NCBI RefSeq assembly: GCF_014836875.1
Contig: NZ_JACSQC010000005.1
Coordinates: forward strand, 186,001 to 250,000
Source of the DNA: Arthrobacter pullicola
Lineage (GTDB): Bacteria > Actinomycetota > Actinomycetes > Actinomycetales > Micrococcaceae
Length of the DNA stretch: 64,000 nucleotides
Direction: 5' to 3'
A program made the translations under genes and the position numbers. The notes under the pieces were generated by a model. That model did not search any database, was not told the origin of the DNA, and was given only the letters and a program-made list of their open reading frames with translations. Shown in pieces: positions 1 to 64,000 of this stretch (the stretch's first letter is position 1; every line of letters begins with the position of its first letter).

Positions 1-1177
1 GCCGCAGCTCCAGGATCCTTCCATGGTCAGTGGCCGGGCTGAGTGCGCGCACGCACGGCACGTAGCCGGCCAGCCGCATGCCAACCAGCTCGGAGACACG
101 GACTTCGTCCAGCCCCTCACCGAGCGGCCCCCGGACAACGGCAAGGGTTTCCGGGGGATCAGTGCGGAGGGACGTCCACCAGGACCGGGCAGCCAGCAGC
201 AGCTGCGCCCGGCCTGCCAGGACAGCGAGCACTACGTCGCACTGGGCCAGTGCCGGTGACCGGGCCCCCGGACAGGCTCCGAGGTCCAGGAAAGTCTGGT
301 CGAAACCCGCCCGCGCGGCCTGCAGGACCGACGGGAGCACCTCGCGGTCAAGGCCGGGAGGCGGCGGCTCCCCCGCCGGATGTGTCAGCAGGGAGAATCC
401 GCCCGCCGTGGGCAGGGCTGAAACCAGCTGGGCGGGGTTCACCGTTCCCCTGACGTCGGCAAGGTCCTTCCAGCGCAGACCCGCCGAGGCGCCCGCCCCC
501 AGCCTGTGTTCAAGGCCAGCGCCGGAGGGATCAGCGTCCGCCAGCAGGACACTGCAGCCCTGGGCTGCCGCTTCCTGCGCAAGCAGGCACGCCAGAGTCG
601 ATCCGCCCGAACCGCCGAAGGTGCCCGCCACGCCGATGACGGAGCCGGTTGGCGAGTTCCTCCGTGCCAGGTACTCCGCCAGCCAGGCCCCGCCATCCGG
701 AAGAACCACAACCCGATCCACGGAGCAGCGTGCCGCATGGGTCCAGGGCCGGTCGGACTCAAATCCGATGCAGATGGTTTCGATTCCCCGCAGCGCTCCC
801 AGCGATTGCCCGTCGCGGGCCAGTCCGTCCGCAGCGATGAGCACTATCCCGCACGGATACCGCACGGCCTCGGCAAGGTCCTCAGCAAGAATCAGTTCCA
901 CGCCTGCTGCCACGGCTATCCGTGCCGCCTCGTCCTGCAGCCGTTGTTCTCCCGGTCTGACCAGCACCAGGGAATCCGTCCCCGCGCTTTCCCCTCCCTT
1001 GGTCGTCGGCAACAGGGAAGCACCTCGCCGCTGCCGTTCCGGGAGCCAAAGCACGGTGTCTGTCATGCGTTCAATCTGCCCGGCCGGGGCCGGCTCGTCA
1101 GCCGCACCGGCAGGACCTGTGCGCCCGGACGGGGCGTTAGGCGCCTCAAAGCGACCTTGTGGAGGAACAGTGTCCAT
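1..1177 (-). CDS. CpaE/Ssd-like septum-site or secretion-neighbourhood ATPase (3' end cut by window edge)
   Basis: About 392 codons are visible and the frame stays open to position 1, so the C-terminus is missing. After an N-terminal receiver-like region (around residues 45-155) comes a ParA/MinD-like domain starting VIGVAGTFGGSGGST, a deviant P-loop without the usual lysine, followed by LLADADPSGAGLEHRLG and FLDLG segments. This matches the actinobacterial helicase/secretion-neighbourhood CpaE-like family (Rv3660c, Ssd), linked to septum site control or tad pilus loci. The ATG at 1177 is used; an in-frame ATG at 1066 is an alternative. The overlapping plus-strand frame here is a shadow. Family call fairly sure; the exact role is inferred. 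Confidence 0.8.
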   Translation of the reverse strand, partial: MDTVPPQGRFEAPNAPSGRTGPAGAADEPAPAGQIERMTDTVLWLPERQRRGASLLPTTKGGESAGTDSLVLVRPGEQRLQDEAARIAVAAGVELILAEDLAEAVRYPCGIVLIAADGLARDGQSLGALRGIETICIGFESDRPWTHAARCSVDRVVVLPDGGAWLAEYLARRNSPTGSVIGVAGTFGGSGGSTLACLLAQEAAAQGCSVLLADADPSGAGLEHRLGAGASAGLRWKDLADVRGTVNPAQLVSALPTAGGFSLLTHPAGEPPPPGLDREVLPSVLQAARAGFDQTFLDLGACPGARSPALAQCDVVLAVLAGRAQLLLAARSWWTSLRTDPPETLAVVRGPLGEGLDEVRVSELVGMRLAGYVPCVRALSPATDHGRILELR

Positions 1178-1532
1178 GCCGGGGCACTTCCAGTGCACGG
1201 AAGCGGGCCTGCCCATCGTCCGATCCCCGATGCTGCTTTGTCTGGTGCTGCTGCGGCTCGGGTGTGCAGATACGGCGGGGTGGTCAGCCATCCAGCGCGT
1301 TGGGTGCGCAGGTATGGTGGCCAAATCGGCGGGCAAGTCGCCAGACCTGCACATCCAACGGCCCGGGGGCCCGCCGCAAGCCGCCGGCAAGGCGTCGAGC
1401 TGCAGCCCCGCCACACCCGCCCTACCCGCCGGAACCCTGCCCCGCACCATTGAGGACAGAACCTGTCCGCAGTCCCGGTACGCGCCGGGGATTTGGTCCG
1501 GCAGCCACCGGCGGACAGGCGAGAATGGGAAG
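1178..1532. other. Intergenic region between divergent genes
   Basis: This 355-base gap separates the leftward CpaE-like gene from the rightward polymerase-like gene, so it should hold promoters for both. I see no RNA gene, repeat or convincing small ORF. The plus-strand frame open across it is the non-coding extension of the frame antisense to the CpaE-like gene. Confidence 0.5.
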
Positions 1533-3233
1533 GTGTACATCCTCCTCGCGCCGGCCACCCCGGATTCCTGGGTCATGCAGCCGACGGACGGCAACGGAAT
1601 ACCATCCGCACCCGCCGCCGTCGTCCCCGGAACTGCACTGCGGCAGGCCGTAGCGGCCGCGGAACAGCAGCAGGTGCGCTGGGTCTGGAACCGCAGCCGG
1701 GAAACCTACGGCGCCCTGCTCCAGGCGGGAATCAGCGTGGAGCGCAGCCACGATCTCAGCCTGGTACGCGATATCCTGCGCCACTCCGAGTCCGCCGCCG
1801 CTACGCCCTATCTTGAGCGGCTCCGGGCCGAGGCCGCGGCACCGGACCCGGATCCCGCCCCGCGGCAGCTGCTGCCGTTGCAGCCCTCCCCGGACCAGGG
1901 ATCCTTGTTCGAAGGCATCGACGGGTTCGATGGACAGCCCGGCCCGAAGCGGACTGTCCCGGTGGAAGATCTGGCCGCTGAGCTCCAGGAGCAGCTGGCC
2001 GCCGTCGCCGGCTCCCCGGAACGCCGACGGCTGGGCCTGCTCCTGGCCGCTGAATCCGCCGGCGGGCTGGTCGCCGCCGAAATGGAGCACGCCGGCATCC
2101 CGTGGCGCCGCGATCTGCACGAGGCCATGCTTGAGGCAGAGCTGGGCCCCCGCCCGCCGGAAGGCCAGCGGCCGGCAAAGCTGGACGCCCTGGCTGCTGA
2201 GCTGCGGCACAAACTCGGCAATCCCACCTTCAACCCTGATTCGCCGCAGGAACTGCTGCGTGCCCTGCACCGGGCCGGGATTGAAGTCCGAACTACCCGG
2301 ACCTGGGAGCTGCAGGAGCACCAGCACCCGGCGATCGAGCCGCTGCTTCGCTACAAAAAGCTCTCCCGGCTGCTCTCAGCCAACGGCTGGGCCTGGCTGG
2401 ACGAGTGGGTGGACGGCGGACGGTTCCGCACCGAATATGTGGTCGGCGGTGTGGTGTCCGGGCGCTGGTCCTCCCGCGGCGGAGGCGCACTGCAGATCCC
2501 CAAGAACGTTCGCGATGCGGTGCGCGCGGACCCCGGCTGCAAGCTCCTGGTCGCCGACGCCGCGCAGCTGGAGCCGCGGGTGCTGGCCGCCCTGGGCCAG
2601 GACAGCACGCTGGCCGCCGCGGCCCGCGGTAAGGACCTCTACCAGGGAATCGCGGACCAGGGCTTCAACGGAGACCGCTCGCTGGCGAAGATCGCGATGC
2701 TCGGCGCGATGTACGGGGCCACCAGCGGCGAGGCCGGCCGGCTGATGCCGGTGCTGACAAGGACTTATCCGCGGGCCATCGACGTCGTTGAACGGGCGGC
2801 CCGCGCGGGCGAGGCCGGGAAGACGGTTTCCACCCACCTCGGCCGCAGCACTCCCCCGGAAACCGAAGCCTGGTTCCGTTCCCAGCAGTCCGCGTCCGCG
2901 GAGGAGCAGCGCCGGGCAGATAACCTGGCCCGGTCCCGCGGGCGGTTTACCCGGAACTTTGTGGTTCAGGGGACGGCGGCGGAGTGGGCCACCTGCTGGC
3001 TGGCGGGGATACGACGCCGGCTGCGGGCAGCGTCGCGCACCGCACCCGCCGGCCAGCTGGTGTTTTTCCTGCACGACGAAGTGATGCTGCATGTTCCCGC
3101 GGAGCGCGCCGAAGAGGCCGCTGCGATCGTGGAAGCTGCTGCGGCAGAGGCCACGGAGCTGCTCTTCGGAAAGATACCGCTGGAATTCCCGGTGGTCGCC
3201 ACCGTGGTCGATTCCTACGCGGAGGCGAAGTAG
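1533..3233 (+). CDS. Family-A DNA polymerase-like protein (bifunctional 3'-5' exonuclease/DNA polymerase family)
   Basis: 566 aa from GTG 1533, preceded by GGGAAG. The same frame is open back to 78, but that part is antisense to the neighbouring gene. The C-terminal half carries the three Pol I palm/fingers motifs in divergent form: motif A VADAAQLEPR (about residue 341), motif B RSLAKIAMLGAMYGATSG (about 384-401, keeping Lys and Tyr) and motif C FLHDEVMLHV (about 514, keeping His-Asp-Glu). There is no 5' nuclease domain. The short N-terminal domain (about 180 aa) occupies the exonuclease position, but I see no clear DxE metal-binding pair. It is shorter than true PolA (about 900 aa), so it is probably an accessory polymerase, perhaps for repair. 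Confidence 0.85.
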   Translation: MYILLAPATPDSWVMQPTDGNGIPSAPAAVVPGTALRQAVAAAEQQQVRWVWNRSRETYGALLQAGISVERSHDLSLVRDILRHSESAAATPYLERLRAEAAAPDPDPAPRQLLPLQPSPDQGSLFEGIDGFDGQPGPKRTVPVEDLAAELQEQLAAVAGSPERRRLGLLLAAESAGGLVAAEMEHAGIPWRRDLHEAMLEAELGPRPPEGQRPAKLDALAAELRHKLGNPTFNPDSPQELLRALHRAGIEVRTTRTWELQEHQHPAIEPLLRYKKLSRLLSANGWAWLDEWVDGGRFRTEYVVGGVVSGRWSSRGGGALQIPKNVRDAVRADPGCKLLVADAAQLEPRVLAALGQDSTLAAAARGKDLYQGIADQGFNGDRSLAKIAMLGAMYGATSGEAGRLMPVLTRTYPRAIDVVERAARAGEAGKTVSTHLGRSTPPETEAWFRSQQSASAEEQRRADNLARSRGRFTRNFVVQGTAAEWATCWLAGIRRRLRAASRTAPAGQLVFFLHDEVMLHVPAERAEEAAAIVEAAAAEATELLFGKIPLEFPVVATVVDSYAEAK

Positions 3234-3242
3234 CCTCGTCAG

Positions 3243-3926
3243 CTAGAAGTCCGGGACCATTTCCCGCGAGCTGTCCCAGGGCAGGGTCCAGCCCAGCTGG
3301 TTGAACAGGCTGTCGATGATCAGGGCGGTAAAGCCCCAAACCACCACCCCGTTTACCAGGAACGCCGGGCCCCGGTGCTCCTGCCCGCCGCGGGCCACCA
3401 CCGTCGTGCGGCGGTTCGCCGGATTCAGCAGGTCCGCCACGGGCACCCGGAAGACGGACGCCGATTCTGCTTCGTCGACGACGTCCACCGGGGTCGGACG
3501 GTCCCACCAGCCCAGGACCGGCGTGACCAGGAAGTTGGTCACGGGGATGCCCACTTGGGGCAGCGTGCCCAGGATCCGGACCCCGGAGGGATCCAGGCCC
3601 GTCTCTTCGTTGGCTTCCCGCAGCGCTGCGGCCACCGGACCGGCGTCGGCTTCGTCCACGCCTCCGCCGGGAAAGGCGATCTGCCCGGGATGCGAGTTGA
3701 GCGTGGCCGCCCGTTCCACGAACAGCAGATCAAGGTCATCGGGCACCGCGGCGCCATGGAAATCCGCTGGATTCTCGTCCAGCACACCAAACAGGATCAG
3801 GACAGCAGCCTGCCGGGCGCGGGCCGGATCAACCGCGCGGGTCATAAAACGCAGATCCGCGCTAAAGCTCTCCTGTCTCTCCGTTACCAGCGCACCGAAG
3901 GCTTCCAGCTGGGCCTGCGCGCTCAC
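3243..3926 (-). CDS. Nudix hydrolase, CoA pyrophosphatase-like
   Basis: 227 aa with a Nudix box around residues 88-111: PGGGVDEAD, then REANEETGL. This is the G-x5-[E/D]-x7-REUxEExGU pattern, with Asp at the first acidic position as in CoA-type Nudix enzymes. The upstream [12 protein letters not shown] segment is also typical of that subgroup, which hydrolyses CoA or related nucleoside diphosphate derivatives. The start overlaps the nth stop by 4 bases, so the two genes are probably translationally coupled. The Nudix family is certain; the substrate is inferred. Confidence 0.88.
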
Positions 3927-4714
3927 GCTTCGAGGCCGTAACCGGCGGCGCGCAGCTCAGCCCGCGTCTCCGAGGCCATCATCCGGGCCAGCAGTTCTTC
4001 CCGCCCGGGCGCCAGCTCATACTTGAGCAGCTTCCGTGCCTTCTCCGGATCGGTCTCGCCTTCGCCGAAGGACGGGCACAGCTGCGCGACGGCGCAGACG
4101 CCGCAGGCCGGCTTTTTGGCGTGGCACACCCGGCGGCCGTGGAAAACGACCCGGTTGGACAGCGGCGTCCAGTCCTTGGGCTCAAAGAGCTCCGCCACGT
4201 CCTGTTCAACCTTCACCGGGTCCTTGGACGTGGTCCAGCCGAAGCGCCTGGAAAGCCGCAGGAAATGGGTGTCCACGGTGATACCGGGAACCCCAAAGGC
4301 GTTGCCCAGCACCACGTTGGCGGTCTTGCGCCCAACACCCGCCAGCTTCACCAGGTCCTCGAGTTTGTCCGGCACCTCGCCGTCGTAATCATCGACGATC
4401 TGGGTAGCCAGCTTTTTGATGGCCGCGGACTTGGCCCGGAAGAATCCCGTGGGCCGGATCAGTTCCTGCAGCTCGGCCTCGTCCGCTTCCGCCAGTGCCT
4501 TCGCATTGGGGTACCTGGCGAAGAGGACAGGCGTGACGGCGTTGACCCGTACATCGGTGGTCTGCGCCGAGAGCACCGTGGCGATGAGCAGCTCGAACGC
4601 GTTCGTGAAATCCAGCTCGGCGACCGCGTAGGGGTAGAGCTCCCCGAGGCGCCGGTTGATCTTCCGGGCCCGGCGTTTCAAGGCCAGCAGGGAGGCATCG
4701 TTGCCGGTTGCCAT
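3923..4714 (-). CDS. nth: Endonuclease III (DNA glycosylase/AP lyase)
   Basis: 263 aa base-excision repair enzyme removing oxidised pyrimidines. It shows the helix-hairpin-helix [14 protein letters not shown] with the catalytic Lys, the [11 protein letters not shown] segment with the catalytic Asp, and a C-terminal 4Fe-4S loop of four cysteines spaced C-x6-C-x2-C-x5-C ([17 protein letters not shown]). I chose ATG 4714, which has GAAGGA about 10 bases upstream; a GTG at 4774 in the same frame adds 20 residues without homology support. It forms a pair with the downstream Nudix gene (4-base overlap), an arrangement shared with other actinobacteria. Confidence 0.95.
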
Positions 4715-4791
4715 GGAGTTCGTGTCCTTCACAGTCAGCGATGCCCCGGTGGGCCTCCGCAGCGGAGCGCTCACCGGGGCATCGAAAGGAT

Positions 4792-6129
4792 TTAGTGCCC
4801 CGAGCTGTCGTCGCTGACGCGCTCGATGTTGGTGAGGTCGCGCAGCACACCGATGCGGCCGGTGCGCTTGTCCTGGACCAGGAATTCGTGGCCGCGGTCC
4901 TCCAGCCCCAGTTCCCAGTCGCCCGGGTAGAACATGAACAGCGGCAGTCCGGTCCGCTCGTCAACAATCTGGCGCGGAGTCCCGACGGCGAACCAGAAGG
5001 CCTCCACCACGTTCTCATTCTCTTCGCGGGTGGCGGAAATGGATTCCTGTGCCTGGGTGGCAGGCTGGCTGGACGACGGCGTACCGGACGCTACGGCGGG
5101 GTTCACCGTAGTGGCGGGCAGGGCGTCTTCCCCAGCCGGTGTCCGGGAGTCGGCCGCAGGTTTCTGCGAAGCGGCATCCGACGGCGATGCGGCGGCGGGG
5201 CCGCCGGCACCCGGTGCCGCAGGGGTTTCCGCAGCGCGTGCTCCTGCGCCGGTTGTGGGAGCCGCTCCGGTCTCGCCGGTTGCTCCGGCAGCTGTCCCGG
5301 CGGCAGCACCCGCAGCGCCTGCGGCACCCGCGGCAGCGGCCACACCGGCGGCGCCGGTTGCCGCGGTGCGCGGCTGGTCAGTTCCGGCCTGGGCAGGCCG
5401 TCCGGTGTTGAACGCGGCCTGGCCCTGCTCCCGTGCCTCCGGTCCGGCGGGCGCGGCACCGGGCTGACCGGCACCTGCCTGGGCAGCTCCAGCCGGGTTG
5501 CGGCCGAACCTGCCGGCGGCAGCCGGGGCAGCGGGCGTCCCCGCCGCGGGACCCTCGGGCTTGGGAGCCGGGGCGGGCTTAGGCGCGCGGTGCAGCGGGA
5601 GGGCATCCCGGGCCACCGGGTGTGCCGGAACTTCTGTGCGGCCCTTGAACTCTTCAGAGAAGGGAGGGATGTGCGGCGCGAAGGTCGTTGCCGACACCAG
5701 CGCCACAGAGCCGATCAAGCCAATCAGCGATCCAATGCTGAAGACGTAGACCAGCTGCAGGAAGAAGAAGATGACAGCCAGCACGGCTATCACGGAGGCG
5801 AACTGGTCCACGGACAGCGACCCGATGCGCAGCTTCATGTCCGGGGACAGGCGCCGGGCAATAAACAGGCCCGCGGCGAGCAGGGGCATGATGATGCCGA
5901 TACCAACGTAGAAGAGGCTGAAGGCCGTCCACAGGTTCAGTCCGCTGCCGATGGTGAAGGGCAGCACGCTGCCCACCAGCATCACCAGGACGGCTGAGCC
6001 CACCACGATGTCACGCAGCCCGAACGGACCGGCGACGGCCTGCTGCCGGCTACCCTCTGCCGGGGCCTGCAGCGGTGCTGGCGCATTCACGTCTGTGCTG
6101 GCCTCGTTCTCGACATGGGGTTGGTTCAT
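4792..6129 (-). CDS. Membrane protein with long Ala/Pro/Gly linker, function unknown
   Basis: 445 aa from ATG 6129, with GGAG upstream; a longer frame to 6189 is less likely. Residues about 35-145 hold four hydrophobic helices (for example [19 protein letters not shown] and [20 protein letters not shown]). A low-complexity Ala/Gly/Pro-rich stretch of about 200 residues follows. The folded C-terminal end ([20 protein letters not shown] to the stop) looks like a small conserved domain. The linker includes short repeats such as [14 protein letters not shown] do not recognise a family. It ends 78 bases from nth and starts divergently from acs. Confidence 0.75.
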
Positions 6130-6450
6130 TCTGGTCTCCGTTCCGACAGCAGCCAACCGGAAGGCGGGTGCGCCGACCGTGCAGGGCACCGCATGCGCAG
6201 GGCCACAAGCGGATTGCTTTCAGTCACAGCCTAGTCAACGCCGGCTGGACAGACTACCCGGATCACGTCTCCGGCGGCCTGCGGAGGCTACCGCTTACCG
6301 CATAATTACCCCGCTTGACGGAGCCCGATGTGAGCGGTGCCACAACATCGTTCCGCCCGCGTTAGGGTTGGGACAACATCCGAATAACCCCCGCCGGCCG
6401 GGCGCCAGCCCGGCCCAAGGCCGGGTTCGAGCCAATCGAAAGGGTCCGCG
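6130..6450. other. Divergent regulatory region upstream of acs
   Basis: This 321-base gap lies between the leftward membrane protein gene and acs. It contains a CRP-like half-palindrome pair at 6329-6344 and a TAGGGT that could serve as a -10 at 6363-6368. No small gene was found. Confidence 0.55.
6329..6344. promoter_or_regulatory. Candidate CRP/GlxR-type binding site upstream of acs
   Basis: TGTGA-GCGGTG-CCACA matches the cAMP-receptor consensus TGTGA-N6-TCACA at 9 of 10 arm positions. It lies about 107 bases upstream of the acs ATG. If the TAGGGT at 6363 is the -10, the site centres near -38, typical of an activator. A crp gene is encoded at 13003-13680. acs is a known CRP-family target in several bacteria. 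Confidence 0.55.
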
Positions 6451-8439
6451 ATGTCTGATCAGCAACCGGTCAAACAGCATGGTGACGCGCTGGAGAACCT
6501 GTACCATGAGCACCGCAGTTTTCCGCCGAGCGCAGAATTTTCCGCAGCCGCCGTGGCACAGCCTGAACTGTATAAGGAAGCTGCCGCCGAAGGTCCGGAG
6601 TTCTGGGCTAAACAGGCGCGGCAGCTATTGACCTGGGACGAGGACTTCACCCAGACCCTGGACTGGACGGATGCCCCGTTCGCCAAGTGGTTTGTGGGCG
6701 GGAAACTTAACGCCTCCTACAACGCCCTGGACCGGCATGTGGAAGAGGGCCGCGGGGACCGCGTCGCCATCTATTTCGAGGGCGAACCGGGCGACACCCG
6801 CACGTACACCTACGCGGAACTCACCGAAGAGGTCAAGAAGGCCGCCAACGCCTTCGAATCCCTGGGCGTGAGCAAGGGCGACCGGGTGGCCGTTTACCTG
6901 CCGATGATTCCTGAAGCTGTCATCACCATGCTGGCCTGCGCCCGGATCGGCGCCGTCCATTCCGTGGTCTTTGGCGGTTTCTCCGCTGATGCCCTGCGCA
7001 GCCGAATCGACGACGCCGAGGCCAAGCTGGTAGTCACAGCTGACGGTTCCTACCGGCGCGGCAAGCCGAGCCTGCTGAAGCCAGCGGTGGATGAGTCGCT
7101 GCTGAAGGACGGGCACACGGTGGGCCACGTCGTCGTCGTCAAGCGCAACGGCGAGCCGGTGGGGTGGACCGAGGGCCGCGATGTGTGGTGGGACGACGTC
7201 GTCTCCTCCGCGAGCGCCGAGCACACCGCCGTGCCGCACGATTCCGAGCACCCGCTGTTCATTCTCTACACCTCCGGCACCACCGGAAAGCCCAAGGGCA
7301 TCCTGCACACCACCGGCGGCTACCTGACGCAGACCGCGTTCACCCACCGGGCAACCTTCGACCTCAAGCCGGAGAGCGACGTGTACTGGTGCACGGCGGA
7401 CATCGGCTGGGTCACCGGCCACAGCTACGTCACGTACGCCCCGCTGATCAACGGCGCCACCCAGCTGATGTATGAGGGCACCCCGGACACCCCGCACCAG
7501 GGCCGCTGGTGGGAACTCGTGGAGAAGTACAAGGTCAGCATCCTCTACACGGCGCCGACGGCGATCCGCACGTGCATGAAGTGGGGCCGGGACATTCCGG
7601 GGAAGTTCAACCTGGATTCCATCCGCGTGCTCGGTTCCGTGGGCGAGCCCATCAATCCCGAGGCCTGGATGTGGTACCGCACAGTCATTGGCGCCAACGG
7701 CGGAAAGAAAGAGATCCCGGCTCCGATCGTCGACACCTGGTGGCAGACCGAAACCGGCGCCCACATGATCACTCCGCTGCCCGGCGTCACGGCCACCAAA
7801 CCCGGTTCCGCCCAAGTGGCGGTGCCGGGCATCTCGGTGGACGTCGTGGATGAAATGGGCGAATCCGTTCCGGACGGTTCCGGCGGTTTCCTGGTGGTCC
7901 GCGAGCCCTGGCCCGCCATGCTGCGGGGCATCTGGGGAGATCCGGAGCGGTTCAAGGAGACCTACTGGTCGCGTTTCGACAACATGTACTTCGCCGGCGA
8001 CGGTGCCAAGAAGGACGAGGACGGAGACATCTGGCTGCTCGGCCGGGTGGATGACGTGATGAACGTGTCCGGCCACCGGCTCTCCACCACGGAGATCGAA
8101 TCGGCCCTCGTCAGCCATCCTTCGGTGGCGGAGGCCGCCGTCGTCGGCGCCACGGACGAAACCACGGGCGAGGCCGTGGTCGCGTTCGTGATCCTGCGCG
8201 GCAGTGCCAAGGACGACGACGATATCGTCACGACCCTGCGCAACCATGTGGGCAAGGAGATCGGCCCGATCGCCAAGCCGCGGCACATCCTGGTGGTGCC
8301 GGAGCTGCCCAAGACCCGTTCCGGCAAGATCATGCGGCGTCTGCTCAAGGATGTGGCCGAAGGCCGCGAACCGGGCGATTCGAGCACGCTGGCGGACAAC
8401 ACGGTGATGTCCCAGATCGCGGAGTCGCTGCGCAAGTAG
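6451..8439 (+). CDS. acs: Acetyl-CoA synthetase (AMP-forming)
   Basis: 662 aa, full length for the family. It activates acetate to acetyl-CoA via acetyl-AMP in the cytoplasm. Visible motifs are the AMP-binding signature [19 protein letters not shown] near residue 270, the WWQTETG motif, and the C-terminal [11 protein letters not shown], whose Lys is the conserved catalytic and acetylation-controlled residue. The start ATG follows GAAAGG. It is transcribed alone, with a CRP-like site upstream and a strong terminator downstream, consistent with carbon-source control. Confidence 0.97.
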
Positions 8440-8456
8440 TCTCCGCCCTGCGCACA

Positions 8457-8502
8457 ACGCAACGGTGCCCTCTTCCCAGCAGGGAAGGGGGCACCGTTGC
8501 GT
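8457..8502. terminator. Bidirectional hairpin between acs and ohr
   Basis: The arm ACGCAACGGTGCC (8457-8469) pairs with GGCACCGTTGCGT (8490-8502), with an inner CTTCCC/GGGAAG stem around an AGCA loop. It sits between converging genes, so it probably ends both transcripts, although the T-tracts are poor. Confidence 0.75.
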
Positions 8503-8520
8503 CGTGGGTCGAAAGGCAGG

Positions 8521-8943
8521 TCAGCCGACGACGGCGTCCACCTCCACCTTGATGTTTCCCCGCGTGGCGTTGGAGTAGGGGCACACCTGGTGGGCTTCCT
8601 CAACGAGCTTGTCTGCCATGGCCTGCTCGACGCCGGACATCTCAGCGTGCAGGGCCACGGCGAGCTGGAAGCCGCCCTCCTCAGTGGGGCTGATGCTTAC
8701 TTCCGCAGTCACGGCACTGTCACTGATGGTCACCTTCGCGCGGCGTGCAACCAGCTTCAGCGCGGAGTGGAAGCAGGCAGCGTAGCCGACGGCGAACAGC
8801 TGCTCCGGATTGGTTGCACCCCCTGCTCCGCCCATTTCCTTCGGCACGGCCAGGTCCACCTCGAGCAGCCCGTCACTGGTGCGGGCCGCGCCGTCCCGGC
8901 CCTCGCCGGTGGCGGTGGCAACTGCTGTGTAAAGGGCGCTCAT
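8521..8943 (-). CDS. ohr: Organic hydroperoxide resistance protein, Ohr/OsmC family
   Basis: 140 aa thiol peroxidase that reduces organic hydroperoxides. The two redox cysteines are in the canonical contexts: Cys57 in GYAACFHSAL and Cys121 in VCPYSNAT. The start ATG has AGGAG upstream. It diverges from a TetR-type regulator with a 26-base inverted repeat between them (9001-9026). That is unusual because ohr is generally paired with a MarR-type OhrR. Confidence 0.93.
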   Translation of the reverse strand: MSALYTAVATATGEGRDGAARTSDGLLEVDLAVPKEMGGAGGATNPEQLFAVGYAACFHSALKLVARRAKVTISDSAVTAEVSISPTEEGGFQLAVALHAEMSGVEQAMADKLVEEAHQVCPYSNATRGNIKVEVDAVVG

Positions 8944-9000
8944 GGAAACTCCTCGGGTAGGAAATGGCTTGCGCGAGGACGGGATTATCCGCCGCTCACC

Positions 9001-9026
9001 AAGTAGACTAACTAGTACGTCTACTT
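9001..9026. promoter_or_regulatory. Palindromic operator between ohr and the TetR gene
   Basis: The left half AAGTAGACTAACT (9001-9013) and right half AGTACGTCTACTT (9014-9026) are reverse complements at 11 of 13 positions, with perfect outer 8-mers. It lies 58 bases from the ohr start and 31 bases from the TetR start, well placed to repress both. The adjacent TetR protein is the obvious binder; this is inference. Confidence 0.72.
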
Positions 9027-9056
9027 AAAGCCAATGACCCGCAGGAGGCTCCATTC

Positions 9057-9644
9057 ATGGCACCCGACACCCCCGCCAACGGCCGGCCGGTCCGCGAGCG
9101 GCTCCTGGACGCCGCCGGCAGCCTCTTCTACCGCGAAGGCATCCGCGCCGTCAGCGCTGACAAAATCATCGCTGCGGCGGGCACCACCAAGGTCACCTTC
9201 TACCGGCATTTCCCCACGAAGGATGACCTGGTGGCCGCCTACCTGGAGGAGCAGTCCCGGCGAATCCGTGACGCGGCCGGAGCGCTCCCGGACGACCCCT
9301 GCGAGGCACTGACCGCCCTCGCCTCTGCCATGGGTGAAGAAGCCTGCCGGCCGGGTTTCCGCGGCTGCCCGTTCATCAACGCCGCAGCAGAGTACCCGGA
9401 CCCAGGGCATCCCGTGCGCGCCGCCATTGACCGGCACCGCACCTGGTTCCATGCCCTGGTGGCGGGACTGGTGGCCCGCCTGGGAGCTCCGGATCCGGAA
9501 GCCGCCGCCAGCCAGCTGGTAATGCTGCGCGACGGCGCCATGGTGCACGGATACGTCTCGGAACCGGACAGCGTGGGCATCAGTCTGCTGCAGGCCGGCC
9601 GGGCCGTCCTGCGCTTCCATGCCCCGGCGGCCGTCACCGGCTAG
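9057..9644 (+). CDS. TetR/AcrR family transcriptional regulator (probable ohr regulator)
   Basis: 195 aa. The N-terminal helix-turn-helix is SADKIIAAAGTTKVTFYRHFPTKDDL in standard TetR form (residues about 32-58), followed by an all-helical ligand domain with the EEACRPGFRGCPFINAAAE segment common in one TetR subgroup. Two cysteines there (spacing C-x6-C) plus one just upstream (DDPCEAL) could sense oxidants or electrophiles; that is speculation. The start ATG has a strong AGGAGG. It diverges from ohr and shares the 9001-9026 palindrome with it. Confidence 0.9.
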   Translation: MAPDTPANGRPVRERLLDAAGSLFYREGIRAVSADKIIAAAGTTKVTFYRHFPTKDDLVAAYLEEQSRRIRDAAGALPDDPCEALTALASAMGEEACRPGFRGCPFINAAAEYPDPGHPVRAAIDRHRTWFHALVAGLVARLGAPDPEAAASQLVMLRDGAMVHGYVSEPDSVGISLLQAGRAVLRFHAPAAVTG

Positions 9645-9773
9645 GAACCTGCACAGAAGGTATCCCCGCAGGCCGTGGCGGTGAACGGGGACGAACCCAA
9701 GCCGGCGCAACGAAACGTGATGTTGGGCTCATCAGGTGGCAAAAGCGGGGAGCAGATAGCAAAATCAGCAGTT

Positions 9774-11102
9774 GTGTCTACTACCCCCGCAGCAGTGAAT
9801 CCCGCCCAGCGTTCCCGGATGGCCCGCAGGGTTGCCGGCGCCTCCTTCGTCGGAACCGCCCTGGAGTCCTACGACTTCTACGTTTTCGGCACGGCCGCCG
9901 CCTTGATCCTGAACCGGGTGTTCTTCCCGTCAGTGGACCCGCTGGCCGGCACGCTGCTGGCCTTCCTGTCCCTCGGCATGGGCTTCGTCGCCCGGCCGCT
10001 GGGAGCCGTGCTGTTCGGGCACATCGGCGACCGGATCGGGCGGAAACGGTCACTGATCTACACCATCGTCCTGATGGGTGTGGCCACCGGGGTGATTGGC
10101 CTGCTGCCCGACTACAACGCCATCGGGGCCTGGGCGCCGATCCTCCTGGTGTCCCTGCGCCTGCTGCAGGGCCTGGCCGTTGGGGGCGAATGGGGCGGCG
10201 CCGTGCTGATTGCCAGCGAGCACGCCGAACCAAAGAAACGCGCCCTCTACGCCGCGATCCCCCAGATCGGTTCCCCGGTCGGCACGATCATGGTCACCGC
10301 CACGTTCCTGATCCTCACGCAGGTCTCCCCGGAAGCCATGGAAGCCGGCGTCTGGCGCATCCCGTTCCTGCTGGCCTTCCCGTTTATGGCCGTGGCCCTC
10401 TACCTGCGCCTGGCCATCGATGAAACCCCGGTCTTCAAGGACGTCGCCGAGCACCACCAGGTGGCCCGGGTGCCGGTCCTCGAAGTTCTCCGCACCCAGC
10501 GGGCCGCCGTCATCATCGCAACGTCCGCCGCGCTGCTGGGCATCGGCTCCTATTTCCTGATGACCACCTATACCCAGGCCTACGGTGTATCCGAGCTGGG
10601 TCTCTCCGAATCCACCGTGCTGAACGCGGCGCTCGTGGGCTCGGTCCTGCAGCTGGCCACCATTCCGGCGTTCGGCTACCTGGCCACGAAAATCGGTTCG
10701 GCGAAGGTGGTGGCGGCCGGCGCCGCCTGCACCCTGCTGATTTCCTTCCCGCTGTACTACCTGATCAGCATCGCCAACCAGCCGGTCTACATCCTCACCA
10801 TCCTGATCGGCGGCATCTTCCCGACGGCGGCCTGGGCGGCGCTGGGCGGACTGATGGCGGACCTGTTCCCGGCACGCACGGGCTTCACCGCCATGTCCCT
10901 CGCCTACAGCTTCGCGGGGATTCTGGCCGGGTTCACTCCGGCGGTCACTCAGCTCTTCTCCAACGCGACGGGTGCGGCCTGGTGGCATCCCGGCGCGGTC
11001 CTGGCATTGATGTCGCTGATCACCATCGGCGGCGCACTGGCGGCCGGCCGGATGACCCGCACCCGGTCACAGAGCGGGCCCACCCCGGTCGCTGCGGCAT
11101 AG
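9774..11102 (+). CDS. MFS transporter, metabolite:H+ symporter (MHS) family, possibly for shikimate/quinate-type acids
   Basis: 442 aa from GTG 9774. About twelve membrane helices, with the MFS loop motif GHIGDRIGRKRS between helices 2 and 3 and the MHS features FVGTALESYDFYVFG and LQGLAVGGEWGGA. The start is uncertain: ATG 9720 and GTG 9675 are in frame, none has a good ribosome site, and GTG 9774 puts the first helix at the usual distance from the N-terminus. It ends 8 bases before aroQ, so the substrate may be a dehydroquinate-pathway compound such as quinate or shikimate. The substrate is inferred from neighbourhood only. Confidence 0.85.
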   Translation: MSTTPAAVNPAQRSRMARRVAGASFVGTALESYDFYVFGTAAALILNRVFFPSVDPLAGTLLAFLSLGMGFVARPLGAVLFGHIGDRIGRKRSLIYTIVLMGVATGVIGLLPDYNAIGAWAPILLVSLRLLQGLAVGGEWGGAVLIASEHAEPKKRALYAAIPQIGSPVGTIMVTATFLILTQVSPEAMEAGVWRIPFLLAFPFMAVALYLRLAIDETPVFKDVAEHHQVARVPVLEVLRTQRAAVIIATSAALLGIGSYFLMTTYTQAYGVSELGLSESTVLNAALVGSVLQLATIPAFGYLATKIGSAKVVAAGAACTLLISFPLYYLISIANQPVYILTILIGGIFPTAAWAALGGLMADLFPARTGFTAMSLAYSFAGILAGFTPAVTQLFSNATGAAWWHPGAVLALMSLITIGGALAAGRMTRTRSQSGPTPVAAA

Positions 11103-11110
11103 TTGACCCC

Positions 11111-11575
11111 ATGACTACCGAACGCACACGCAACCTCCTGGTCCTGAACGGCCCCAACCTGAACCTGCTGGGCACCCGCGAGCCTGCCGTCTACGGCACG
11201 GACACCCTTGACGACGTCGAAGCCGCCGCCGTCGCCGCCGCGCAGGCGCACGGCTGGACAGTGGACTGCATCCAGTCCAACCACGAGGGTGACCTGCTCG
11301 ATGCGATCCACGGTGCGCCGGGGCTCGCCGACGCCATCATCATCAACCCGGCCGCGTACAGCCACACCTCCGTGGCGCTCCGGGACGCGCTCTCCGGTGT
11401 GGGGCTGCCCGTGGTGGAAGTGCACTTGAGCAACATCCACAAGCGGGAGGAGTTCCGCCACCATTCGTTTATCTCCGCAGTCGCGGAGGTTGTGATCTGC
11501 GGTGCCGGAATTGCCGGCTACCGGATGGCCGTGGACTACCTCGCCGCGTCGCTGGACGCCAAGGCCGGGCAGTAA
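11111..11575 (+). CDS. aroQ: Type II 3-dehydroquinate dehydratase
   Basis: 154 aa dodecameric-type dehydratase converting 3-dehydroquinate to 3-dehydroshikimate. The signature LNGPNLNLLGTREPAVYG at the N-terminus includes the catalytic Arg and Tyr, followed by INPAAYSHTSVALRDAL and VEVHLSNIHKREEFRHHS with the catalytic His. ATG 11111 is chosen; the longer frame reaching 10982 overlaps the transporter. Because it sits with an MHS transporter and not with aro genes, it may serve quinate catabolism as well as, or instead of, aromatic amino acid synthesis. Confidence 0.95.
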   Translation: MTTERTRNLLVLNGPNLNLLGTREPAVYGTDTLDDVEAAAVAAAQAHGWTVDCIQSNHEGDLLDAIHGAPGLADAIIINPAAYSHTSVALRDALSGVGLPVVEVHLSNIHKREEFRHHSFISAVAEVVICGAGIAGYRMAVDYLAASLDAKAGQ

Positions 11576-11580
11576 CAAGC

Positions 11581-11599
11581 CTGCGGCAGCTGCCCGCAG
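11581..11599. terminator. Weak hairpin between converging aroQ and marP
   Basis: CTGCGG-CAGCTG-CCCGCAG is a short GC-rich hairpin in the 24-base gap between the two stops. No T-tract follows on either strand, so function as a terminator is doubtful. Confidence 0.3.
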
Positions 11600-12781
11600 C
11601 TACTCGCTGATGCATTCGCCGGGCGACACCGGGCTGAGGTAGCCCGGCGCCGCCTCGGCGATCGGTGCCAGCTCGGCCAGGGACAGCGCGTAGCCGATCG
11701 GCTGGTCCCCGGTGGTCTTGGCGAACACCACGCCTGCCACACGTCCGTCGATGTCCAGCAGCGGCCCGCCGGAATTGCCCTGCTGGACGTTGGCCGCCAG
11801 GGTGTACACCTCCAGGACCTCCGGCGAGGTGCCGTAGATGCTGCGGACCGAGACGTCGCCCAGATTCTGGACCTTGGCCGGCTGCAGCCGGAACGGGCCG
11901 CCGGCCGGGTACCCGGCGAAGGCGGCGGTGGTTCCGGAGGGAAGCTCTCCTCCAAGCTGGAGCGGATCCGCGTCGAGGTTCTCGACCGCGATCACGGCCA
12001 GATCGCGCGCGGGGTCGAAGTGCACCACCCGGCCCGGCCGCACGCCGCCGCCGGGCACCTGGACCACGGGTTCGCTGACCCCGGCGATCACATGCGCGTT
12101 GGTGACCACCCGGTCCTCGGCAATGACGAACCCGGAGCCGGTTTGGTTTTGCCCGCACTGGAACGCCGTGCCCGTGATTTTCAGCACTGAGCCGGAGGCG
12201 GCGGTGAGCGCCTCGGAGCTGATTCCTTCCGCCGGTATTTCCGCCGCCTGCGGGGCAGCGCCGTCGAAGATCCGGGGCAGCCCCTCAGCGAGCGTGAACG
12301 AACGGATCTGCGCGGCCCAGGTCTTGACCGGTGTCGGCGTGACCGTCTCAATCACGGTCAGGACGCGGGAGGAAGCGATCTGCTGCGACAGGAAGGGCAT
12401 GCCCAGCGTGCCGATGCTGAACGCGAGCATGGACATGACCAGGGCTGCCACCAGGACGTTCAAGGCCCCGCCCAGAATCCGGTCCAGGGCGCGCAGCGGC
12501 GCAAAGTTGAACCAGCGGCGGACTCCCGCCCCCAGGGCCGCGCCTGCGGCGTGACCCACCAGGACCAGCACGACGGCGGTGGCAATCACCGCCGCCAGCC
12601 GCCAGCCTTCGTCAGGTACCCAGCCCGACACGAGCGGAATGGCAAAGAAGGCGGCAGCGGCACCGGCGACGAAGCCGACGATTCCTCCAAGAGTTACGGC
12701 CAGTCCGTTGCGCAGGCCGGACAGAAGGTAGAAAACCAGGGCAAGCAGCAGGATGATGTCCAGAACGGTGAGTCCGAGCAC
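11600..12781 (-). CDS. MarP-like membrane serine protease (CvpA domain plus trypsin-like protease)
   Basis: 393 aa from GTG 12781, which has GGAG six bases upstream; the longer frame to 12892 lacks support. Residues about 1-130 form a CvpA/colicin V-type membrane domain with four helices. The periplasmic chymotrypsin-fold domain has the full triad: His230 (VVTNAHVI), Asp260 (ARDLAVI) and Ser337 (QQGNSGGP). In M. tuberculosis MarP (Rv3671c, 397 aa) this architecture supports acid and oxidative stress survival. Cys209 and Cys390 match, as I remember, the disulfide that controls MarP activity. It lies next to crp, as in mycobacteria. Confidence 0.92.
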   Translation of the reverse strand: MLGLTVLDIILLLALVFYLLSGLRNGLAVTLGGIVGFVAGAAAAFFAIPLVSGWVPDEGWRLAAVIATAVVLVLVGHAAGAALGAGVRRWFNFAPLRALDRILGGALNVLVAALVMSMLAFSIGTLGMPFLSQQIASSRVLTVIETVTPTPVKTWAAQIRSFTLAEGLPRIFDGAAPQAAEIPAEGISSEALTAASGSVLKITGTAFQCGQNQTGSGFVIAEDRVVTNAHVIAGVSEPVVQVPGGGVRPGRVVHFDPARDLAVIAVENLDADPLQLGGELPSGTTAAFAGYPAGGPFRLQPAKVQNLGDVSVRSIYGTSPEVLEVYTLAANVQQGNSGGPLLDIDGRVAGVVFAKTTGDQPIGYALSLAELAPIAEAAPGYLSPVSPGECISE

Positions 12782-13002
12782 AAAGAGCTCCAATAGGATG
12801 TAATTACGCGTGCGGCTGCCAGGGAAGAGCCCCGTAATCCCCGAGTCTAGCGGGCAGGACCGACGATTCCATGGCGGTGTTGCCCGCGCCACAGGGCGGC
12901 AGCGCTTTTTATCATCCGAGGGCGAACAACGCTATTACGGGTGTCACATGGACGTTCAGTGCGGCAAGATAGTACAAGCGACAACTATTTACAGGAGATT
13001 TC

Positions 13003-13680
13003 ATGGATATCGAGGTATTGCGCCGTGCGCCTTTGTTCGCCTCACTGGGAGACGACGTCTTCGCCGCTTTGACCGACGAGCTCACCGAGGTCGATCTTTC
13101 GCGCGGGGCCTCTGTCTTCCGCGAGGGCGACCAGGGTGACCAGCTGTATTTCATCGTGTCCGGAAAGATCAAGCTGGGGCGTTCGGCCCCGGACGGCCGC
13201 GAGAACCTGCTGGCCATTCTCGGCCCGGGTGAGCTCTTTGGCGAAATGGCCCTTTTTGACCCCAGTCCCCGGACCGCCACGGCCACCGCTGTGTCGGAGA
13301 CCCGGCTTGCCGGACTGCGGCACGAGAACCTGCGTGCCCTGATCGAGACCCGCCCCGAGGTTTCCGTCCAGCTGCTCCAGGCCCTGGCCCGCCGCCTGCG
13401 GCGAACCAACGAGTCCCTGGCGGACCTGGTCTTCTCGGATGTTCCGGGCCGCGTTGCCAAGGCGCTGCTGGACCTTGCCGACCGCTTCGGCCGCCCGGCG
13501 ACGGACGGCATCCTGGTGGCTCACGAGCTGACCCAGGAAGAGCTGGCCCAGCTGGTTGGTGCTTCACGTGAAACCGTGAACAAGGCCCTTGCAGAGTTTG
13601 TCCAGCGCGGCTGGCTGCGGCTCGAAGCCCGCGCCGTCGTCATCCTGGATGTGCAGCGGCTGCGCCAGCGCTCCCGCTAG
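13003..13680 (+). CDS. crp: Crp/Fnr family transcriptional regulator (cAMP receptor-like)
   Basis: 225 aa. Residues about 1-120 form the cyclic nucleotide-binding barrel, with the phosphate-binding cassette GELFGEMALFDPSPRTATATA. Residues 145-220 are the winged helix with LTQEELAQLVGASRETVNKALAEF as the recognition unit. The start ATG has AGGAG. Length and context (next to marP and nth-type genes) match the actinobacterial global regulator Crp/GlxR. It probably acts on acs through the site at 6329-6344; that link is inferred. Confidence 0.94.
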   Translation: MDIEVLRRAPLFASLGDDVFAALTDELTEVDLSRGASVFREGDQGDQLYFIVSGKIKLGRSAPDGRENLLAILGPGELFGEMALFDPSPRTATATAVSETRLAGLRHENLRALIETRPEVSVQLLQALARRLRRTNESLADLVFSDVPGRVAKALLDLADRFGRPATDGILVAHELTQEELAQLVGASRETVNKALAEFVQRGWLRLEARAVVILDVQRLRQRSR

Positions 13681-13698
13681 GCCCCGCACAGCAGATTA

Positions 13699-13738
13699 GA
13701 ACGGCACCGTTTCCCGAGGGAGACGGTGCCGTTCTGTT
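13699..13738 (+). terminator. Rho-independent terminator after crp
   Basis: AACGGCACCGT (13700-13710) pairs with ACGGTGCCGTT (13722-13732) around a short TTCCCGAGGGA element. TCTGTTGT follows on the plus strand. It is shared with the converging Nudix gene. Confidence 0.75.
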
Positions 13739-13749
13739 GTGCGGGCCGC

Positions 13750-14661
13750 TTAGCGGCCGCGTTGGCCGGAGCCTTCCGCCGCATCGTTGCCGGTGACCTG
13801 CAAAACGTATTTGCCGTCCGCCACCACCAGTTCAGGCTGGTACACGGCAGTGGGGCGGCGGTGCGCCAGGTAGGCGATGCAGCCGCGGGCCTTCGCCAGC
13901 TTCTCTATCATCAGCAGCACGGCCGGGACCGTCAGCTGGTCCAGTGTCAGCCCGACGGTGTCCGGCTGACCCACTTCGTCCCCGAGCCCGGTGGTGTTCT
14001 GCCGCTCCGCTTCACGGGCGGCAATGCGCCACTCGCCCCAGATGCCCTTGCCCTCAAGCAGGGAGGTTTCCTGGCCGATGGGCTGGACGGCGGCGAAGTA
14101 GCGGGTATCAAAGCGGCGTAGCGCAAAGTCCGCCGTCCGCCAGTTGGAGAGCGGACGCAGCAGGTCGGTGCGCAGCCCCAGCCCGCGGCGCGCAAGGAGT
14201 TCGGGGAAGGACTTCTCCCCGGCGGCGATGCCCACGCGGGCCGCCATCCAGTCCGGTCCGCGGTTACTCTCCAGCAGCGTGGACGCATCCGGTCCGGCAA
14301 GCAGCACTCCGGTCTCTTCGAACAGCTCGCGGATCGCCGCCACCACGTGCCGTCTGGCCTGCTGCGGATCATCCATGCCCAGGGCCTTGGCCCAGTCCGA
14401 GGGCGAGGGACCGTACCAGGGCACGGGGTCGTCGTCGGCCGGTTCCAGGCTGCCGCCGGGGAACGCGATCTTCCCAAGCGGGGACTCGCCGGTGCGGTAC
14501 CGCAGGAACGTTTCCGCGCCCTCACGGGAGTCGCGCAGCAAGAGAACCGACGACGCCGGCCGCGGTTTGCGCGGGGCGGTTTCCCCGCGTTCAAACCAGC
14601 TTTCAGCAGCTGCCTCCTGCCACGGAGGCAACTGGAAGTAGCGGGTGGGAAAACTAGGCAA
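13750..14661 (-). CDS. Nudix hydrolase with insertion (NUDT19-like)
   Basis: 303 aa. The Nudix box is split: FPGGSLEPADDD and then, after an insertion of about 30 residues (PVPWYGPSPSDWAKALG onward), AAIRELFEETGVLL. Such inserted Nudix domains are typical of the NUDT19/RP2 group; the substrate is unknown. The start appears to be TTG 14661, overlapping the ridA stop by 8 bases, so it is probably coupled to ridA. TTG starts are uncommon and an internal start cannot be excluded. Confidence 0.82.
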   Translation of the reverse strand: MPSFPTRYFQLPPWQEAAAESWFERGETAPRKPRPASSVLLLRDSREGAETFLRYRTGESPLGKIAFPGGSLEPADDDPVPWYGPSPSDWAKALGMDDPQQARRHVVAAIRELFEETGVLLAGPDASTLLESNRGPDWMAARVGIAAGEKSFPELLARRGLGLRTDLLRPLSNWRTADFALRRFDTRYFAAVQPIGQETSLLEGKGIWGEWRIAAREAERQNTTGLGDEVGQPDTVGLTLDQLTVPAVLLMIEKLAKARGCIAYLAHRRPTAVYQPELVVADGKYVLQVTGNDAAEGSGQRGR

Positions 14662-15136
14662 ATTCAGCGATCACTTCCACTTCCACGGGAGCATCCAGCG
14701 GAAGTACGGCAACGCCGACGGCGGAACGGGCATGGCTGCCTGCCTCGCCGAAGACCTGGGCGAACAGTTCGGAGGCACCGTTAATAACGCCGGGCTGTCC
14801 GGTAAAGGACGGATCCGACGCCACGAAGCCGACGACCTTAACGATCCGGGTCACCCGGTCAAGGTCGCCGATTTGTGCCTTGATCGCGGCAAGGGCGTTC
14901 ACGGCGCAGCGCGCAGCATACGCTTTGGCGTCCTCTGCGGAGACTTCCGCGCCGACCTTGCCGGACGCGGGCAGCGCACCGTCAATGAACGGCAGCTGGC
15001 CCGAGGTGTACACGTGGTTTCCGGTCACAATCGCCGGAACGTAGGCAGCGACGGGTGCCGCCACGCCGGGGAGTGCCAGGCCCAGTTCAGCCAGGCGGCG
15101 CTCGACGGCGGAAACAGCCTCCGGTCCGGCGCTCAT
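14654..15136 (-). CDS. RidA family protein (YjgF/L-PSP)
   Basis: 160 aa. It shows the RidA core: VTGNHVYTSGQLPFIDGALP, AARCAVNALAAIKAQIGDLDRV, FTGQPGVINGASELF and SHARSAVGVAVLPLDAPVEVE. RidA enzymes deaminate reactive enamine/imine intermediates. In this longer subgroup the usual catalytic Arg of the C-terminal motif is present (HARSAVG). ATG 15136 forms an ATGA overlap with the stop of the DUF4177 gene. The three-gene order DUF4177-ridA-Nudix suggests an operon. Confidence 0.9.
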   Translation of the reverse strand: MSAGPEAVSAVERRLAELGLALPGVAAPVAAYVPAIVTGNHVYTSGQLPFIDGALPASGKVGAEVSAEDAKAYAARCAVNALAAIKAQIGDLDRVTRIVKVVGFVASDPSFTGQPGVINGASELFAQVFGEAGSHARSAVGVAVLPLDAPVEVEVIAEFA

Positions 15137-15291
15137 CAGGCTTTCTCCCGCTTCATGTAGGCCACGGCTCCGGTGCCGTTGGGGGCCGGGGTGATCTGCA
15201 CGAGTTCCCAGCCTTCTTCGCCGTGCATGTTCAGGACCGCGCCCGGAGTGTGGAGGGGCAGCGGCGTGATGAAGTATTCCCATTTGCTCAT
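15136..15291 (-). CDS. Small DUF4177-type protein
   Basis: 51 aa starting MSKWEYFITPLPLHTP. It has the W-E-Y start and the GEEGWELVQI core of DUF4177 proteins, whose role is unknown. It overlaps ridA by 4 bases (ATGA). The longer frame to 15462 runs antisense into ponA and is rejected. The same small gene precedes ridA in mycobacteria (Rv3678A). Confidence 0.85.
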   Translation of the reverse strand: MSKWEYFITPLPLHTPGAVLNMHGEEGWELVQITPAPNGTGAVAYMKREKA

Positions 15292-15315
15292 GATCCAAAG
15301 ACTAGCGTGTGCTTG

Positions 15316-15321
15316 TAGACT
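15316..15321 (+). promoter_or_regulatory. Candidate -10 giving a leaderless ponA transcript
   Basis: TAGACT ends 7 bases before the ponA ATG, so transcription would begin at or next to the start codon. There is no ribosome-binding site in front of this ATG. No clear -35 is seen. Confidence 0.45.
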
Positions 15322-15328
15322 GATCGGC

Positions 15329-17572
15329 ATGGCAGCTCGCAAATCTCCTTTTTTTGACACGGCTACCACGCTGGGCAAAATTGTCGCTTTTTTTGGTGTG
15401 AGCACACTCTGCGGCGTGCTCGCCGCCGGGCTGCTGGTTCCCGCAGCTGCTGCTGCCGGCACGGCCGCCTCCGGATCGCTGCAGTTCTTCGATCAGCTGC
15501 CCTCCGAACTCCAGCGCGGTGCCCTGGCTCAGCCCTCTAAGATCTACGCCAACGACGGCTCGCTGATCGCCACCCTTTATGAGGAGAACCGGCAGCCGGT
15601 CACGCTGGATGAGGTGTCCCCGCACATGGTGGACGCGATGCTGGCCATCGAGGATGACCGCTATTACGACCACGGCGGCGTGGACCTGCAGGGCATCTTC
15701 AGCGCCGTCGTCTCCAACGTCACCTCCGACCGGACCCGCGGCGCCTCGACGATCACCCAGCAGTACGTGAACAACGTGATCATCGATACCAACATGCAGG
15801 AGGGCGGGGAGGTGGTCTTCAGCGGGCAGAAAACCGTCGGCGACAAACTGCGCGAAATCAAGCTGGCCATCGCCGTTGAGAAGGAGCTGAGCAAGGACGA
15901 AATCCTTGAAGGCTACTTCAACATCGTGCCGTTCAGCGGAACAACGTTCGGCGTTCAGGCTGCCTCAAAGTACTTCTTCAACGTTGATGCCAAGGATCTG
16001 AGCATCGCGCAGTCCGCGCTGCTGGCCGGCGTCGTCAACGGTCCCACGTACTACAGCCCGGAGCTGAACCCGGAACGTTCGCTGGAACGCCGGAACCTGG
16101 TGCTCGGCGCCATGCTGGATAAGGGCCGCATCACGCAGGAAGAACATGATGCAGCAGTTGCCACCGGCCTGGAACTGAACCTCACCCCCGTGCTCAACGG
16201 CTGTGTGGGTGCCGAACAGGCGCCGTACTTCTGTGACTACGTCAAGCAGCTGGTGCTCAATGATGAGCGCTACGGTGCCACCTACGACGACCGGAATAAG
16301 CTGCTCTACCGCGGCGGCCTGAGCATCACCACCACCCTGGACCCGGTGCTGCAGAACGCCGCGCAGACCGCGATCAATGAGACCGCGAACCCGGATACCA
16401 CCGACGCCGAGATCGGCCATTCCATGGTCAGCGTCGAGCCCGGCACCGGTGCCATCAAGGTGATGGCACAGAACACCCGGTTCACGCCTGAGCTGGCCGA
16501 CGGAAACTCGGTGCAGAACTTCAACGTGGACCAATATCAAGACGGTGATCCGAACAAGTACCTCGGAGGGCTGGGTGGGTTCCAGCCCGGATCAACGTAC
16601 AAACCGTTCACCGTCGCGGCCTGGCTGGATGCGGGCAAGACACTGAACGCCACCCTGAACGGCAGTAAGCGGACCTACCCGGTGGGGACGCCCTGGAATG
16701 CCAGCTGCTACGGCGGGGCGTACGTCAGCACCACTGAATGGACGCCGATCAACTACGGCGACACCAACTACAAGACCACCACCGTCATCGACGGCCTGGC
16801 GAACTCCTACAACACCATCACCCTGGCCGAGGCCCGGGAACTGGATCTGTGCAAGTTCCAGGAGATTGCCTTCGCGGCCGGCGTCCACAACGGCAAGGGA
16901 GCCTCCGGCGAGCGGGAAATGCTCGAAGTCAATCCGCCGTCGACCTTCGGTGGCGGCGGCGACGCTTCCCCGCTGGCCATGGCCACCGGTTTCGCCACCT
17001 TCGCGGCCGAGGGCCTGAAGTGCGAACCGCGGGCACTGGTATCCGTCAAGACCCCGGAGGGAACCGAGCTGCCGGTACCGGAGCAGGACTGCGAGCAGGT
17101 CATGAAGAAGGAAGTCGCGCAGGGCGTGAACATGGCCACCCAGCGCGTGATGACCAACGGCTCCGGTATTAATCTGCAGGTCGGTGTCCCCATCGCCGGG
17201 AAGACCGGCACCAACGACACCCGCTCGCAGACCTGGTTCATGGGTTACAGCACCGGCCTCTCCACCGCATCCTGGATCGGCAACTGGAAGTCCAACAACA
17301 CCACCATGTCGGACAAGCTGATCGGCGGAAGGATCTACCCGGAGGTCGACGGTTCGCTGATCGCGGGCCCGTCCTGGAAGAACTTCATCCAGCGTGTGGC
17401 CGGACAGTACGAAGCCAATCCGTTCACCAACCCGCCGGCCAGCATCATCGGCCAGACGCCGGCGCCGCCGCGCTCCAACCCCGCGCCCGCACCCAGTAAT
17501 TCCGGGCCGGGGAACAACAACGGCAACAACAATAATTCCGGGAACAACGGCAACGGCCAGGACAACGACTGA
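15329..17572 (+). CDS. Class A penicillin-binding protein (bifunctional transglycosylase/transpeptidase), PonA2-like
   Basis: 747 aa. An N-terminal membrane anchor (residues about 18-45) precedes a GT51 glycosyltransferase with the catalytic EDDRYYDHGGVD and RGASTITQQYVNN. A transpeptidase domain follows, with Ser in PGSTYKPFT (SxxK), SYN (SxN) and KTGTND (KTG). The C-terminal tail is Pro/Asn/Gly-rich (GNNNGNNNNSGNNGNG) and, unlike M. tuberculosis PonA2, has no PASTA domain. It makes and cross-links peptidoglycan outside the membrane. The start follows TAGACT without a ribosome site. The metallophosphoesterase gene begins 3 bases after the stop. Confidence 0.95.
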   Translation: MAARKSPFFDTATTLGKIVAFFGVSTLCGVLAAGLLVPAAAAAGTAASGSLQFFDQLPSELQRGALAQPSKIYANDGSLIATLYEENRQPVTLDEVSPHMVDAMLAIEDDRYYDHGGVDLQGIFSAVVSNVTSDRTRGASTITQQYVNNVIIDTNMQEGGEVVFSGQKTVGDKLREIKLAIAVEKELSKDEILEGYFNIVPFSGTTFGVQAASKYFFNVDAKDLSIAQSALLAGVVNGPTYYSPELNPERSLERRNLVLGAMLDKGRITQEEHDAAVATGLELNLTPVLNGCVGAEQAPYFCDYVKQLVLNDERYGATYDDRNKLLYRGGLSITTTLDPVLQNAAQTAINETANPDTTDAEIGHSMVSVEPGTGAIKVMAQNTRFTPELADGNSVQNFNVDQYQDGDPNKYLGGLGGFQPGSTYKPFTVAAWLDAGKTLNATLNGSKRTYPVGTPWNASCYGGAYVSTTEWTPINYGDTNYKTTTVIDGLANSYNTITLAEARELDLCKFQEIAFAAGVHNGKGASGEREMLEVNPPSTFGGGGDASPLAMATGFATFAAEGLKCEPRALVSVKTPEGTELPVPEQDCEQVMKKEVAQGVNMATQRVMTNGSGINLQVGVPIAGKTGTNDTRSQTWFMGYSTGLSTASWIGNWKSNNTTMSDKLIGGRIYPEVDGSLIAGPSWKNFIQRVAGQYEANPFTNPPASIIGQTPAPPRSNPAPAPSNSGPGNNNGNNNNSGNNGNGQDND

Positions 17573-17574
17573 CC

Positions 17575-18513
17575 TTGACAACCGCCAACACACTCCCGGC
17601 CCTGAAATCCGCTGCCTGGGTTGCCGGCAGCTTCGCCGCTGCCGGTGCCGGCGCTTTCGCCTACGGTTCGCTGATTGAACGGAACCTTTTCGGCATTCGC
17701 ACCGAAACGGTCCCCGTGCTGCCTGCGGGCAGCAAACCCCTGCGGGTCCTGCATCTCTCTGACATCCACTACGTGCCCGGGCAGGCCCGCAAGACCCGCT
17801 GGCTGCGCTCCCTCGCAGACCTCGAACCGGATCTGGTGGTCAACACCGGGGACAACCTCAGCCATCTGGACGCGATTCCGCCCCTGCTGGAATCACTGAA
17901 GCCGCTGATGCGGTTCCCGGGCGTCTTCGTCCCCGGCTCCAACGACTACTACGCACCGGTGCTGAAGAGCCCGTTCACATACTTCACGTCACCGTCCAAG
18001 CTGCGCAAAGACCCCCAGAAAATCCCCTACGGTCAGATGTTCTCCGCCTTCGGCAACGCCGGGTGGCTGGACCTGACCAACCGGAACCAGTCGATGGTCC
18101 TGGGCGGACTCCGGCTGGACTTCTCCGGCGTGGACGATCCGCATTTGAAGCGCGACCGCTACGCCGGCTTCCCCGCGGGAAGCTCATCCTCAGGCAACGC
18201 CCGGCACCTGCGGATCGGCGTGGCCCATGCCCCGTATCAGCGGGTGCTGGACTACTTTTCCGACGGCGGCGCGAAACTCATCCTCGCCGGGCATACCCAC
18301 GGCGGGCAGGTCTGCATTCCGGGGTACGGTGCACTGGTCAGCAACTGCGACCTGCCGACCTGGCGGGCCAAGGGCCTCACCGATTGGGAGCACAACGGGC
18401 GGACTGTTCCGTTGAACGTGTCCGCGGGCATCGGCACCTCCCGCTTCGCTCCGGTCCGCTTCGCCTGCCGGCCGGAGGCCGTCCTCCTCACGCTCACTCC
18501 CCCAGCCGGCTGA
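17575..18513 (+). CDS. Membrane-anchored metallophosphoesterase
   Basis: 312 aa from TTG 17575, directly after ponA. After one N-terminal hydrophobic helix it has the calcineurin-like metal motifs: LSDIHYV (DxH), NTGDN, GSNDYY in place of the usual GNHD, VAHAPY and AGHTHGGQ. Substrate unknown. The ponA2-metallophosphoesterase pairing is conserved in actinobacteria (Rv3682-Rv3683), which suggests a cell-envelope role. The TTG start is chosen because no ATG lies near and the hydrophobic helix requires it. Confidence 0.88.
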   Translation: MTTANTLPALKSAAWVAGSFAAAGAGAFAYGSLIERNLFGIRTETVPVLPAGSKPLRVLHLSDIHYVPGQARKTRWLRSLADLEPDLVVNTGDNLSHLDAIPPLLESLKPLMRFPGVFVPGSNDYYAPVLKSPFTYFTSPSKLRKDPQKIPYGQMFSAFGNAGWLDLTNRNQSMVLGGLRLDFSGVDDPHLKRDRYAGFPAGSSSSGNARHLRIGVAHAPYQRVLDYFSDGGAKLILAGHTHGGQVCIPGYGALVSNCDLPTWRAKGLTDWEHNGRTVPLNVSAGIGTSRFAPVRFACRPEAVLLTLTPPAG

Positions 18514-18654
18514 CGGTACGGCCGGTAGGCGCCTGCGCCAAGCCGCTTCGCCGTTCTGCCCCGCACCGTTCTGCCCCGCGGGTGCTGTGGCCTACGATTG
18601 AGCGGTAACACGGCCCGCGCCCACCGTGCGGCCAGCCCGGCACGAAGAGGATCC

Positions 18655-20475
18655 ATGCCCCCGCAGACAACTTTGTGGCAGTCCCTGGGGCGTCTGTACC
18701 CGCATATCAAGCCGATTCTTCCGCGCCTGTTCCTGGGCTTTCTCTGCGCCATTGGTGCGAGCATCGTTGCGCTGGCCATCCCGCAGGTTCTGCGGATCCT
18801 GGTGAATTCCTATCTGCAGCCCGGGGCGCAGTCCTCCGCACTGTGGTGGGCCACCGGCATCGTGGCGCTGCTCGGCATCCTGGAAGCAGCCTTTATGGCC
18901 CTGCGGCGGCAGTTCGCGATCGCCCCCGCCACCACCGTGGAGACCGGCCTGCGCACCTCGTTCTACCGGCACCTGCAGGACCTCTCCGTCGCGTTCCATG
19001 ACCGGTGGGGATCGGGCCAGCTGCTCTCCCGTGCAATGAGCGACCTGAACCTTATTCGCCGCTGGATGGCGTTCGGCGCGATGATGCTGATTGTCACCGT
19101 CCTGACCGTGGTCATCGGCGTCACCATCATGTTTTTCACGAGCTGGCAGCTGGCGCTGGTATTTCTGCTGGCTGCCGTCCCGATCATCGTTTACGGCTTC
19201 CGGTTCCGGCGCTTCTACGGCAAGGTGTCCCGGCAGAGCCAGGACCAGGCCGGGGACCTGGCCACCACCGTAGAGGAATCCGTCCACGGTATCCGCGTGC
19301 TCAAGGCCTTCGGCCGCAGCTCCGAAGCCCTGGACGCGTTCGAGGAGCAGGCCCAGGGGCTGCGCCAGACCGAGGTCTTCAAGGCGAACTCGCTGGCCAA
19401 GTTCTCCCTGGTGGTAACCCTGCTGCCCGAAGCCGCGCTTGCCGTGTCCCTGGTCTGGGGCATCCTGCTGGTCAACGCAGGGGACCTGAGTATCGGTGCC
19501 CTGGTCGCGTTCTTCGCCACGGCCGCCGTCGTAGCCGGTCCGGTCGAATCCATGGGCCCGCTGCTCTCCATGACCCTCACCGCGAAGACCGCGATCGACC
19601 GGCATTTCGAGGTCATGGACGCCAAACGCACCATTACGGATCCGCCGCAGCCCCGGCGCCCGCAGGCGGTACGAGGCCATCTGGCCTTCAAGGACGTCCA
19701 TTTCGCCTATCCGGATGCTGCCGGGGATCGGCCGGACGTGCTCGACGGCGTCACCTTGGAACTGCGAGCCGGTGAAACCATGGCGCTGGTCGGGATCACC
19801 GGCAGCGGGAAGTCCACTCTGCTGCAGCTGGTCCCCCGGCTGTACGACGTGACTGGAGGAACCATCCGGATCGACGGCGTCGACCTGCGCGAGTATGCCC
19901 TGGAGGAGCTGCGCTCCATTGTGGCCGTCGCATTCGAGGACACCACCCTGTTTTCCAGCTCTGTCCGGGACAACGTCCTGCTGGGTGCCGATCCAGCCAA
20001 CGACGCCGAAGCGGAGCTGCTGCTGCGCGAAGCCCTGGACGTGGCGCAGGCCCAGTTCGTCTACTCGCTGCCGGATGGGGCTGACACGCTGATCGGGGAG
20101 GAAGGCCTCAGCCTCTCCGGCGGACAGCGCCAGCGGATAGCCCTGGCCCGGGCCATCGCCGCCCAGCCCAGCGTCCTGATTATGGATGATCCGCTCTCTG
20201 CCCTCGATGTGCGCACCGAGGAGCTGGTGGAACACCGCCTGCGCGAGGTCCTGGCCGAGACGACCACCCTGGTGGTGGCGCACCGGCCGTCCACGGTGAG
20301 CCTCGCGGACCGCGTGGCCCTGTTGGAGGGCGGCCGGATCTCCGCGGTGGGCACCCACGCCGAGCTGCTGGCCGGTAACGAGCATTACCGGCATGTCATC
20401 GCCAGCCTCCCGGCCACGCCGCAGGATCTGGACAGCGAGCTGGAACCCGATGACGAAGATGAGGTAGTCCTGTGA
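18655..20475 (+). CDS. ABC exporter half-transporter with degenerate catalytic site (subunit 1 of a heterodimer)
   Basis: 606 aa. Six transmembrane helices (residues about 20-300) precede one nucleotide-binding domain: Walker [10 protein letters not shown] (about 380), canonical signature LSGGQRQR (about 488), Walker [12 protein letters not shown]. Here Asp512 stands where the catalytic Glu belongs. The start ATG has AAGAGGA. The stop overlaps the GTG of the next half-transporter. The pattern fits heterodimeric multidrug-type exporters with one degenerate ATP site. Substrate unknown. Confidence 0.92.
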
Positions 20476-22352
20476 GCCGGTTCAGCATCCGCCGCGGAGG
20501 CGCTGCCCTACCTGGGGCGAACGCCGGCCCGGCAGCAGCCACCGGAACCGCGGGTGAGGACAACCTCCACCTGGACCAGGCGGAAAACCAGGCCGTCCGG
20601 CGTCGTTCCCTGGCCCTGCTGCGTTCCCTGCTGCGCCCGAACCGCAGCCGTTTTATCCTCACCATCCTCCTGGTCGTCATCTCCCAGGCCGCCCGCGTGG
20701 CCGGTCCGGCGATCATCGCCTACGGCATCGACCATGCACTTCCGGCCCTGAACGGGAACGACGACGGCGGCGGCAGCCCGGTGCCGCTGCTGCTCTCCGG
20801 CGGCACCTACCTGCTCGCGGCCGTGCTGGCAGCGGCACTAACCGCCGGTTATGTCCGTTCCACCGCGCAGCTGAGCCAGGCGATGCTGCTGGACCTGCGG
20901 CTGCGGGTCTTCCGGCACACCCAGCGCCTCAGCCTGGAATTCCACGAACGGTATACCTCCGGGCGGATCATCTCCCGGCAGACCTCGGACCTGGAGGCGC
21001 TGCGCGAACTGCTCGATTCGGGGATCAGCTCGCTGGCGTCCGGGGCCATGTACATGCTCTTCGTCGCGGTCAGCATCTTTGCCCTGGACTGGCGCACCGG
21101 GGTACTGCTCTGCGCCGCGTTCATTCCGATGTACCTGCTCACGCGCTGGTACCAGAAGCGCTCCCAGATTGCCTACCGCGCGTCCCGGGTCACCTCCGCC
21201 CGGCTGATCGTGCATTTCATCGAAACCATGACCGGCATCCGCGCTGTGAAGGCGTTCCGCCGGGAGAAGGTCAATGCTGGCAAGAATGACGAGCTGGCGG
21301 AGGACTACCGCAGGGCAACGCTGCGCTCCATCAACCTCAACGGCGTCTTCCAGCCGGGCCTGATCCTGATCGGCAATTCCACCGTGGCGCTGGTGCTGCT
21401 GGTGGGCGGATACCGGGTGCTCGACGGCGGATTGGAGGTCGGTGCGCTGCTGGCGCTGCTGCTGTATACCAAGCGTTTCTTCCAGCCGGTGGACCAGATG
21501 GCGATGTTCTACAACTCGTTCCAGTCCGCCTCCGCCGCCCTGGAAAAGGTGTCCGGCCTGCTGGAGGAAGTACCCACCGTGCGTCCGCCGAATCATCCGG
21601 TGGAGCTCAAGGAAGCCAAGGGCGAGATCCAGTTCGACGGTGTGGAGTTCCGTTACGGGGACGGTCCGGTGATCCTGCCGCGGATGGACCTGCACATTCC
21701 TGCCGGGCAGACGGTGGCCCTGGTGGGCCAAACGGGGGCCGGGAAGTCGACGCTGGCCAAGCTGATCGCCCGCTTCTACGACCCCTCGGCCGGAGCTGTG
21801 CTGCTGGACGGGGTGGACCTGCGGGACCTGACCCAGCGGGACCTGCGCCGCGCCGTCGTGATGGTGACCCAGGAGGCGTTTCTGTTCAGCGGGTCGGTGG
21901 CGGAGAACATTGCCCTGGGTAAACCCGGTGCCTCGCCGGCGGAAATCGAGGCTGCTGCCCGGGCCGTGGGTGCGCATGAATTCATCGAGTCCCTGCCCGA
22001 AGGATATGAGACCGATGTGAACAAGCGCGGCGGCCGGGTCTCCGCCGGGCAGCGGCAGCTGATCAGCTTTGCCCGGGCCTTCCTGGCCGATCCGGCGGTG
22101 CTCATCCTGGATGAGGCAACGTCCTCCCTGGACATTCCGAGCGAGCGGCTGGTGCAGCAGGGCCTGAAGACCCTGCTCGGCAGCCGGACAGCGCTGATCA
22201 TCGCCCACCGGCTCTCCACCGTGGAGATCGCCGACCGGGTGCTGGTCATGGCTGACGGTCAGGTGGTTGAGGACGGCACACCGAAGGAGCTGACCAGCGG
22301 CACCGGACGGTTCGCTGCCCTGAACGCCGCCTGGCAGGATTCGCTCGTCTAG
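20472..22352 (+). CDS. ABC exporter half-transporter with canonical Walker B (subunit 2 of a heterodimer)
   Basis: 626 aa. A cytoplasmic N-terminal extension of about 50 residues and a six-helix membrane domain precede a nucleotide-binding domain with Walker [10 protein letters not shown], Walker [12 protein letters not shown] (catalytic Glu548) and a non-canonical signature V523-SAGQ in place of LSGGQ. Together with subunit 1 this gives one full and one degenerate ATP site. The GTG start overlaps the upstream stop by 4 bases, so the subunits are co-translated. Confidence 0.93.
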
Positions 22353-22455
22353 TGTGTTTCGCCTGCCCAGGAGCTGAATTTCGTTCTCCCGCAGGTTGTC
22401 GAGTACACTTGTAAAGTTGCTTCGCCGGGAGGGAAACCTTCCGAAGCAGTGGTTA

Positions 22456-22532
<77 letters not shown>

Positions 22533-22542
22533 AAACAAAGAA

Positions 22543-22574
22543 GGACCTGCTGTTTTCAGCGGGTCCTTTTTTGC
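22543..22574 (+). terminator. Terminator after tRNA-Pro
   Basis: GGACCTGCTG pairs with CAGCGGGTCC (one G-T wobble) around TTTT, followed by TTTTTTG. It lies 11 bases beyond the tRNA CCA end. Confidence 0.88.
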
Positions 22575-22733
22575 TGCCCTTTGATGGTTCGATCCCGCCG
22601 CCCAGCCGGAACCCACCGGCAAGGCATGCGTATTCCGGCTGAGCTGAGTCCATTCGACCGGGCGCCCTTGAATCATCCGGTCCCGGCGGTAGGCTCGGGT
22701 TCACTCTCTGTCTAGCTGCCCAGGAGCCTCGCC

Positions 22734-23375
22734 ATGGCTGTTCGCGTTGACCTCAACATTTCCCTGGACGGATACGCCACCACCACGGACCAGACACCGG
22801 AGCACCCGTTCGGCCAGGACTGGGGCCGGCTCGTCGGCGCGTATGCAGCCACCCGGACCTTCCGCGAGCGGGTACTGCTCGAGACCGGCGGCGAAGGGAC
22901 TACGGGCGTGGATGACAAGTATGCCCAGGCCTACTTCGACGAGATCGGGGCTGAGATCATGGGGGCCGGCATGTTTGGCCTGCATAATTTCCCCGATGAT
23001 CCGGATTGGCAGGGCTGGTGGGGCGAAGAGCCTCCGTTCCGCGTTCCGGTCTACGTCCTGACGCATACGCCGCGCCCGCTGATCGAAATGGCTAACGGTA
23101 CCCGGTTCGAGTTCCTCACCGCCTCCCCCGAAGAAGCGCTGGACCTGGCCACGGAAACTGCCGCGGGCAAGGACGTCAGGGTGGGCGGGGGCCCCACGGT
23201 GGTCAAGTCATTTCTGGAGGCCGGTCTGGTCGACCAGCTGCATGTGGGCATCACCCCCATCCTGCTGGGCCGCGGCATCAACCTGTGGGAGGGGCTCCGC
23301 GGCCTCGAAGACGCCTACGACGTCAGTGCGGAAACGGCGGAAAGCGGCGTGGTGCACCTGACCTTCCGGGGCTGA
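22734..23375 (+). CDS. Dihydrofolate reductase-like/RibD C-terminal domain protein
   Basis: 213 aa single-domain protein. It begins VRVDLNISLDGYA as in the RibD-C/DHFR superfamily, with the central VYVLTHTPR, the NADPH-binding VRVGGGPTVVKSFLEAGLVDQL and the terminal HVGITPILLGRGINLWEGL. Members are NADPH-dependent reductases; the substrate is unknown and it need not reduce dihydrofolate. It is an isolated gene with a strong terminator downstream. Confidence 0.88.
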   Translation: MAVRVDLNISLDGYATTTDQTPEHPFGQDWGRLVGAYAATRTFRERVLLETGGEGTTGVDDKYAQAYFDEIGAEIMGAGMFGLHNFPDDPDWQGWWGEEPPFRVPVYVLTHTPRPLIEMANGTRFEFLTASPEEALDLATETAAGKDVRVGGGPTVVKSFLEAGLVDQLHVGITPILLGRGINLWEGLRGLEDAYDVSAETAESGVVHLTFRG

Positions 23376-23382
23376 AACAAAG

Positions 23383-23411
23383 CGGCCCCGGGAAATCCCG
23401 GGGCCGTTTTC
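23383..23411. terminator. Bidirectional terminator between the DHFR-like gene and purC
   Basis: CGGCCCCGGGA pairs with TCCCGGGGCCG around AA, followed by TTTTC on the plus strand and preceded by A-rich sequence, so it can work for both converging transcripts. Confidence 0.85.
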
Positions 23412-23419
23412 AGGAGATG

Positions 23420-24313
23420 CTAGACGAACGCTTTTCCGGTAAGCCGTTCGTACGCGTCGACGTAGCGGGCGCGGGTGCGCTCGACGACGTCGGCAGGCAG
23501 GGCGGGAGGCTGCGTGTCTGAAGCCTTGTCCCAGCCGGACTCGGGGGAGGTCAGCCAGTCCCGGACATACTGCTTGTCGAAGGACGGCTGGGCCTGGCCG
23601 GGCTCGTACAGGGACGCATCCCAGAACCGTGAGGAATCCGGGGTCAGCACCTCATCGCCCAGAGTGACCAGTCCGGTAGCCGGATCCAGCCCGAACTCCA
23701 CCTTGGTGTCCGCCAGGATGATCCCCCGCTCCCGGGCAACCGCCTCGGCAGTCGTGTAGATTTCCAGCGTCAGGGTGCGGATCTTCGCGGCGGTCTCGGC
23801 ACCCACGGCGGCGACGACGGCGTCGTAATTAATGTTCTCGTCATGCTCGCCCACCTCTGCCTTGGCCGACGGCGTGAAGATTGCCGGCTCCAGCCGCGAG
23901 CCGTCCACCAGGCCGGCTGGCAGCGGCACGTCGCAAACGGTCTGCGAGTTCTTGTACTCGATGAGCCCGGACCCGGTGAGGTAGCCTCGGGCGATGGCTT
24001 CCACCGGGTACATCTCCAGCTTTTTGCAGATCATGGCCCGCCCGGCGACTTCGGCCGGAACGCCTTCGTCGGCAGAAATCACGTGGTTGGGAATGCTCTT
24101 CAGCTGGTCGAACCACCACAGGCTGAGCTGTGTCAGGATCCGGCCCTTGTCCGGGATGGTGCTGGAAAGGACGTGGTCGTAGGCGCTGATCCGGTCGCTT
24201 GCGACCACCAGCACCCGGTCATCCGGAGCGTCCTCGCCAGCCGGAACATACAGGTCGCGGACCTTCCCGGAATAGATGTGCTTCCAGCCCTGCAGCTGCG
24301 GTGCCTGGCTCAT
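23420..24313 (-). CDS. purC: Phosphoribosylaminoimidazole-succinocarboxamide (SAICAR) synthase
   Basis: 297 aa enzyme joining aspartate to CAIR in purine synthesis. It shows SGKVRDLY at the N-terminus (ATP loop), VVASDRISAYDHVL, PVEAIARGYLTGSG and LADTKVEFGLD. The length is typical of the longer (yeast-like) form. The start overlaps the purD stop by 4 bases, giving a purD-purC operon. Confidence 0.96.
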   Translation of the reverse strand: MSQAPQLQGWKHIYSGKVRDLYVPAGEDAPDDRVLVVASDRISAYDHVLSSTIPDKGRILTQLSLWWFDQLKSIPNHVISADEGVPAEVAGRAMICKKLEMYPVEAIARGYLTGSGLIEYKNSQTVCDVPLPAGLVDGSRLEPAIFTPSAKAEVGEHDENINYDAVVAAVGAETAAKIRTLTLEIYTTAEAVARERGIILADTKVEFGLDPATGLVTLGDEVLTPDSSRFWDASLYEPGQAQPSFDKQYVRDWLTSPESGWDKASDTQPPALPADVVERTRARYVDAYERLTGKAFV

Positions 24314-25626
24314 GAAAGTTCCTTCTCATTGTCGATGCCCGCGCTGCCAGCCGGCACCACAATCTCGCCGAGTGAAGCCTTGAGTGCAATATCGGTGCGG
24401 TGCTGCGAACCTTCCAAACCGATCTCGGCGACACCCGCATAGGCAAGATCCCGGGCCTGCACCAGGTCCTGGCCCAGGGCCACAACGGCGAGCACCCGGC
24501 CCCCGGCGCTGACGATTTCCGCGGCGTCGAGCCGGGTTCCGGCGTGCAGCACGTGCACGCCTTCGATCGCTTCCGCTTCCACCAGGCCCAGGATCGGATC
24601 ACCGGTGCGCGGAGTGTCAGGGTAGTTTTCGGAGGCGACGACGACGGCGACGGCCGTGCGTGCGTCCCACTTCAGCTGCTCCATGGCGTCCAGTTCGCCC
24701 TTGGCCGCTGCCAGCAGCAGCCCGCCGAGCGGGGTCTTCAGCCGGGCCAGGACCGCCTGGGTTTCCGGATCGCCGAAGCGGGCGTTGAACTCGATGACGC
24801 GCATACCGCGGGAGGTCAGGGCCAGTCCGCAGTACAGCACGCCCACGAACGGGGTGCCGCGGGCCGCCATTTCATCCACTGTCGGCTGGGCGACGCGGGC
24901 AATAACGTCGTCCACCAGATTTGCCGGGGCCCACTCCAGCGGCGAGTAAGCACCCATGCCGCCGGTGTTGGGGCCTTCGTCATTGTCAAAGATGCGCTTG
25001 AAGTCCTGTGCGGGGGCGAGCGGCACCACGTGCCGACCGTCTGAGAGGACAAACAGGGAGACTTCGGGTCCGTCGAGGTATTCCTCGATCACCACGGTGC
25101 CGCCGGCGTCGAAGCAGGCCTGCGCGTGCGCGATTGCCTCATCCCGGTCGGAAGTGACGACGACGCCCTTCCCGGCGGCAAGCCCGTCGTCCTTAACTAC
25201 GTAGGGCGCACCGAAGGTGTCCAGCGCGTCTGCCGCTTCCTCGGCTGTGGCAGCAACCCGGGCCATGGCCGTGGGGACGTTGGCTGCGGCCATGATCTGC
25301 TTGGCGAACGCCTTGGAGGCTTCGAGCTGCGCCGCTTCGCGGGACGGGCCGAAGACCGGAACACCGGCGTCGCGCAGCGCATCGGATACGCCGGCGGCGA
25401 GCGGAGCCTCCGGCCCCACGATCACCAGCTCTGAACCGAGGCTGCGGGCCAGTTCGGTCACGGCCGCGGGATCGCTGGCGTTGACGGGATGGACTGGCAC
25501 AATCTGGGCGATTCCCGCGTTACCGGGAGCCGCATGGACTTCCGAAACGTAGGGATCGGCCAGCAATGCCCGGACAATGGCGTGTTCGCGGCCACCGGGG
25601 CCGACAACGAGAACCTTCACAATCAT
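24310..25626 (-). CDS. purD: Phosphoribosylamine-glycine ligase (GAR synthetase)
   Basis: 438 aa ATP-grasp enzyme of purine synthesis. It has KVLVVGPGGREHAIV at the N-terminus, AAPGNAGI, the ATP-grasp segment PYVVKDDGLAAGKGVVV, and NTGGMGAYSP and EFNARFGDPETQ in the active site. ATG 25626 is used; GTG 25620 would give the family-typical start MKVLVVG and is a real alternative. It is cotranscribed with purC. Confidence 0.95.
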   Translation of the reverse strand: MIVKVLVVGPGGREHAIVRALLADPYVSEVHAAPGNAGIAQIVPVHPVNASDPAAVTELARSLGSELVIVGPEAPLAAGVSDALRDAGVPVFGPSREAAQLEASKAFAKQIMAAANVPTAMARVAATAEEAADALDTFGAPYVVKDDGLAAGKGVVVTSDRDEAIAHAQACFDAGGTVVIEEYLDGPEVSLFVLSDGRHVVPLAPAQDFKRIFDNDEGPNTGGMGAYSPLEWAPANLVDDVIARVAQPTVDEMAARGTPFVGVLYCGLALTSRGMRVIEFNARFGDPETQAVLARLKTPLGGLLLAAAKGELDAMEQLKWDARTAVAVVVASENYPDTPRTGDPILGLVEAEAIEGVHVLHAGTRLDAAEIVSAGGRVLAVVALGQDLVQARDLAYAGVAEIGLEGSQHRTDIALKASLGEIVVPAGSAGIDNEKELS

Positions 25627-26033
25627 TCAGCGTATGGCAGGAACGCGGCACCGTAAAAGCCGCGGACTAAGCATGACGGCATCCCGCCGGACGGTTTGAC
25701 CCTGAAGCGTTGCCCACGCGCCGCTGGCAGGCGGATAGTAAATGGTGGCGGATGCAACGGCTCCGCCGGCGGGCGGTGAGGTAGACGGGCACGACGGCTG
25801 TGCCGGGGCGGTCATCGCTCCCCTGCCTCACCGCGCGCGCCGCCTGATTTTTCCGGACCACGTCCCGTCCCAGCGGGCGGGACCGGCCGGGTTGTTTCCT
25901 GCCACCGCGGATCCTCCCTTGCAGCCGTCTCTGTGGGCGCAAAGCTACCGTCCGGTCTCCTTGCCGGCAACAACCCGTTCCGCTTCAGTGCGTGCGTCCC
26001 GGGCTGCGCGCCGGACTTTCGTAGACTGGCAGT
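25627..26033. other. Divergent promoter region between purD and the asparaginase gene
   Basis: This 407-base gap holds no supported gene. TACTAT on the minus strand (25735-25740) could be the purD -10, giving a leader of about 100 bases; TAGACT at 26022-26027 probably serves the asparaginase gene. I saw no purine riboswitch-like structure. Confidence 0.45.
26022..26027 (+). promoter_or_regulatory. Candidate -10 giving a leaderless asparaginase transcript
   Basis: TAGACT is followed by exactly 6 bases (GGCAGT) and then ATG 26034. There is no ribosome-binding site. This is the same layout as at seven other starts in the window. Confidence 0.5.
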
Positions 26034-27038
26034 ATGTCTGCCACTTTTACTGCCGCTGATGCCGTCGAACTCGCCGTTGTGGAACGCAACGGTTTCATTG
26101 AGTCCCGGCACGCGGGGTCTGCCGTCGTCCTCTCCGGAGACGGGTCGGTGGTGACCGCCCTCGGCGATATTACGACGCCGGTCTTCCCCCGGTCCTCCCT
26201 CAAACCCTTCCAGGCGGTTGCCGCCATGCAGGCCGGTGTTCCCCTGCGCGGACCGCAGGTGGCACTCGCCGCGGCAAGCCACACCGGAGCCAAGGAACAC
26301 ACCGACGTCGTCCGCGGCATGCTGGAGGCCGCAGGCCTGACCGAAGACCACCTCCAGTGCCCGGCGGACTGGCCGCAGAATGAGGAAGCCCGGACAGCAC
26401 TGATCCGTGCAGGTAAGGGCAAGCAGAAGATTGCCTTCAACTGCTCCGGCAAACATGCCGCGTTCCTGTGGGCGTGCACCGAAAACGGCTGGGACACCGG
26501 CACATACCTGGACCCCCGGCATCCGATGCAGCAGGGCGTGGCCCGCGTCGTCGAAGAATACTGCGGTGAGACGCCGGCCCACTGGGCCGTCGATGGCTGC
26601 GGCGCACCCCTGGCTGCGGTATCCCTGACCGGCCTTGCCCGGGGAATCGGCCGGCTGGCCCAGGCCCCGTCCGGCAAACACGGTGACGCGCGTGCCGCAA
26701 CCGTGGCCACCGCCATGCTCGACTACCCCTGGGCCGTGCACGGTGCCGGCAAGGAAAACACCACGGTCATGGAGGACCTCGGGGTCATCGCCAAGAGCGG
26801 CGCCGAAGGTGTCCTGGTCCTGGGTACCAGCACCGGCGCTTCCGTGGCGCTCAAGATGCTCGACGGCAATGGACGGGCCGCAACACTGGTTGGACTGACC
26901 CTGCTCGCAGCCAGCGGCGCGATCGATCCGGAGGCTGTCTTCAAGGTCCTCGCCAAGGTGGTGCCTCCGGTCCTCGGCGGCGGCAACCCGGTCGGCAGCC
27001 TCCGGCTCGCCGCCCCCGTCACCGCGCTGCTGGACTAA
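26034..27038 (+). CDS. Asparaginase (asparaginase II family, Rhizobium etli type)
   Basis: 334 aa. The RSSLKPFQA motif (residues about 53-61) carries the Ser/Lys pair of this serine-hydrolase-like family. Further conserved parts are AAASHTGAKEHTDVV, NCSGKHAAFLWAC (a cysteine-containing, possibly metal-binding site) and the terminal GNPVGSLRLA. It is unrelated to E. coli AnsA/AnsB. It hydrolyses asparagine to aspartate and ammonia; the aspartate could feed purC next door, which is inference. The SCP2-like gene starts 3 bases after the stop. Confidence 0.88.
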   Translation: MSATFTAADAVELAVVERNGFIESRHAGSAVVLSGDGSVVTALGDITTPVFPRSSLKPFQAVAAMQAGVPLRGPQVALAAASHTGAKEHTDVVRGMLEAAGLTEDHLQCPADWPQNEEARTALIRAGKGKQKIAFNCSGKHAAFLWACTENGWDTGTYLDPRHPMQQGVARVVEEYCGETPAHWAVDGCGAPLAAVSLTGLARGIGRLAQAPSGKHGDARAATVATAMLDYPWAVHGAGKENTTVMEDLGVIAKSGAEGVLVLGTSTGASVALKMLDGNGRAATLVGLTLLAASGAIDPEAVFKVLAKVVPPVLGGGNPVGSLRLAAPVTALLD

Positions 27039-27041
27039 GGC

Positions 27042-27422
27042 GTGGCGCGACGCAGGATCTCCGCCGCCGACGGCAGGACAGCGCTCTCTGCGGCGGCTGC
27101 CGGCGGAACGGACCGCGCAACGACGGCGACCGCCGTGCGCTATGCCCTCGAAGAGCTGGCCGAGCGGGTGCCGGGCAACAGCGTGGAAGTCCGGGTGCCG
27201 CCGTTCGGCGTTACGCAATGCATCCCGGGTCCCCGCCACACCCGCGGCACGCCGCCGAACGTGGTGGAGACAGACGCCGCCACCTGGCTGGCCCTGGTAA
27301 CCGGCGCCCAATCCTGGGCCGGAGCCGTCGCCGCCGGGAAAGTCTCTGCCTCGGGGCTTCGCGCCGACCTTAACGAGTGCCTCCCGTTGTTCCCGGAGCT
27401 TGGCGCCGGCGTCGGGCAGTAG
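27042..27422 (+). CDS. Sterol-carrier (SCP2-like) family protein
   Basis: 126 aa from GTG 27042. The fold region reads [41 protein letters not shown] and ends with a short helix ([11 protein letters not shown]), as in the actinobacterial sterol carrier family proteins that often lie near purF. It probably binds a hydrophobic ligand; the role is not known. Confidence 0.78.
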
Positions 27423-27435
27423 CCTCTACTCCCGG

Positions 27436-27441
27436 TAGAAT
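27436..27441 (+). promoter_or_regulatory. Candidate -10 giving a leaderless transcript
   Basis: TAGAAT, near the TATAAT consensus, is followed by 6 bases (TCCCGT) and ATG 27448, with no ribosome site. Confidence 0.5.
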
Positions 27442-27447
27442 TCCCGT

Positions 27448-27768
27448 ATGACTTCAGAGCAGCACAGCCCTGAGCGGCGCGAGATCACCATTCGCCGAGC
27501 TCCCCGCTTCGTTCCCTTTATGGTGCTGGGCGCGGTTGCCGCCTTCGTCGTGGCCATCATCATGGCCTACACCGGACCGGAGAACGCGCAGTACACCCGT
27601 GAGTCGGTTCTGGGCTTCTTCTTCGTGATCCTCGCGCTTCCCGGCGTCGCACTTGGCTCGATTCTTGCGCTCGTGCTGGACCGCATCAGTGTCCGCCGCG
27701 CCGAGCACGCCGTCGTCGAGGCCGCCGATGACGAGCCCGGAAACACCGGCGGGTCCCCCACCGCGTAA
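27448..27768 (+). CDS. Small two-helix membrane protein
   Basis: 106 aa. The charged N-terminus ends in RRAPRFVPF. Two membrane helices follow (residues about 28-44 and 57-78), then a cytoplasmic acidic tail. Small proteins like this commonly precede purF in Micrococcaceae; no function is known to me. Confidence 0.75.
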   Translation: MTSEQHSPERREITIRRAPRFVPFMVLGAVAAFVVAIIMAYTGPENAQYTRESVLGFFFVILALPGVALGSILALVLDRISVRRAEHAVVEAADDEPGNTGGSPTA

Positions 27769-27819
27769 CGCACTGTCCCAGAGCCGGTTGCACGCGGTGA
27801 CCATGAGAGAATAACTCCT

Positions 27820-29373
27820 ATGGCACGCGGTGACGGAAAGCTTTCCCACGATCTCATGCCCGGCGAGAAAGGACCGCAGGACGCCTGCGGTGTATTCGGT
27901 GTCTGGGCCCCCGGCGAAGAGGTAGCGAAGCTTACCTATTACGGTCTGTATGCGCTGCAGCACCGCGGACAGGAGTCCGCCGGCATCGCAACCAGCGACG
28001 GCAACCGGATAAGCGTATATAAGGACATGGGCCTGGTCTCCCAGGTCTTTGATGAGACCACCCTCAACACCCTGCTGGGGCACATCGCCATCGGTCACTG
28101 CCGCTACTCCACTACCGGCGGCTCCCACTGGGCCAACGCGCAGCCGACCCTCGGCGCGACCGCCTCCGGCACCGTAGCCCTGGCCCACAACGGCAACCTC
28201 ACCAACTCCGCTGAACTGTATGAACTGATCCTGGAACGCCAGGGCCGCCCCCGCGCGGGCGAAATCGCGCAGGGCAACACCTCTGACACGGCCCTGGTCA
28301 CCGCGCTCCTCAATGGCACGGACGGCCGCTCGCTGGAAGCAACCGCCCTGGAACTGCTGCCCAAGCTGCGCGGCGCGTTCTCGTTCGTCTTTATGGACGA
28401 AGGCACGCTTTACGCCGCCCGCGACACCTACGGCGTCCGGCCGCTGGTCCTTGGCCGGCTGAACCGCGGCTGGGTCGTCGCTTCCGAAGGGTCTGCCCTG
28501 GCCACGGTCGGTGCGACCTTCATCCGCGAGATCAAGCCCGGTGAGTTCATCGCGATCGATGAGAACGGTGTCCGTTCCCAGATGTTCGGCGAACCGACTC
28601 CTGCCGGCTGCGTGTTCGAGTACGTCTATCTGGCCCGGCCCGATGCCACCATCAACGGCCGCTCGGTCTATGAGTCCCGCGTCGAAATGGGCCGCCAGCT
28701 GGCCCGCGAAAACTCCGTGGAAGCCGACATTGTGATTCCGGTACCGGAATCGGGCACCCCCGCTGCCGTGGGCTACGCCGAGCAGTCCGGCATCCCGTTC
28801 GCCCACGGCTTCGTCAAGAATTCATATGTGGGCCGCACCTTCATCCAGCCCAGCCAGACCCTGCGCCAGCTGGGCATCAAGCTGAAGCTCAATGCTTTGG
28901 AATCCGTGATCCGCGGCAAGCGTGTGGTGGTGGTGGACGACTCGATCGTCCGCGGCAACACCCAGCGTGCCATCGTGCGCATGCTGCGGGAGGTCGGGGC
29001 GAAGGAAGTCCACGTCAAAATCTCCTCTCCGCCTGTTCAGTGGCCGTGCTTCTACGGCATCGATTTCGCCTCCCGGGCAGAACTGATCGCCAACGGCGCC
29101 GAGGTCGAAGAGATCTGCACATCCATCGGAGCGGACACCCTGGCCTACATCTCCGGCGACGGCATGATCGGGGCTACCCAGCAGCCGCGTGAGAAGCTCT
29201 GCACGGCCTGCTTCACCGGCGACTATCCCATCGAGCTTCCCTCCGCTGACCGCCTGGGCAAGAACCTGCTGGAGAACCCCGCGGACGCGGACGGCTCCAA
29301 CGGCTGCGATCCCGGACCGGACAGTGAATTCGAGACCCTCCTGACCCCGACAGACAAGAAAGAATCAGTATGA
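27820..29373 (+). CDS. purF: Amidophosphoribosyltransferase
   Basis: 517 aa committing enzyme of purine synthesis. A 22-residue propeptide precedes the catalytic Cys23 (QDACGVFGV), which is normally exposed by self-cleavage. The Ntn glutaminase half includes LQHRGQESAGI and HCRYSTTGG. The phosphoribosyltransferase half has VVVVDDSIVRGNTQR, and cysteines near the C-terminus (EEICTSIG, KLCTACFTGDYP) fit the Fe-S form. The stop overlaps the purM start by 4 bases. Confidence 0.96.
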   Translation: MARGDGKLSHDLMPGEKGPQDACGVFGVWAPGEEVAKLTYYGLYALQHRGQESAGIATSDGNRISVYKDMGLVSQVFDETTLNTLLGHIAIGHCRYSTTGGSHWANAQPTLGATASGTVALAHNGNLTNSAELYELILERQGRPRAGEIAQGNTSDTALVTALLNGTDGRSLEATALELLPKLRGAFSFVFMDEGTLYAARDTYGVRPLVLGRLNRGWVVASEGSALATVGATFIREIKPGEFIAIDENGVRSQMFGEPTPAGCVFEYVYLARPDATINGRSVYESRVEMGRQLARENSVEADIVIPVPESGTPAAVGYAEQSGIPFAHGFVKNSYVGRTFIQPSQTLRQLGIKLKLNALESVIRGKRVVVVDDSIVRGNTQRAIVRMLREVGAKEVHVKISSPPVQWPCFYGIDFASRAELIANGAEVEEICTSIGADTLAYISGDGMIGATQQPREKLCTACFTGDYPIELPSADRLGKNLLENPADADGSNGCDPGPDSEFETLLTPTDKKESV

Positions 29374-30485
29374 GCGCGAGCGAAAACGCCATCACCTACG
29401 CCTCCGCAGGTGTGGACGTCGAAGCCGGTGACAAGGCCGTTGAACTGATGAAGGCGGCCGTCAAGGCCACCCATAATGACAACGTCATCGGTGGGGTCGG
29501 CGGATTCGCCGGACTCTACGACGTCTCCCGGCTCCTGACCTACAAGAAGCCGCTGCTGGCAACCTCCACGGACGGTGTCGGCACCAAGGTGGCCATCGCC
29601 CAGGCCCTGGACATCCACCACACCATCGGGTTCGACCTGGTTGGCATGGTGGTGGATGACATTGTGGTGGTTGGCGCTGAACCGCTGTTTATGACCGATT
29701 ACATTGCCTGCGGCAAGGTGGTCCCCGAACGCATCGCGGACATTGTGCGCGGCATTGCCGCTGCCTGTGAAGTTGCCGGCACCGCCCTGGTTGGTGGAGA
29801 GACCGCCGAGCATCCTGGCCTGCTCGGCGTTGATGAGTACGACGTCGCCGGTGCCGCCACCGGCGTGGTGGAAGCAGCGGACCTGCTCGGCCCGGAGCGC
29901 GTGCGCAACGGCGACGTCGTTATTGGCATGGCATCCTCCGGCATCCACTCCAACGGCTACTCCCTGGTCCGCCGCGTCATCAACCACGCAGGCTGGCAGC
30001 TCGAGCGCCAGATTCCGGAACTGGGACGTACCCTCGGCGAAGAACTACTGGAGCCGACCCGCGTGTACGCCGCAGACTGCCTGGACCTGGCACGGTTCGC
30101 CCCCGCCGGTGTCCATGGTTTCAGCCACGTGACCGGCGGCGGTCTGGCCGCTAACCTGGCCCGCGTGCTGCCCAAGGGCATGGAAGCCACCATTGACCGC
30201 TCCACCTGGGAGCTTCCCCCGGTCTTCAAGCTTGTGGGCGAACTCGGCAACGTCCCGCTCCCGGATCTGGAGCGGACGCTGAACCTCGGCGTGGGTATGG
30301 TCGCAATCGTCGACGCCGCCGGTGCCGATGCCGCGCTGGCCCGCCTCGCCGAGCGCGGAGTCCCGGCCTGGACCATGGGCACCGTGGGAACCGCAGGGGA
30401 ACCCGACACCGCGAACCCGGACTATGTCCAGGGCGCCAAGGGTGTCGACGGCGGTGCCGTCCGCCTGGTTGGCAGCTACGCCTAA
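29370..30485 (+). CDS. purM: Phosphoribosylformylglycinamidine cyclo-ligase (AIR synthetase)
   Basis: 371 aa. It shows YASAGVDVEAGDKAVELM, STDGVGTKVAIA, DLVGMVVDDIVVVGAEPLF, GGETAEHPGLL, ASSGIHSNGYSLVR and the C-terminal LNLGVGMV, all standard for PurM. It cyclises FGAM to AIR in the cytoplasm. It follows purF with a 4-base overlap and ends before a strong terminator. Confidence 0.96.
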   Translation: MSASENAITYASAGVDVEAGDKAVELMKAAVKATHNDNVIGGVGGFAGLYDVSRLLTYKKPLLATSTDGVGTKVAIAQALDIHHTIGFDLVGMVVDDIVVVGAEPLFMTDYIACGKVVPERIADIVRGIAAACEVAGTALVGGETAEHPGLLGVDEYDVAGAATGVVEAADLLGPERVRNGDVVIGMASSGIHSNGYSLVRRVINHAGWQLERQIPELGRTLGEELLEPTRVYAADCLDLARFAPAGVHGFSHVTGGGLAANLARVLPKGMEATIDRSTWELPPVFKLVGELGNVPLPDLERTLNLGVGMVAIVDAAGADAALARLAERGVPAWTMGTVGTAGEPDTANPDYVQGAKGVDGGAVRLVGSYA

Positions 30486-30508
30486 GCGCCCAACAGCGTT
30501 CAATGCAA

Positions 30509-30551
30509 AAGAGGGTGGTCACTGCAGCGGCAGTGGCCACCCTCTTTTTGC
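30509..30551 (+). terminator. Strong terminator after purFM
   Basis: GAGGGTGGTCACTGC pairs with GCAGTGGCCACCCTC (one wobble) around AGCG, preceded by AAAA and followed by TTTTTG. Confidence 0.92.
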
Positions 30552-30589
30552 GTGTGCCTGCAGCTCAGCCAAAATAGCCGCTTAAACGC

Positions 30590-30630
30590 CCTTCAGCGGA
30601 TCCACCGATTGGTGATCCGCTGAAGGAGGG
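30590..30630 (-). terminator. Hairpin downstream of the DUF3073 gene
   Basis: A perfect 12-base inverted repeat, CTTCAGCGGATC and GATCCGCTGAAG, with an inner ACC/GGT pair and a GATT loop. On the minus strand it lies about 40 bases beyond the DUF3073 stop and is followed by a short T-run, so a terminator role is likely. Confidence 0.65.
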
Positions 30631-30666
30631 CAATTGGCTTGCCGAAGAACGATTCGTTCGCTGCAT

Positions 30667-30903
30667 CTATCCGATGCGGCGGGAACCCTCGTCCTCGTCG
30701 TCATCATCGCCAAATTGATCTGCGTACTTATCCTCGTACGCCGAGTAGTCCGGCTCGGCCGGTTCCTCGGGATATCGACTCGAAGGACGGCTCGTAGGTC
30801 CCGACAGCTCACGCTGGAGGGCCGAGTAGTCCGTGGCAGGAGTGAAGTACTTCATCTCGCGTGCCTGCTTGGTTGCTTTTGCCTTTTGACGGCCGCGCCC
30901 CAT
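30667..30903 (-). CDS. DUF3073 family small protein
   Basis: 78 aa. The basic N-terminus MGRGRQKAKATKQAREMKY, then FTPATDYSALQRELSG, then a very acidic tail (FGDDDDEDEG), are hallmarks of DUF3073, a small protein found across actinobacteria and usually adjacent to purM/purF. Its function is unknown; the opposite charges of the two ends are notable. Confidence 0.92.
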   Translation of the reverse strand: MGRGRQKAKATKQAREMKYFTPATDYSALQRELSGPTSRPSSRYPEEPAEPDYSAYEDKYADQFGDDDDEDEGSRRIG

Positions 30904-31175
30904 GGCGTGACCCCCTTTTTGCGTCGATCCGGAGGTGGTCGCTCGGGCAGGAGAGCGAGGCCCCGGAATTTGGTCAATTTGTCGTAACTACAGGTTACAT
31001 GTTTTCCCGCGTCGTTGTGCCCCTGCATGACCTCACGCGCACTCAACTTCCAAGTTTACGCCTGCTCCGCTACCGGCGTGTACTGCGCTGTCACCTGCAA
31101 ATTCGCTAAAGTCAGGGGGGAACAGACGTTGCGGGACACCAGCGAGGCCAGGAACAGGGAGGACAGACGTTCACC

Positions 31176-33152
31176 ATGAGCGATCAGAAGCGGACGCCAC
31201 GGGCAGGTTTACCCCTGCCCGGGAAGTCCCTGCGGCCCTCTCCGCCAGTGAAGGGCAACGCCGTCCCCAAGGGTTCCGGGGCGGCTCCTCCCGCTGCGAA
31301 GGCAGCACCGCCTGTCCGGAACAACCCCGCTACAAGGAGCATTCCCGTTATCAAGCCGCAGCAGCCAGCCGACAGTGGGCGCCCCGCACCGGGTGCTTCT
31401 CCCCAAAACAAGGCCGACCAGCCCGGCAAGGCCGGTAAACCGGGGAAGACAGGTAAGCGCGCTCCCGGTGCCAAGCGGCCTGCCCCGGCCAAGAAGGGCA
31501 CCGTGGCCAAGGGGCTGCTCGGTTCAAAGGGTGGGGCCAAGCGGCCGCCCCTGCGCACCGGCCCCGGTGCCAAGAACGCCTCTGGACCAGCCGACGAGCC
31601 CACGAGTCCTGAGCCCACGGACCATAAATCAGAACCTGCCCAAGCCGCAGAACCGGGGTCCGGGTCCGCAGAGCCGGCAGCGGAACAGGCCAATGCTCCG
31701 GAGCCTGCGCCAGTCCCCATCCTCGCCGATTTGGTCTCCCACACCGAGGCGCCGGCGTGGCTCTCGCGCGATGGGTCCCGTGACGTCGAAGTCTGGACTG
31801 AAGTATTCGAGTCCGAGACGCTGCAGGCTGCCCCGCTTGAACCCGTTGTCATTCCGGCCGAAGACGTACATCTGGTGGAACCGTCCCTGGACACTCCTTC
31901 CATCAGCGCTGAGGCAGCCGAGGCTGCTTCACTTCTGGAAGCCGCGGCCGAGGTGCGGGCGGTGTCGGAGGAGGCAGCAGAAGCCGGCAAACAGGCCGGC
32001 ATCACCGAACCCGCCCCCGAAGGCACCGAAATCGCCGTTGATGCCGGTGAGGGCCTCACCGAGCTGGAACCAGCCACCGGGGATGCCGCCGCTCAGCCTG
32101 AGGCTGACGGAAGCGAAAACGGCGAGGAAACCGAAGAGTCAGCGGCAGCTCCTGAACGAGCTGATCCGGTTGAACCAGCTGAACCGGGCGAAAAAGCTGA
32201 TCCGGTTGAACCAGCTGAACCGGGCACTGCACCTGACCAGCTGGCCCGCCCCGCTGAAGACACCGGTGATGCTGCCGCTGATGCTGAAGCCGATACTGAA
32301 GCTGGCTCTGACGAGGTTGCAGGGGCTGCAGGCTCGACCGAGGCCGCGGAGACTACGGAGTCAGAGCCGGACGAGGACTCTGCGGACACCGCGGAGGATG
32401 GCGGCGCAGCGGATATTGCCGGAACCTCCAGCCCCGCCGGCTCCACCGGCGCGCAGCCCATCATCGCCACGGCGGTAGTCAGCGGAGACAGCACCGATGT
32501 GTCCGCGCCGGTCACCGATTCGTTTGCCTCCCTCTCGCTGACCAAAAAGGTCCCGGCCGGGGATCCGGCAGATACCGGCATCACCCACGTTGTCCGTCCT
32601 TCCGGTTCCACCGCAGTGCCCGCCGATTCGCGGCGGGCCCGGCGCACCCGGGAAGCAGAGGAAGCCGCAGCCAAGATCAGTGGCAGCAGCAGGACCACCC
32701 GCATGCTGGTCCTCATCGGATCGATCCTGATTATTGTCCTGCTGGGTATCTGGCTGGCCACGGTCGTAGCCGACAGCAACCGGGAGGAGGGTGTCCTGGA
32801 GGATTCGGTGGCTCCCATCGACCTGGAAGCAGGCGCCTGCATCCAGGACTTCCAGAGCGTGAACGCAGAGGTCACGGTTGTCACCTGCGACACCCCGCAC
32901 AACGCGCAGCTGGTCGCCAGCGAGTCCTACCTCAATTCGGATTCCTTCCCGGGCCCGGACGCGCTGGCGGCCAAGGCCGAGGAAGTCTGTTCCTCCGTGA
33001 TGTACACGGACGCTGCCTCCAAGTACGCGGACCTGGAACTGAACCGCGCCGTCCCGACGCAGAGCTCCTGGGATGCAGGCGACCGCCGGGTGGACTGCTT
33101 CGTGGTCGCGCCTGGTGAAGAGCTCTCCGAATCCCTCATCGTCCAGCCGTAG
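31176..33152 (+). CDS. Membrane protein with long disordered N-terminus and C-terminal septum-formation domain
   Basis: 658 aa. Residues 1-510 are low complexity: first basic and Pro/Ala/Lys-rich, then strongly acidic Ala/Glu/Pro-rich. One membrane helix (MLVLIGSILIIVLLGIWLAT, about 509-528) follows. The outside domain of about 120 residues begins LEAGACIQDF and contains four cysteines (GACIQ, VVTCDT, EEVCSS, VDCFV), as in the Septum_form domain of actinobacteria. The acidic region has an exact 30-base duplication at 32160-32225. The start ATG is preceded by GGAGGA. The link to septation is by domain name only. Confidence 0.8.
   Translation: MSDQKRTPRAGLPLPGKSLRPSPPVKGNAVPKGSGAAPPAAKAAPPVRNNPATRSIPVIKPQQPADSGRPAPGASPQNKADQPGKAGKPGKTGKRAPGAKRPAPAKKGTVAKGLLGSKGGAKRPPLRTGPGAKNASGPADEPTSPEPTDHKSEPAQAAEPGSGSAEPAAEQANAPEPAPVPILADLVSHTEAPAWLSRDGSRDVEVWTEVFESETLQAAPLEPVVIPAEDVHLVEPSLDTPSISAEAAEAASLLEAAAEVRAVSEEAAEAGKQAGITEPAPEGTEIAVDAGEGLTELEPATGDAAAQPEADGSENGEETEESAAAPERADPVEPAEPGEKADPVEPAEPGTAPDQLARPAEDTGDAAADAEADTEAGSDEVAGAAGSTEAAETTESEPDEDSADTAEDGGAADIAGTSSPAGSTGAQPIIATAVVSGDSTDVSAPVTDSFASLSLTKKVPAGDPADTGITHVVRPSGSTAVPADSRRARRTREAEEAAAKISGSSRTTRMLVLIGSILIIVLLGIWLATVVADSNREEGVLEDSVAPIDLEAGACIQDFQSVNAEVTVVTCDTPHNAQLVASESYLNSDSFPGPDALAAKAEEVCSSVMYTDAASKYADLELNRAVPTQSSWDAGDRRVDCFVVAPGEELSESLIVQP
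32160..32225 (+). repeat. Exact in-frame tandem duplication in the acidic linker
   Basis: The 30-base unit at 32160-32189 recurs identically at 32196-32225, separated by GAAAAA (36-base period). It encodes the repeated peptide ADPVEPAEPG. Exact nucleotide identity points to recent slippage or unequal exchange. Confidence 0.85.
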
Positions 33153-33197
33153 GAATACCGTCCTGCCCTGCCCCTGGTAGGGCAGGGGGAAACACAC

Positions 33198-33240
33198 AAA
33201 AAACCGGGAGACCGCCAGCGGCGGGCTTCCGGCTTTTTGC
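33198..33240. terminator. Bidirectional terminator between the septum-domain gene and clpB
   Basis: AAAAACCGG...CCGCC pairs with GGCGG...CCGGCTTTTT around AGC, with A-tract and T-tract on opposite sides so it can end both converging transcripts. A second hairpin, CTGCCCTGCCCC/GGGCAGGG, lies just upstream at about 33164-33188. Confidence 0.85.
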
Positions 33241-33251
33241 GTGCCCTGGGA

Positions 33252-35876
33252 CTATCCGACCGGCGCCACGGCCTCAACGGTGAGGCCTTGGGCAGCGTGT
33301 TCATCACCGATGCCTTCGGGACGATCCACCAGGACGGTGTCGCCGTCGGAAATCCGGCCCGCCAGGATGCCCTTGGCGAGTTTGTCGCCGATTTCGCGCT
33401 GCACCAGCCGGCGCAGCGGCCGGGCGCCGTAGGCCGGATCGTATCCGGTCAGCGCCAGCCACTCGCGCGCTGCGTCGGTGACCTTCAGGGTCAGGCGGCG
33501 GTCCTTCAGCCGGGCGGCGAGCCCGCGGACCTGGATGTCCACGATCTGGGACAGCTCTTCCAGGGTCAGCGGGTCGAAGAGGATGATGTCGTCCAGCCGG
33601 TTCAGGAACTCCGGCTTGAAGTTGGCGTTGACCATGGACATCACTGATTCACGTTTCTGGTCCTCGTTCAGCCCCGGGTCCACCAGGAACTGGGACCCGA
33701 GGTTGGAGGTCAGGATCAGGATCACGTTGCGGAAGTCCACGGTACGGCCCTGCCCGTCCGTCAGCCGCCCGTCGTCGAGAACCTGCAGCAGGATGTCGAA
33801 GACGTCAGGGTGGGCCTTCTCCACCTCGTCCAGCAGGATGACGGAGTAGGGGCGTCGGCGGACTGCCTCGGTGAGCTGGCCGCCTTCCTCATACCCGACG
33901 TATCCGGGAGGAGCCCCAACCAGGCGGGACACGGTGTGCTTTTCGGCATACTCGCTCATGTCCATACGGACTATGGCGCGTTCGTCGTCGAAAATGAATT
34001 CCGCAAGGGCCTTGGCCAGTTCGGTCTTGCCGACGCCGGTGGGGCCGAGGAACAGGAAGGAACCGGTAGGCCGGTCCGGATCGCTGACCCCGGCGCGGGA
34101 ACGGCGGACGGCGTCCGCCACGGCGGAGACGGCACTGCTCTGGCCGATCAGCCGTGAACCGATGACTGATTCCATCTCCAGCAGCTTCTGGGACTCGCCC
34201 TGGAGCATGCGGCCGGCCGGGATCCCGGTCCAGGCGGAGACCACTTCGGCGATGTCGTCGGCGGTGACTTCCTCGGAGACCATCAGTTCCCTGGCCTCCT
34301 CACCGAACTGGTCCTGCTCAGCTTCCTGCGCCGCATCGAGTTCCTTCTGCATGGCCGGGATCTCGCCGTACAGGATCCGGGATGCCTCGGCCAGATCGCC
34401 GTCGCGCTGGGCTTTTTCAGCCAGCGAACGCAGTTCGTCGATGCGAGCCTTGATGTCGCCAACGCGGTTGAGGCCAGCCTTCTCTGCCTCCCAGCGGGCA
34501 TTGAGGGCGGCGAGCTGTTCCTTCTTGTTCGCCAAGTCCGCACGGAGCACTTCGAGGCGTTCCAGCGAGGCCTCATCCGTTTCCCCGGAGATAGCCAGTT
34601 CCTCCATGGTGAGCCTGTCCACGGCGCGGCGCAGCTCATCGATTTCCTCCGGAGCAGAGTCGATCTCCATCCGCAGCCGTGACGCAGCCTCATCGACCAG
34701 ATCAATGGCCTTGTCCGGAAGCTGGCGGCCGGTGATGTACCGGTTGGAGAGGTTAGCCGCCGCGACCAGCGCCGAGTCGGCGATCGCCACCTTGTGGTGC
34801 GCTTCGTAGCGTTCCTTCAGGCCGCGGAGGATGCCGATGGTGTCCGCAACGCTGGGCTCCCCCACGAAGACCTGCTGGAAACGGCGCTCCAGCGCGGCGT
34901 CCTTCTCCACATTTTCACGGTATTCGTTCAGCGTAGTGGCGCCGATCAGGCGCAGTTCGCCGCGGGCCAGCATCGGCTTGAGCATGTTGCCGGCGTCCAT
35001 GGATCCTTCAGCCGCCCCTGCGCCCACAACGGTGTGCATCTCATCGATGAAGGTGACGATCTGCCCTTCGGCACTGGCGATCTCCTCCAGTACGGCCTTG
35101 AACCGTTCTTCAAACTCGCCGCGGTACTTCGCCCCCGCCACCATTGAACCCAGGTCCAGCGAGAGCAGGGTCTTGCCGCTCAGGCTCTCAGGCACGTCCC
35201 CCGCCACGATCCGCTGCGCCAGGCCTTCGACGACGGCGGTCTTGCCAACCCCGGGTTCGCCAATCAGCACAGGGTTGTTCTTCGTCCGGCGGCTCAGCAC
35301 CTGGATGACCCGGCGGATTTCGGCGTCGCGGCCGATGACGGGGTCCAGCTTTCCGGACCGGGCCAGTTCGGTGAGGTCGGTGCTGAATTTTTCCAGTGCC
35401 TGGAAGGTGTTCTCCGGATCGGCATTCGTCACTTTACGGTCTCCTCGGACGGTGGGAAGGGCTGCGGCCAGCACATCGCGGCCGGCATTATTGTTCCGCA
35501 GCGCTTGGCCTGCGGGCCCGTTGTCAACTGACAGGGCCAACAGCAGATGCTCAGTGGAAACGTAGGCGTCACCGAGCTGGGTTGCCTCCTGCTGCGCTGC
35601 GTTGATGACCTGCAGGAGGGGACGCGAGAACTGGGGCTGCTGGACGGAGGACCCGGAGCTGGAGGGCAGGTCGTGGATGGCGTTGCTGGCTGCGACGCTG
35701 ACGGCGTCGGGATTGGCGCCGGCCGCTTTGAGCAGGGCCACGGCCACACCCTGGCGCTGGTCCATCAGCGCCTTCAGCAAATGGGCAGGCTCAATCTGGG
35801 GGTTTCCGGCAGTAGTCGCATTCATGGCGGCGGACTGAAGCGCCTCTTGGCTCTTATTCGTGAACTTCGTATCCAC
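33252..35876 (-). CDS. clpB: ATP-dependent disaggregase ClpB
   Basis: 874 aa from GTG 35876, with GAAGGAG six bases upstream; the longer frame to 35960 is rejected. The order is an N-terminal Clp repeat domain, NBD1 with Walker A GEPGVGKT, a coiled-coil middle domain (about 405-525, rich in Glu/Lys/Arg heptads) and NBD2 with GPTGVGKT and [30 protein letters not shown]. It resolves protein aggregates with DnaK. A HAIR element upstream (35989-36009) implies HspR heat-shock control. The C-terminus has a slightly long tail ([17 protein letters not shown]). Confidence 0.96.
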
Positions 35877-35988
35877 AGCGGGCTCCTTCTCGGGCTCGGA
35901 GAACAACCAAACAAGCTCTCGGTGGACTGCCCAATTGGAGAACCCTGACGGTCCTGCCATCTGGCTTCATCCGACCATGCTCAACAAG

Positions 35989-36009
35989 ATTGAGTGTAGT
36001 CCACTCAAG
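35989..36009 (-). promoter_or_regulatory. HAIR element (HspR operator) upstream of clpB
   Basis: Read on the minus strand: CTTGAGT, then GGACTAC, then ACTCAAT. The HspR consensus is CTTGAGT-N7-ACTCAAG, so 13 of 14 specified bases match with exact spacing. It lies 113 bases before the clpB start. HspR itself is not in the window. Confidence 0.88.
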
Positions 36010-36057
36010 GTTGGACGTAAAGTTATCCACAGGCAGTTGCGTGCGCCTGGAGCAGGT

Positions 36058-36660
36058 TTACTCGGGTCCGGGTAACGGGCTGTGATCCCGCTCGAATTCC
36101 TCCCTCACCCGCACCCATTCGTCGTTCCGGGCGTGATACAGCTCTTTATCGGCGCCCTCCATGGTTCGCCAGTCCCGGTCTATCGGACGCACCTCCCGGT
36201 TATCAAGGTGTGCGGTGAGGTTATCGAGGAAGAACTCCCAGCCCGGCCCTGCCGCCCACTCATTGACGTCCGGGGTCATAACGGCAAATCTCTTGCGCAC
36301 GGAAGCGTAGAGCAGCTCCACCCGCGTGGCCCCGTCTTCGTCGGACAGATGGATTTCCAGCTCACCGTCGTTCCCATGCGGCGGGATCCAGGAAAGCGTC
36401 AGCAGCCGCGGTGGATCACACCGCAGGATGGCCCCCTGGGAGAAGCCAGGCACCTCATAGTCGCCCCCTCGTCGAAAGTCGCCCGTCGGCTCCACAAAGT
36501 AGGCTCCAATACTGGAGGGGTCGGTCAGTGCATTCCACACCGCTCCGATGGGCTGTGGAAGAACCCGTCCGATCACCAGCATGCGCGCATGCCCAGCCTG
36601 TATCTGACGGAGCCCGAAGGACCGTTCGGTTTCGGAAAGTTCCACATCCAGCTCGGACAT
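36058..36660 (-). CDS. SRPBCC/AHSA1-type ligand-binding protein
   Basis: 200 aa from ATG 36660, with AAGGAG upstream. The START-like fold is indicated by VIGRVLPQPIGAVWNALTDPSSIGAYF near the N-terminus, the central GGDYEVPGF and PPRLLTLSWIPP, and the terminal AAGPGWEFFLDNLTAHLD. This matches the Activator of Hsp90 homologue 1-like/SRPBCC superfamily, whose ligands are diverse. No function is evident from its neighbours. Confidence 0.83.
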   Translation of the reverse strand: MSELDVELSETERSFGLRQIQAGHARMLVIGRVLPQPIGAVWNALTDPSSIGAYFVEPTGDFRRGGDYEVPGFSQGAILRCDPPRLLTLSWIPPHGNDGELEIHLSDEDGATRVELLYASVRKRFAVMTPDVNEWAAGPGWEFFLDNLTAHLDNREVRPIDRDWRTMEGADKELYHARNDEWVRVREEFERDHSPLPGPE

Positions 36661-36971
36661 ACACCGCTCCTTCAGCTTGCCGGCGTTGCGGTTCTGAGGA
36701 GTAACTCCGGATCGATACGGCGGTCTGGCCGGGCACCCCGGAACCGGTTCTATGAGATGGGACACACCCAGCCCTTCTTGGAGGTTAGCAGGGAAAACCG
36801 GCTCAGGACAGGCTTCAAGGCAGGACCGTGCACCTTCCACCGCCAGCCCCGCAGGCCTCTCCTTTCGGGGGTCAGCCCTCCGAAACCTACCGCTGACTAG
36901 GCACTTTGATAGCCTGAAATCTCCGAGACTAAGGAACCTTTCTTTTTTCGCCCCACTTCGAAAAGGACCCG
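36661..36971. other. Divergent intergenic region upstream of betT
   Basis: 311 bases without a supported gene; open frames here are antisense shadows. It must hold the promoter for the choline operon. A T-rich run (TTTCTTTTTTC) lies about 30 bases before betT. I found no BetI-type palindrome and no riboswitch-like structure. Confidence 0.45.
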
Positions 36972-39083
36972 ATGATCAGCCCGGAAGCGGAAACTCCGCC
37001 CGAATCAGCCGCCAAAACCCGTGTCAACAAGACGGTATTTACCGGGTCCGCCATCGGCATTATCGCCATAGCGGTGTGGGCCATGGTCTCCACCGAATCG
37101 GCGGAGTCGGTCATCGGCACGATGGTCGGCTGGGTGTCCACGAACATGGGGTGGTACTACTTCCTGGTCGTCACCTTGGTCGTCATCTTCGTCCTCGTTA
37201 TCGCCCTCTCCGGCGTCGGCAGGACAAAGCTCGGCCCAGACCATTCCAAGCCGCAGTTCGGGCTGTTTACCTGGGGCGCCATGCTGTTCGCCGCCGGGAT
37301 CGGCATCGACCTGATGTTCTTCTCAGTCTCCGAACCCGTCACCCAGTTCCTCGCCCCGCCCCAGGGCGACGGTTCCACCGCTGAGGCGGCACGCCAGGCG
37401 CTGGTATGGACCCTGTTCCACTACGGCATCACGGGCTGGGCGCTTTACGCCCTCATGGGACTGGCACTGGGATATTTCGCCTACCGGCACAACCTCCCGC
37501 TGAGCATCCGCTCCGCGCTGTATCCGATCTTCGGTAAGAAGATCGACGGTCCACTGGGCCATGGCGTGGACATAGCGGCCCTGCTCGGCACCATCTTCGG
37601 CATCGCTACTTCACTGGGCATCGGCGTCGTGCAGCTGAACTACGGACTGAACTTCATGTTCGATGTTCCGGAGAACGTCAGCGTCCAAATCGCGCTGATC
37701 GCGCTGTCCGTAGCCATGGCCACCGTCTCGGTGGTCTCCGGCGTGGAGAAGGGTATCCGCCGCCTCTCCGAGCTCAACGTCATCCTGGCAGTCGGCCTGA
37801 TGCTGTTCGTCCTCATTGCCGGCAAAACCAGCTTCCTGTTCGACGGGATCGTGCAGAACACCGGCGATGTCCTCAGCCGCTTCCCCGGCATGACGCTGGA
37901 CACGATGGCCTACGACAGGCCGGACGAGTGGCTCTCCAGCTGGACCCTGTTCTTCTGGGCCTGGTGGATCGCCTGGGCTCCGTTCGTGGGCCTGTTCCTG
38001 GCGCGTATTTCCCGCGGCCGGACCATCCGCCAGTTTGTCCTGGGCACCATGGTTGTCCCCTTCGCCTTCATCCTGCTGTGGATCTCCATCTTCGGGAACA
38101 GCGCCCTGGACCTGGTGATGGGCGGAAACGCCGCGTTCGGCGAGGTCGCCATGAACCAGCCCGAGCGGGCGTTCTACGGCTTGCTGGAGCAGTACCCCTG
38201 GGCGCCTGCCACTGCTGCCATCGCCACCTTCACCGGATTGCTGTTTTACGTCACCTCCGCTGACTCCGGTGCGCTGGTCATGGCGAACTTCACCTCCCAC
38301 CTCAAGGACGCCGATTCGGACGCCCCGAAGTGGATGCGGGTCTTCTGGGCCGTGGTCACCGGACTGCTCACCCTGGCCATGCTGATGGTGGGCGGTGTGA
38401 GCACGCTGCAGAACGCCACGATCATCATGGGCCTGCCGCTGTCCATCCTGCTGCTGTTCATCATGCTCGGTGTCTATAAGGCGCTGCGGGTGGAGAACTC
38501 GCTGGCCGCCAGTTTCCGGGCCTCCCTGCCCGGCATGATCGCCGGCCGCGGCGGCGGAGATGCCCGGGGTGGACGTTCCTGGCGCCAGCGGCTCACCCGT
38601 GCCATGACCTATCCCGGACCCAAGCAGGCAGCCCGCTTCGTGGAAAGCGTCGCCTACCCCGCCCTGCAGGAGGTCCACGACGAACTCGAATCCAAGGGGG
38701 CGGAGGTTTCCCTCTCCCTCACCGGCTGCGGTTCAAACGACATCCGCTCCGCAGACCTCACCGTCGGACTAGCGGACGAGCGTCCCTTCAAATACCAGGT
38801 CTACCCCGTCCAGTACGAGACGCCGTCCTATGCGCTGCGCAGCGCTTCGACGGACACCAAATACTTCCGCATGGAGGTCTTTTCGCTCGAAGGCAGCCAC
38901 GGTTACGACGTGATGGGCTACACGAAGGAGCAGCTGATTACCGACGTCCTGGATCACTACGAACGACACCTCGAATTCCTGCACCTCAACCGCGAGGTGC
39001 CCGGCAACACCGCAATCACCGAAGACCCGGTTGGCAAAGACAACTGGGATGCCGACTTTGTCGGCGAGGAGGAAAAAGTATGA
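36972..39083 (+). CDS. betT: BCCT-family choline/betaine transporter with osmosensing-type tail
   Basis: 703 aa. Twelve membrane helices occupy about residues 22-510, with the BCCT signature region WTLFFWAWWIAWAPFVGLFL in helix 8 and FGIATSLGIGVVQL upstream. A cytoplasmic C-terminal tail of nearly 190 residues follows, as in BetT-type choline importers, where the tail tunes osmotic activation. The gene begins after AAAAGGA and overlaps betB by 4 bases. With betB and codA downstream, choline is the probable substrate. Confidence 0.9.
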   Translation: MISPEAETPPESAAKTRVNKTVFTGSAIGIIAIAVWAMVSTESAESVIGTMVGWVSTNMGWYYFLVVTLVVIFVLVIALSGVGRTKLGPDHSKPQFGLFTWGAMLFAAGIGIDLMFFSVSEPVTQFLAPPQGDGSTAEAARQALVWTLFHYGITGWALYALMGLALGYFAYRHNLPLSIRSALYPIFGKKIDGPLGHGVDIAALLGTIFGIATSLGIGVVQLNYGLNFMFDVPENVSVQIALIALSVAMATVSVVSGVEKGIRRLSELNVILAVGLMLFVLIAGKTSFLFDGIVQNTGDVLSRFPGMTLDTMAYDRPDEWLSSWTLFFWAWWIAWAPFVGLFLARISRGRTIRQFVLGTMVVPFAFILLWISIFGNSALDLVMGGNAAFGEVAMNQPERAFYGLLEQYPWAPATAAIATFTGLLFYVTSADSGALVMANFTSHLKDADSDAPKWMRVFWAVVTGLLTLAMLMVGGVSTLQNATIIMGLPLSILLLFIMLGVYKALRVENSLAASFRASLPGMIAGRGGGDARGGRSWRQRLTRAMTYPGPKQAARFVESVAYPALQEVHDELESKGAEVSLSLTGCGSNDIRSADLTVGLADERPFKYQVYPVQYETPSYALRSASTDTKYFRMEVFSLEGSHGYDVMGYTKEQLITDVLDHYERHLEFLHLNREVPGNTAITEDPVGKDNWDADFVGEEEKV

Positions 39084-40588
39084 CCAACACGGCGAACACC
39101 GCAAACACGGCCACGCTTTTCATCGATGGTGAGTGGGTCCCCGCTTCCGACGGCGGCACCCGTGAGATCCACAACCCGGCCGACGGCGAACACGTAGTAA
39201 CGGTTTCCGAGGCCACCCGCGCTGACACGGAGAAGGCCATCACGGCTGCCCGCGCCGCTTTTGACCGCGGTGAGTGGGCGGCTGTTCCCGCCCCGGAGCG
39301 GGGCGACTTCCTGCTGCGCGTCGCGGCGGAACTGCGCGCCCGCAAGGATGAGTTCGCCCGCGCCGAAACCCTCGACACCGGCAAGCGCCTGGTGGAGAGC
39401 CAGATCGACATGGACGACATCGCTGCCTGCTTCTCCTACTTTGGCAAAATCGCCGGCCAGAACGCCGGCCGGATTGTCGACGCCGGGGATCCCGGCGTTG
39501 TCTCCCGGGTCGAGTACGAGCCGGTCGGCGTCTGCGGGCTGATCGCCCCGTGGAACTATCCTCTGCTGCAGGCCGCGTGGAAGATCGCCCCGGCCCTGGC
39601 GGCCGGATGCACCTTCGTACTGAAGCCCTCGGAGCTCACGCCGTCCACCTCCATCCTCATGATGAAGGTCCTGGCGGATCTTGGCCTGCCCCGCGGCACG
39701 GCCAACCTGGTGCTCGGAGCCGGGGCTGTTGCCGGCGCACCGCTCTCCGAGTCCCCCGACGTCGACCTGGTCTCCTTTACCGGCGGTGTGGCCACCGGGA
39801 AGATCATCGCTGCCTCCGCCGCCGGAACGATCAAGAAGGTGGCACTTGAGCTCGGCGGCAAGAACCCCAACATCATCTTCGCGGATGCCGACTTCGACGC
39901 CGCAGTGGACAACGCGCTCAACGCCGCGTTCGTCCATTCCGGGCAGGTCTGCTCCGCCGGCGCCCGGCTGATCGTGGAAGAGCCCATCGCCGAACGCTTC
40001 GTGAATGAACTGGTCCGCCGGGCAGAGCAGATCCGGATGGGCGGGCCGTTCGACGACTCCGCAGAAACCGGTCCCCTGATCTCCGCGGCGCACCGGGACA
40101 AGGTAACCGCCTACGTCAACAAGGCCGTCGAGGAGGGCGCCCGCATCCGCTGCGGCGGAACCTGGGGCACCGGCGAGCTGGAAAAGGGCTTCTACTACGC
40201 CCCGACCGTGCTGGACAACGTCCGGCGCGGCAGTTCTGCCCTGGTGGACGAGGCCTTCGGCCCGGTCGTCACCGTCGAAACGTTCAACGGTGAGGACGAA
40301 GCCGTGGAGCTGGGCAATGACACCGACTACGGCCTGGCCGGAGCGGTCTGGTCGCAGGATGCGGGGAAGACCCAGCGTGTGGCCCGGCGGCTGCGGCACG
40401 GCACCATCTGGATCAACGACTTCCACCCCTACCTGCCGCAGGCCGAATGGGGCGGCTTCGGTGCCTCCGGCGTCGGCCGCGAGCTCGGCCCCACCGGGTT
40501 GGGCGAATACCAGGAAGCCAAGCACATCTACCAGAACATCAACCCCCAGGTAACCGGTTGGTTCCCCGACCATGGAAAGGCCAACTAG
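39080..40588 (+). CDS. betB: Betaine-aldehyde dehydrogenase
   Basis: 502 aa NAD(P)-dependent aldehyde dehydrogenase. The catalytic Glu lies in ALELGGKNPNIIFADADFD and the nucleophilic Cys in HSGQVCSAGARLIVEEPI; APWNYPLLQAAWKIAPALAA binds the cofactor. The C-terminal ASGVGRELGPTGLGEYQEAKH segment is typical of BetB. It oxidises betaine aldehyde to glycine betaine. It sits between the choline importer and choline oxidase in one operon. Confidence 0.93.
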   Translation: MTNTANTANTATLFIDGEWVPASDGGTREIHNPADGEHVVTVSEATRADTEKAITAARAAFDRGEWAAVPAPERGDFLLRVAAELRARKDEFARAETLDTGKRLVESQIDMDDIAACFSYFGKIAGQNAGRIVDAGDPGVVSRVEYEPVGVCGLIAPWNYPLLQAAWKIAPALAAGCTFVLKPSELTPSTSILMMKVLADLGLPRGTANLVLGAGAVAGAPLSESPDVDLVSFTGGVATGKIIAASAAGTIKKVALELGGKNPNIIFADADFDAAVDNALNAAFVHSGQVCSAGARLIVEEPIAERFVNELVRRAEQIRMGGPFDDSAETGPLISAAHRDKVTAYVNKAVEEGARIRCGGTWGTGELEKGFYYAPTVLDNVRRGSSALVDEAFGPVVTVETFNGEDEAVELGNDTDYGLAGAVWSQDAGKTQRVARRLRHGTIWINDFHPYLPQAEWGGFGASGVGRELGPTGLGEYQEAKHIYQNINPQVTGWFPDHGKAN

Positions 40589-40592
40589 CTCC

Positions 40593-42206
40593 ATGACTGA
40601 TCTGCAGAAAACGGACTTCGACTACATCGTGATCGGCGGAGGCTCCGCCGGTGCCGCCGTCGCCGCGCGGCTCAGCGAGGATCCCGCCGTCGAAGTGGCG
40701 CTGGTGGAAGCCGGCGCCGATGACCGGGGAGTGGACGAAGTTCTCCAGCTGGACCGCTGGATGGAACTGCTGGAATCCGGCTACGACTGGGACTACCCGA
40801 TCGAGCCGCAGGAAAACGGCAACTCGTTTATGCGCCACTCCCGCGCCAAGGTCATGGGCGGCTGTTCCAGCCACAACTCCTGCATCGCCTTCTGGGCGCC
40901 CCGGGAGGACATCGATGAATGGGAGACCAGGTTCGGTGCGGAGGGCTGGAACTCGGAGATGGCCTTCCGGCTGTACAAGCAGCTCGAATCCAACGAGGAT
41001 GCCGGCCCCGATGCACCCCATCACGGTGCGGACGGCCCGGTGAAACTGATGAACGTGCCGCCGAGCGACCCCTGCGGCGTCGCCCTGCTGGACGCCTGTG
41101 AACAGGCCGGCATTCCGCGGACGAAGTTCAACACCGGGCAGACCGTCATCAACGGAGCCAATTTCTTCCAGATCAACCGGCGCCCGGACGGCACCCGCTC
41201 CTCGTCCTCCGTGTCCTACATCCATCCGATCCTGGAACGGAAGAACTTCACGCTGCTGACCGGGCTGCGCGCCCGTGAACTCAAATTCAATGATGCCAAC
41301 CACTGCACCGGCGTCGACGTCGTGGACGGGCAGTTCGCCCGCACGCACACACTGAACGCCCGCACCGAGGTCATCCTCTCCGCCGGGGCGATTGATTCGC
41401 CCAAACTGCTGATGCTCTCCGGCATCGGCCCGAAGGAGCACCTGGCCGAACACGGCATCGAGGTGCGCGCAGACTCCCCCGGCGTGGGCTCGAACCTGCA
41501 GGACCACCCGGAGGGTGTTATCCAGTGGGAGGCGAAGCAGCCCATGACCGAAACCTCCACCCAGTGGTGGGAAATCGGCATCTTCACCCCCACTGAAGAC
41601 GGCCTGGACCGCCCAGACCTGATGTTCCATTACGGCTCGGTGCCGTTTGACATGCACACGCTGAGGCAGGGTTTCCCCACCACGGAGAACGGTTTCTGCC
41701 TCACCCCGAACGTCACCCACGCGCGGTCCCGCGGCACGGTGCGGCTGCGCAGCCGGGACTTCCGGGACAAGCCGATGGTGGACCCGCGCTACTTCACCGA
41801 CCCGCATGACATGCGCGTGATGGTCTACGGCATCAAGAAGGCCCGGGAGATCATCTCCCAGCCGGCAATGGCCGAATGGGCGGGCCGGGAACTGTACCCG
41901 GGACCGGACGTGCAGACGGATGAGGAGATCACCGAGTACATCACCAAAACGCACAACACTGTCTACCACCCGGCCGGTTCGGTGCGGATGGGCGCGTACG
42001 ACGACGGGATGTCGCCTTTGGATCCGCAGCTGCGGGTCAAGGGCGTCACCGGCCTTCGGGTGGCTGATGCCTCCGTCATGCCGGAGCTCACCACGGTCAA
42101 CCCGAACATCACCACCATGATGATCGGCGAGCGCTGTGCCGAACTGGTACGGGAAGCCCGTGCTGCCTCCGGTGCGGACACCGCTGCTGCAGGTGCCGGC
42201 GTGTAG
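40593..42206 (+). CDS. codA: Choline oxidase (GMC flavoenzyme)
   Basis: 537 aa. The FAD-binding start is DFDYIVIGGGSAGAAVAARL. His94 in GGCSSHNSC corresponds to the histidine that covalently holds FAD in Arthrobacter choline oxidase, with the adjacent Ser conserved. The Glu in HPEGVIQWEAK, His in HYGSVPFDMHT, His in NTVYHPAGSVRMG and Asn in TVNPNITTMM match the other active-site residues I remember. It converts choline to glycine betaine with O2, making H2O2. One loop (FTDPHDMRVM) is two residues shorter than the A. globiformis protein. ATG 40593 is chosen over 40572. Confidence 0.92.
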   Translation: MTDLQKTDFDYIVIGGGSAGAAVAARLSEDPAVEVALVEAGADDRGVDEVLQLDRWMELLESGYDWDYPIEPQENGNSFMRHSRAKVMGGCSSHNSCIAFWAPREDIDEWETRFGAEGWNSEMAFRLYKQLESNEDAGPDAPHHGADGPVKLMNVPPSDPCGVALLDACEQAGIPRTKFNTGQTVINGANFFQINRRPDGTRSSSSVSYIHPILERKNFTLLTGLRARELKFNDANHCTGVDVVDGQFARTHTLNARTEVILSAGAIDSPKLLMLSGIGPKEHLAEHGIEVRADSPGVGSNLQDHPEGVIQWEAKQPMTETSTQWWEIGIFTPTEDGLDRPDLMFHYGSVPFDMHTLRQGFPTTENGFCLTPNVTHARSRGTVRLRSRDFRDKPMVDPRYFTDPHDMRVMVYGIKKAREIISQPAMAEWAGRELYPGPDVQTDEEITEYITKTHNTVYHPAGSVRMGAYDDGMSPLDPQLRVKGVTGLRVADASVMPELTTVNPNITTMMIGERCAELVREARAASGADTAAAGAGV

Positions 42207-42229
42207 CCTCCGGTAGCTTCCGGAGCCGG

Positions 42230-42268
42230 AGCGGACACGGGTGCAGCGCGCCCGTGTCCGCTTTTGTT
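42230..42268 (+). terminator. Terminator after the choline operon
   Basis: AGCGGACACGGG pairs perfectly with CCCGTGTCCGCT around TGCAGCGCG, followed by TTTTGTTTG. It ends the betT-betB-codA transcript just before the first PBP promoter. Confidence 0.92.
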
Positions 42269-42279
42269 TGTGCTGCCGG

Positions 42280-42285
42280 TACTCT
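42280..42285 (+). promoter_or_regulatory. Candidate -10 giving a leaderless transcript of the first PBP gene
   Basis: TACTCT is followed by 6 bases (GTGCGG) and ATG 42292. No ribosome site is present. Confidence 0.45.
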
Positions 42286-42291
42286 GTGCGG

Positions 42292-44289
42292 ATGGGGAAT
42301 CACCGCTTTTTGGCATCTGTACTGTCCGTGTCCATTTTGGGGCTGTCGCTGGCCGCCTGCTCGGCCGAGGACCGGCCCGCCCCCGAAGAGGCAGCGGCCA
42401 AGCTCGCTGAGGGCCTTTCCGGACTGGATGTCTCCGGCAGTTCATTCCAGGACTCCACGGCGGAGGAAATCAACGCCCTGCTGGCGGACTCGGTCTCCGG
42501 TATGGCTCCGCTGAAACCGGCCGTCAGTGTTACCTCCGTGGAGGAGGTCTCCGATGACGAAGCCACGGCAACCCTCAGCTACGTCTGGGACGTCAGCGCC
42601 GGGGATGAGGATTACAGCTACGAAACCACGGTGGAACTGCAGCGGGACGAAGAGGACCTCTGGCAGGTCAGGTTCGATCCCTCCTCCGTGCATCCCAGCC
42701 TCGCACCGGGCGATTACCTCCTGCGCGAAGTTACCCCGGTCCCCCGCGGCGAGATCCACGGCGCGGACGGACAGGTACTGGTCACGGAGCGTCCGGTGTG
42801 GCGCGTCGGAATCGATAAGACACGGCTGGAGTCCGCCGAGCTGGAGTCTTCCGCCGCCGCGCTCGCCGGGTTCCTGGAACTTGACCCCGCTGCCTATACC
42901 GCCCAGGTGCTGGCATCCGGGCCGGAGGCCTTCGTGGAAGCCATCACCCTCCGCCAGGACAGTGTCAGCCCGCCGGCCGTCTTCCAGGCCGAAGTCGCTG
43001 CCATCCCCGGCGCCGCCGCGATCTCTGCCAGCCTGCCGCTGGCCCCCACCCGCACGTTCGCCCGGGCACTGCTGGGGTCTGTGGGCGAGGCGACGGCCGA
43101 ACTGATCGAGAAGTCCGGCGGCACGCTCTCCCCCGGCGACAAGACCGGCCTCTCCGGGCTGCAGCAGCAGTACAACTCCCAGCTCCTGGGCGTTGACGGC
43201 GTCGCCGTCCGCACCGTCAGTGCCGCAAACGTGTCATCTGCTCCGCTCTTCGAATCCGACGGTGTTGCTTCTGACCCGCTGCAGACCACACTTGACGTAC
43301 GCCTGCAGACACTTGCCGAGTCCGTCCTTGCTGATGAGCCGTCGGCCTCGGCGCTGGTGGCCATCCAGCCGTCCACGGGCAATCTCCTCGCCGTAGCCAA
43401 CGGGCCCGGCAGCGAAGGAGCCCAGACGGCCCTGCTCGGACAATACGCCCCGGGATCCACGTTCAAAATCGCCACTTCCCTGGCCATGCTGCGCTCCGGA
43501 GCCACCCCGGCAACCACCGTTTCCTGCCCCGAAGAACTCACCGTGGACGGCAGGCGGTTCAATAACGCCAGCACCTACCCGGCGCAGTTCCTCGGGGAAA
43601 TCCCGCTGCGCCAGGCGTTCGCGCAGTCCTGCAACACGGCCTTCATCAACGCCCGCGGAACGGTGGCCCAGCCGGACCTCGCCGCCGCAGCGCAGGCGCT
43701 GGGGCTGGGGGTCGACGCCGCGATCGGCACTCCGGCGTACTTCGGCTCCGTGCCCGCAGCCGCGGATGGAACCCTTCACGCCGCCTCCATGATCGGGCAG
43801 GGCGAGATCCTCGTGTCGCCGCTGGCGCTGGCCGTCGCGGGCGCCTCCGTTGCCAAGGGCGAACGGGTCTCCCCCGTGCTGGTCGAAGCGGCTGACCCAG
43901 CTGCGGGCGGTGAAACGGCAGGTTCTTCCGGCTCGGCGTCGGCCTCCGGCTCGGCGTCAGTTTCCGGCTCGGCGTCGGCCTCCGGCTCCGCGCCGGGATC
44001 CGCCGCAGCACCCTCCCTGACCACCGCTGAAGCGGCAACCCTGCGTGAGATGATGCGCGCCGTGGTGACCGACGGCGGTGTGCAGCTGCTCCAGGGCGTT
44101 CCCGGCGAACCCATTCTGGCCAAGACCGGCACCGCTGAATTCGGCAGCGATACTCCGCCGCGCACCCATGCCTGGGTCGTGGCGATCCAGGGCGATCTCG
44201 CCGTCGCAGTGTTCATTGAAGAGGGTGAACTGGGTTCAACCTCCGGCGGCCCCGTGATGAAGGCATTCCTCGACGGCCTGGCCGGCTGA
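42292..44289 (+). CDS. Penicillin-binding lipoprotein (class B transpeptidase), active-site motifs intact
   Basis: 665 aa. A lipoprotein signal ends in the lipobox LAAC (lipidated Cys about residue 23). An NTF2-like MecA_N domain (about 30-145), a dimerisation domain and a transpeptidase follow, with S389-TFK392 (SxxK), S446-CN448 (SxN) and K611-TG (KTG). This is the architecture of mycobacterial Rv2864c. It cross-links peptidoglycan outside the membrane. A Ser/Ala/Gly-rich repeat (GSASASGSASVSGSASAS, about 547-570) interrupts the domain before KTG. A degenerate paralogue follows 86 bases downstream. Confidence 0.9.
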   Translation: MGNHRFLASVLSVSILGLSLAACSAEDRPAPEEAAAKLAEGLSGLDVSGSSFQDSTAEEINALLADSVSGMAPLKPAVSVTSVEEVSDDEATATLSYVWDVSAGDEDYSYETTVELQRDEEDLWQVRFDPSSVHPSLAPGDYLLREVTPVPRGEIHGADGQVLVTERPVWRVGIDKTRLESAELESSAAALAGFLELDPAAYTAQVLASGPEAFVEAITLRQDSVSPPAVFQAEVAAIPGAAAISASLPLAPTRTFARALLGSVGEATAELIEKSGGTLSPGDKTGLSGLQQQYNSQLLGVDGVAVRTVSAANVSSAPLFESDGVASDPLQTTLDVRLQTLAESVLADEPSASALVAIQPSTGNLLAVANGPGSEGAQTALLGQYAPGSTFKIATSLAMLRSGATPATTVSCPEELTVDGRRFNNASTYPAQFLGEIPLRQAFAQSCNTAFINARGTVAQPDLAAAAQALGLGVDAAIGTPAYFGSVPAAADGTLHAASMIGQGEILVSPLALAVAGASVAKGERVSPVLVEAADPAAGGETAGSSGSASASGSASVSGSASASGSAPGSAAAPSLTTAEAATLREMMRAVVTDGGVQLLQGVPGEPILAKTGTAEFGSDTPPRTHAWVVAIQGDLAVAVFIEEGELGSTSGGPVMKAFLDGLAG

Positions 44290-44363
44290 CCCTCCCCAAA
44301 AAAATCCGGCTGCGGGCGCTGCGCTTTCCGCTGGGGCCGTGTCCTTTTGCGGATGCCCGCAGA

Positions 44364-44369
44364 TAGCCT
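44364..44369 (+). promoter_or_regulatory. Candidate -10 giving a leaderless transcript of the second PBP gene
   Basis: TAGCCT is followed by 6 bases (GTCCGG) and ATG 44376. It suggests that the paralogue has its own promoter despite the short 86-base gap. Confidence 0.45.
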
Positions 44370-44375
44370 GTCCGG

Positions 44376-46289
44376 ATGGTGAAACACCGCCTGATAGCAG
44401 CCGCTGTGTCCGTATCCGTCCTGGCGTTGTCCCTGAGCGCGTGTTCGCCGGAGGAAGGGCCCGGTCCCGAAGCCGCTGCGGAGACGCTGGCTGCCGGTCT
44501 CTCCGCCCTTGATGTCACGGGCAGCGCTTTCGTGGACTCCTCGGTCGAGGCAGTCAACGGCATGCTGGAACATCTGGTCTCCGGAATGGCACCGCTGAAG
44601 CCGTCGGTGACCGTGACCAAAATCGAGGATGTCTCGGATTCACAAGCTGCCGCCACTCTCCACTATGTCTGGGACGTCAACGCGGCGGCGGAAGACTACA
44701 GCTACGACGCCACGGTGCTCCTGGACCGGGGTGAAGACAACACCTGGCAGGCCCGCTTTACCTCCACCACCGTGCATCCGGAGCTGGACCCTACGGAGCG
44801 GCTGCTGCGCACCACGGCCCCCGTGCGCCGGGGGGACATTCTCGGCGCCGGGGGTGCCGTGCTGATGGCAGACCGGGCAGTCTGGCACGTGGGCATCGAT
44901 AAGGTGTGGCTCACCGAAAAGGAGTACGCTTCCTCCGCGTTTTACCTGTCCCAGTATTTGAATATCGACACCGATGCCTTCACTGCCAAGGTCCGGGCGG
45001 CGGGCCCGAAGGACTTCGTTGAGGCTGTCACCGTGCGGCAGGACAGCGTTCCCGCGAACTTCGAATCGGAAATCGCCACCGTGCCCGGCGCCGCAGCACT
45101 TCCCGAGGTCCGGTCCCTGGCGCAGTCAGGCAGTTTCGCCGGGGCGCTGCTGGGTTCGGTCGGCGAGGCCACCCCTGAATTGATTGAACAGTCCGGCGGC
45201 TCGCTGGCCGCCGGGGACCAGACGGGGCTGTCCGGGCTGCAGCGCGAATACGATACGCAGCTTCGGGGTGCCGACGCCGTCACCGTCCAGATAGCCACGG
45301 CGGATAACGTCCGCTCGGCACCGCTGTTCGAGACAGCCGGTGAGGCCGGTAAGCCCCTGCAGACAACCCTCAACGCCGGCATCCAGACGCAGGCGGAGTC
45401 CGCGCTGAAGGACGAGCCGTCTGCTGCGGCCCTGGTAGCCATCCAGCCCTCCACCGGGAATATCCTTGCGGCGGCCAACGGGCCCGGAAGCGGCGGAGCC
45501 CAGACGGCGCTGCTGGGCCAGTTTGCTCCGGGGTCCGCGTTCCAGCTCGCCACCGCGCTGGCGATGCTGCGCACCGGAGCTGCCCCGGACACCGAGGTCT
45601 CCTGCCCCGCGGACGTCACCGTGGACGGCCGGACATTCGCCAACCCCGCTGGCTATCCCAGCGGGTACCTGGGCGGGATCACCCTCGCGGAGGCCTTCGC
45701 CCAGTCCTGCGACACCGCGTTCGTCAACGCCCGGGACTCGGTGTCCCAATCTGATCTCTCCGCTGCCGGTGCCGGCCTGGGTCTGGGGGTGGATTCCGCT
45801 ATCGGCACCCCCGCCTACTTCGGGTCTGTGCCGGAGACAGCGGACGGAGCCCTCCACGCAGCCTCGATGATCGGACAGGGTGAGGTCCTGGTCTCACCGC
45901 TTGCCCTGGCCGTTGCCGGTGCCTCCGTGGCCAAGGGCGAACGGGTATCTCCCGCGCTGGTCTCCTCCGCAGACAGCGGGACGGACAGCACACAGAGCCC
46001 GCAGGCACCGGCTCCGGTCACCGCGGAGGAGGCCGGCACCCTGCGTGAGGTGATGCGCGGTGTCGTCACCGACGGCAGCGCTCAGCTGCTCGAGGACGTG
46101 CCCGGCAACCCGGTCCTGGCCAAGAACGGTGCCGCCGGGTTTGGCGGCGAGACCCCGCCGCGCACCCATGCCTGGGTGGTCGCAGTCCACGGCGATCTCG
46201 CCGTCGCGCTGTTCATTGAACGGGGTGAAACCGCCCCGGCTCCCGCCGAAACGCTCATGAAGACGTTCCTGGATGCGCTGACGGGCTAA
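44376..46289 (+). CDS. Penicillin-binding lipoprotein paralogue with all three catalytic motifs altered (pseudoenzyme)
   Basis: 637 aa, collinear with the upstream PBP from lipobox (LSAC) to end, including the NTF2-like MecA_N domain. The active site has changed at every signature: S387-AFQ390 (Lys of SxxK is Gln), S444-CD446 (Asn of SxN is Asp) and K583-NG585 (Thr of KTG is Asn). The acylation Ser remains, but the general base is gone, so transpeptidation and beta-lactam acylation are unlikely. The frame is uninterrupted and the surroundings are well conserved (for example LHAASMIGQGEVLVSPLALA), so it is probably a maintained structural or regulatory partner. It lacks the Ser/Gly repeat of its twin. 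Confidence 0.88.
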   Translation: MVKHRLIAAAVSVSVLALSLSACSPEEGPGPEAAAETLAAGLSALDVTGSAFVDSSVEAVNGMLEHLVSGMAPLKPSVTVTKIEDVSDSQAAATLHYVWDVNAAAEDYSYDATVLLDRGEDNTWQARFTSTTVHPELDPTERLLRTTAPVRRGDILGAGGAVLMADRAVWHVGIDKVWLTEKEYASSAFYLSQYLNIDTDAFTAKVRAAGPKDFVEAVTVRQDSVPANFESEIATVPGAAALPEVRSLAQSGSFAGALLGSVGEATPELIEQSGGSLAAGDQTGLSGLQREYDTQLRGADAVTVQIATADNVRSAPLFETAGEAGKPLQTTLNAGIQTQAESALKDEPSAAALVAIQPSTGNILAAANGPGSGGAQTALLGQFAPGSAFQLATALAMLRTGAAPDTEVSCPADVTVDGRTFANPAGYPSGYLGGITLAEAFAQSCDTAFVNARDSVSQSDLSAAGAGLGLGVDSAIGTPAYFGSVPETADGALHAASMIGQGEVLVSPLALAVAGASVAKGERVSPALVSSADSGTDSTQSPQAPAPVTAEEAGTLREVMRGVVTDGSAQLLEDVPGNPVLAKNGAAGFGGETPPRTHAWVVAVHGDLAVALFIERGETAPAPAETLMKTFLDALTG

Positions 46290-46354
46290 CGCGCCGGGTG
46301 CACTCGGGTGCGGCCCCGGGTGATCCGCCGGCCGTGCCTACCGGCAATACTGTT

Positions 46355-46813
46355 TTACCGGCCGTACCTGCCCTTGCCGGGAGTTCCTGAATACGTCGCA
46401 TACGCGGTGGGCGAGTTGTAGGGGACGAGGCCGGGACCGGCGGTCGGCACAATCCGCTTGCCGAGTGGAACCAGCGAAATAGGGATCATTTTCAGATTCG
46501 CGATGCCCAGCGGAATACCGATGATGCTCACGAACATGGGGATGGCCGTCAACACGTGCCCAATGGCGATCCACACACCGGCAAACACCAGCCAGATCAC
46601 GTTCCCCAGGGTGGCCAGCACTCCGGTTCCGCGGCCGCTGTCGATGACGGTGCGGCCGAAGGGCCACAGCGCATAGGACGCGATCCTAAAGGACGCGATG
46701 CCGAACGGGATGGTCACGATCAGCAGGCAGCAGACGATTCCGGCCAGGACATAGCCCAGGGCAAGCCAGATACCGCCGAAAAGGAGCCAGATAACGTTCA
46801 GGATTGCCTTCAT
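46355..46813 (-). CDS. YccF-family inner membrane protein
   Basis: 152 aa. Two similar halves each carry a membrane segment and a motif: NVIWLLFGGIWLALGYVLAG...TIPFGIASFRIASYALWPFG and NVIWLVFAGVWIAIGHVLTA...GIPLGIANLKMIPISLVPLG. This internal duplication is the hallmark of YccF (DUF307). A short Tyr/Pro/Gly tail follows. Function unknown. Confidence 0.9.
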   Translation of the reverse strand: MKAILNVIWLLFGGIWLALGYVLAGIVCCLLIVTIPFGIASFRIASYALWPFGRTVIDSGRGTGVLATLGNVIWLVFAGVWIAIGHVLTAIPMFVSIIGIPLGIANLKMIPISLVPLGKRIVPTAGPGLVPYNSPTAYATYSGTPGKGRYGR

Positions 46814-46883
46814 GTGCCCATTGTTCTCCAGTTGCCGTGCAGAGTCACGGCTTCCGGCTTACCGGGGCCAAGCGGGCTGCGCC

Positions 46884-46889
46884 TAGACT
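46884..46889 (+). promoter_or_regulatory. Candidate -10 giving a leaderless transcript
   Basis: TAGACT is followed by 6 bases (GGGGGT) and ATG 46896. The GGGGG run is too close to the ATG for a normal ribosome site. Confidence 0.45.
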
Positions 46890-46895
46890 GGGGGT

Positions 46896-47366
46896 ATGCC
46901 GCCAACCACAGATGATGCAGGGGTACCCGTTGAACTAAGTTCCCGCGAATGCTGGGACTACGTCCGCCAGGCTTCGGTCGGGCGGCTTGCTGTGGTGGTT
47001 GAGGGAGCGCCGGACATCTTCCCCATCAACTTCGCCGTGGACCACGGCACTGTGGTGTTCCGCAGCGCGGCAGGCACCAAGCTCGCCGCAGCGCTTGGTG
47101 ACATTCCGGTCGCATTCGAGGTGGACGGGTACGACGACGGCCTTGGCCGCGCCTGGAGCGTTGTCCTGAAGGGGGCGGCCTCCCAGCTGGGGTCGATTGA
47201 GGATGTACTGGATTCCGAGACGCTGGAGCTCTTCCCCTGGCAGAGCGGGGAGAAGAACCACTTCGTGCGGATCGAGCCCACCGAGACCACCGGAAGGCGC
47301 TTCCGGATCAGCGACGCCGCCCGCCGGCAGGTGCCCTCCGCCCAGCCCCAGGACCTTCCGGAATAG
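46896..47366 (+). CDS. Pyridoxamine 5'-phosphate oxidase-like flavin/F420-binding protein
   Basis: 156 aa split-barrel protein. It begins with ELSSRECWDYVRQASVGRLAV, then PDIFPINFAVDHGTVVFRSAAGTKLAAAL, the classical FMN/F420-binding half-barrel of the PPOX/NimA-like group common in actinobacteria. It probably reduces or binds a flavin-dependent substrate; not assigned further. Two bases separate it from the HutD-like gene. Confidence 0.85.
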   Translation: MPPTTDDAGVPVELSSRECWDYVRQASVGRLAVVVEGAPDIFPINFAVDHGTVVFRSAAGTKLAAALGDIPVAFEVDGYDDGLGRAWSVVLKGAASQLGSIEDVLDSETLELFPWQSGEKNHFVRIEPTETTGRRFRISDAARRQVPSAQPQDLPE

Positions 47367-47368
47367 GC

Positions 47369-47932
47369 GTGGAAGCTTCGATCCTGAGTTTCGCTGCCCT
47401 GCCCTCCCGCTCCTGGGGGAATAATGCCGGCCGGGTGAAGGACATTGCGTCCGGCCCTGCCGGACCTGCCGGAATCCCCGGCTGGCGTTTAGCTGCCGCC
47501 ACCATCGAGAAATCCGGTCCGTTCACCCGCTTTGAGGACATGGACCGCATCACGCTTCCGGTGGAGGGCGAACTCCTTCTCCTGGAGGTGGACGGAACCG
47601 AGCATGCCATGGAACGCCTCCGGCCACTGCGCTACCCCGGGGATGTGCCCGCACATGCCTCGCTGCCCACCGGTGAAGTGACCGTGCTCAACACATTTGT
47701 GGACCGCACCCGCTTCGGGGCGGCCGTTATGGTGGTGGAGCTGTCAAAGAAGAATGCCCCGGCGCTTGGGCCCGGTCAGTTCCTGGTCCTGCTGCAGGGA
47801 TCCGCCAAGGCCATGCTGGACGCGGGCAGCCAGGAGCTGGATCCGCTGGACACGGTCCCGGGCAGCGAGGACCGCCCGCAGGTCCTGGGCCGGGGTTTCG
47901 CCGCCGTCGTCTCCTTCTACGAACTGGACTGA
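47369..47932 (+). CDS. HutD/Ves-like cupin protein
   Basis: 187 aa from GTG 47369. The HutD pattern is visible: W-G-N-N-A-G-R-V-K-D-I near the N-terminus, then AATIEKSGPFTRFEDMDRITLPVEGE (matching the S-x-F-S-x-F-x-G-x-D-R element) and a terminal beta-strand FAAVVSFYELD. HutD is associated with histidine use in pseudomonads, but no hut genes are here, so the role is unknown. The second Gly of the usual NGGG is replaced by Asn/Ala (WGNNAG). Confidence 0.72.
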   Translation: MEASILSFAALPSRSWGNNAGRVKDIASGPAGPAGIPGWRLAAATIEKSGPFTRFEDMDRITLPVEGELLLLEVDGTEHAMERLRPLRYPGDVPAHASLPTGEVTVLNTFVDRTRFGAAVMVVELSKKNAPALGPGQFLVLLQGSAKAMLDAGSQELDPLDTVPGSEDRPQVLGRGFAAVVSFYELD

Positions 47933-47969
47933 TCTCGGGAAGGACTAGGCCGGCGCCGTGGCCGTTGCC

Positions 47970-47975
47970 TAGCAT
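47970..47975 (+). promoter_or_regulatory. Candidate -10 giving a leaderless transcript
   Basis: TAGCAT is followed by 6 bases (CTACGC) and ATG 47982, without a ribosome site. Confidence 0.45.
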
Positions 47976-47981
47976 CTACGC

Positions 47982-48176
47982 ATGAGTACTTCGCTGAATG
48001 AGCTTCCGCGGATTTCCGCGCCTGCCGTGCGGGCCCTGGGCGGTGCCGGTTCCACGTCGCTGCGCCAGCTGGCGGGTATCCCCCGGGAGGATCTGGCTCA
48101 GCTGCACGGTATGGGTCCGAAGGCCCTGGACACTCTTGACGCCGCGCTGGCCGAGCACGGACTTAGCCTGGGCTAA
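47982..48176 (+). CDS. Small helix-hairpin-helix protein
   Basis: 64 aa. Two half-motifs read LPRISAPAVRALGGAGSTSL and LAGIPREDLAQLHGMGPKAL, the second with the GMGPKA hairpin seen in HhH DNA-binding proteins and the C-terminal domain of RNA polymerase alpha. It probably binds nucleic acid or a partner protein; no partner is evident. Confidence 0.78.
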   Translation: MSTSLNELPRISAPAVRALGGAGSTSLRQLAGIPREDLAQLHGMGPKALDTLDAALAEHGLSLG

Positions 48177-48266
48177 GCGCCTGACACGGTGGACCCGGGC
48201 GGACGCCGAGGCGCTGCCGCCCGGAAGCGCGCCGGAGAACTAAACCGGTAACGGATCCCACCCGGA

Positions 48267-48308
48267 CAGAGAGAAGGCCCCGCAGATCACTGCGGGGCCT
48301 TCTCTGTC
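48267..48308. terminator. Bidirectional terminator between the HhH gene and the DEAD-box helicase
   Basis: AGAGAAGGCCCCGCAG pairs perfectly with CTGCGGGGCCTTCTCT around ATCA. It lies between converging genes, with a weak T-tract on either side. Confidence 0.85.
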
Positions 48309-48329
48309 AGCGTTTAGAGCTGTCAGTGC

Positions 48330-49970
48330 TTAGCGGCTGCGGCGTTCGTTCGACGCCGGCGCGGTGGCACGGCGGGGACCGGCTGCACGTGCCGGACGGC
48401 CGCTGCCGCCGGCAGCAGGAGCTGCGGAACGGGTGCCGCCGGAACGGTGGGTCCCGGAAGCCGCGACGTCGCCGGCGCGCTGGCCGGTGGCGGGACGGCG
48501 GTTGCGGCCCTGCGAGGTCGCTGCTGCAGCTGCACCGCGGCGGCCGTCCTGCGACCGCTGTGCGCGCGGGGCGTCGGGCGTGAAGTCGTTGCGTTCGCTG
48601 CGGCTGCTGCTGCGTTCCGCGCGCTCGGCGGAGACCCGGCCGCGGCCGCCTGCTCCGCCCCGGCCGCCGGCACGGGTGCCGGCACCGGAACCTGAGCGGG
48701 CTGCGCGCTTGCGCTGGGCGTTGGCGCCGGTGGAGCGGCCGCCGCCCTGCTGCGGGGACTTGGCTGCCAGCTGCGCTGCACGGACATGCGGCTCGACGAC
48801 GTCGGCGCGTTCCCCAATAAGCTTGGCGATCGACGGCGAATTGTGTGAGACCTTCTCGATCGAGACGTCGACGCCGGCCGCCTTCATCAGCTTGGACACC
48901 TCGCCCTTCTGCTCGGGAAGGGTCACGGTGACGACGGTGCCGTCGGAGCCGGCGCGGGCCGTACGCCCGGAGCGGTGCAGGTAGGCCTTGTGCTCCGTGG
49001 GCGGGTCAATGTGGACCACCAGTTCGACGTCGTCCACGTGCACGCCGCGGGCAGCGACGTCGGTGGCGACCAGGACGCGGACGTCACCGGATGCGAACTC
49101 GGCCAGGTTCCGGTCGCGGGCGTTCTGCGAGAGGTTGCCGTGCAGGTCAACCGTGGGGATGCCGCTGTCCGTAAGGAACTTCGCCATCTTGCGGGCATGG
49201 TGCTTGGTGCGCATGAACATGATGCGGCGGCCCTGGCCGGAAGCCAGCTCCTTGACCAGCAGCTTCTTGGCCGTCTGGTCCTGCACCAGCAGGACGTGGT
49301 GTTCCATGGTGCTGACCGCGGCCTGCGGCTCGTCCACGGAGTGGGTCAGCGGGTTGGACAGGTAGCGGCGGACCAGCTTGTCCACGCCGTTGTCCAGGGT
49401 CGCGGAGAACAGCAGGCGCTGGCCCTTTTCCGGGGTGCGGTCCAGCAGGCGCTGCACAACGGGAAGGAAGCCGAGGTCAGCCATGTGGTCGGCCTCATCC
49501 AGCACGGTGATTTCCACGGACTCCAGGCTGATGAGCTTCTGCTTCATCAGGTCCTCGAGGCGCCCGGGGCAGGCAATGACAATGTCGACGCCGGCCGCCA
49601 GGGCCTTTTCCTGGCGCTGCTGGGACACACCGCCGTAGATGACGGTGGTGTTCAGGCCCAGCTCGGAAGCGAGGGGCTCGATCACGTTGTTGATCTGGGT
49701 GGCAAGTTCACGCGTCGGCGCCAGAACCAGGCCAAGCGGGCGGTTGGGCCGGCGGCGGTAGGCGGCTTCGCCTTCACTCAGGCGGGCGACCAGCGGCAGG
49801 GAGAACGCGAGGGTCTTGCCGGAGCCGGTGCGGCCGCGGCCCAGGACGTCGCGGCCCTTGAGGGTATCCGGGAGGGTCTGCACCTGGATGGGGAATGCTT
49901 CAGCAATTCCCTGTGCGGAGAGGGTTGAGACAAGGGCCTTGGGCACACCAAGGGCAGCAAAAGTAGTCAT
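48330..49970 (-). CDS. DEAD-box RNA helicase
   Basis: 546 aa. The core (residues about 1-370) has the Q-motif region FPIQVQTLP, Walker A GRGRTGSGKT, PTRELA, DEAD (VLDEADHMADLG), SAT (LLFSATLD), and ARGVHVDDVELVVHIDPP and HRSGRTARAG. The C-terminal 170 residues are Arg/Gly/Ser/Ala-rich and basic (RAGGRGGAGGRGR), suited to RNA binding. It resembles RhlE-type helicases in rRNA or mRNA remodelling. It has a 5' leader of about 180 bases (49971-50153), often a sign of autoregulation or cold induction. Confidence 0.93.
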   Translation of the reverse strand: MTTFAALGVPKALVSTLSAQGIAEAFPIQVQTLPDTLKGRDVLGRGRTGSGKTLAFSLPLVARLSEGEAAYRRRPNRPLGLVLAPTRELATQINNVIEPLASELGLNTTVIYGGVSQQRQEKALAAGVDIVIACPGRLEDLMKQKLISLESVEITVLDEADHMADLGFLPVVQRLLDRTPEKGQRLLFSATLDNGVDKLVRRYLSNPLTHSVDEPQAAVSTMEHHVLLVQDQTAKKLLVKELASGQGRRIMFMRTKHHARKMAKFLTDSGIPTVDLHGNLSQNARDRNLAEFASGDVRVLVATDVAARGVHVDDVELVVHIDPPTEHKAYLHRSGRTARAGSDGTVVTVTLPEQKGEVSKLMKAAGVDVSIEKVSHNSPSIAKLIGERADVVEPHVRAAQLAAKSPQQGGGRSTGANAQRKRAARSGSGAGTRAGGRGGAGGRGRVSAERAERSSSRSERNDFTPDAPRAQRSQDGRRGAAAAATSQGRNRRPATGQRAGDVAASGTHRSGGTRSAAPAAGGSGRPARAAGPRRATAPASNERRSR

Positions 49971-50153
49971 TAAAAGACAGGCAACTTTCGGTAAGAGGCC
50001 CCCTGAGCCGTGTAGCGCAGAGGGTTCGCCGAAGAAAAGTCAGACAGTGTCCACCGTCCCGGATTCGCACCGGGCGGGACAAAAGAAAGCGTTCATCGAC
50101 GCAGGTTGCGCTGCTTACACACGCGGCTTTTAGGCGCGGCAGTCGCAACAACT
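49971..50153 (-). promoter_or_regulatory. Long structured leader of the DEAD-box helicase mRNA (predicted)
   Basis: On the minus strand TAAACT at 50160-50165 (with a weak TTAGGT 17 bases upstream) predicts transcription from about 50153, giving about 180 untranslated bases. The leader contains a GTCCCG...CGGGAC hairpin and U-rich stretches (CTTTCTTTTG, GACTTTTC). The frame open across it overlaps the helicase start and has no family features. Confidence 0.4.
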
Positions 50154-50222
50154 TCCCCCAGTTTACGCGATGGGGCGCAGTTACCTAATCCGCGCCTGCC
50201 CGGGCCTGAACGGCCGGACCGT

Positions 50223-50228
50223 TAGCAT
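50223..50228 (+). promoter_or_regulatory. Candidate -10 for trmB
   Basis: TAGCAT lies 5 bases before GTG 50234 and 8 before ATG 50237, both in frame. Either would give a leaderless or nearly leaderless mRNA. Confidence 0.4.
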
Positions 50229-50236
50229 TAACGGTG

Positions 50237-51091
50237 ATGACTACTGAACCAGCACTGCCTGTTACCGACGCAGCCAAAGACGTTCAAGGCACCGAAACCC
50301 ACCATTTCCGTGCCCCGGTTTCCTTCGTCCGCCGGGGCTCCCGGCTCCAGGGACGCCGCCAGCAGGCGTGGGACGAACTCTCTGACGTTTTTGTGATCGA
50401 CGTTCCGCGCGTGCAGGCTGACACCTCTGTGGACCCGGACTACGTGTTCGACGCCGAGGCTGCATTTGGGCGCCAGGCACCCATCGTCGTCGAAATCGGT
50501 TCGGGACTTGGCGAAGCCGTCACGCACGCCGCCGAGCAGAACCCGGACAAGAATTTTCTGGCCGTGGAGGTCTACCTGCCCGGCCTGGCCCAGACCCTGC
50601 AGCGGATCGGCCAGAAGAACCTGACCAATGTGCGGGTGGTGCAGGCCAACGCCCCGGAGGTGCTGACCACCATGCTTCCGGCCGGCTCCGTGGACGAACT
50701 GTGGGTGTTCTTCCCGGACCCGTGGCACAAGACCCGGCACCACAAGCGGCGCATGGTGAAGGACAGTTTTGCCGAACTCGCTGCCCGCGTCCTGGTACCG
50801 GGTGGCCTGTGGCGGCTGGCCACCGACTGGTCCGACTACGCGGTGCAGATGCGCGAGGTCCTCGACGCTTCACCGCACTTCGAAAACCTGCACCCCGGCG
50901 AGCGCGCCGGCGCGGACGGTCCGCTGACCCAGGTGTACGCCCAGGGGCTGGAAGGCAAGGAAGCCTCGGACGACGTCGACACCCGCGGCGGCTGGGCACC
51001 GCGCTTCGAGGGCCGCATCCTGACCAGTTTCGAGAACAAGGCCCACCAGGCCAACCGGCTCATCTTCGACCTCACCTACCGCAAGGCCTGA
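50237..51091 (+). CDS. trmB: tRNA (guanine-N7-)-methyltransferase
   Basis: 284 aa. The SAM-binding motif is VVEIGSGLGE (about residue 78), followed by AVEVYLPGL and the TrmB signature VFFPDPWHKTRHHKRR, which carries catalytic and tRNA-binding residues; TDWSDYAVQM and FEGRILTSFE close the fold. It methylates G46 of tRNAs. The N-terminus has about 60 extra residues, common in actinobacteria. It is followed 7 bases later by the NYN gene. Confidence 0.95.
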   Translation: MTTEPALPVTDAAKDVQGTETHHFRAPVSFVRRGSRLQGRRQQAWDELSDVFVIDVPRVQADTSVDPDYVFDAEAAFGRQAPIVVEIGSGLGEAVTHAAEQNPDKNFLAVEVYLPGLAQTLQRIGQKNLTNVRVVQANAPEVLTTMLPAGSVDELWVFFPDPWHKTRHHKRRMVKDSFAELAARVLVPGGLWRLATDWSDYAVQMREVLDASPHFENLHPGERAGADGPLTQVYAQGLEGKEASDDVDTRGGWAPRFEGRILTSFENKAHQANRLIFDLTYRKA

Positions 51092-51098
51092 AATTTCC

Positions 51099-52109
51099 AT
51101 GACTGAACCAAATGATGCACGTGTTGGCCTCTACATCGACTTCGATAACATCGTCATTTCCCGCTATCAGCAGCTCCACGGCCGGAATGCGTTCCAGCGT
51201 GACGGAATCCGGGACTTCGACCGGACAAGCCGCGACGCCGACCCGGAGATCAGCGCCAAGCTGACCGCAGCCACCGTTGACTTCAACGCCATCATCGACT
51301 TCGCCGCCTCGTTCGGCACGCTCGTCGTCAACCGTGCCTACGCGGACTGGTCCGTGCCGGTCAACGCCAGCTACCAGCGCCAGCTGATGTCCCGGGCCGT
51401 GGACCTCACCCAGCTGTTCACGACCACCACCCGGGGAACCAAAAACGGCGCCGACATCCGTCTGGCCGTCGACGTCGTCGAAGACCTCTTCCGCCTCCCG
51501 GACCTCACCCACGTCATCATTGTCGCCGGGGACTCCGACTACATTGCACTGGCGCAGAAGTCCAAGCGCCTCGGCCGGTTTGTGGTGGGTATCGGCGTTG
51601 CCGGCTCGACCAGCACCTCCCTCGCCGCGGCGTGCGACGAATTCGAGGACTACGATTCGCTGCCCGGTGTGGACAAAGCCGCCGCAGCTGCGGCGGAGCG
51701 CCCTTCCCAGGACCGGAAATCCCCGGCACCGGCCCAGTCCGCTCCCGGCCAGGACCCGTCCCCGGAAAAACCGCGCAAACTGACCACGATCCCCATGTTC
51801 TCCCACACCGAGGACGCGCAGTTCGACGAACACGAGCCGGCCGAGGACATCGATCCGCAGACCATCGCCACGGAACTGCTGGTGCGTGCACTGCAGATCG
51901 GCCATGCCAAGGGCGACGCCGACGAGTGGCTCAACACGGGCACGATCAAGAACCAGATGCGCCGGATGGACCCTTCCTTCAATGAGAAGCCGCTCGGTTT
52001 CCGCTCCTTCACCGATTTCCTTGCCTCCCATGCCGATCTGGTGGAACTCCAGGAGGACGGTCCGCACCGGCTGATCCGTCTCCGTCCGGAGGCTGAGGCC
52101 AAGGGCTGA
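51099..52109 (+). CDS. NYN-domain RNase-like protein with C-terminal OST-HTH/LOTUS domain
   Basis: 336 aa. The PIN/NYN nuclease domain (about 1-180) has the acidic residues of the metal site in YIDFDN, NGADIRLAVDVVE and IVAGDSDYIALA. A Pro/Ser/Ala-rich linker precedes a winged-helix domain (about 250-336) with GFRSFTDFLASHADLVELQEDG, as in OST-HTH/LOTUS proteins that bind RNA. The gene follows trmB by 7 bases, consistent with a role in tRNA or RNA turnover. The target is unknown. Confidence 0.87.
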   Translation: MTEPNDARVGLYIDFDNIVISRYQQLHGRNAFQRDGIRDFDRTSRDADPEISAKLTAATVDFNAIIDFAASFGTLVVNRAYADWSVPVNASYQRQLMSRAVDLTQLFTTTTRGTKNGADIRLAVDVVEDLFRLPDLTHVIIVAGDSDYIALAQKSKRLGRFVVGIGVAGSTSTSLAAACDEFEDYDSLPGVDKAAAAAAERPSQDRKSPAPAQSAPGQDPSPEKPRKLTTIPMFSHTEDAQFDEHEPAEDIDPQTIATELLVRALQIGHAKGDADEWLNTGTIKNQMRRMDPSFNEKPLGFRSFTDFLASHADLVELQEDGPHRLIRLRPEAEAKG

Positions 52110-52121
52110 GGCCGGGGCGGC

Positions 52122-52577
52122 TCAGCGTAGGCGGAAGACGCGAATGCACACTGTGTCCGGTTCTGACCGGGCGTACCCCACGAACTGCGCTTCGGTGAGC
52201 CAGCGGTGTGCCTCGGCACCGGTCTGGAACACGAATGCAGTCCGGTAATACAACTCTGCCTCGCCGACTTTCTTCCCCGCATGCACACGTTGCTCCACCG
52301 AATCCTGCGGGTGCCAGTAGCCGCGGTTGACCACGTCGATGGCGGCGCCGTCGTCGGCTTCGATGAGATACCGTGCATCGAGCTGCGTCGTCGCGCCGCG
52401 GGTCACCCACCAATCGGCACCCACGGGCAGCACCCGCCCGTTCAGCCGCGGGCCCGAGACGGTGCCGCCGACGATGGGTGTGACGTTGAGATCCGGCGTG
52501 CCCCCGACCCGGAGGGGATCATCCACCCTGACCTTCAGCTCGAAGACGAACTCGAGCCCGGGCTCGAACGCGCTCAC
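52122..52577 (-). CDS. DUF3237 (UPF0311) family protein, copy A
   Basis: 151 aa beta-rich protein. Shared features with copy B (60040-60501) include P-GGTV-GP-LNG, ADDGA-ID--NRGY, FQT-AE-HRWL-E-QF-G-AR and a C-terminal VCIRV. The DUF3237 fold is a small beta-barrel with unproven activity. The start overlaps the amidase stop by 4 bases, so it is translated with the amidase and probably acts on the same compound. Confidence 0.88.
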   Translation of the reverse strand: MSAFEPGLEFVFELKVRVDDPLRVGGTPDLNVTPIVGGTVSGPRLNGRVLPVGADWWVTRGATTQLDARYLIEADDGAAIDVVNRGYWHPQDSVEQRVHAGKKVGEAELYYRTAFVFQTGAEAHRWLTEAQFVGYARSEPDTVCIRVFRLR

Positions 52578-54004
52578 GCAACCACCTTCGTGCTGAAGTT
52601 GACCGGCGTCAGGGTCCCGAGCGCTGCCTCGACGTCACGCGCCGCAGCCAGGGCGATGTGCTCGCCGTTCCGCGGGCCGATGAGCTGAACACCGGTCGGC
52701 AAACTGTCCTCGTCAAGGCCAGTCGGCACGGCGACTGAGGGAAGCCCCAGGAAATTGACCGTGACGAGCAGCCGGTGTGCCCGCCACAGCTCAGTCGTGG
52801 CTTCGGGCCCTGATAGGTCGAAGCCGATCTCCGGCATCCGCCGGGCCGAAACGGGACCAAGGATGACCGGGTATTCGGACTGGAACCGTTCCCATGCGGC
52901 AGCGATGACCGCACGCTGCGCCCATGCTCCTCCGTATGCCTGGCCGGACTCGAGAATCTCGGTCTCCTTGGCATTATCGAGGAAGTACTGCGTCGACCCC
53001 TGCGACAGCGGCATCGGCAATGCCCCGGGCAGGAACGCACCCACCATCTCGGTCGTCGAGATCTTCCGCCACAGTGTGGCTGCCTCCTCGATGAGGGGCG
53101 GCTCAGCCTCGATGATCTCCCAACCGGCGGCGCTCAGCGCGTCTGCAGCGCGGTCGACGGCAGCGGCCACCTGCGGGTCGACACCCCACCCAAGCGGGTC
53201 GCGTACGACGGCGGCCCGGCGGGCGCCGTCGTAAGAAGACGGATGCGGGATCGTCACCGCCGTCGGGTCACTTCCATCGGCGCCGTGCATCAGCCCGAAG
53301 GCCGTGTCCAGGTCATCGACGCGGCGGGCAATCGGCCCGTTGACGGCGAAGAACTGCAATGACAACGGGACCGGTTCTAGCACGTCGACCGACGGCGCGG
53401 GAATGCGTCCAGCCGACGGGCGCAGGGCGCACACTCCCGCGGCATACGCGGGGAGCCGCAGCGACCCCCCATAGTCGTTGCCCAGGCCCAGGGGCGTCAT
53501 TCCGGTTGCGACAGCGACGGCATCTCCGCCGCTGGATCCGCCCGGTACCCGCTGCGGGTCCCACGGGTTGATCGTCCGTCCGAACAGGTCATTGTCGGTG
53601 TCCCAGCGCAGACCCCAGTCGGGCATATTGCCGCGCGCCACGGGGATCGCACCGGCCTCGAGCAGACGGCGGACCATCGTGGCGTCCTTGGCAGCCGCAA
53701 CTTCGGCGAGGAAGGCCCAGCCGCTCGTCGTCGCCGACCAGGTGATGTCGATGTTCTCCTTGACGGTGAACGGGACGCCCGCGAGCGGGCCGGCGTCTTC
53801 GCCGGCGGCCAGGCGGCGGTCCACTTCCTCAGCGAGGGCACGCGCGCGGTCGTGGAAGACGACCGTGAGCGCGTTGACGATCGGATTGATCTCGTCGATG
53901 CGGGCAAGATGGGCGTCGATGACGGCGCGTGCTGTCACTGCCCGGGCGCGGACAGCCTCGGCGAGTTCGGATAGTGACAGCTGCCACAGGGGACGATTGG
54001 TCAT
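52574..54004 (-). CDS. Amidase (amidase signature family)
   Basis: 476 aa serine amidohydrolase. The Ser-cisSer-Lys triad is visible: Lys82 in FTVKENID, the PGGSSGG serine (157/158) and nucleophile Ser181 in GNDYGGSLRLPA. GND replaces the more usual GTD. No signal peptide is seen, so it acts in the cytoplasm on an imported amide. It overlaps the ABC ATPase gene upstream and the DUF3237 gene downstream by 4 bases each. Confidence 0.92.
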   Translation of the reverse strand: MTNRPLWQLSLSELAEAVRARAVTARAVIDAHLARIDEINPIVNALTVVFHDRARALAEEVDRRLAAGEDAGPLAGVPFTVKENIDITWSATTSGWAFLAEVAAAKDATMVRRLLEAGAIPVARGNMPDWGLRWDTDNDLFGRTINPWDPQRVPGGSSGGDAVAVATGMTPLGLGNDYGGSLRLPAYAAGVCALRPSAGRIPAPSVDVLEPVPLSLQFFAVNGPIARRVDDLDTAFGLMHGADGSDPTAVTIPHPSSYDGARRAAVVRDPLGWGVDPQVAAAVDRAADALSAAGWEIIEAEPPLIEEAATLWRKISTTEMVGAFLPGALPMPLSQGSTQYFLDNAKETEILESGQAYGGAWAQRAVIAAAWERFQSEYPVILGPVSARRMPEIGFDLSGPEATTELWRAHRLLVTVNFLGLPSVAVPTGLDEDSLPTGVQLIGPRNGEHIALAAARDVEAALGTLTPVNFSTKVVA

Positions 54005-55698
54005 TTCTTACCTCCAGAATGGGCGGTGAACGTGGTCGAAGCGGCCACGGTCGGCGGGACGGATCCGGGCGTGGGGAGACGCCGGCGCGGCACCCACCCA
54101 TCCCGTGGAATGGAGTCGAGCAGCATGCGTGTGTAGTCGGCGCGGGGATCGTCGAGCACCTCGGCAATGGGCCCCTGCTCGACGATGCGGCCCGTGCGCA
54201 TCACCACGACGTAATCACATAGACGGCGGACGGTGGTGAGGTCGTGCGAGATCATAAGCAGGGCGACACCCGTGTCTCGGCGGATGCCGTCGAGAAGCGT
54301 CAGGATCTCGATCTGGGTAGTCACGTCCAGGGCTGACACGGCTTCGTCGAGCACGAGGATCTCGGGGTCCGCCGCAAGGGCCCGGGCGATCGCGACGCGC
54401 TGACGCTGCCCGCCTGACAACGACCGCGGCCGCTGGTCTGCGAGCGAGAGGTCGAGCGTGACGGCCAGCATGAGTTCGTCGACGCGCGCAGCGAGCTCGG
54501 CACGTGTCGCCTTCGTCCGATGCACAGCGACAGCCTCCGACAGGCACTGCCGAACCGTCTGGCGGCGGTCAAGGGACTGGTAGGGGTCCTGGAACACCAT
54601 CTGCGCGATCCGGGCGCGCCTGCGGCGGGCCGGCGTGCCGCGTGCGGCCTTGATCCAGTCCTCGTCCTTGACGGTGACAGTGCCGGCATCCGCCGTCTCG
54701 AGGCCACAGATGATGCGGGCCATCGTCGACTTACCCGACCCCGACTCACCGACGATGCCGAGCGATCCGCCCGGCGCGAGGGTGAAAGCCACATCGTCGA
54801 CGGCAACAAACTCCTCGCGCCTGCCCCCGCGGCCCGAGCGCACCTCGAACACCTTGCGCAGCCCCTCGACAACCAGCACAGGCCTGCCCTGCTCGCCGGA
54901 ACCGGTGACGAGATCGCCGGGCAGGGATGCGGAGAGCAGCCGCTTCGTGTACGGGTCGGTCCCGTCCTGCCGCATCGTGGCGGCCCGGAGCGTCTCGATC
55001 GTCCGGCCCTGCTGCATCACTGCGACGCGGTCGCACACGGCACCGGCCAGGGCAAGATCATGGGTGATGAACAGCATCGCGAGGTTGCGGTGTTTGCGCA
55101 GGTCGGCGATGACCGCCATAACCTCTTCCTGCGTTGTTACGTCGAGGGCCGTCGTAATCTCATCGGCGAGGAGAATGGGCGGATCCATCGCAAGGGTCGC
55201 CGCGATCATGACCCGCTGCAGCAAGCCGCCGGAGAGGTCGCCGGGGCGCTGGCGCATACGGCGGGCCGGATCGGGGATTCCGACCTCGGCAAGCAGTTCG
55301 ACGGCGCGGCGCTCCGCTGTATGGGGTTTCTGCCCGGCCACGGCGATGAGCGCCTCGGTCATGAAGTCGCCGATCGTGCGCAGCGGATTCAGGTGAGCAC
55401 GCGGTGTCTGGAACACCATGCCGATTCGACGGGCGCGCACGTCGCGCAGCTGCTTGGGGCCAAGCGCCGAGATGTCCTCGCCGTCAACCCGGATGCTCCC
55501 GCCGACCGTGAAGCCGTCGGGGAGCAGACCGGCGACGGCGCGCGCCGACAGTGTCTTGCCCGAACCCGACTCGCCCACGAGTCCGAGGGCTTCGCCGGCC
55601 CGCACATGCAGCGTGCAGTCGTGCACGAGCGTGTGGGATCCGTTGATGCCGGGAGCGGTAATTGAGATGTGGTCGAGCTCGAGGACGACATTGGTCAT
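54001..55698 (-). CDS. Dual ATP-binding subunit of a peptide/nickel-type ABC importer (DppD-DppF fusion)
   Basis: 565 aa with two complete nucleotide-binding domains. The first has GESGSGKT, LSGGLLQRVMIA and ILLADEITTALD; the second has [21 protein letters not shown] and ILVLDEAVSALD. This is the fused form of DppD and DppF seen in GsiA-type transporters. It energises import by the two permeases encoded just upstream. Overlaps of 4 bases on both sides show a tight operon. Confidence 0.94.
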   Translation of the reverse strand: MTNVVLELDHISITAPGINGSHTLVHDCTLHVRAGEALGLVGESGSGKTLSARAVAGLLPDGFTVGGSIRVDGEDISALGPKQLRDVRARRIGMVFQTPRAHLNPLRTIGDFMTEALIAVAGQKPHTAERRAVELLAEVGIPDPARRMRQRPGDLSGGLLQRVMIAATLAMDPPILLADEITTALDVTTQEEVMAVIADLRKHRNLAMLFITHDLALAGAVCDRVAVMQQGRTIETLRAATMRQDGTDPYTKRLLSASLPGDLVTGSGEQGRPVLVVEGLRKVFEVRSGRGGRREEFVAVDDVAFTLAPGGSLGIVGESGSGKSTMARIICGLETADAGTVTVKDEDWIKAARGTPARRRRARIAQMVFQDPYQSLDRRQTVRQCLSEAVAVHRTKATRAELAARVDELMLAVTLDLSLADQRPRSLSGGQRQRVAIARALAADPEILVLDEAVSALDVTTQIEILTLLDGIRRDTGVALLMISHDLTTVRRLCDYVVVMRTGRIVEQGPIAEVLDDPRADYTRMLLDSIPRDGWVPRRRLPTPGSVPPTVAASTTFTAHSGGKK

Positions 55699-56558
55699 CG
55701 GTCCACTCCTTCTGCCCAGTCTGTGACGCGGGCGCCGAGGATGTTTACGGAGAGCACAGTGAGCACGACCATCAGCGCGGGGAACATCGACTGCTCGGGT
55801 GCGCCCGCCAGAAGTGCCGGCTGGCCGCCGGAGATCATGACACCCCAGTCAGATGCCGGCGGCGCAGCACCCAAACCGAGGTAGGAGATCGCGGCCAAGT
55901 CGAGCATCGCGTAGCCGAACCCGATGGTGGACTGGGCGATGATCACGGGCAGCAGCGCCGGGATGAGGTGCTTGAAGCAGATCGCGAACGAGCTCACCCC
56001 CTGGATGGTCAGTGCTGCCATATATGGTTTACCGAGCTCCGAGCGGGCACCGGCGCGGACGAGGCGCGACAGAATCGGCAGATAGGCGATCGACAGCGCG
56101 ATGACGGGGGCGATAAGGCCCTTGCCGAACATGGAGATTGCGAGGACGGCGAGGACGAGGCCGGGGATCGCGAAGATCACCTCGATGGTGCGCGTGCTCA
56201 CGCCGTCCACCCAGCCGCCGAACCAGGCTGAGAGGATCCCGATGACCGAGCCAAACACAGTGGAAAGAAGCACCACGATGATCGGTGCGACGACGCTCGG
56301 TCCTGCCCCGGCGAGGATGCGCGAGAAAATATCGCGCCCCAGATCGTCGGTTCCCATCAGATGCGGCAGGCCGGCAGCCCCTGAAATGGGCCCGACATAC
56401 AGCTGATTCGGGTCGAAGGGGGCCACAAGCGGCCCGAAAACAGCGATCACTGCGACCGCGGTCATAACAACAACGGCGCCGATGAACAGCGGGCCGTGTT
56501 TGGCCGCCCGGCGCACGTTACCGGGGATGCGGCCGCCGGCAAGCTGAGCGACACTCAT
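55695..56558 (-). CDS. ABC importer permease, DppC-type
   Basis: 287 aa with about six membrane helices. The N-terminal helix VVVMTAVAVIAVFGPLVAPF, the GTDDLGRDIFSRILAGA element and the EAA-like loop (RAGARSELGKPYMAALTIQG) are standard for DppC/OppC subunits of peptide/nickel importers. It overlaps both neighbours by 4 bases. Confidence 0.93.
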   Translation of the reverse strand: MSVAQLAGGRIPGNVRRAAKHGPLFIGAVVVMTAVAVIAVFGPLVAPFDPNQLYVGPISGAAGLPHLMGTDDLGRDIFSRILAGAGPSVVAPIIVVLLSTVFGSVIGILSAWFGGWVDGVSTRTIEVIFAIPGLVLAVLAISMFGKGLIAPVIALSIAYLPILSRLVRAGARSELGKPYMAALTIQGVSSFAICFKHLIPALLPVIIAQSTIGFGYAMLDLAAISYLGLGAAPPASDWGVMISGGQPALLAGAPEQSMFPALMVVLTVLSVNILGARVTDWAEGVDR

Positions 56559-57514
56559 GCGTTCCTCCTGGATTTGGCCGAGTCGGGATCGATCACGGCT
56601 ATAACGACGTCGACAATGACATTGAGTACGACGAACAGGGCCACCAGCAGCAGCGATAGAGTCTGCACGACCGGCAGGTCCTTGCGTGCGGCAGCCTCGG
56701 TGAGTAGCGAACCGATGCCACCGAGCCCGAACGCCTGCTCGGCGATGGCCGCGACCGCAAAAAGACCTGCGACCGTTGCCCCGGAAACCGAGAGAATCGT
56801 CGGCGACGCATTAAGGAACACATGCTTGCGGAAGATCTGACCCCGTGGGATACCACGCACGACAGCCGTGCCGACGTGCTCAGCGTGCTGCTGCGCGACG
56901 ATTGCTCCGCGGGTGATGCGGCTCATGTAGGCGATGTAGAGCACCGCCAGGGAGATTGCAGGGAGAGTCAGGTGGTACAAATTGTCGAAAAACCCTTGGC
57001 CGGCGCCATACACCGGGAACCAGCCCAGCACGCGGCCAAAGACCCAGATCAGCACGATCGCGACGACGAAGGTTGGCATCGAGACTCCGATCGAGGTGGC
57101 GACAAGCACCCCCCGATCGGTCGCGCCGCCCTTTTGCGCGGCCAAAATGCCTGAACCGATGCCGAAGACGATGATCAGCACGACTGTGTAGACCACGAGC
57201 AGGAATGTGATCCCAAAGCGCGGCGCGATGAGGTCAATGACCGGCGTCTTGTAGACGAATGACGTGCCGAAATCGCCCGTGAGGACATTCTGGATCCAGT
57301 GCAGGTACTGTATCCAGACCGGCTGGTCCAGATAGAACTGCGCACGGATCGCGTCTATCATCTCCGGCGTCGGCCGCACACCCCCGGCGAGGGCGACGAC
57401 CGGATCGCCGGGTGTGAGCAGCATCGCGGAGAAGATCACGATGCTGGACAGGAAGAGAGTCAGGAGCAGCCCTCCGAACCTGCTCAGCAGCTGACGGGCA
57501 GCGTGTATGTTCAT
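56555..57514 (-). CDS. ABC importer permease, DppB-type
   Basis: 319 aa from ATG 57514, preceded by AGGCGAG; the GTG at 57559 would overlap the binding-protein gene. DppB features are LLTLFLSSIVIFSAMLLTPGDPV at the N-terminus and TRGAIVAQQHAEHVGTAVVRGIP as the EAA loop, with about six helices. It pairs with the DppC-type subunit. Confidence 0.92.
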   Translation of the reverse strand: MNIHAARQLLSRFGGLLLTLFLSSIVIFSAMLLTPGDPVVALAGGVRPTPEMIDAIRAQFYLDQPVWIQYLHWIQNVLTGDFGTSFVYKTPVIDLIAPRFGITFLLVVYTVVLIIVFGIGSGILAAQKGGATDRGVLVATSIGVSMPTFVVAIVLIWVFGRVLGWFPVYGAGQGFFDNLYHLTLPAISLAVLYIAYMSRITRGAIVAQQHAEHVGTAVVRGIPRGQIFRKHVFLNASPTILSVSGATVAGLFAVAAIAEQAFGLGGIGSLLTEAAARKDLPVVQTLSLLLVALFVVLNVIVDVVIAVIDPDSAKSRRNA

Positions 57515-57548
57515 TCGTCTCGCCTGTTTCTGTTCAGCGCCACGTCGA

Positions 57549-59207
57549 TCATTCGCCACCGAGGTGCAGAGCCCAGGGGCTCGCGTAGGCCGCCACAGAG
57601 GTCACAGCGCCGGTGAGGCGGTTGTTCAGGAACGTCGTGTGGAATGCTCCTGCGAGAGTCACCTGCAGCATGTCGGGCGCGAATCCCTCCTGGGCGGCGG
57701 TGTACGCCTCGGCCGCACCAAACGGGTCCGGCGTCGTGCGGGCAGCCTGAAGCGCACCCGTCACCTCGGGGTTCGCGTAACCGGTCCAGTTGAAGATGCC
57801 GCCGAGGTCCGGGCTCAGCAGGAACAGCTGGGGGTAGGCGAGCACGCCCGGAGTCTCGGTGTAGCCGGTCGTCGCCACGAGGTCGATGTTCTCGCGCGGG
57901 CCGGGATCCGGGAGGAAGATCGCCGCGAAGTCCGCCGCTTGGCGTTCGTCGATCTCCACTGTGAGGCCGATCTGCTGGGCGGCGTTCTGGATAATCGCCG
58001 CCGTCTGCGAAAACTCCTTGTTGCCTGCCGGGATCGCAAGACGCAGCGGCACCGCTGTGTCCTCCCCCGATTCCTGGACGAGCTTCTTCGCGGCGTCGAG
58101 ATCGGTTTCGGGCTGTTCGAGCGCATCGTAACCAGCCTGGTAGGCATCGGCTGCGGGCGAGCCCGACCATGAGAAGGGTGCAACAAACGTGCTTTGGGGT
58201 TGGCCGAGACCGTTCAAGACCGTTGAGATGTACTGCTCGCGGTCAATCGCGAGGCTCAGCGCCTGACGGATCTTCGGATTCGCGCCCGCACCGGTGTCCC
58301 GAGCCGGTCCGAAGGAGAAGGACGCTGTCGAGGGCCCGACCACGAGCCGCCCCTGGTCCGAGGATTCAAACGCATCCCTGCCGCCGGGCGCCACGTTGAA
58401 GGCTCCGTCAACGTCGCCTTCCAGCAGGGCATTGGTGAGCGTCGTCCCGTCGGGAATGAACTTGAAGGTCAGCTTCTGCACAAGCGGCGCGCCATCCCAG
58501 TAGTCCGCGTTGGCAACCGTCACGATCTCGCTTCCGGGCGTCCAGCTCTCGAGCTTGTACGGCCCTGCGCACAGCAGATCCCCACCCGATGTTCCCAGTG
58601 CCGGTCCCTGCTCCTCACTGACAGTCTTACTGAGCACGGCACCGGCCCCGCCGGACAACGCGTCCCGGAAGGTCGAGTCCGGAGCAGCGAAGTGGATCGT
58701 CACCTGGTTTTCGCCGGTGATCTCAATGCCGCCTTCGGGTGCCACCAGCACGAACGCGCCGAAGAACGCGGACGTGACATCCAAGTGGTGACGCTGAAGG
58801 CTGTAGACGACGTCGCCGGGTGTAACGGGCGATCCGTCCCAGAAGGTGACGCCCGGGCGGATGTCGATGACGAACGTCACCGGGTCAACCCAGTCTGCGC
58901 GCTCGGCGATACCCGCATCGATGGTGAAGTCGGGCTGTACGCGCAGCAGGCTGTCACACAGGTTGGGCTGAATGAAGTTGTAGTCAGCGCCCGGAACCAG
59001 CGAGCGCGGCTCACCTTCCACGAGCGCCCAGGTGACCTCGTCGACCGCGGTTTTTCCCGCAGCCAGCGATGTGACGAGCGAGTCCGGGTCGATGGTCGGC
59101 GCGGCTGTCTGCTCGGCAGCACGTGACGTGCATGCCGTCAGCAGAAGTAGTGCGACGACGCCGGTTGAGAGCGCTTTCACGGTGGCGCGGTGGCCGAAGT
59201 TATTCAT
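57549..59207 (-). CDS. Substrate-binding lipoprotein of the ABC importer (SBP family 5)
   Basis: 552 aa from ATG 59207, with GAAAGGA upstream. Signal peptide with lipobox LLTAC (Cys about residue 26). The family-5 pattern is WALVEGEPRSLVPGADYN, RADWVDPVTFVIDIRPGVTFWDGSPVTPGDVVYSLQR and, later, IRQALSLAIDREQYI. It captures the extracellular ligand, which is not necessarily a peptide. It is the first gene of the leftward operon and diverges from a TetR gene, with a perfect palindrome between them (59271-59287). Confidence 0.93.
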   Translation of the reverse strand: MNNFGHRATVKALSTGVVALLLLTACTSRAAEQTAAPTIDPDSLVTSLAAGKTAVDEVTWALVEGEPRSLVPGADYNFIQPNLCDSLLRVQPDFTIDAGIAERADWVDPVTFVIDIRPGVTFWDGSPVTPGDVVYSLQRHHLDVTSAFFGAFVLVAPEGGIEITGENQVTIHFAAPDSTFRDALSGGAGAVLSKTVSEEQGPALGTSGGDLLCAGPYKLESWTPGSEIVTVANADYWDGAPLVQKLTFKFIPDGTTLTNALLEGDVDGAFNVAPGGRDAFESSDQGRLVVGPSTASFSFGPARDTGAGANPKIRQALSLAIDREQYISTVLNGLGQPQSTFVAPFSWSGSPAADAYQAGYDALEQPETDLDAAKKLVQESGEDTAVPLRLAIPAGNKEFSQTAAIIQNAAQQIGLTVEIDERQAADFAAIFLPDPGPRENIDLVATTGYTETPGVLAYPQLFLLSPDLGGIFNWTGYANPEVTGALQAARTTPDPFGAAEAYTAAQEGFAPDMLQVTLAGAFHTTFLNNRLTGAVTSVAAYASPWALHLGGE

Positions 59208-59270
59208 GGCGGTTCCTTTCACAGGTTCGCGCACCGGCTGATCACCAGTGACGTAAGTCTCAAACGGATA

Positions 59271-59287
59271 GTACAACAGTGTTGTAC
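59271..59287. promoter_or_regulatory. Perfect palindromic operator between the SBP and TetR genes
   Basis: GTACAACA-G-TGTTGTAC: 8-base arms, perfect, around one central base. It lies 63 bases from the binding-protein start and 43 bases from the TetR start, so one site could control both directions. The adjacent TetR is the likely binder. Confidence 0.8.
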
Positions 59288-59330
59288 ATCAAGGTTGCAT
59301 ACAGATCACATTGAAATTACGGTTGGGAGC

Positions 59331-59945
59331 ATGCCCCGAGAGGTAAACACTGAGAAGCGGCTTGCCGACATTGCTGCAGCGACGGTCCGCGTCGCCCGGA
59401 TGGCGGGAGCCCAATCGGTCACGATCCGCTCCGTTGCAAGGGAATTGGGCGGCTCGACGACGCTCGTGACGAACTATCTGCCTTCACGGGCAGCGCTCAT
59501 CATGAATGCCCTGGACCAGGGGCGGGACCGCTGGCTTGAAGAGCGACGTGCGGTGGTCGAGGCCAGCCCTCCTAACGAGCGGCTGGCCGCGCTCATCGAC
59601 TGGTCGCTGAGCGCCACCAGCGACGACTCCGTGCTGCGCACACTCATCCTTGAGATAGTCGCGAACGCGCGTGTCGAGCCTGAGATGCGCGAATCGCTGC
59701 ATCGTGAGTCCGTTGAATTCCAGCAACTCCTCGAAAGCACGGCCAGCGAATCCGGCTTCACCGACGCGCGTCATGTCGCCGAGCTCCTCTACATCCTCAT
59801 GCGGGGCGCTTATATAGCGACGGTCGAGGACCCCGGGCATTGGAACGAGGACCGCGTTCGAGGTGTCGTCCACTCCACAATTTCGGCGCTCCCCCGCAGG
59901 CACGGCGCCTCTCAGACGGCGCATCCAGTGCCCTCCGCCGACTAA
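59331..59945 (+). CDS. TetR family regulator of the importer/amidase operon (predicted)
   Basis: 204 aa from ATG 59331, with GGGAG upstream; longer in-frame starts at 59190 cross the operator and are rejected. The HTH SVTIRSVARELGGSTTLVTNYLPSRAALI is TetR-like (residues about 27-55). The ligand domain has NARVEPEMRESLHRESVEFQQLLE, as in BetI/RutR-like regulators. It diverges from the binding-protein operon; the ligand is probably the imported compound or its product. Confidence 0.9.
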   Translation: MPREVNTEKRLADIAAATVRVARMAGAQSVTIRSVARELGGSTTLVTNYLPSRAALIMNALDQGRDRWLEERRAVVEASPPNERLAALIDWSLSATSDDSVLRTLILEIVANARVEPEMRESLHRESVEFQQLLESTASESGFTDARHVAELLYILMRGAYIATVEDPGHWNEDRVRGVVHSTISALPRRHGASQTAHPVPSAD

Positions 59946-60039
59946 CCGTGCGCTGGCACTGACCGGAGACGGAGGATCCCGGCCAGGCCAGGAGTCCCGG
60001 ACTCCCGCGTAGATTGTCTCGAACATCATCGTGCTCCTG

Positions 60040-60501
60040 TCAGCGCACCACGTAGACACGGATGCAGACCTGGCTGTCCTCGTCCCGCGCCAGTCCGATG
60101 AATTGGTGCTCGGCAAGCCAGCGGTGAGGTTCAGCGTCCGTTTGGAAGACCGGCGCCGTGCGGAAGTAGTACTCACCTTCCGGCACGGTTTCACCTGCCT
60201 CGACCCGTGCAGTAACCTCGGCCGATGCGCGGTAGTAACCGCGGTTTAGGATGTCGATGACGGCGCCGTCGTCGGCTTTCAGAAGATAGCGGGCTTCCAG
60301 CTGGGCCGTACCGCTCCGCTCAACGGCCCAGTCACCGCCGCCTCCGAGCACGGCCCCGTTGAGCAGCGGGCCGGCGACCGTTCCGCCAGTCACGGGTGTG
60401 AACGAGAGCTCCTCATCGGCGCTGCGGCCGATGCGCCAATAAGGGGCGATGTCCACTCTGATCTCGAAAACATACTCGAGGATAGGTTCGGGCCGAGTCA
60501 T
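60040..60501 (-). CDS. DUF3237 (UPF0311) family protein, copy B
   Basis: 153 aa paralogue of the 52122-52577 protein, roughly half identical along its length by eye. Identical blocks include GGTV-GP-LNG, ADDGA-ID--NRGY and HRWL-E-QF. The start overlaps the CocE-like hydrolase stop by 4 bases, the same coupling seen between copy A and the amidase. Function unknown. Confidence 0.88.
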   Translation of the reverse strand: MTRPEPILEYVFEIRVDIAPYWRIGRSADEELSFTPVTGGTVAGPLLNGAVLGGGGDWAVERSGTAQLEARYLLKADDGAVIDILNRGYYRASAEVTARVEAGETVPEGEYYFRTAPVFQTDAEPHRWLAEHQFIGLARDEDSQVCIRVYVVR

Positions 60502-62147
60502 GATTCCTCCAGTGCACTCAGGCTGAGCATAAAAGGCTCATCCCCGCCGAGCGTGAGCCGTTGGCGGTTCTTGCGGATATCAATTGCCGACCAGGGGTGC
60601 TCACCCGTACCTGGTTGCGGAATGAACTCAGGGAAGTCACTGCTTGAGACGTGGGCCCGCAGTCGATGACCCGGTGCGAGGCGATAGCTCAACTGGCCGA
60701 GGTTAACCTCGACGACTGTCGGATGCGAGGCATCGGCGAGCTGCACCTGGCCACGGGCGATTCGAAGCGCCGTGCCGTCGGGGGCTACGTCGAGCAGACG
60801 AACGAAGAAATCCATGACAGGACCATCCGACTGGATGCGGGCGCGTGCCATGACAGGGCCGACAAAGTCGACCGCGTGCTCGACGGCGTCACCAGTGAAC
60901 ACGAGTACGTCCCCGCGGTCACCAAGTGGCGCTTCGTTGGGCTGATCCATGAGGAACGCGAAAGCATTCTCCACGCTCGACGGGACGAGGTCGGCGGGAT
61001 CGTGCACCCAAATGGCCACCGTGCCAGCAGTTTCCGGAACCGCCGCCAGCTGACCTTCAGAGGTGGCGAACAGGGCGCGCTCGACTGTGCCCGGCGGTGG
61101 CCATGAGGCGGACGTGCGCACTTCGTCGGTTCCAGCCAGCGCCCAGGTAACGCGCGGGTAGCCGGACGCCGAACCATTTCCACGCACAAATATCTCGAAG
61201 AACTCCAGGGCCGCGTCGAGCATGCGCGGAAGTTGGCGGCGAAGCTGTTCCTCCGAGCGTTCCTCCGTGCGGGCGTCAGCCGGGTCTCCCAAGTAGAAGG
61301 ACTCATGATCCATCGCCTCGATGCGCAGGAAATGGTTCATTGCCCACACAGGGCGCTTCTCGATCTCGGTGACGTCGGCCCAGGACAATGGGGCACAGTT
61401 GTCCCACAGCCCTATCGTCTGCAAGACCGGAACAGGGCGGGCGTCGAACGGGCTTCCTGCCGGGAAGCGACGCAGGTGCACCGGCCGGGGGAACCATTGG
61501 TCGTATGAGATCGACCGCGAACCGATCTCGGCGAGCACCTCCTCTACCTGTGCGCTGAATGGGCGGCGGTCGAGGTCGAGCTCCCAGAAGTACGCGTCCT
61601 GCGAGTGGAAGTAGGAGAGAGGGTAAAGGTATGTGACACCCCACTCGACGCTGCGCGTGATGTCGTTGGACCGGTGTTCAACGGGCTCACCCAGCTGGGT
61701 GCCGGTCACGCGCGGCGCGATCGCTTTGAGGGCTGGGTGCTGCGTCGATACGGCCGCCCACTGCGTGTACCCGTAGTAGCTGTCTCCCCACATCGCAACA
61801 CGGCCGTTCGACCAGCGCTGCCGCGTGACCCACTCGATCGTGTCATATCCGTCGTAGGCCTCGTTGACGAACAGCAGCGCCTCACCCTCGGAGCGAAATT
61901 TCCCCCGCACGTCCTGGGCGACCACGCGGTAGCCACGGGTCATGAAGTACTGGGCGACCAACGGGATAAAGGTGTAAGCGCCGCTCTTGTCATATGGGAG
62001 CCTAATGAGGATCGTGTCGCCGGGTTCGGCGTCGCCGTTCGGCAGATAGACGTCGGTGGCGAGTCGCACTCCGTCTCTCATGGGCACAAACTCCTCACCC
62101 GCCAGGGGGCTTGTCGGGGCCGGCCCGATACTCACGATCTTGCTCAT
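60498..62147 (-). CDS. CocE/NonD family hydrolase (X-Pro dipeptidyl-peptidase S15-like)
   Basis: 549 aa from ATG 62147, with GAGAGGA upstream. The alpha/beta-hydrolase part has VPMRDGVRLATDVYLP, VAQDVRGKFRSEGE and the nucleophile Ser123 in MWGDSYYGYTQW; an AMDH segment may hold the acid/base residues. The C-terminal jelly-roll (about 320-549) is PepX_C-like. Relatives cleave cocaine, alpha-amino acid esters or X-Pro peptides, so an ester or amide of a bulky acid is plausible. No signal peptide. Confidence 0.9.
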   Translation of the reverse strand: MSKIVSIGPAPTSPLAGEEFVPMRDGVRLATDVYLPNGDAEPGDTILIRLPYDKSGAYTFIPLVAQYFMTRGYRVVAQDVRGKFRSEGEALLFVNEAYDGYDTIEWVTRQRWSNGRVAMWGDSYYGYTQWAAVSTQHPALKAIAPRVTGTQLGEPVEHRSNDITRSVEWGVTYLYPLSYFHSQDAYFWELDLDRRPFSAQVEEVLAEIGSRSISYDQWFPRPVHLRRFPAGSPFDARPVPVLQTIGLWDNCAPLSWADVTEIEKRPVWAMNHFLRIEAMDHESFYLGDPADARTEERSEEQLRRQLPRMLDAALEFFEIFVRGNGSASGYPRVTWALAGTDEVRTSASWPPPGTVERALFATSEGQLAAVPETAGTVAIWVHDPADLVPSSVENAFAFLMDQPNEAPLGDRGDVLVFTGDAVEHAVDFVGPVMARARIQSDGPVMDFFVRLLDVAPDGTALRIARGQVQLADASHPTVVEVNLGQLSYRLAPGHRLRAHVSSSDFPEFIPQPGTGEHPWSAIDIRKNRQRLTLGGDEPFMLSLSALEES

Positions 62148-62197
62148 CCAGTGTCCTCTCGCATGGTGCGTTGAATGCACGATAGAGTGTTTAATAG

Positions 62198-62221
62198 TTT
62201 CTAGTCAATAGCGACTAAAAA
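62198..62221. promoter_or_regulatory. Inverted repeat between the CocE-like and second TetR genes
   Basis: TTTCTAGTC-AATAGC-GACTAAAAA: arms match at 8 of 9 positions. It is 51 bases from the hydrolase start and 41 from the TetR start, suggesting control of both by the TetR protein. Confidence 0.65.
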
Positions 62222-62261
62222 GCGGTCGACGGGTCCTGCCGTCCATCTGAAGGAGTTTTAT

Positions 62262-62888
62262 ATGGGACGTCCCTCTGTCTCCGCCGAGCGCCGTCGCCAG
62301 ATCCTCGAAGCTGCCATCCGCAGCCTCGCGGCGAACGGCTTGGCCGGAACCTCACTGGACCGGATCGCCGAGGAAGCTGGCATGGCACGTGGCCACATCC
62401 GCCATTTCGCGGGAAACCGCGACGACATACTCACAGCGGCTGCGGTGCTGTTCTACTTCGGCGAGGTGCCGGACACAGACACCGATGCGCCTGAAATTTC
62501 GAACGCCACATCATTCCTGCCCGGCGAGGCGAATACCATCACGGGCGCATTGGATTATCTGTTCGGGGTTTTTGCGGAGTCTGACGCAGAGAATACGGTC
62601 TCGCTTGCCCTCGTCGACGCTGCGCGCACCAACCCGCGGATCCACGCGATCGTGCTTCGGGCGTACACGGGTTCGCAGAACGATCTGGCCTCACTGTTGG
62701 CCAAGGCCCATCCTGAAGCCACGCCCGCTGCCTGCAGAAACGTCGCCTACGGCATCCTCACAATCGCCCTCGGGAACGTCTTCATGGCGGATATCGAGGT
62801 ATCCGCGCAGCGCACCGCTGTGGCACGCCAGAGCGCCGAGCTGCTTGTCACAACGCTTTCAGAATCGCCTGGTCCGCGGGTGGGCTGA
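62262..62888 (+). CDS. TetR/AcrR family regulator of the CocE/DUF3237 operon (predicted)
   Basis: 208 aa. Begins MGRPSVSAERRRQILEAAIRSLAANGLAGTSLDRIAEEAGMARGHIRHFAGNRDDIL, a standard TetR HTH (here in three short stretches: residues 9-20, 25-40 and 42-55). The C-terminal domain is helical and unremarkable. GAAGGAG precedes the start. It diverges from the hydrolase gene and probably binds the 62198-62221 repeat. Confidence 0.89.
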   Translation: MGRPSVSAERRRQILEAAIRSLAANGLAGTSLDRIAEEAGMARGHIRHFAGNRDDILTAAAVLFYFGEVPDTDTDAPEISNATSFLPGEANTITGALDYLFGVFAESDAENTVSLALVDAARTNPRIHAIVLRAYTGSQNDLASLLAKAHPEATPAACRNVAYGILTIALGNVFMADIEVSAQRTAVARQSAELLVTTLSESPGPRVG

Positions 62889-63317
62889 CCCGGTGGGGTG
62901 GAGTTCAAGCTGGACGGAGCGCTACCCGGCCATTATCCACTCCCATTCATGGCCCGCCCCCTGCCATGAAGGGGACAGCCCACTCCCCCGAAATGAAGGC
63001 CCAGGCCGGACAGATCGTCGTCGCGGGACCGAACAACGGCGATACGCCTTCCCACTCTTTGGTCACTCCTGAGGCTGAAGTGACCTCCCAGCCACAGCAG
63101 GCTACATAGAGTGGGAACGCGTGCACTCCGCCGCGACCACCGGAAGAAACATTCCCTAAACCTCTTCCCACAAAGCACTTTGTGCTGCAAACTACTTTGT
63201 ATGAACCACAGCATCCGCCCGGACCGGGTATCCGGCCCCCCTGCGCACCCCAGAGACGAAGCCACCGCAGGGGCAACGCCCGCAGATCCTCTCCCGAACG
63301 CAGCATAGCCTGGGCCG
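62889..63317. other. Gene-poor region with repeated CTTTGT elements
   Basis: 429 bases with no supported gene. A palindrome ACAAAG-CA-CTTTGT (63170-63183) and a further CTTTGT (63195-63200) give ACTTTGT direct repeats 17 bases apart in an A/T-rich patch; this could be an operator or promoter for the downstream membrane-protein/regulator pair. A 65-codon frame here has no recognisable features. Confidence 0.4.
63306..63311 (+). promoter_or_regulatory. Candidate -10 giving a leaderless transcript
   Basis: TAGCCT is followed by 6 bases (GGGCCG) and GTG 63318, without a ribosome site. Confidence 0.45.
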
Positions 63318-63980
63318 GTGAACCCATCTCCGGAATCTGCTGCAGGGGACGACCGGGCACTGAACCTGCACGAGGCGCTGGCGGTCGTGCAGGATGCGGA
63401 GCGCTCGGCGCGGCGAAGCCTCACCGGAAACACCGCACTCGTCTACTTCCTGTGGGGACTGACCTGGGTCATCGGGTACGGCTCACTCTGGGGCAGCAAG
63501 TCGGGACGGCTGCCCCTGGAACCGCAAGCGGCACTGGGTATCCTCGGCGCCGCCCTGGCTGTGGCAACCGTGTCCACAGTAGTGATCTTCGCCCGGGGTT
63601 CCCGCGGTATCCGCGGACAGTCTGCCTTCCAGGGCGGAATGTACGGGACGGCCTGGGTGCTCGGCTTCACCGTGATGGGGGCACTCAGCGCAGCCATCGG
63701 CAGGGCTATCGATGACTTCTGGCTGCGCGGCATGCTCATCAACTCGATCGCGATCCTGATCGTGGGACTGCTCTACATCACGGGTGGCACCACCTTCAAT
63801 GACAAGCACCAGGCCTACCTGGGTGTGTGGCTGCTGCTCGTGACCGGCGCCGGGCTTATCTCCGGCCCTGATCATTTCCTGACGGTGTTCCTGTTCCTCG
63901 GTTCCACCGGCATGCTGACCGCCGCCGTCGTCGAGCACCTGCGCACCCGCAGGCACCGGACGGAAGCAGCTCATGCCTGA
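63318..63980 (+). CDS. Integral membrane protein, function unknown
   Basis: 220 aa from GTG 63318. A cytoplasmic N-terminus of about 40 residues (NLHEALAVVQDAERSARRSL) precedes about six membrane helices. Such proteins often occur with a small winged-helix regulator whose gene overlaps the end, as here (8-base overlap with 63973). I do not know its substrate or role. Confidence 0.82.
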   Translation: MNPSPESAAGDDRALNLHEALAVVQDAERSARRSLTGNTALVYFLWGLTWVIGYGSLWGSKSGRLPLEPQAALGILGAALAVATVSTVVIFARGSRGIRGQSAFQGGMYGTAWVLGFTVMGALSAAIGRAIDDFWLRGMLINSIAILIVGLLYITGGTTFNDKHQAYLGVWLLLVTGAGLISGPDHFLTVFLFLGSTGMLTAAVVEHLRTRRHRTEAAHA

Positions 63981-64000
63981 ACTCGATCCCGTTATCCACG
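63973..64000 (+). CDS. Start of a probable winged-helix transcriptional regulator (cut by window edge)
   Basis: Only MPELDPVIH is visible. This start, overlapping the end of a membrane-protein gene, resembles actinobacterial winged-helix regulators that begin LDPVIHAPxRL. The assignment is tentative because nine residues are too few to prove it. Confidence 0.5.

Follow-up and report, generated by a model that had tools for sequence, protein, structure and literature searches.

Class B penicillin-binding proteins (PBPs) with an NTF2-like (MecA_N) domain share three modules with the two proteins described here, copies A and B of a tandem gene pair in Arthrobacter. PBP3 (7bn9), PBP5 (6g0k), PBP4 (6bsq), and PBP2a/2' (3zfz), which we take to be proteins of S. 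aureus, E. faecium, and E. faecalis, are among the best solved-structure matches to both copies, and all are active acyl-serine enzymes. In PBP2a, the N-terminal lobe contains an allosteric site for peptidoglycan.

In mycobacteria, a report on PBP-lipo (Rv2864c / MAB_3167c) describes a hypothetical lipoprotein with its lipidation cysteine at residue 23, and an S364A form that fails to complement, showing that the serine is needed (PMC9170245). In Bacillus subtilis, work on PBP2B and PBP3 describes how a class B PBP can act structurally without being catalytic, the activity coming from a PBP2a-like PBP; this is one example of the non-catalytic roles of class B PBPs that have been reported from engineered dead mutants (PMC5656894). 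Our searches of open-access papers revealed no described natural pseudo-PBP counterpart of copy B.

An intact lipoprotein PBP and its altered paralogue

The window, a 64,000-nucleotide stretch of Arthrobacter pullicola DNA, carries both genes on the forward (+) strand, to which all features below belong. Copy A (42292..44289; 665 aa) is an intact class B PBP lipoprotein with MecA_N (residues 55-140), PBP_dimer (148-313), and Transpeptidase (355-660) domains. Copy B (44376..46289; 637 aa), a putative non-catalytic paralogue, has MecA_N (56-140; 44541..44795), PBP_dimer or pedestal (149-306; 44820..45293), and degenerate Transpeptidase (352-605) domains, the first two of which are constrained among B copies. 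All three domains score above the Pfam cut-offs in both window proteins. The proteins align over their full length with approximately 60% identity, as tandem paralogues, and both frames are open from the lipobox (LAAC in A, LSAC in B) to the C-terminus. Copy A has the features of a PBP2a-like (MecA_N) type class B PBP. A structure prediction of B from six sequences gave a mean pLDDT of 46.

The catalytic motifs of copy A are STFK (SxxK; residues 389-392, 43456..43467), SCN (SxN; 446-448, 43627..43635), and KTG (611-613, 44122..44130). The corresponding positions in copy B read SAFQ (387-390, 45534..45545), SCD (444-446, 45705..45713), and KNG (583-585, 46122..46130). A preliminary description of this DNA had given the bounds of the pair, the motif residues, and the alignment of the two copies from lipobox to C-terminus; its coordinates and motifs proved exact on re-examination. 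It had also stated that B lost all three motifs. Each is indeed altered, but the window copy has lost one essential residue per motif; the serines of both SxxK and SxN remain, as do the K and G of KTG.

Both proteins are predicted lipoproteins with a signal peptide and an L-x-[AG]-C lipobox, which reads LSAC, LAAC, or LAGC in all 13 B copies found in the genus. A -10 element lies 6 nt before each ATG (TACTCT for A, 42280..42285; TAGCCT for B, 44364..44369), suggesting leaderless mRNAs. The separate -10-like element proposed for B is borne out across the genus: TANNNT occupies -12..-7 of the ATG in 13/13 B genes and 29/29 A genes, whereas elsewhere in these upstream stretches it occurs at 1 of 2268 positions, with the genes within each count being related and hence not independent.

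Copy B across the genus

A search of 29 Arthrobacter genomes yielded 29 A copies and 13 B copies, with B present in 13 of the 29 genomes and two of the 13 nearly identical. SxxK, SxN, and K[TS]G are all intact in every A copy. By contrast with these intact motifs, the SxxK lysine and the SxN asparagine are lost in 13/13 B copies, the entire SxN segment is missing in 10, and KTG is altered throughout, with K[TS]G found in none. Judged from these residues, copy B lacks what a functional penicillin-binding transpeptidase requires. Retention of KTG or SxxK by orthologues of B, named beforehand as evidence against a pseudoenzyme, was seen in 0 of the 13. With the SxxK lysine absent from all of them, the earlier suggestion that B is a beta-lactam sensor working through acylation is very unlikely, and we rejected an acylation-based beta-lactam sensor or sink on this loss. 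The former lysine position holds Q, E, L, T, or a gap. Conservation of Q390, D446, and N584 among B copies, which the preliminary description had put forward as a check, did not hold; because these residues are not conserved in the 13 copies, a new function of the residues themselves is ruled out.

Domain searches at E 0.001 found Transpeptidase in 14, PBP_dimer in 14, and MecA_N in 13 of the 14 A copies scanned (out of 29). The 11 of 13 B copies scanned gave PBP_dimer in 11, Transpeptidase in 9, and MecA_N in 6; outside the window copy, the architecture is thus partly eroded. The transpeptidase domain is the better-conserved part of A and the worse-conserved part of B. A plasmid search with a B protein as query returned two distant matches (34-36% identity).

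Maintenance, transfer, and rival explanations

The B copies form one clade. Their origin is a duplication basal to a group of eight Arthrobacter genomes, and B has been retained in place in 8/8 of these. Five further genomes, each with its own A, carry B separately, adjoining a tRNA-Gly gene. Pairing with the adjacent twin, as first proposed, is consequently not obligatory. At this tRNA-Gly/fpg site, two other genomes have HNH endonuclease genes instead of B. The low synonymous divergence of the transferred B extends only as far as the gene's 3' end, and relocated B seems to have been acquired by horizontal transfer between species, apparently as a single gene.

For B, the measured pairs give dN/dS values under 1, some close pairs being weak tests, and relocated copies have whole-gene values of 0.28-0.39. 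Of the 13 genomes, 12 have a B frame that stays open as far as the normal C-terminus, including across pairs with dS >1, and a protein alignment of 11 open B frames contains 35 distinct gap intervals without the frame ever being lost. The exception is genome G022, in which the gene ends in another frame; fpg and pepN are also broken in that assembly, so we set this change aside as evidence of decay. Copy B is very probably a maintained non-catalytic protein, as the preliminary description had argued. The B lineage has the sequence hallmarks of a pseudoenzyme family: it arose once, every member seen has undergone catalytic loss, and it is under purifying selection, which is weakly supported for some close pairs. 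We rejected simple decay on the open frames, the dN/dS values, and the single origin. A duplicate that is decaying slowly after losing its function would be consistent with the segments being lost from the transpeptidase domain, the altered end of 1 copy in 13, the 0.28-0.39 values of the relocated copies, and the weakness of some regional tests. However, the promoter box and lipobox persist in 13/13 B copies, B is still kept after transfer, and the open frames and in-frame gaps extend to divergent pairs, making slow decay highly improbable.

Other explanations assign B a function. Residual catalysis of another kind, such as esterase or carboxypeptidase activity, could use the SxxK serine, which is kept in 8/13 B copies, the window copy among them; the other five carry T, A, or R in its place, and with the lysine gone from all 13 and the SxN block from 10, the idea is scarcely credible. 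B might instead be a sensor of peptidoglycan or muropeptides, its NTF2-like/pedestal lobe binding wall fragments and passing the signal to a membrane partner with no need for acylation. Among solved structures of the PBP2a type, it is the N-terminal lobe, site of the allosteric pocket in PBP2a, that the better-conserved part of B matches, and a FUR-family regulator gene adjoins B in G022. The same FUR gene, however, occupies this site in G018, which lacks B; no signaling gene is found among the six window neighbors named by Pfam (BCCT, Aldedh, GMC oxidoreductase, YccF, Pyridox_ox_2, and HutD), and B has no apparent cytoplasmic part beyond its signal peptide. We consider such a sensor unlikely. 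A role for B as a decoy at the cell surface, or as a factor that excludes phages, bacteriocins, or competitors, would account for its patchy, horizontal spread, its move into a tRNA-Gly/fpg hotspot that elsewhere houses HNH endonuclease genes, and the low synonymous divergence ending at its 3' end. Its retention in place in all eight tandem genomes argues against this role, as does PADLOC, whose models hit none of the five proteins submitted (A, two B, and the two HNH proteins); a decoy is distinctly improbable.

Proposed role and comparison with known systems

Because B is intact though non-catalytic and seemingly passed between species, it probably has a non-enzymatic job in cell-wall assembly. 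In the mechanism we consider likeliest, to which we give about an even chance, B, an old, maintained pseudo-transpeptidase, works through its NTF2-like and pedestal module, either as a non-catalytic partner or as a competitor. The sequences support an origin of B by tandem duplication of gene A, which encodes the class B PBP lipoprotein, in the ancestor of the eight-genome group; B then lost acyl-enzyme chemistry and is probably retained for this module. Exported, lipidated, and expressed from its own leaderless promoter, B may take protein or glycan-strand sites used by the N-terminal module of A at sites of peptidoglycan synthesis, thereby tuning A or SEDS/PBP complexes; its transpeptidase domain would serve mainly as fold support. 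Since five genomes with their own A carry B elsewhere, B should work with a generic host partner, not just its original twin. More tentatively, and with doubt prevailing, B could be a mobile natural pseudo-PBP whose NTF2-like/pedestal module alone regulates peptidoglycan synthesis in trans.

If this is correct, B would represent a first pseudoenzyme family among class B PBPs, and would show that the half of such a protein that does not bind penicillin is a selectable function by itself. The B lineage is evolution's own experiment, in which the active site was shed and the lipobox, NTF2-like, and pedestal domains were kept under selection. There are close relatives both with B and without it, which makes the lone role of the pedestal/NTF2 module directly testable in Arthrobacter. 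A Transpeptidase annotation also need not mean a beta-lactam target.

The MecA_N-type PBPs of solved structure are active, whereas B has lost SxxK, SxN, and KTG. Copy A is probably the counterpart of mycobacterial PBP-lipo, both being actinobacterial, and B resembles a natural dead version of that protein, whose serine is needed. The inactive PBP of B. subtilis is a laboratory mutant, whereas Arthrobacter B appears to be a natural, long-lived, and mobile lineage. The dead partner also differs: in Arthrobacter it is a PBP2a-like protein, whereas in B. subtilis the PBP2a-like PBP is the active one.

The tandem genes and their catalytic motifs

Copy A, an intact class B penicillin-binding (PBP) lipoprotein of 665 aa (42292-44289), stands in tandem with its paralogue, copy B (637 aa, 44376-46289), in an Arthrobacter genome of 3.6 Mb. 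The MecA_N (NTF2-like), PBP_dimer (pedestal), and Transpeptidase domains all score above the Pfam cut-offs in A and B alike, and both proteins are counted among the six matches to the Transpeptidase family in that genome. The catalytic motifs read STFK, SCN, and KTG in A, whereas they read SAFQ, SCD, and KNG in B. On re-reading, the coordinates and motif residues that the preliminary description had assigned to the two genes proved exact. Within the transpeptidase domain of A, ahead of the KTG region, lies a low-complexity Ser/Ala/Gly-rich insert (43920-44010) of variable length; the other A and B copies aligned have a shorter one. Six neighbors in the window, encoding a BCCT transporter, an aldehyde dehydrogenase, a GMC oxidoreductase, YccF, a pyridoxamine-oxidase-like protein, and HutD, offer no clue to the function of B. 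The first three form a choline-oxidation-like set 5' of A (36972-42206); no such set was found within 5.3 kb 5' of A in another Arthrobacter genome (G001, locus L040), in which A and B are still present.

Frames of this family were extracted and aligned from 29 genomes of the genus, the window's own included. Each genome has one A-type copy (29/29), and S-x-x-K, S-C-N, and K-[TS]-G are all retained in every one, with KSG in two. Copy B is present in 13 genomes, which represent twelve distinct cases because G000 and G005 are nearly identical. It lies immediately 3' of A in eight (G000, G005, G012, G001, G014, G004, G006, and G011) and away from A in five (G002, G003, G022, G023, and G024). The B copies of Arthrobacter gallicola Sa2CUA1 and A. 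luteolus NBRC 107841 are 99.8% and 79% identical, respectively, to that of the window. None of the 13 B copies keeps the SxxK lysine, the position being Q, E, L, T, or a gap; the SxxK serine is substituted in five, and the SxN asparagine is lost in all. The columns of A residues 400-470 shrink from 71 residues to 18-28 in ten of the 13, and the KTG lysine is lost in ten, including G022, which is out of frame at that point. The 3' end of B in G022 falls in another frame, likely a sequence error, since the fpg and pepN frames are also broken in that assembly. Scanning 11 B copies at E 0.001 detects PBP_dimer in 11, Transpeptidase in 9, and MecA_N in 6. Judged from sequence, acyl-serine transpeptidation by known chemistry would be impossible for B.

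The lipobox is retained in 13/13 B copies. All 42 genes (29/29 A, 13/13 B) carry TANNNT at precisely the same place, -12 to -7 relative to the start codon; the motif recurs at 1 of 2268 positions elsewhere in the same upstream stretches. In the window, these -10 boxes stand six bases ahead of the ATG (42280-42291 for A, 44364-44375 for B). Because this spacing leaves no room for a ribosome-binding site, transcription of A and B probably yields leaderless mRNAs, with a separate promoter for each gene.

Distribution and origin of copy B

A B protein was searched against 395 genomes of the family, with three candidates scored per genome among the matches listed; 121 genomes contained a match at E 1e-60 or better. 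Among the matches listed, only the 13 B carriers have two per genome, and at that threshold other genera have single matches of at most 42% identity. B therefore looks confined to Arthrobacter within this 395-genome sample at E 1e-60 or better. Identity to the query is 54-100% for B copies versus 52-53% for the A copies of tandem genomes, so A and B were assigned by tree rather than by identity.

Maximum-likelihood analysis of the full set of 42 proteins, with the G013 A copy as root, recovers B as a single clade (100/99). This clade joins the A copies found in the eight tandem genomes (100/99), separate from other A copies. When the transpeptidase columns are removed (38 rows), B is again a single clade (100/99) and groups with the tandem A copies (100/98), with the branching order inside this group unresolved. 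The simplest reading is that B arose when A was duplicated in the common ancestor of the eight tandem genomes, both copies being kept in 8/8. A stretch resembling the N-terminal half of B occurs on a Dermacoccus abyssi plasmid (locus L114, 1303-2580), where the annotation shows two short hypothetical proteins close to a transposase; the stretch is possibly a broken gene.

Unlinked copies

The five unlinked B copies branch within the B of G004/G006/G011 (100/99 in both trees), and the A copies of the same five genomes sit on the opposite side of the A tree. All five occupy the interval from a tRNA-Gly (TCC) gene to fpg; these two genes are only 64-151 bases apart in 22 of the 29 genomes. B is without other inserted genes in four; the G022 interval has B together with one FUR-family and one DUF222/HNH gene. 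In place of B, G007 has a DUF222/HNH gene and G018 has FUR-family and HNH genes, and no similarity to B was found in this stretch of either genome. The interval is an insertion hotspot in the genus (loci L047-L051; L112, 6182-7669; L113, 5290-7723).

Synonymous divergence of B among the unlinked copies is 0.09-0.19, below that of A and all six neighbors (tig, clpP1, clpP2, pepN, fpg, and rpiB; G022 pieces partial) in 10/10 genome pairs. Identity drops just 3' of B in four of five aligned loci; for G002/G024, it is 0.89-0.97 inside B versus 0.69-0.81 over the next 750 bases. The 5' border is blurrier: identity dips only in the gap separating B from the tRNA genes, and the tig side is well conserved. 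B seems to have been horizontally transferred or exchanged alone, or nearly so; among the genomes compared, no donor was found close enough to name.

Possible function and comparison with known systems

The sequence evidence supports B as an old, maintained gene, with a lipoprotein signal and its own promoter box, that spreads. Its usefulness may reside in the NTF2-like and pedestal half, a half matched by the N-terminal regions of structurally solved PBP3, PBP5, and PBP2a-type chains. We favor B as a non-catalytic partner or competitor at the sites of A, a reading to which we give an even chance. A muropeptide sensor ranks second and is rather unlikely; a decoy or exclusion factor, ranked third, is more doubtful still.

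Class B PBPs are capable of non-catalytic action. Catalytically inactive Bacillus subtilis PBP2B is reported to sustain division given the PBP2a-like PBP3 (PMC5656894), and an allosteric activation of SEDS glycosyltransferases by class B PBPs has been proposed (PMC12713402). The easy analogy to such non-catalytic class B PBPs is weakened by the M. abscessus PBP-lipo serine mutant, which fails to complement (PMC9170245). No description of a naturally occurring pseudoenzyme family among class B PBPs was found in the portions of the open-access literature consulted. Copy B is a pseudoenzyme paralogue among the PBP2a-like class B PBPs, and its mobility is unusual.
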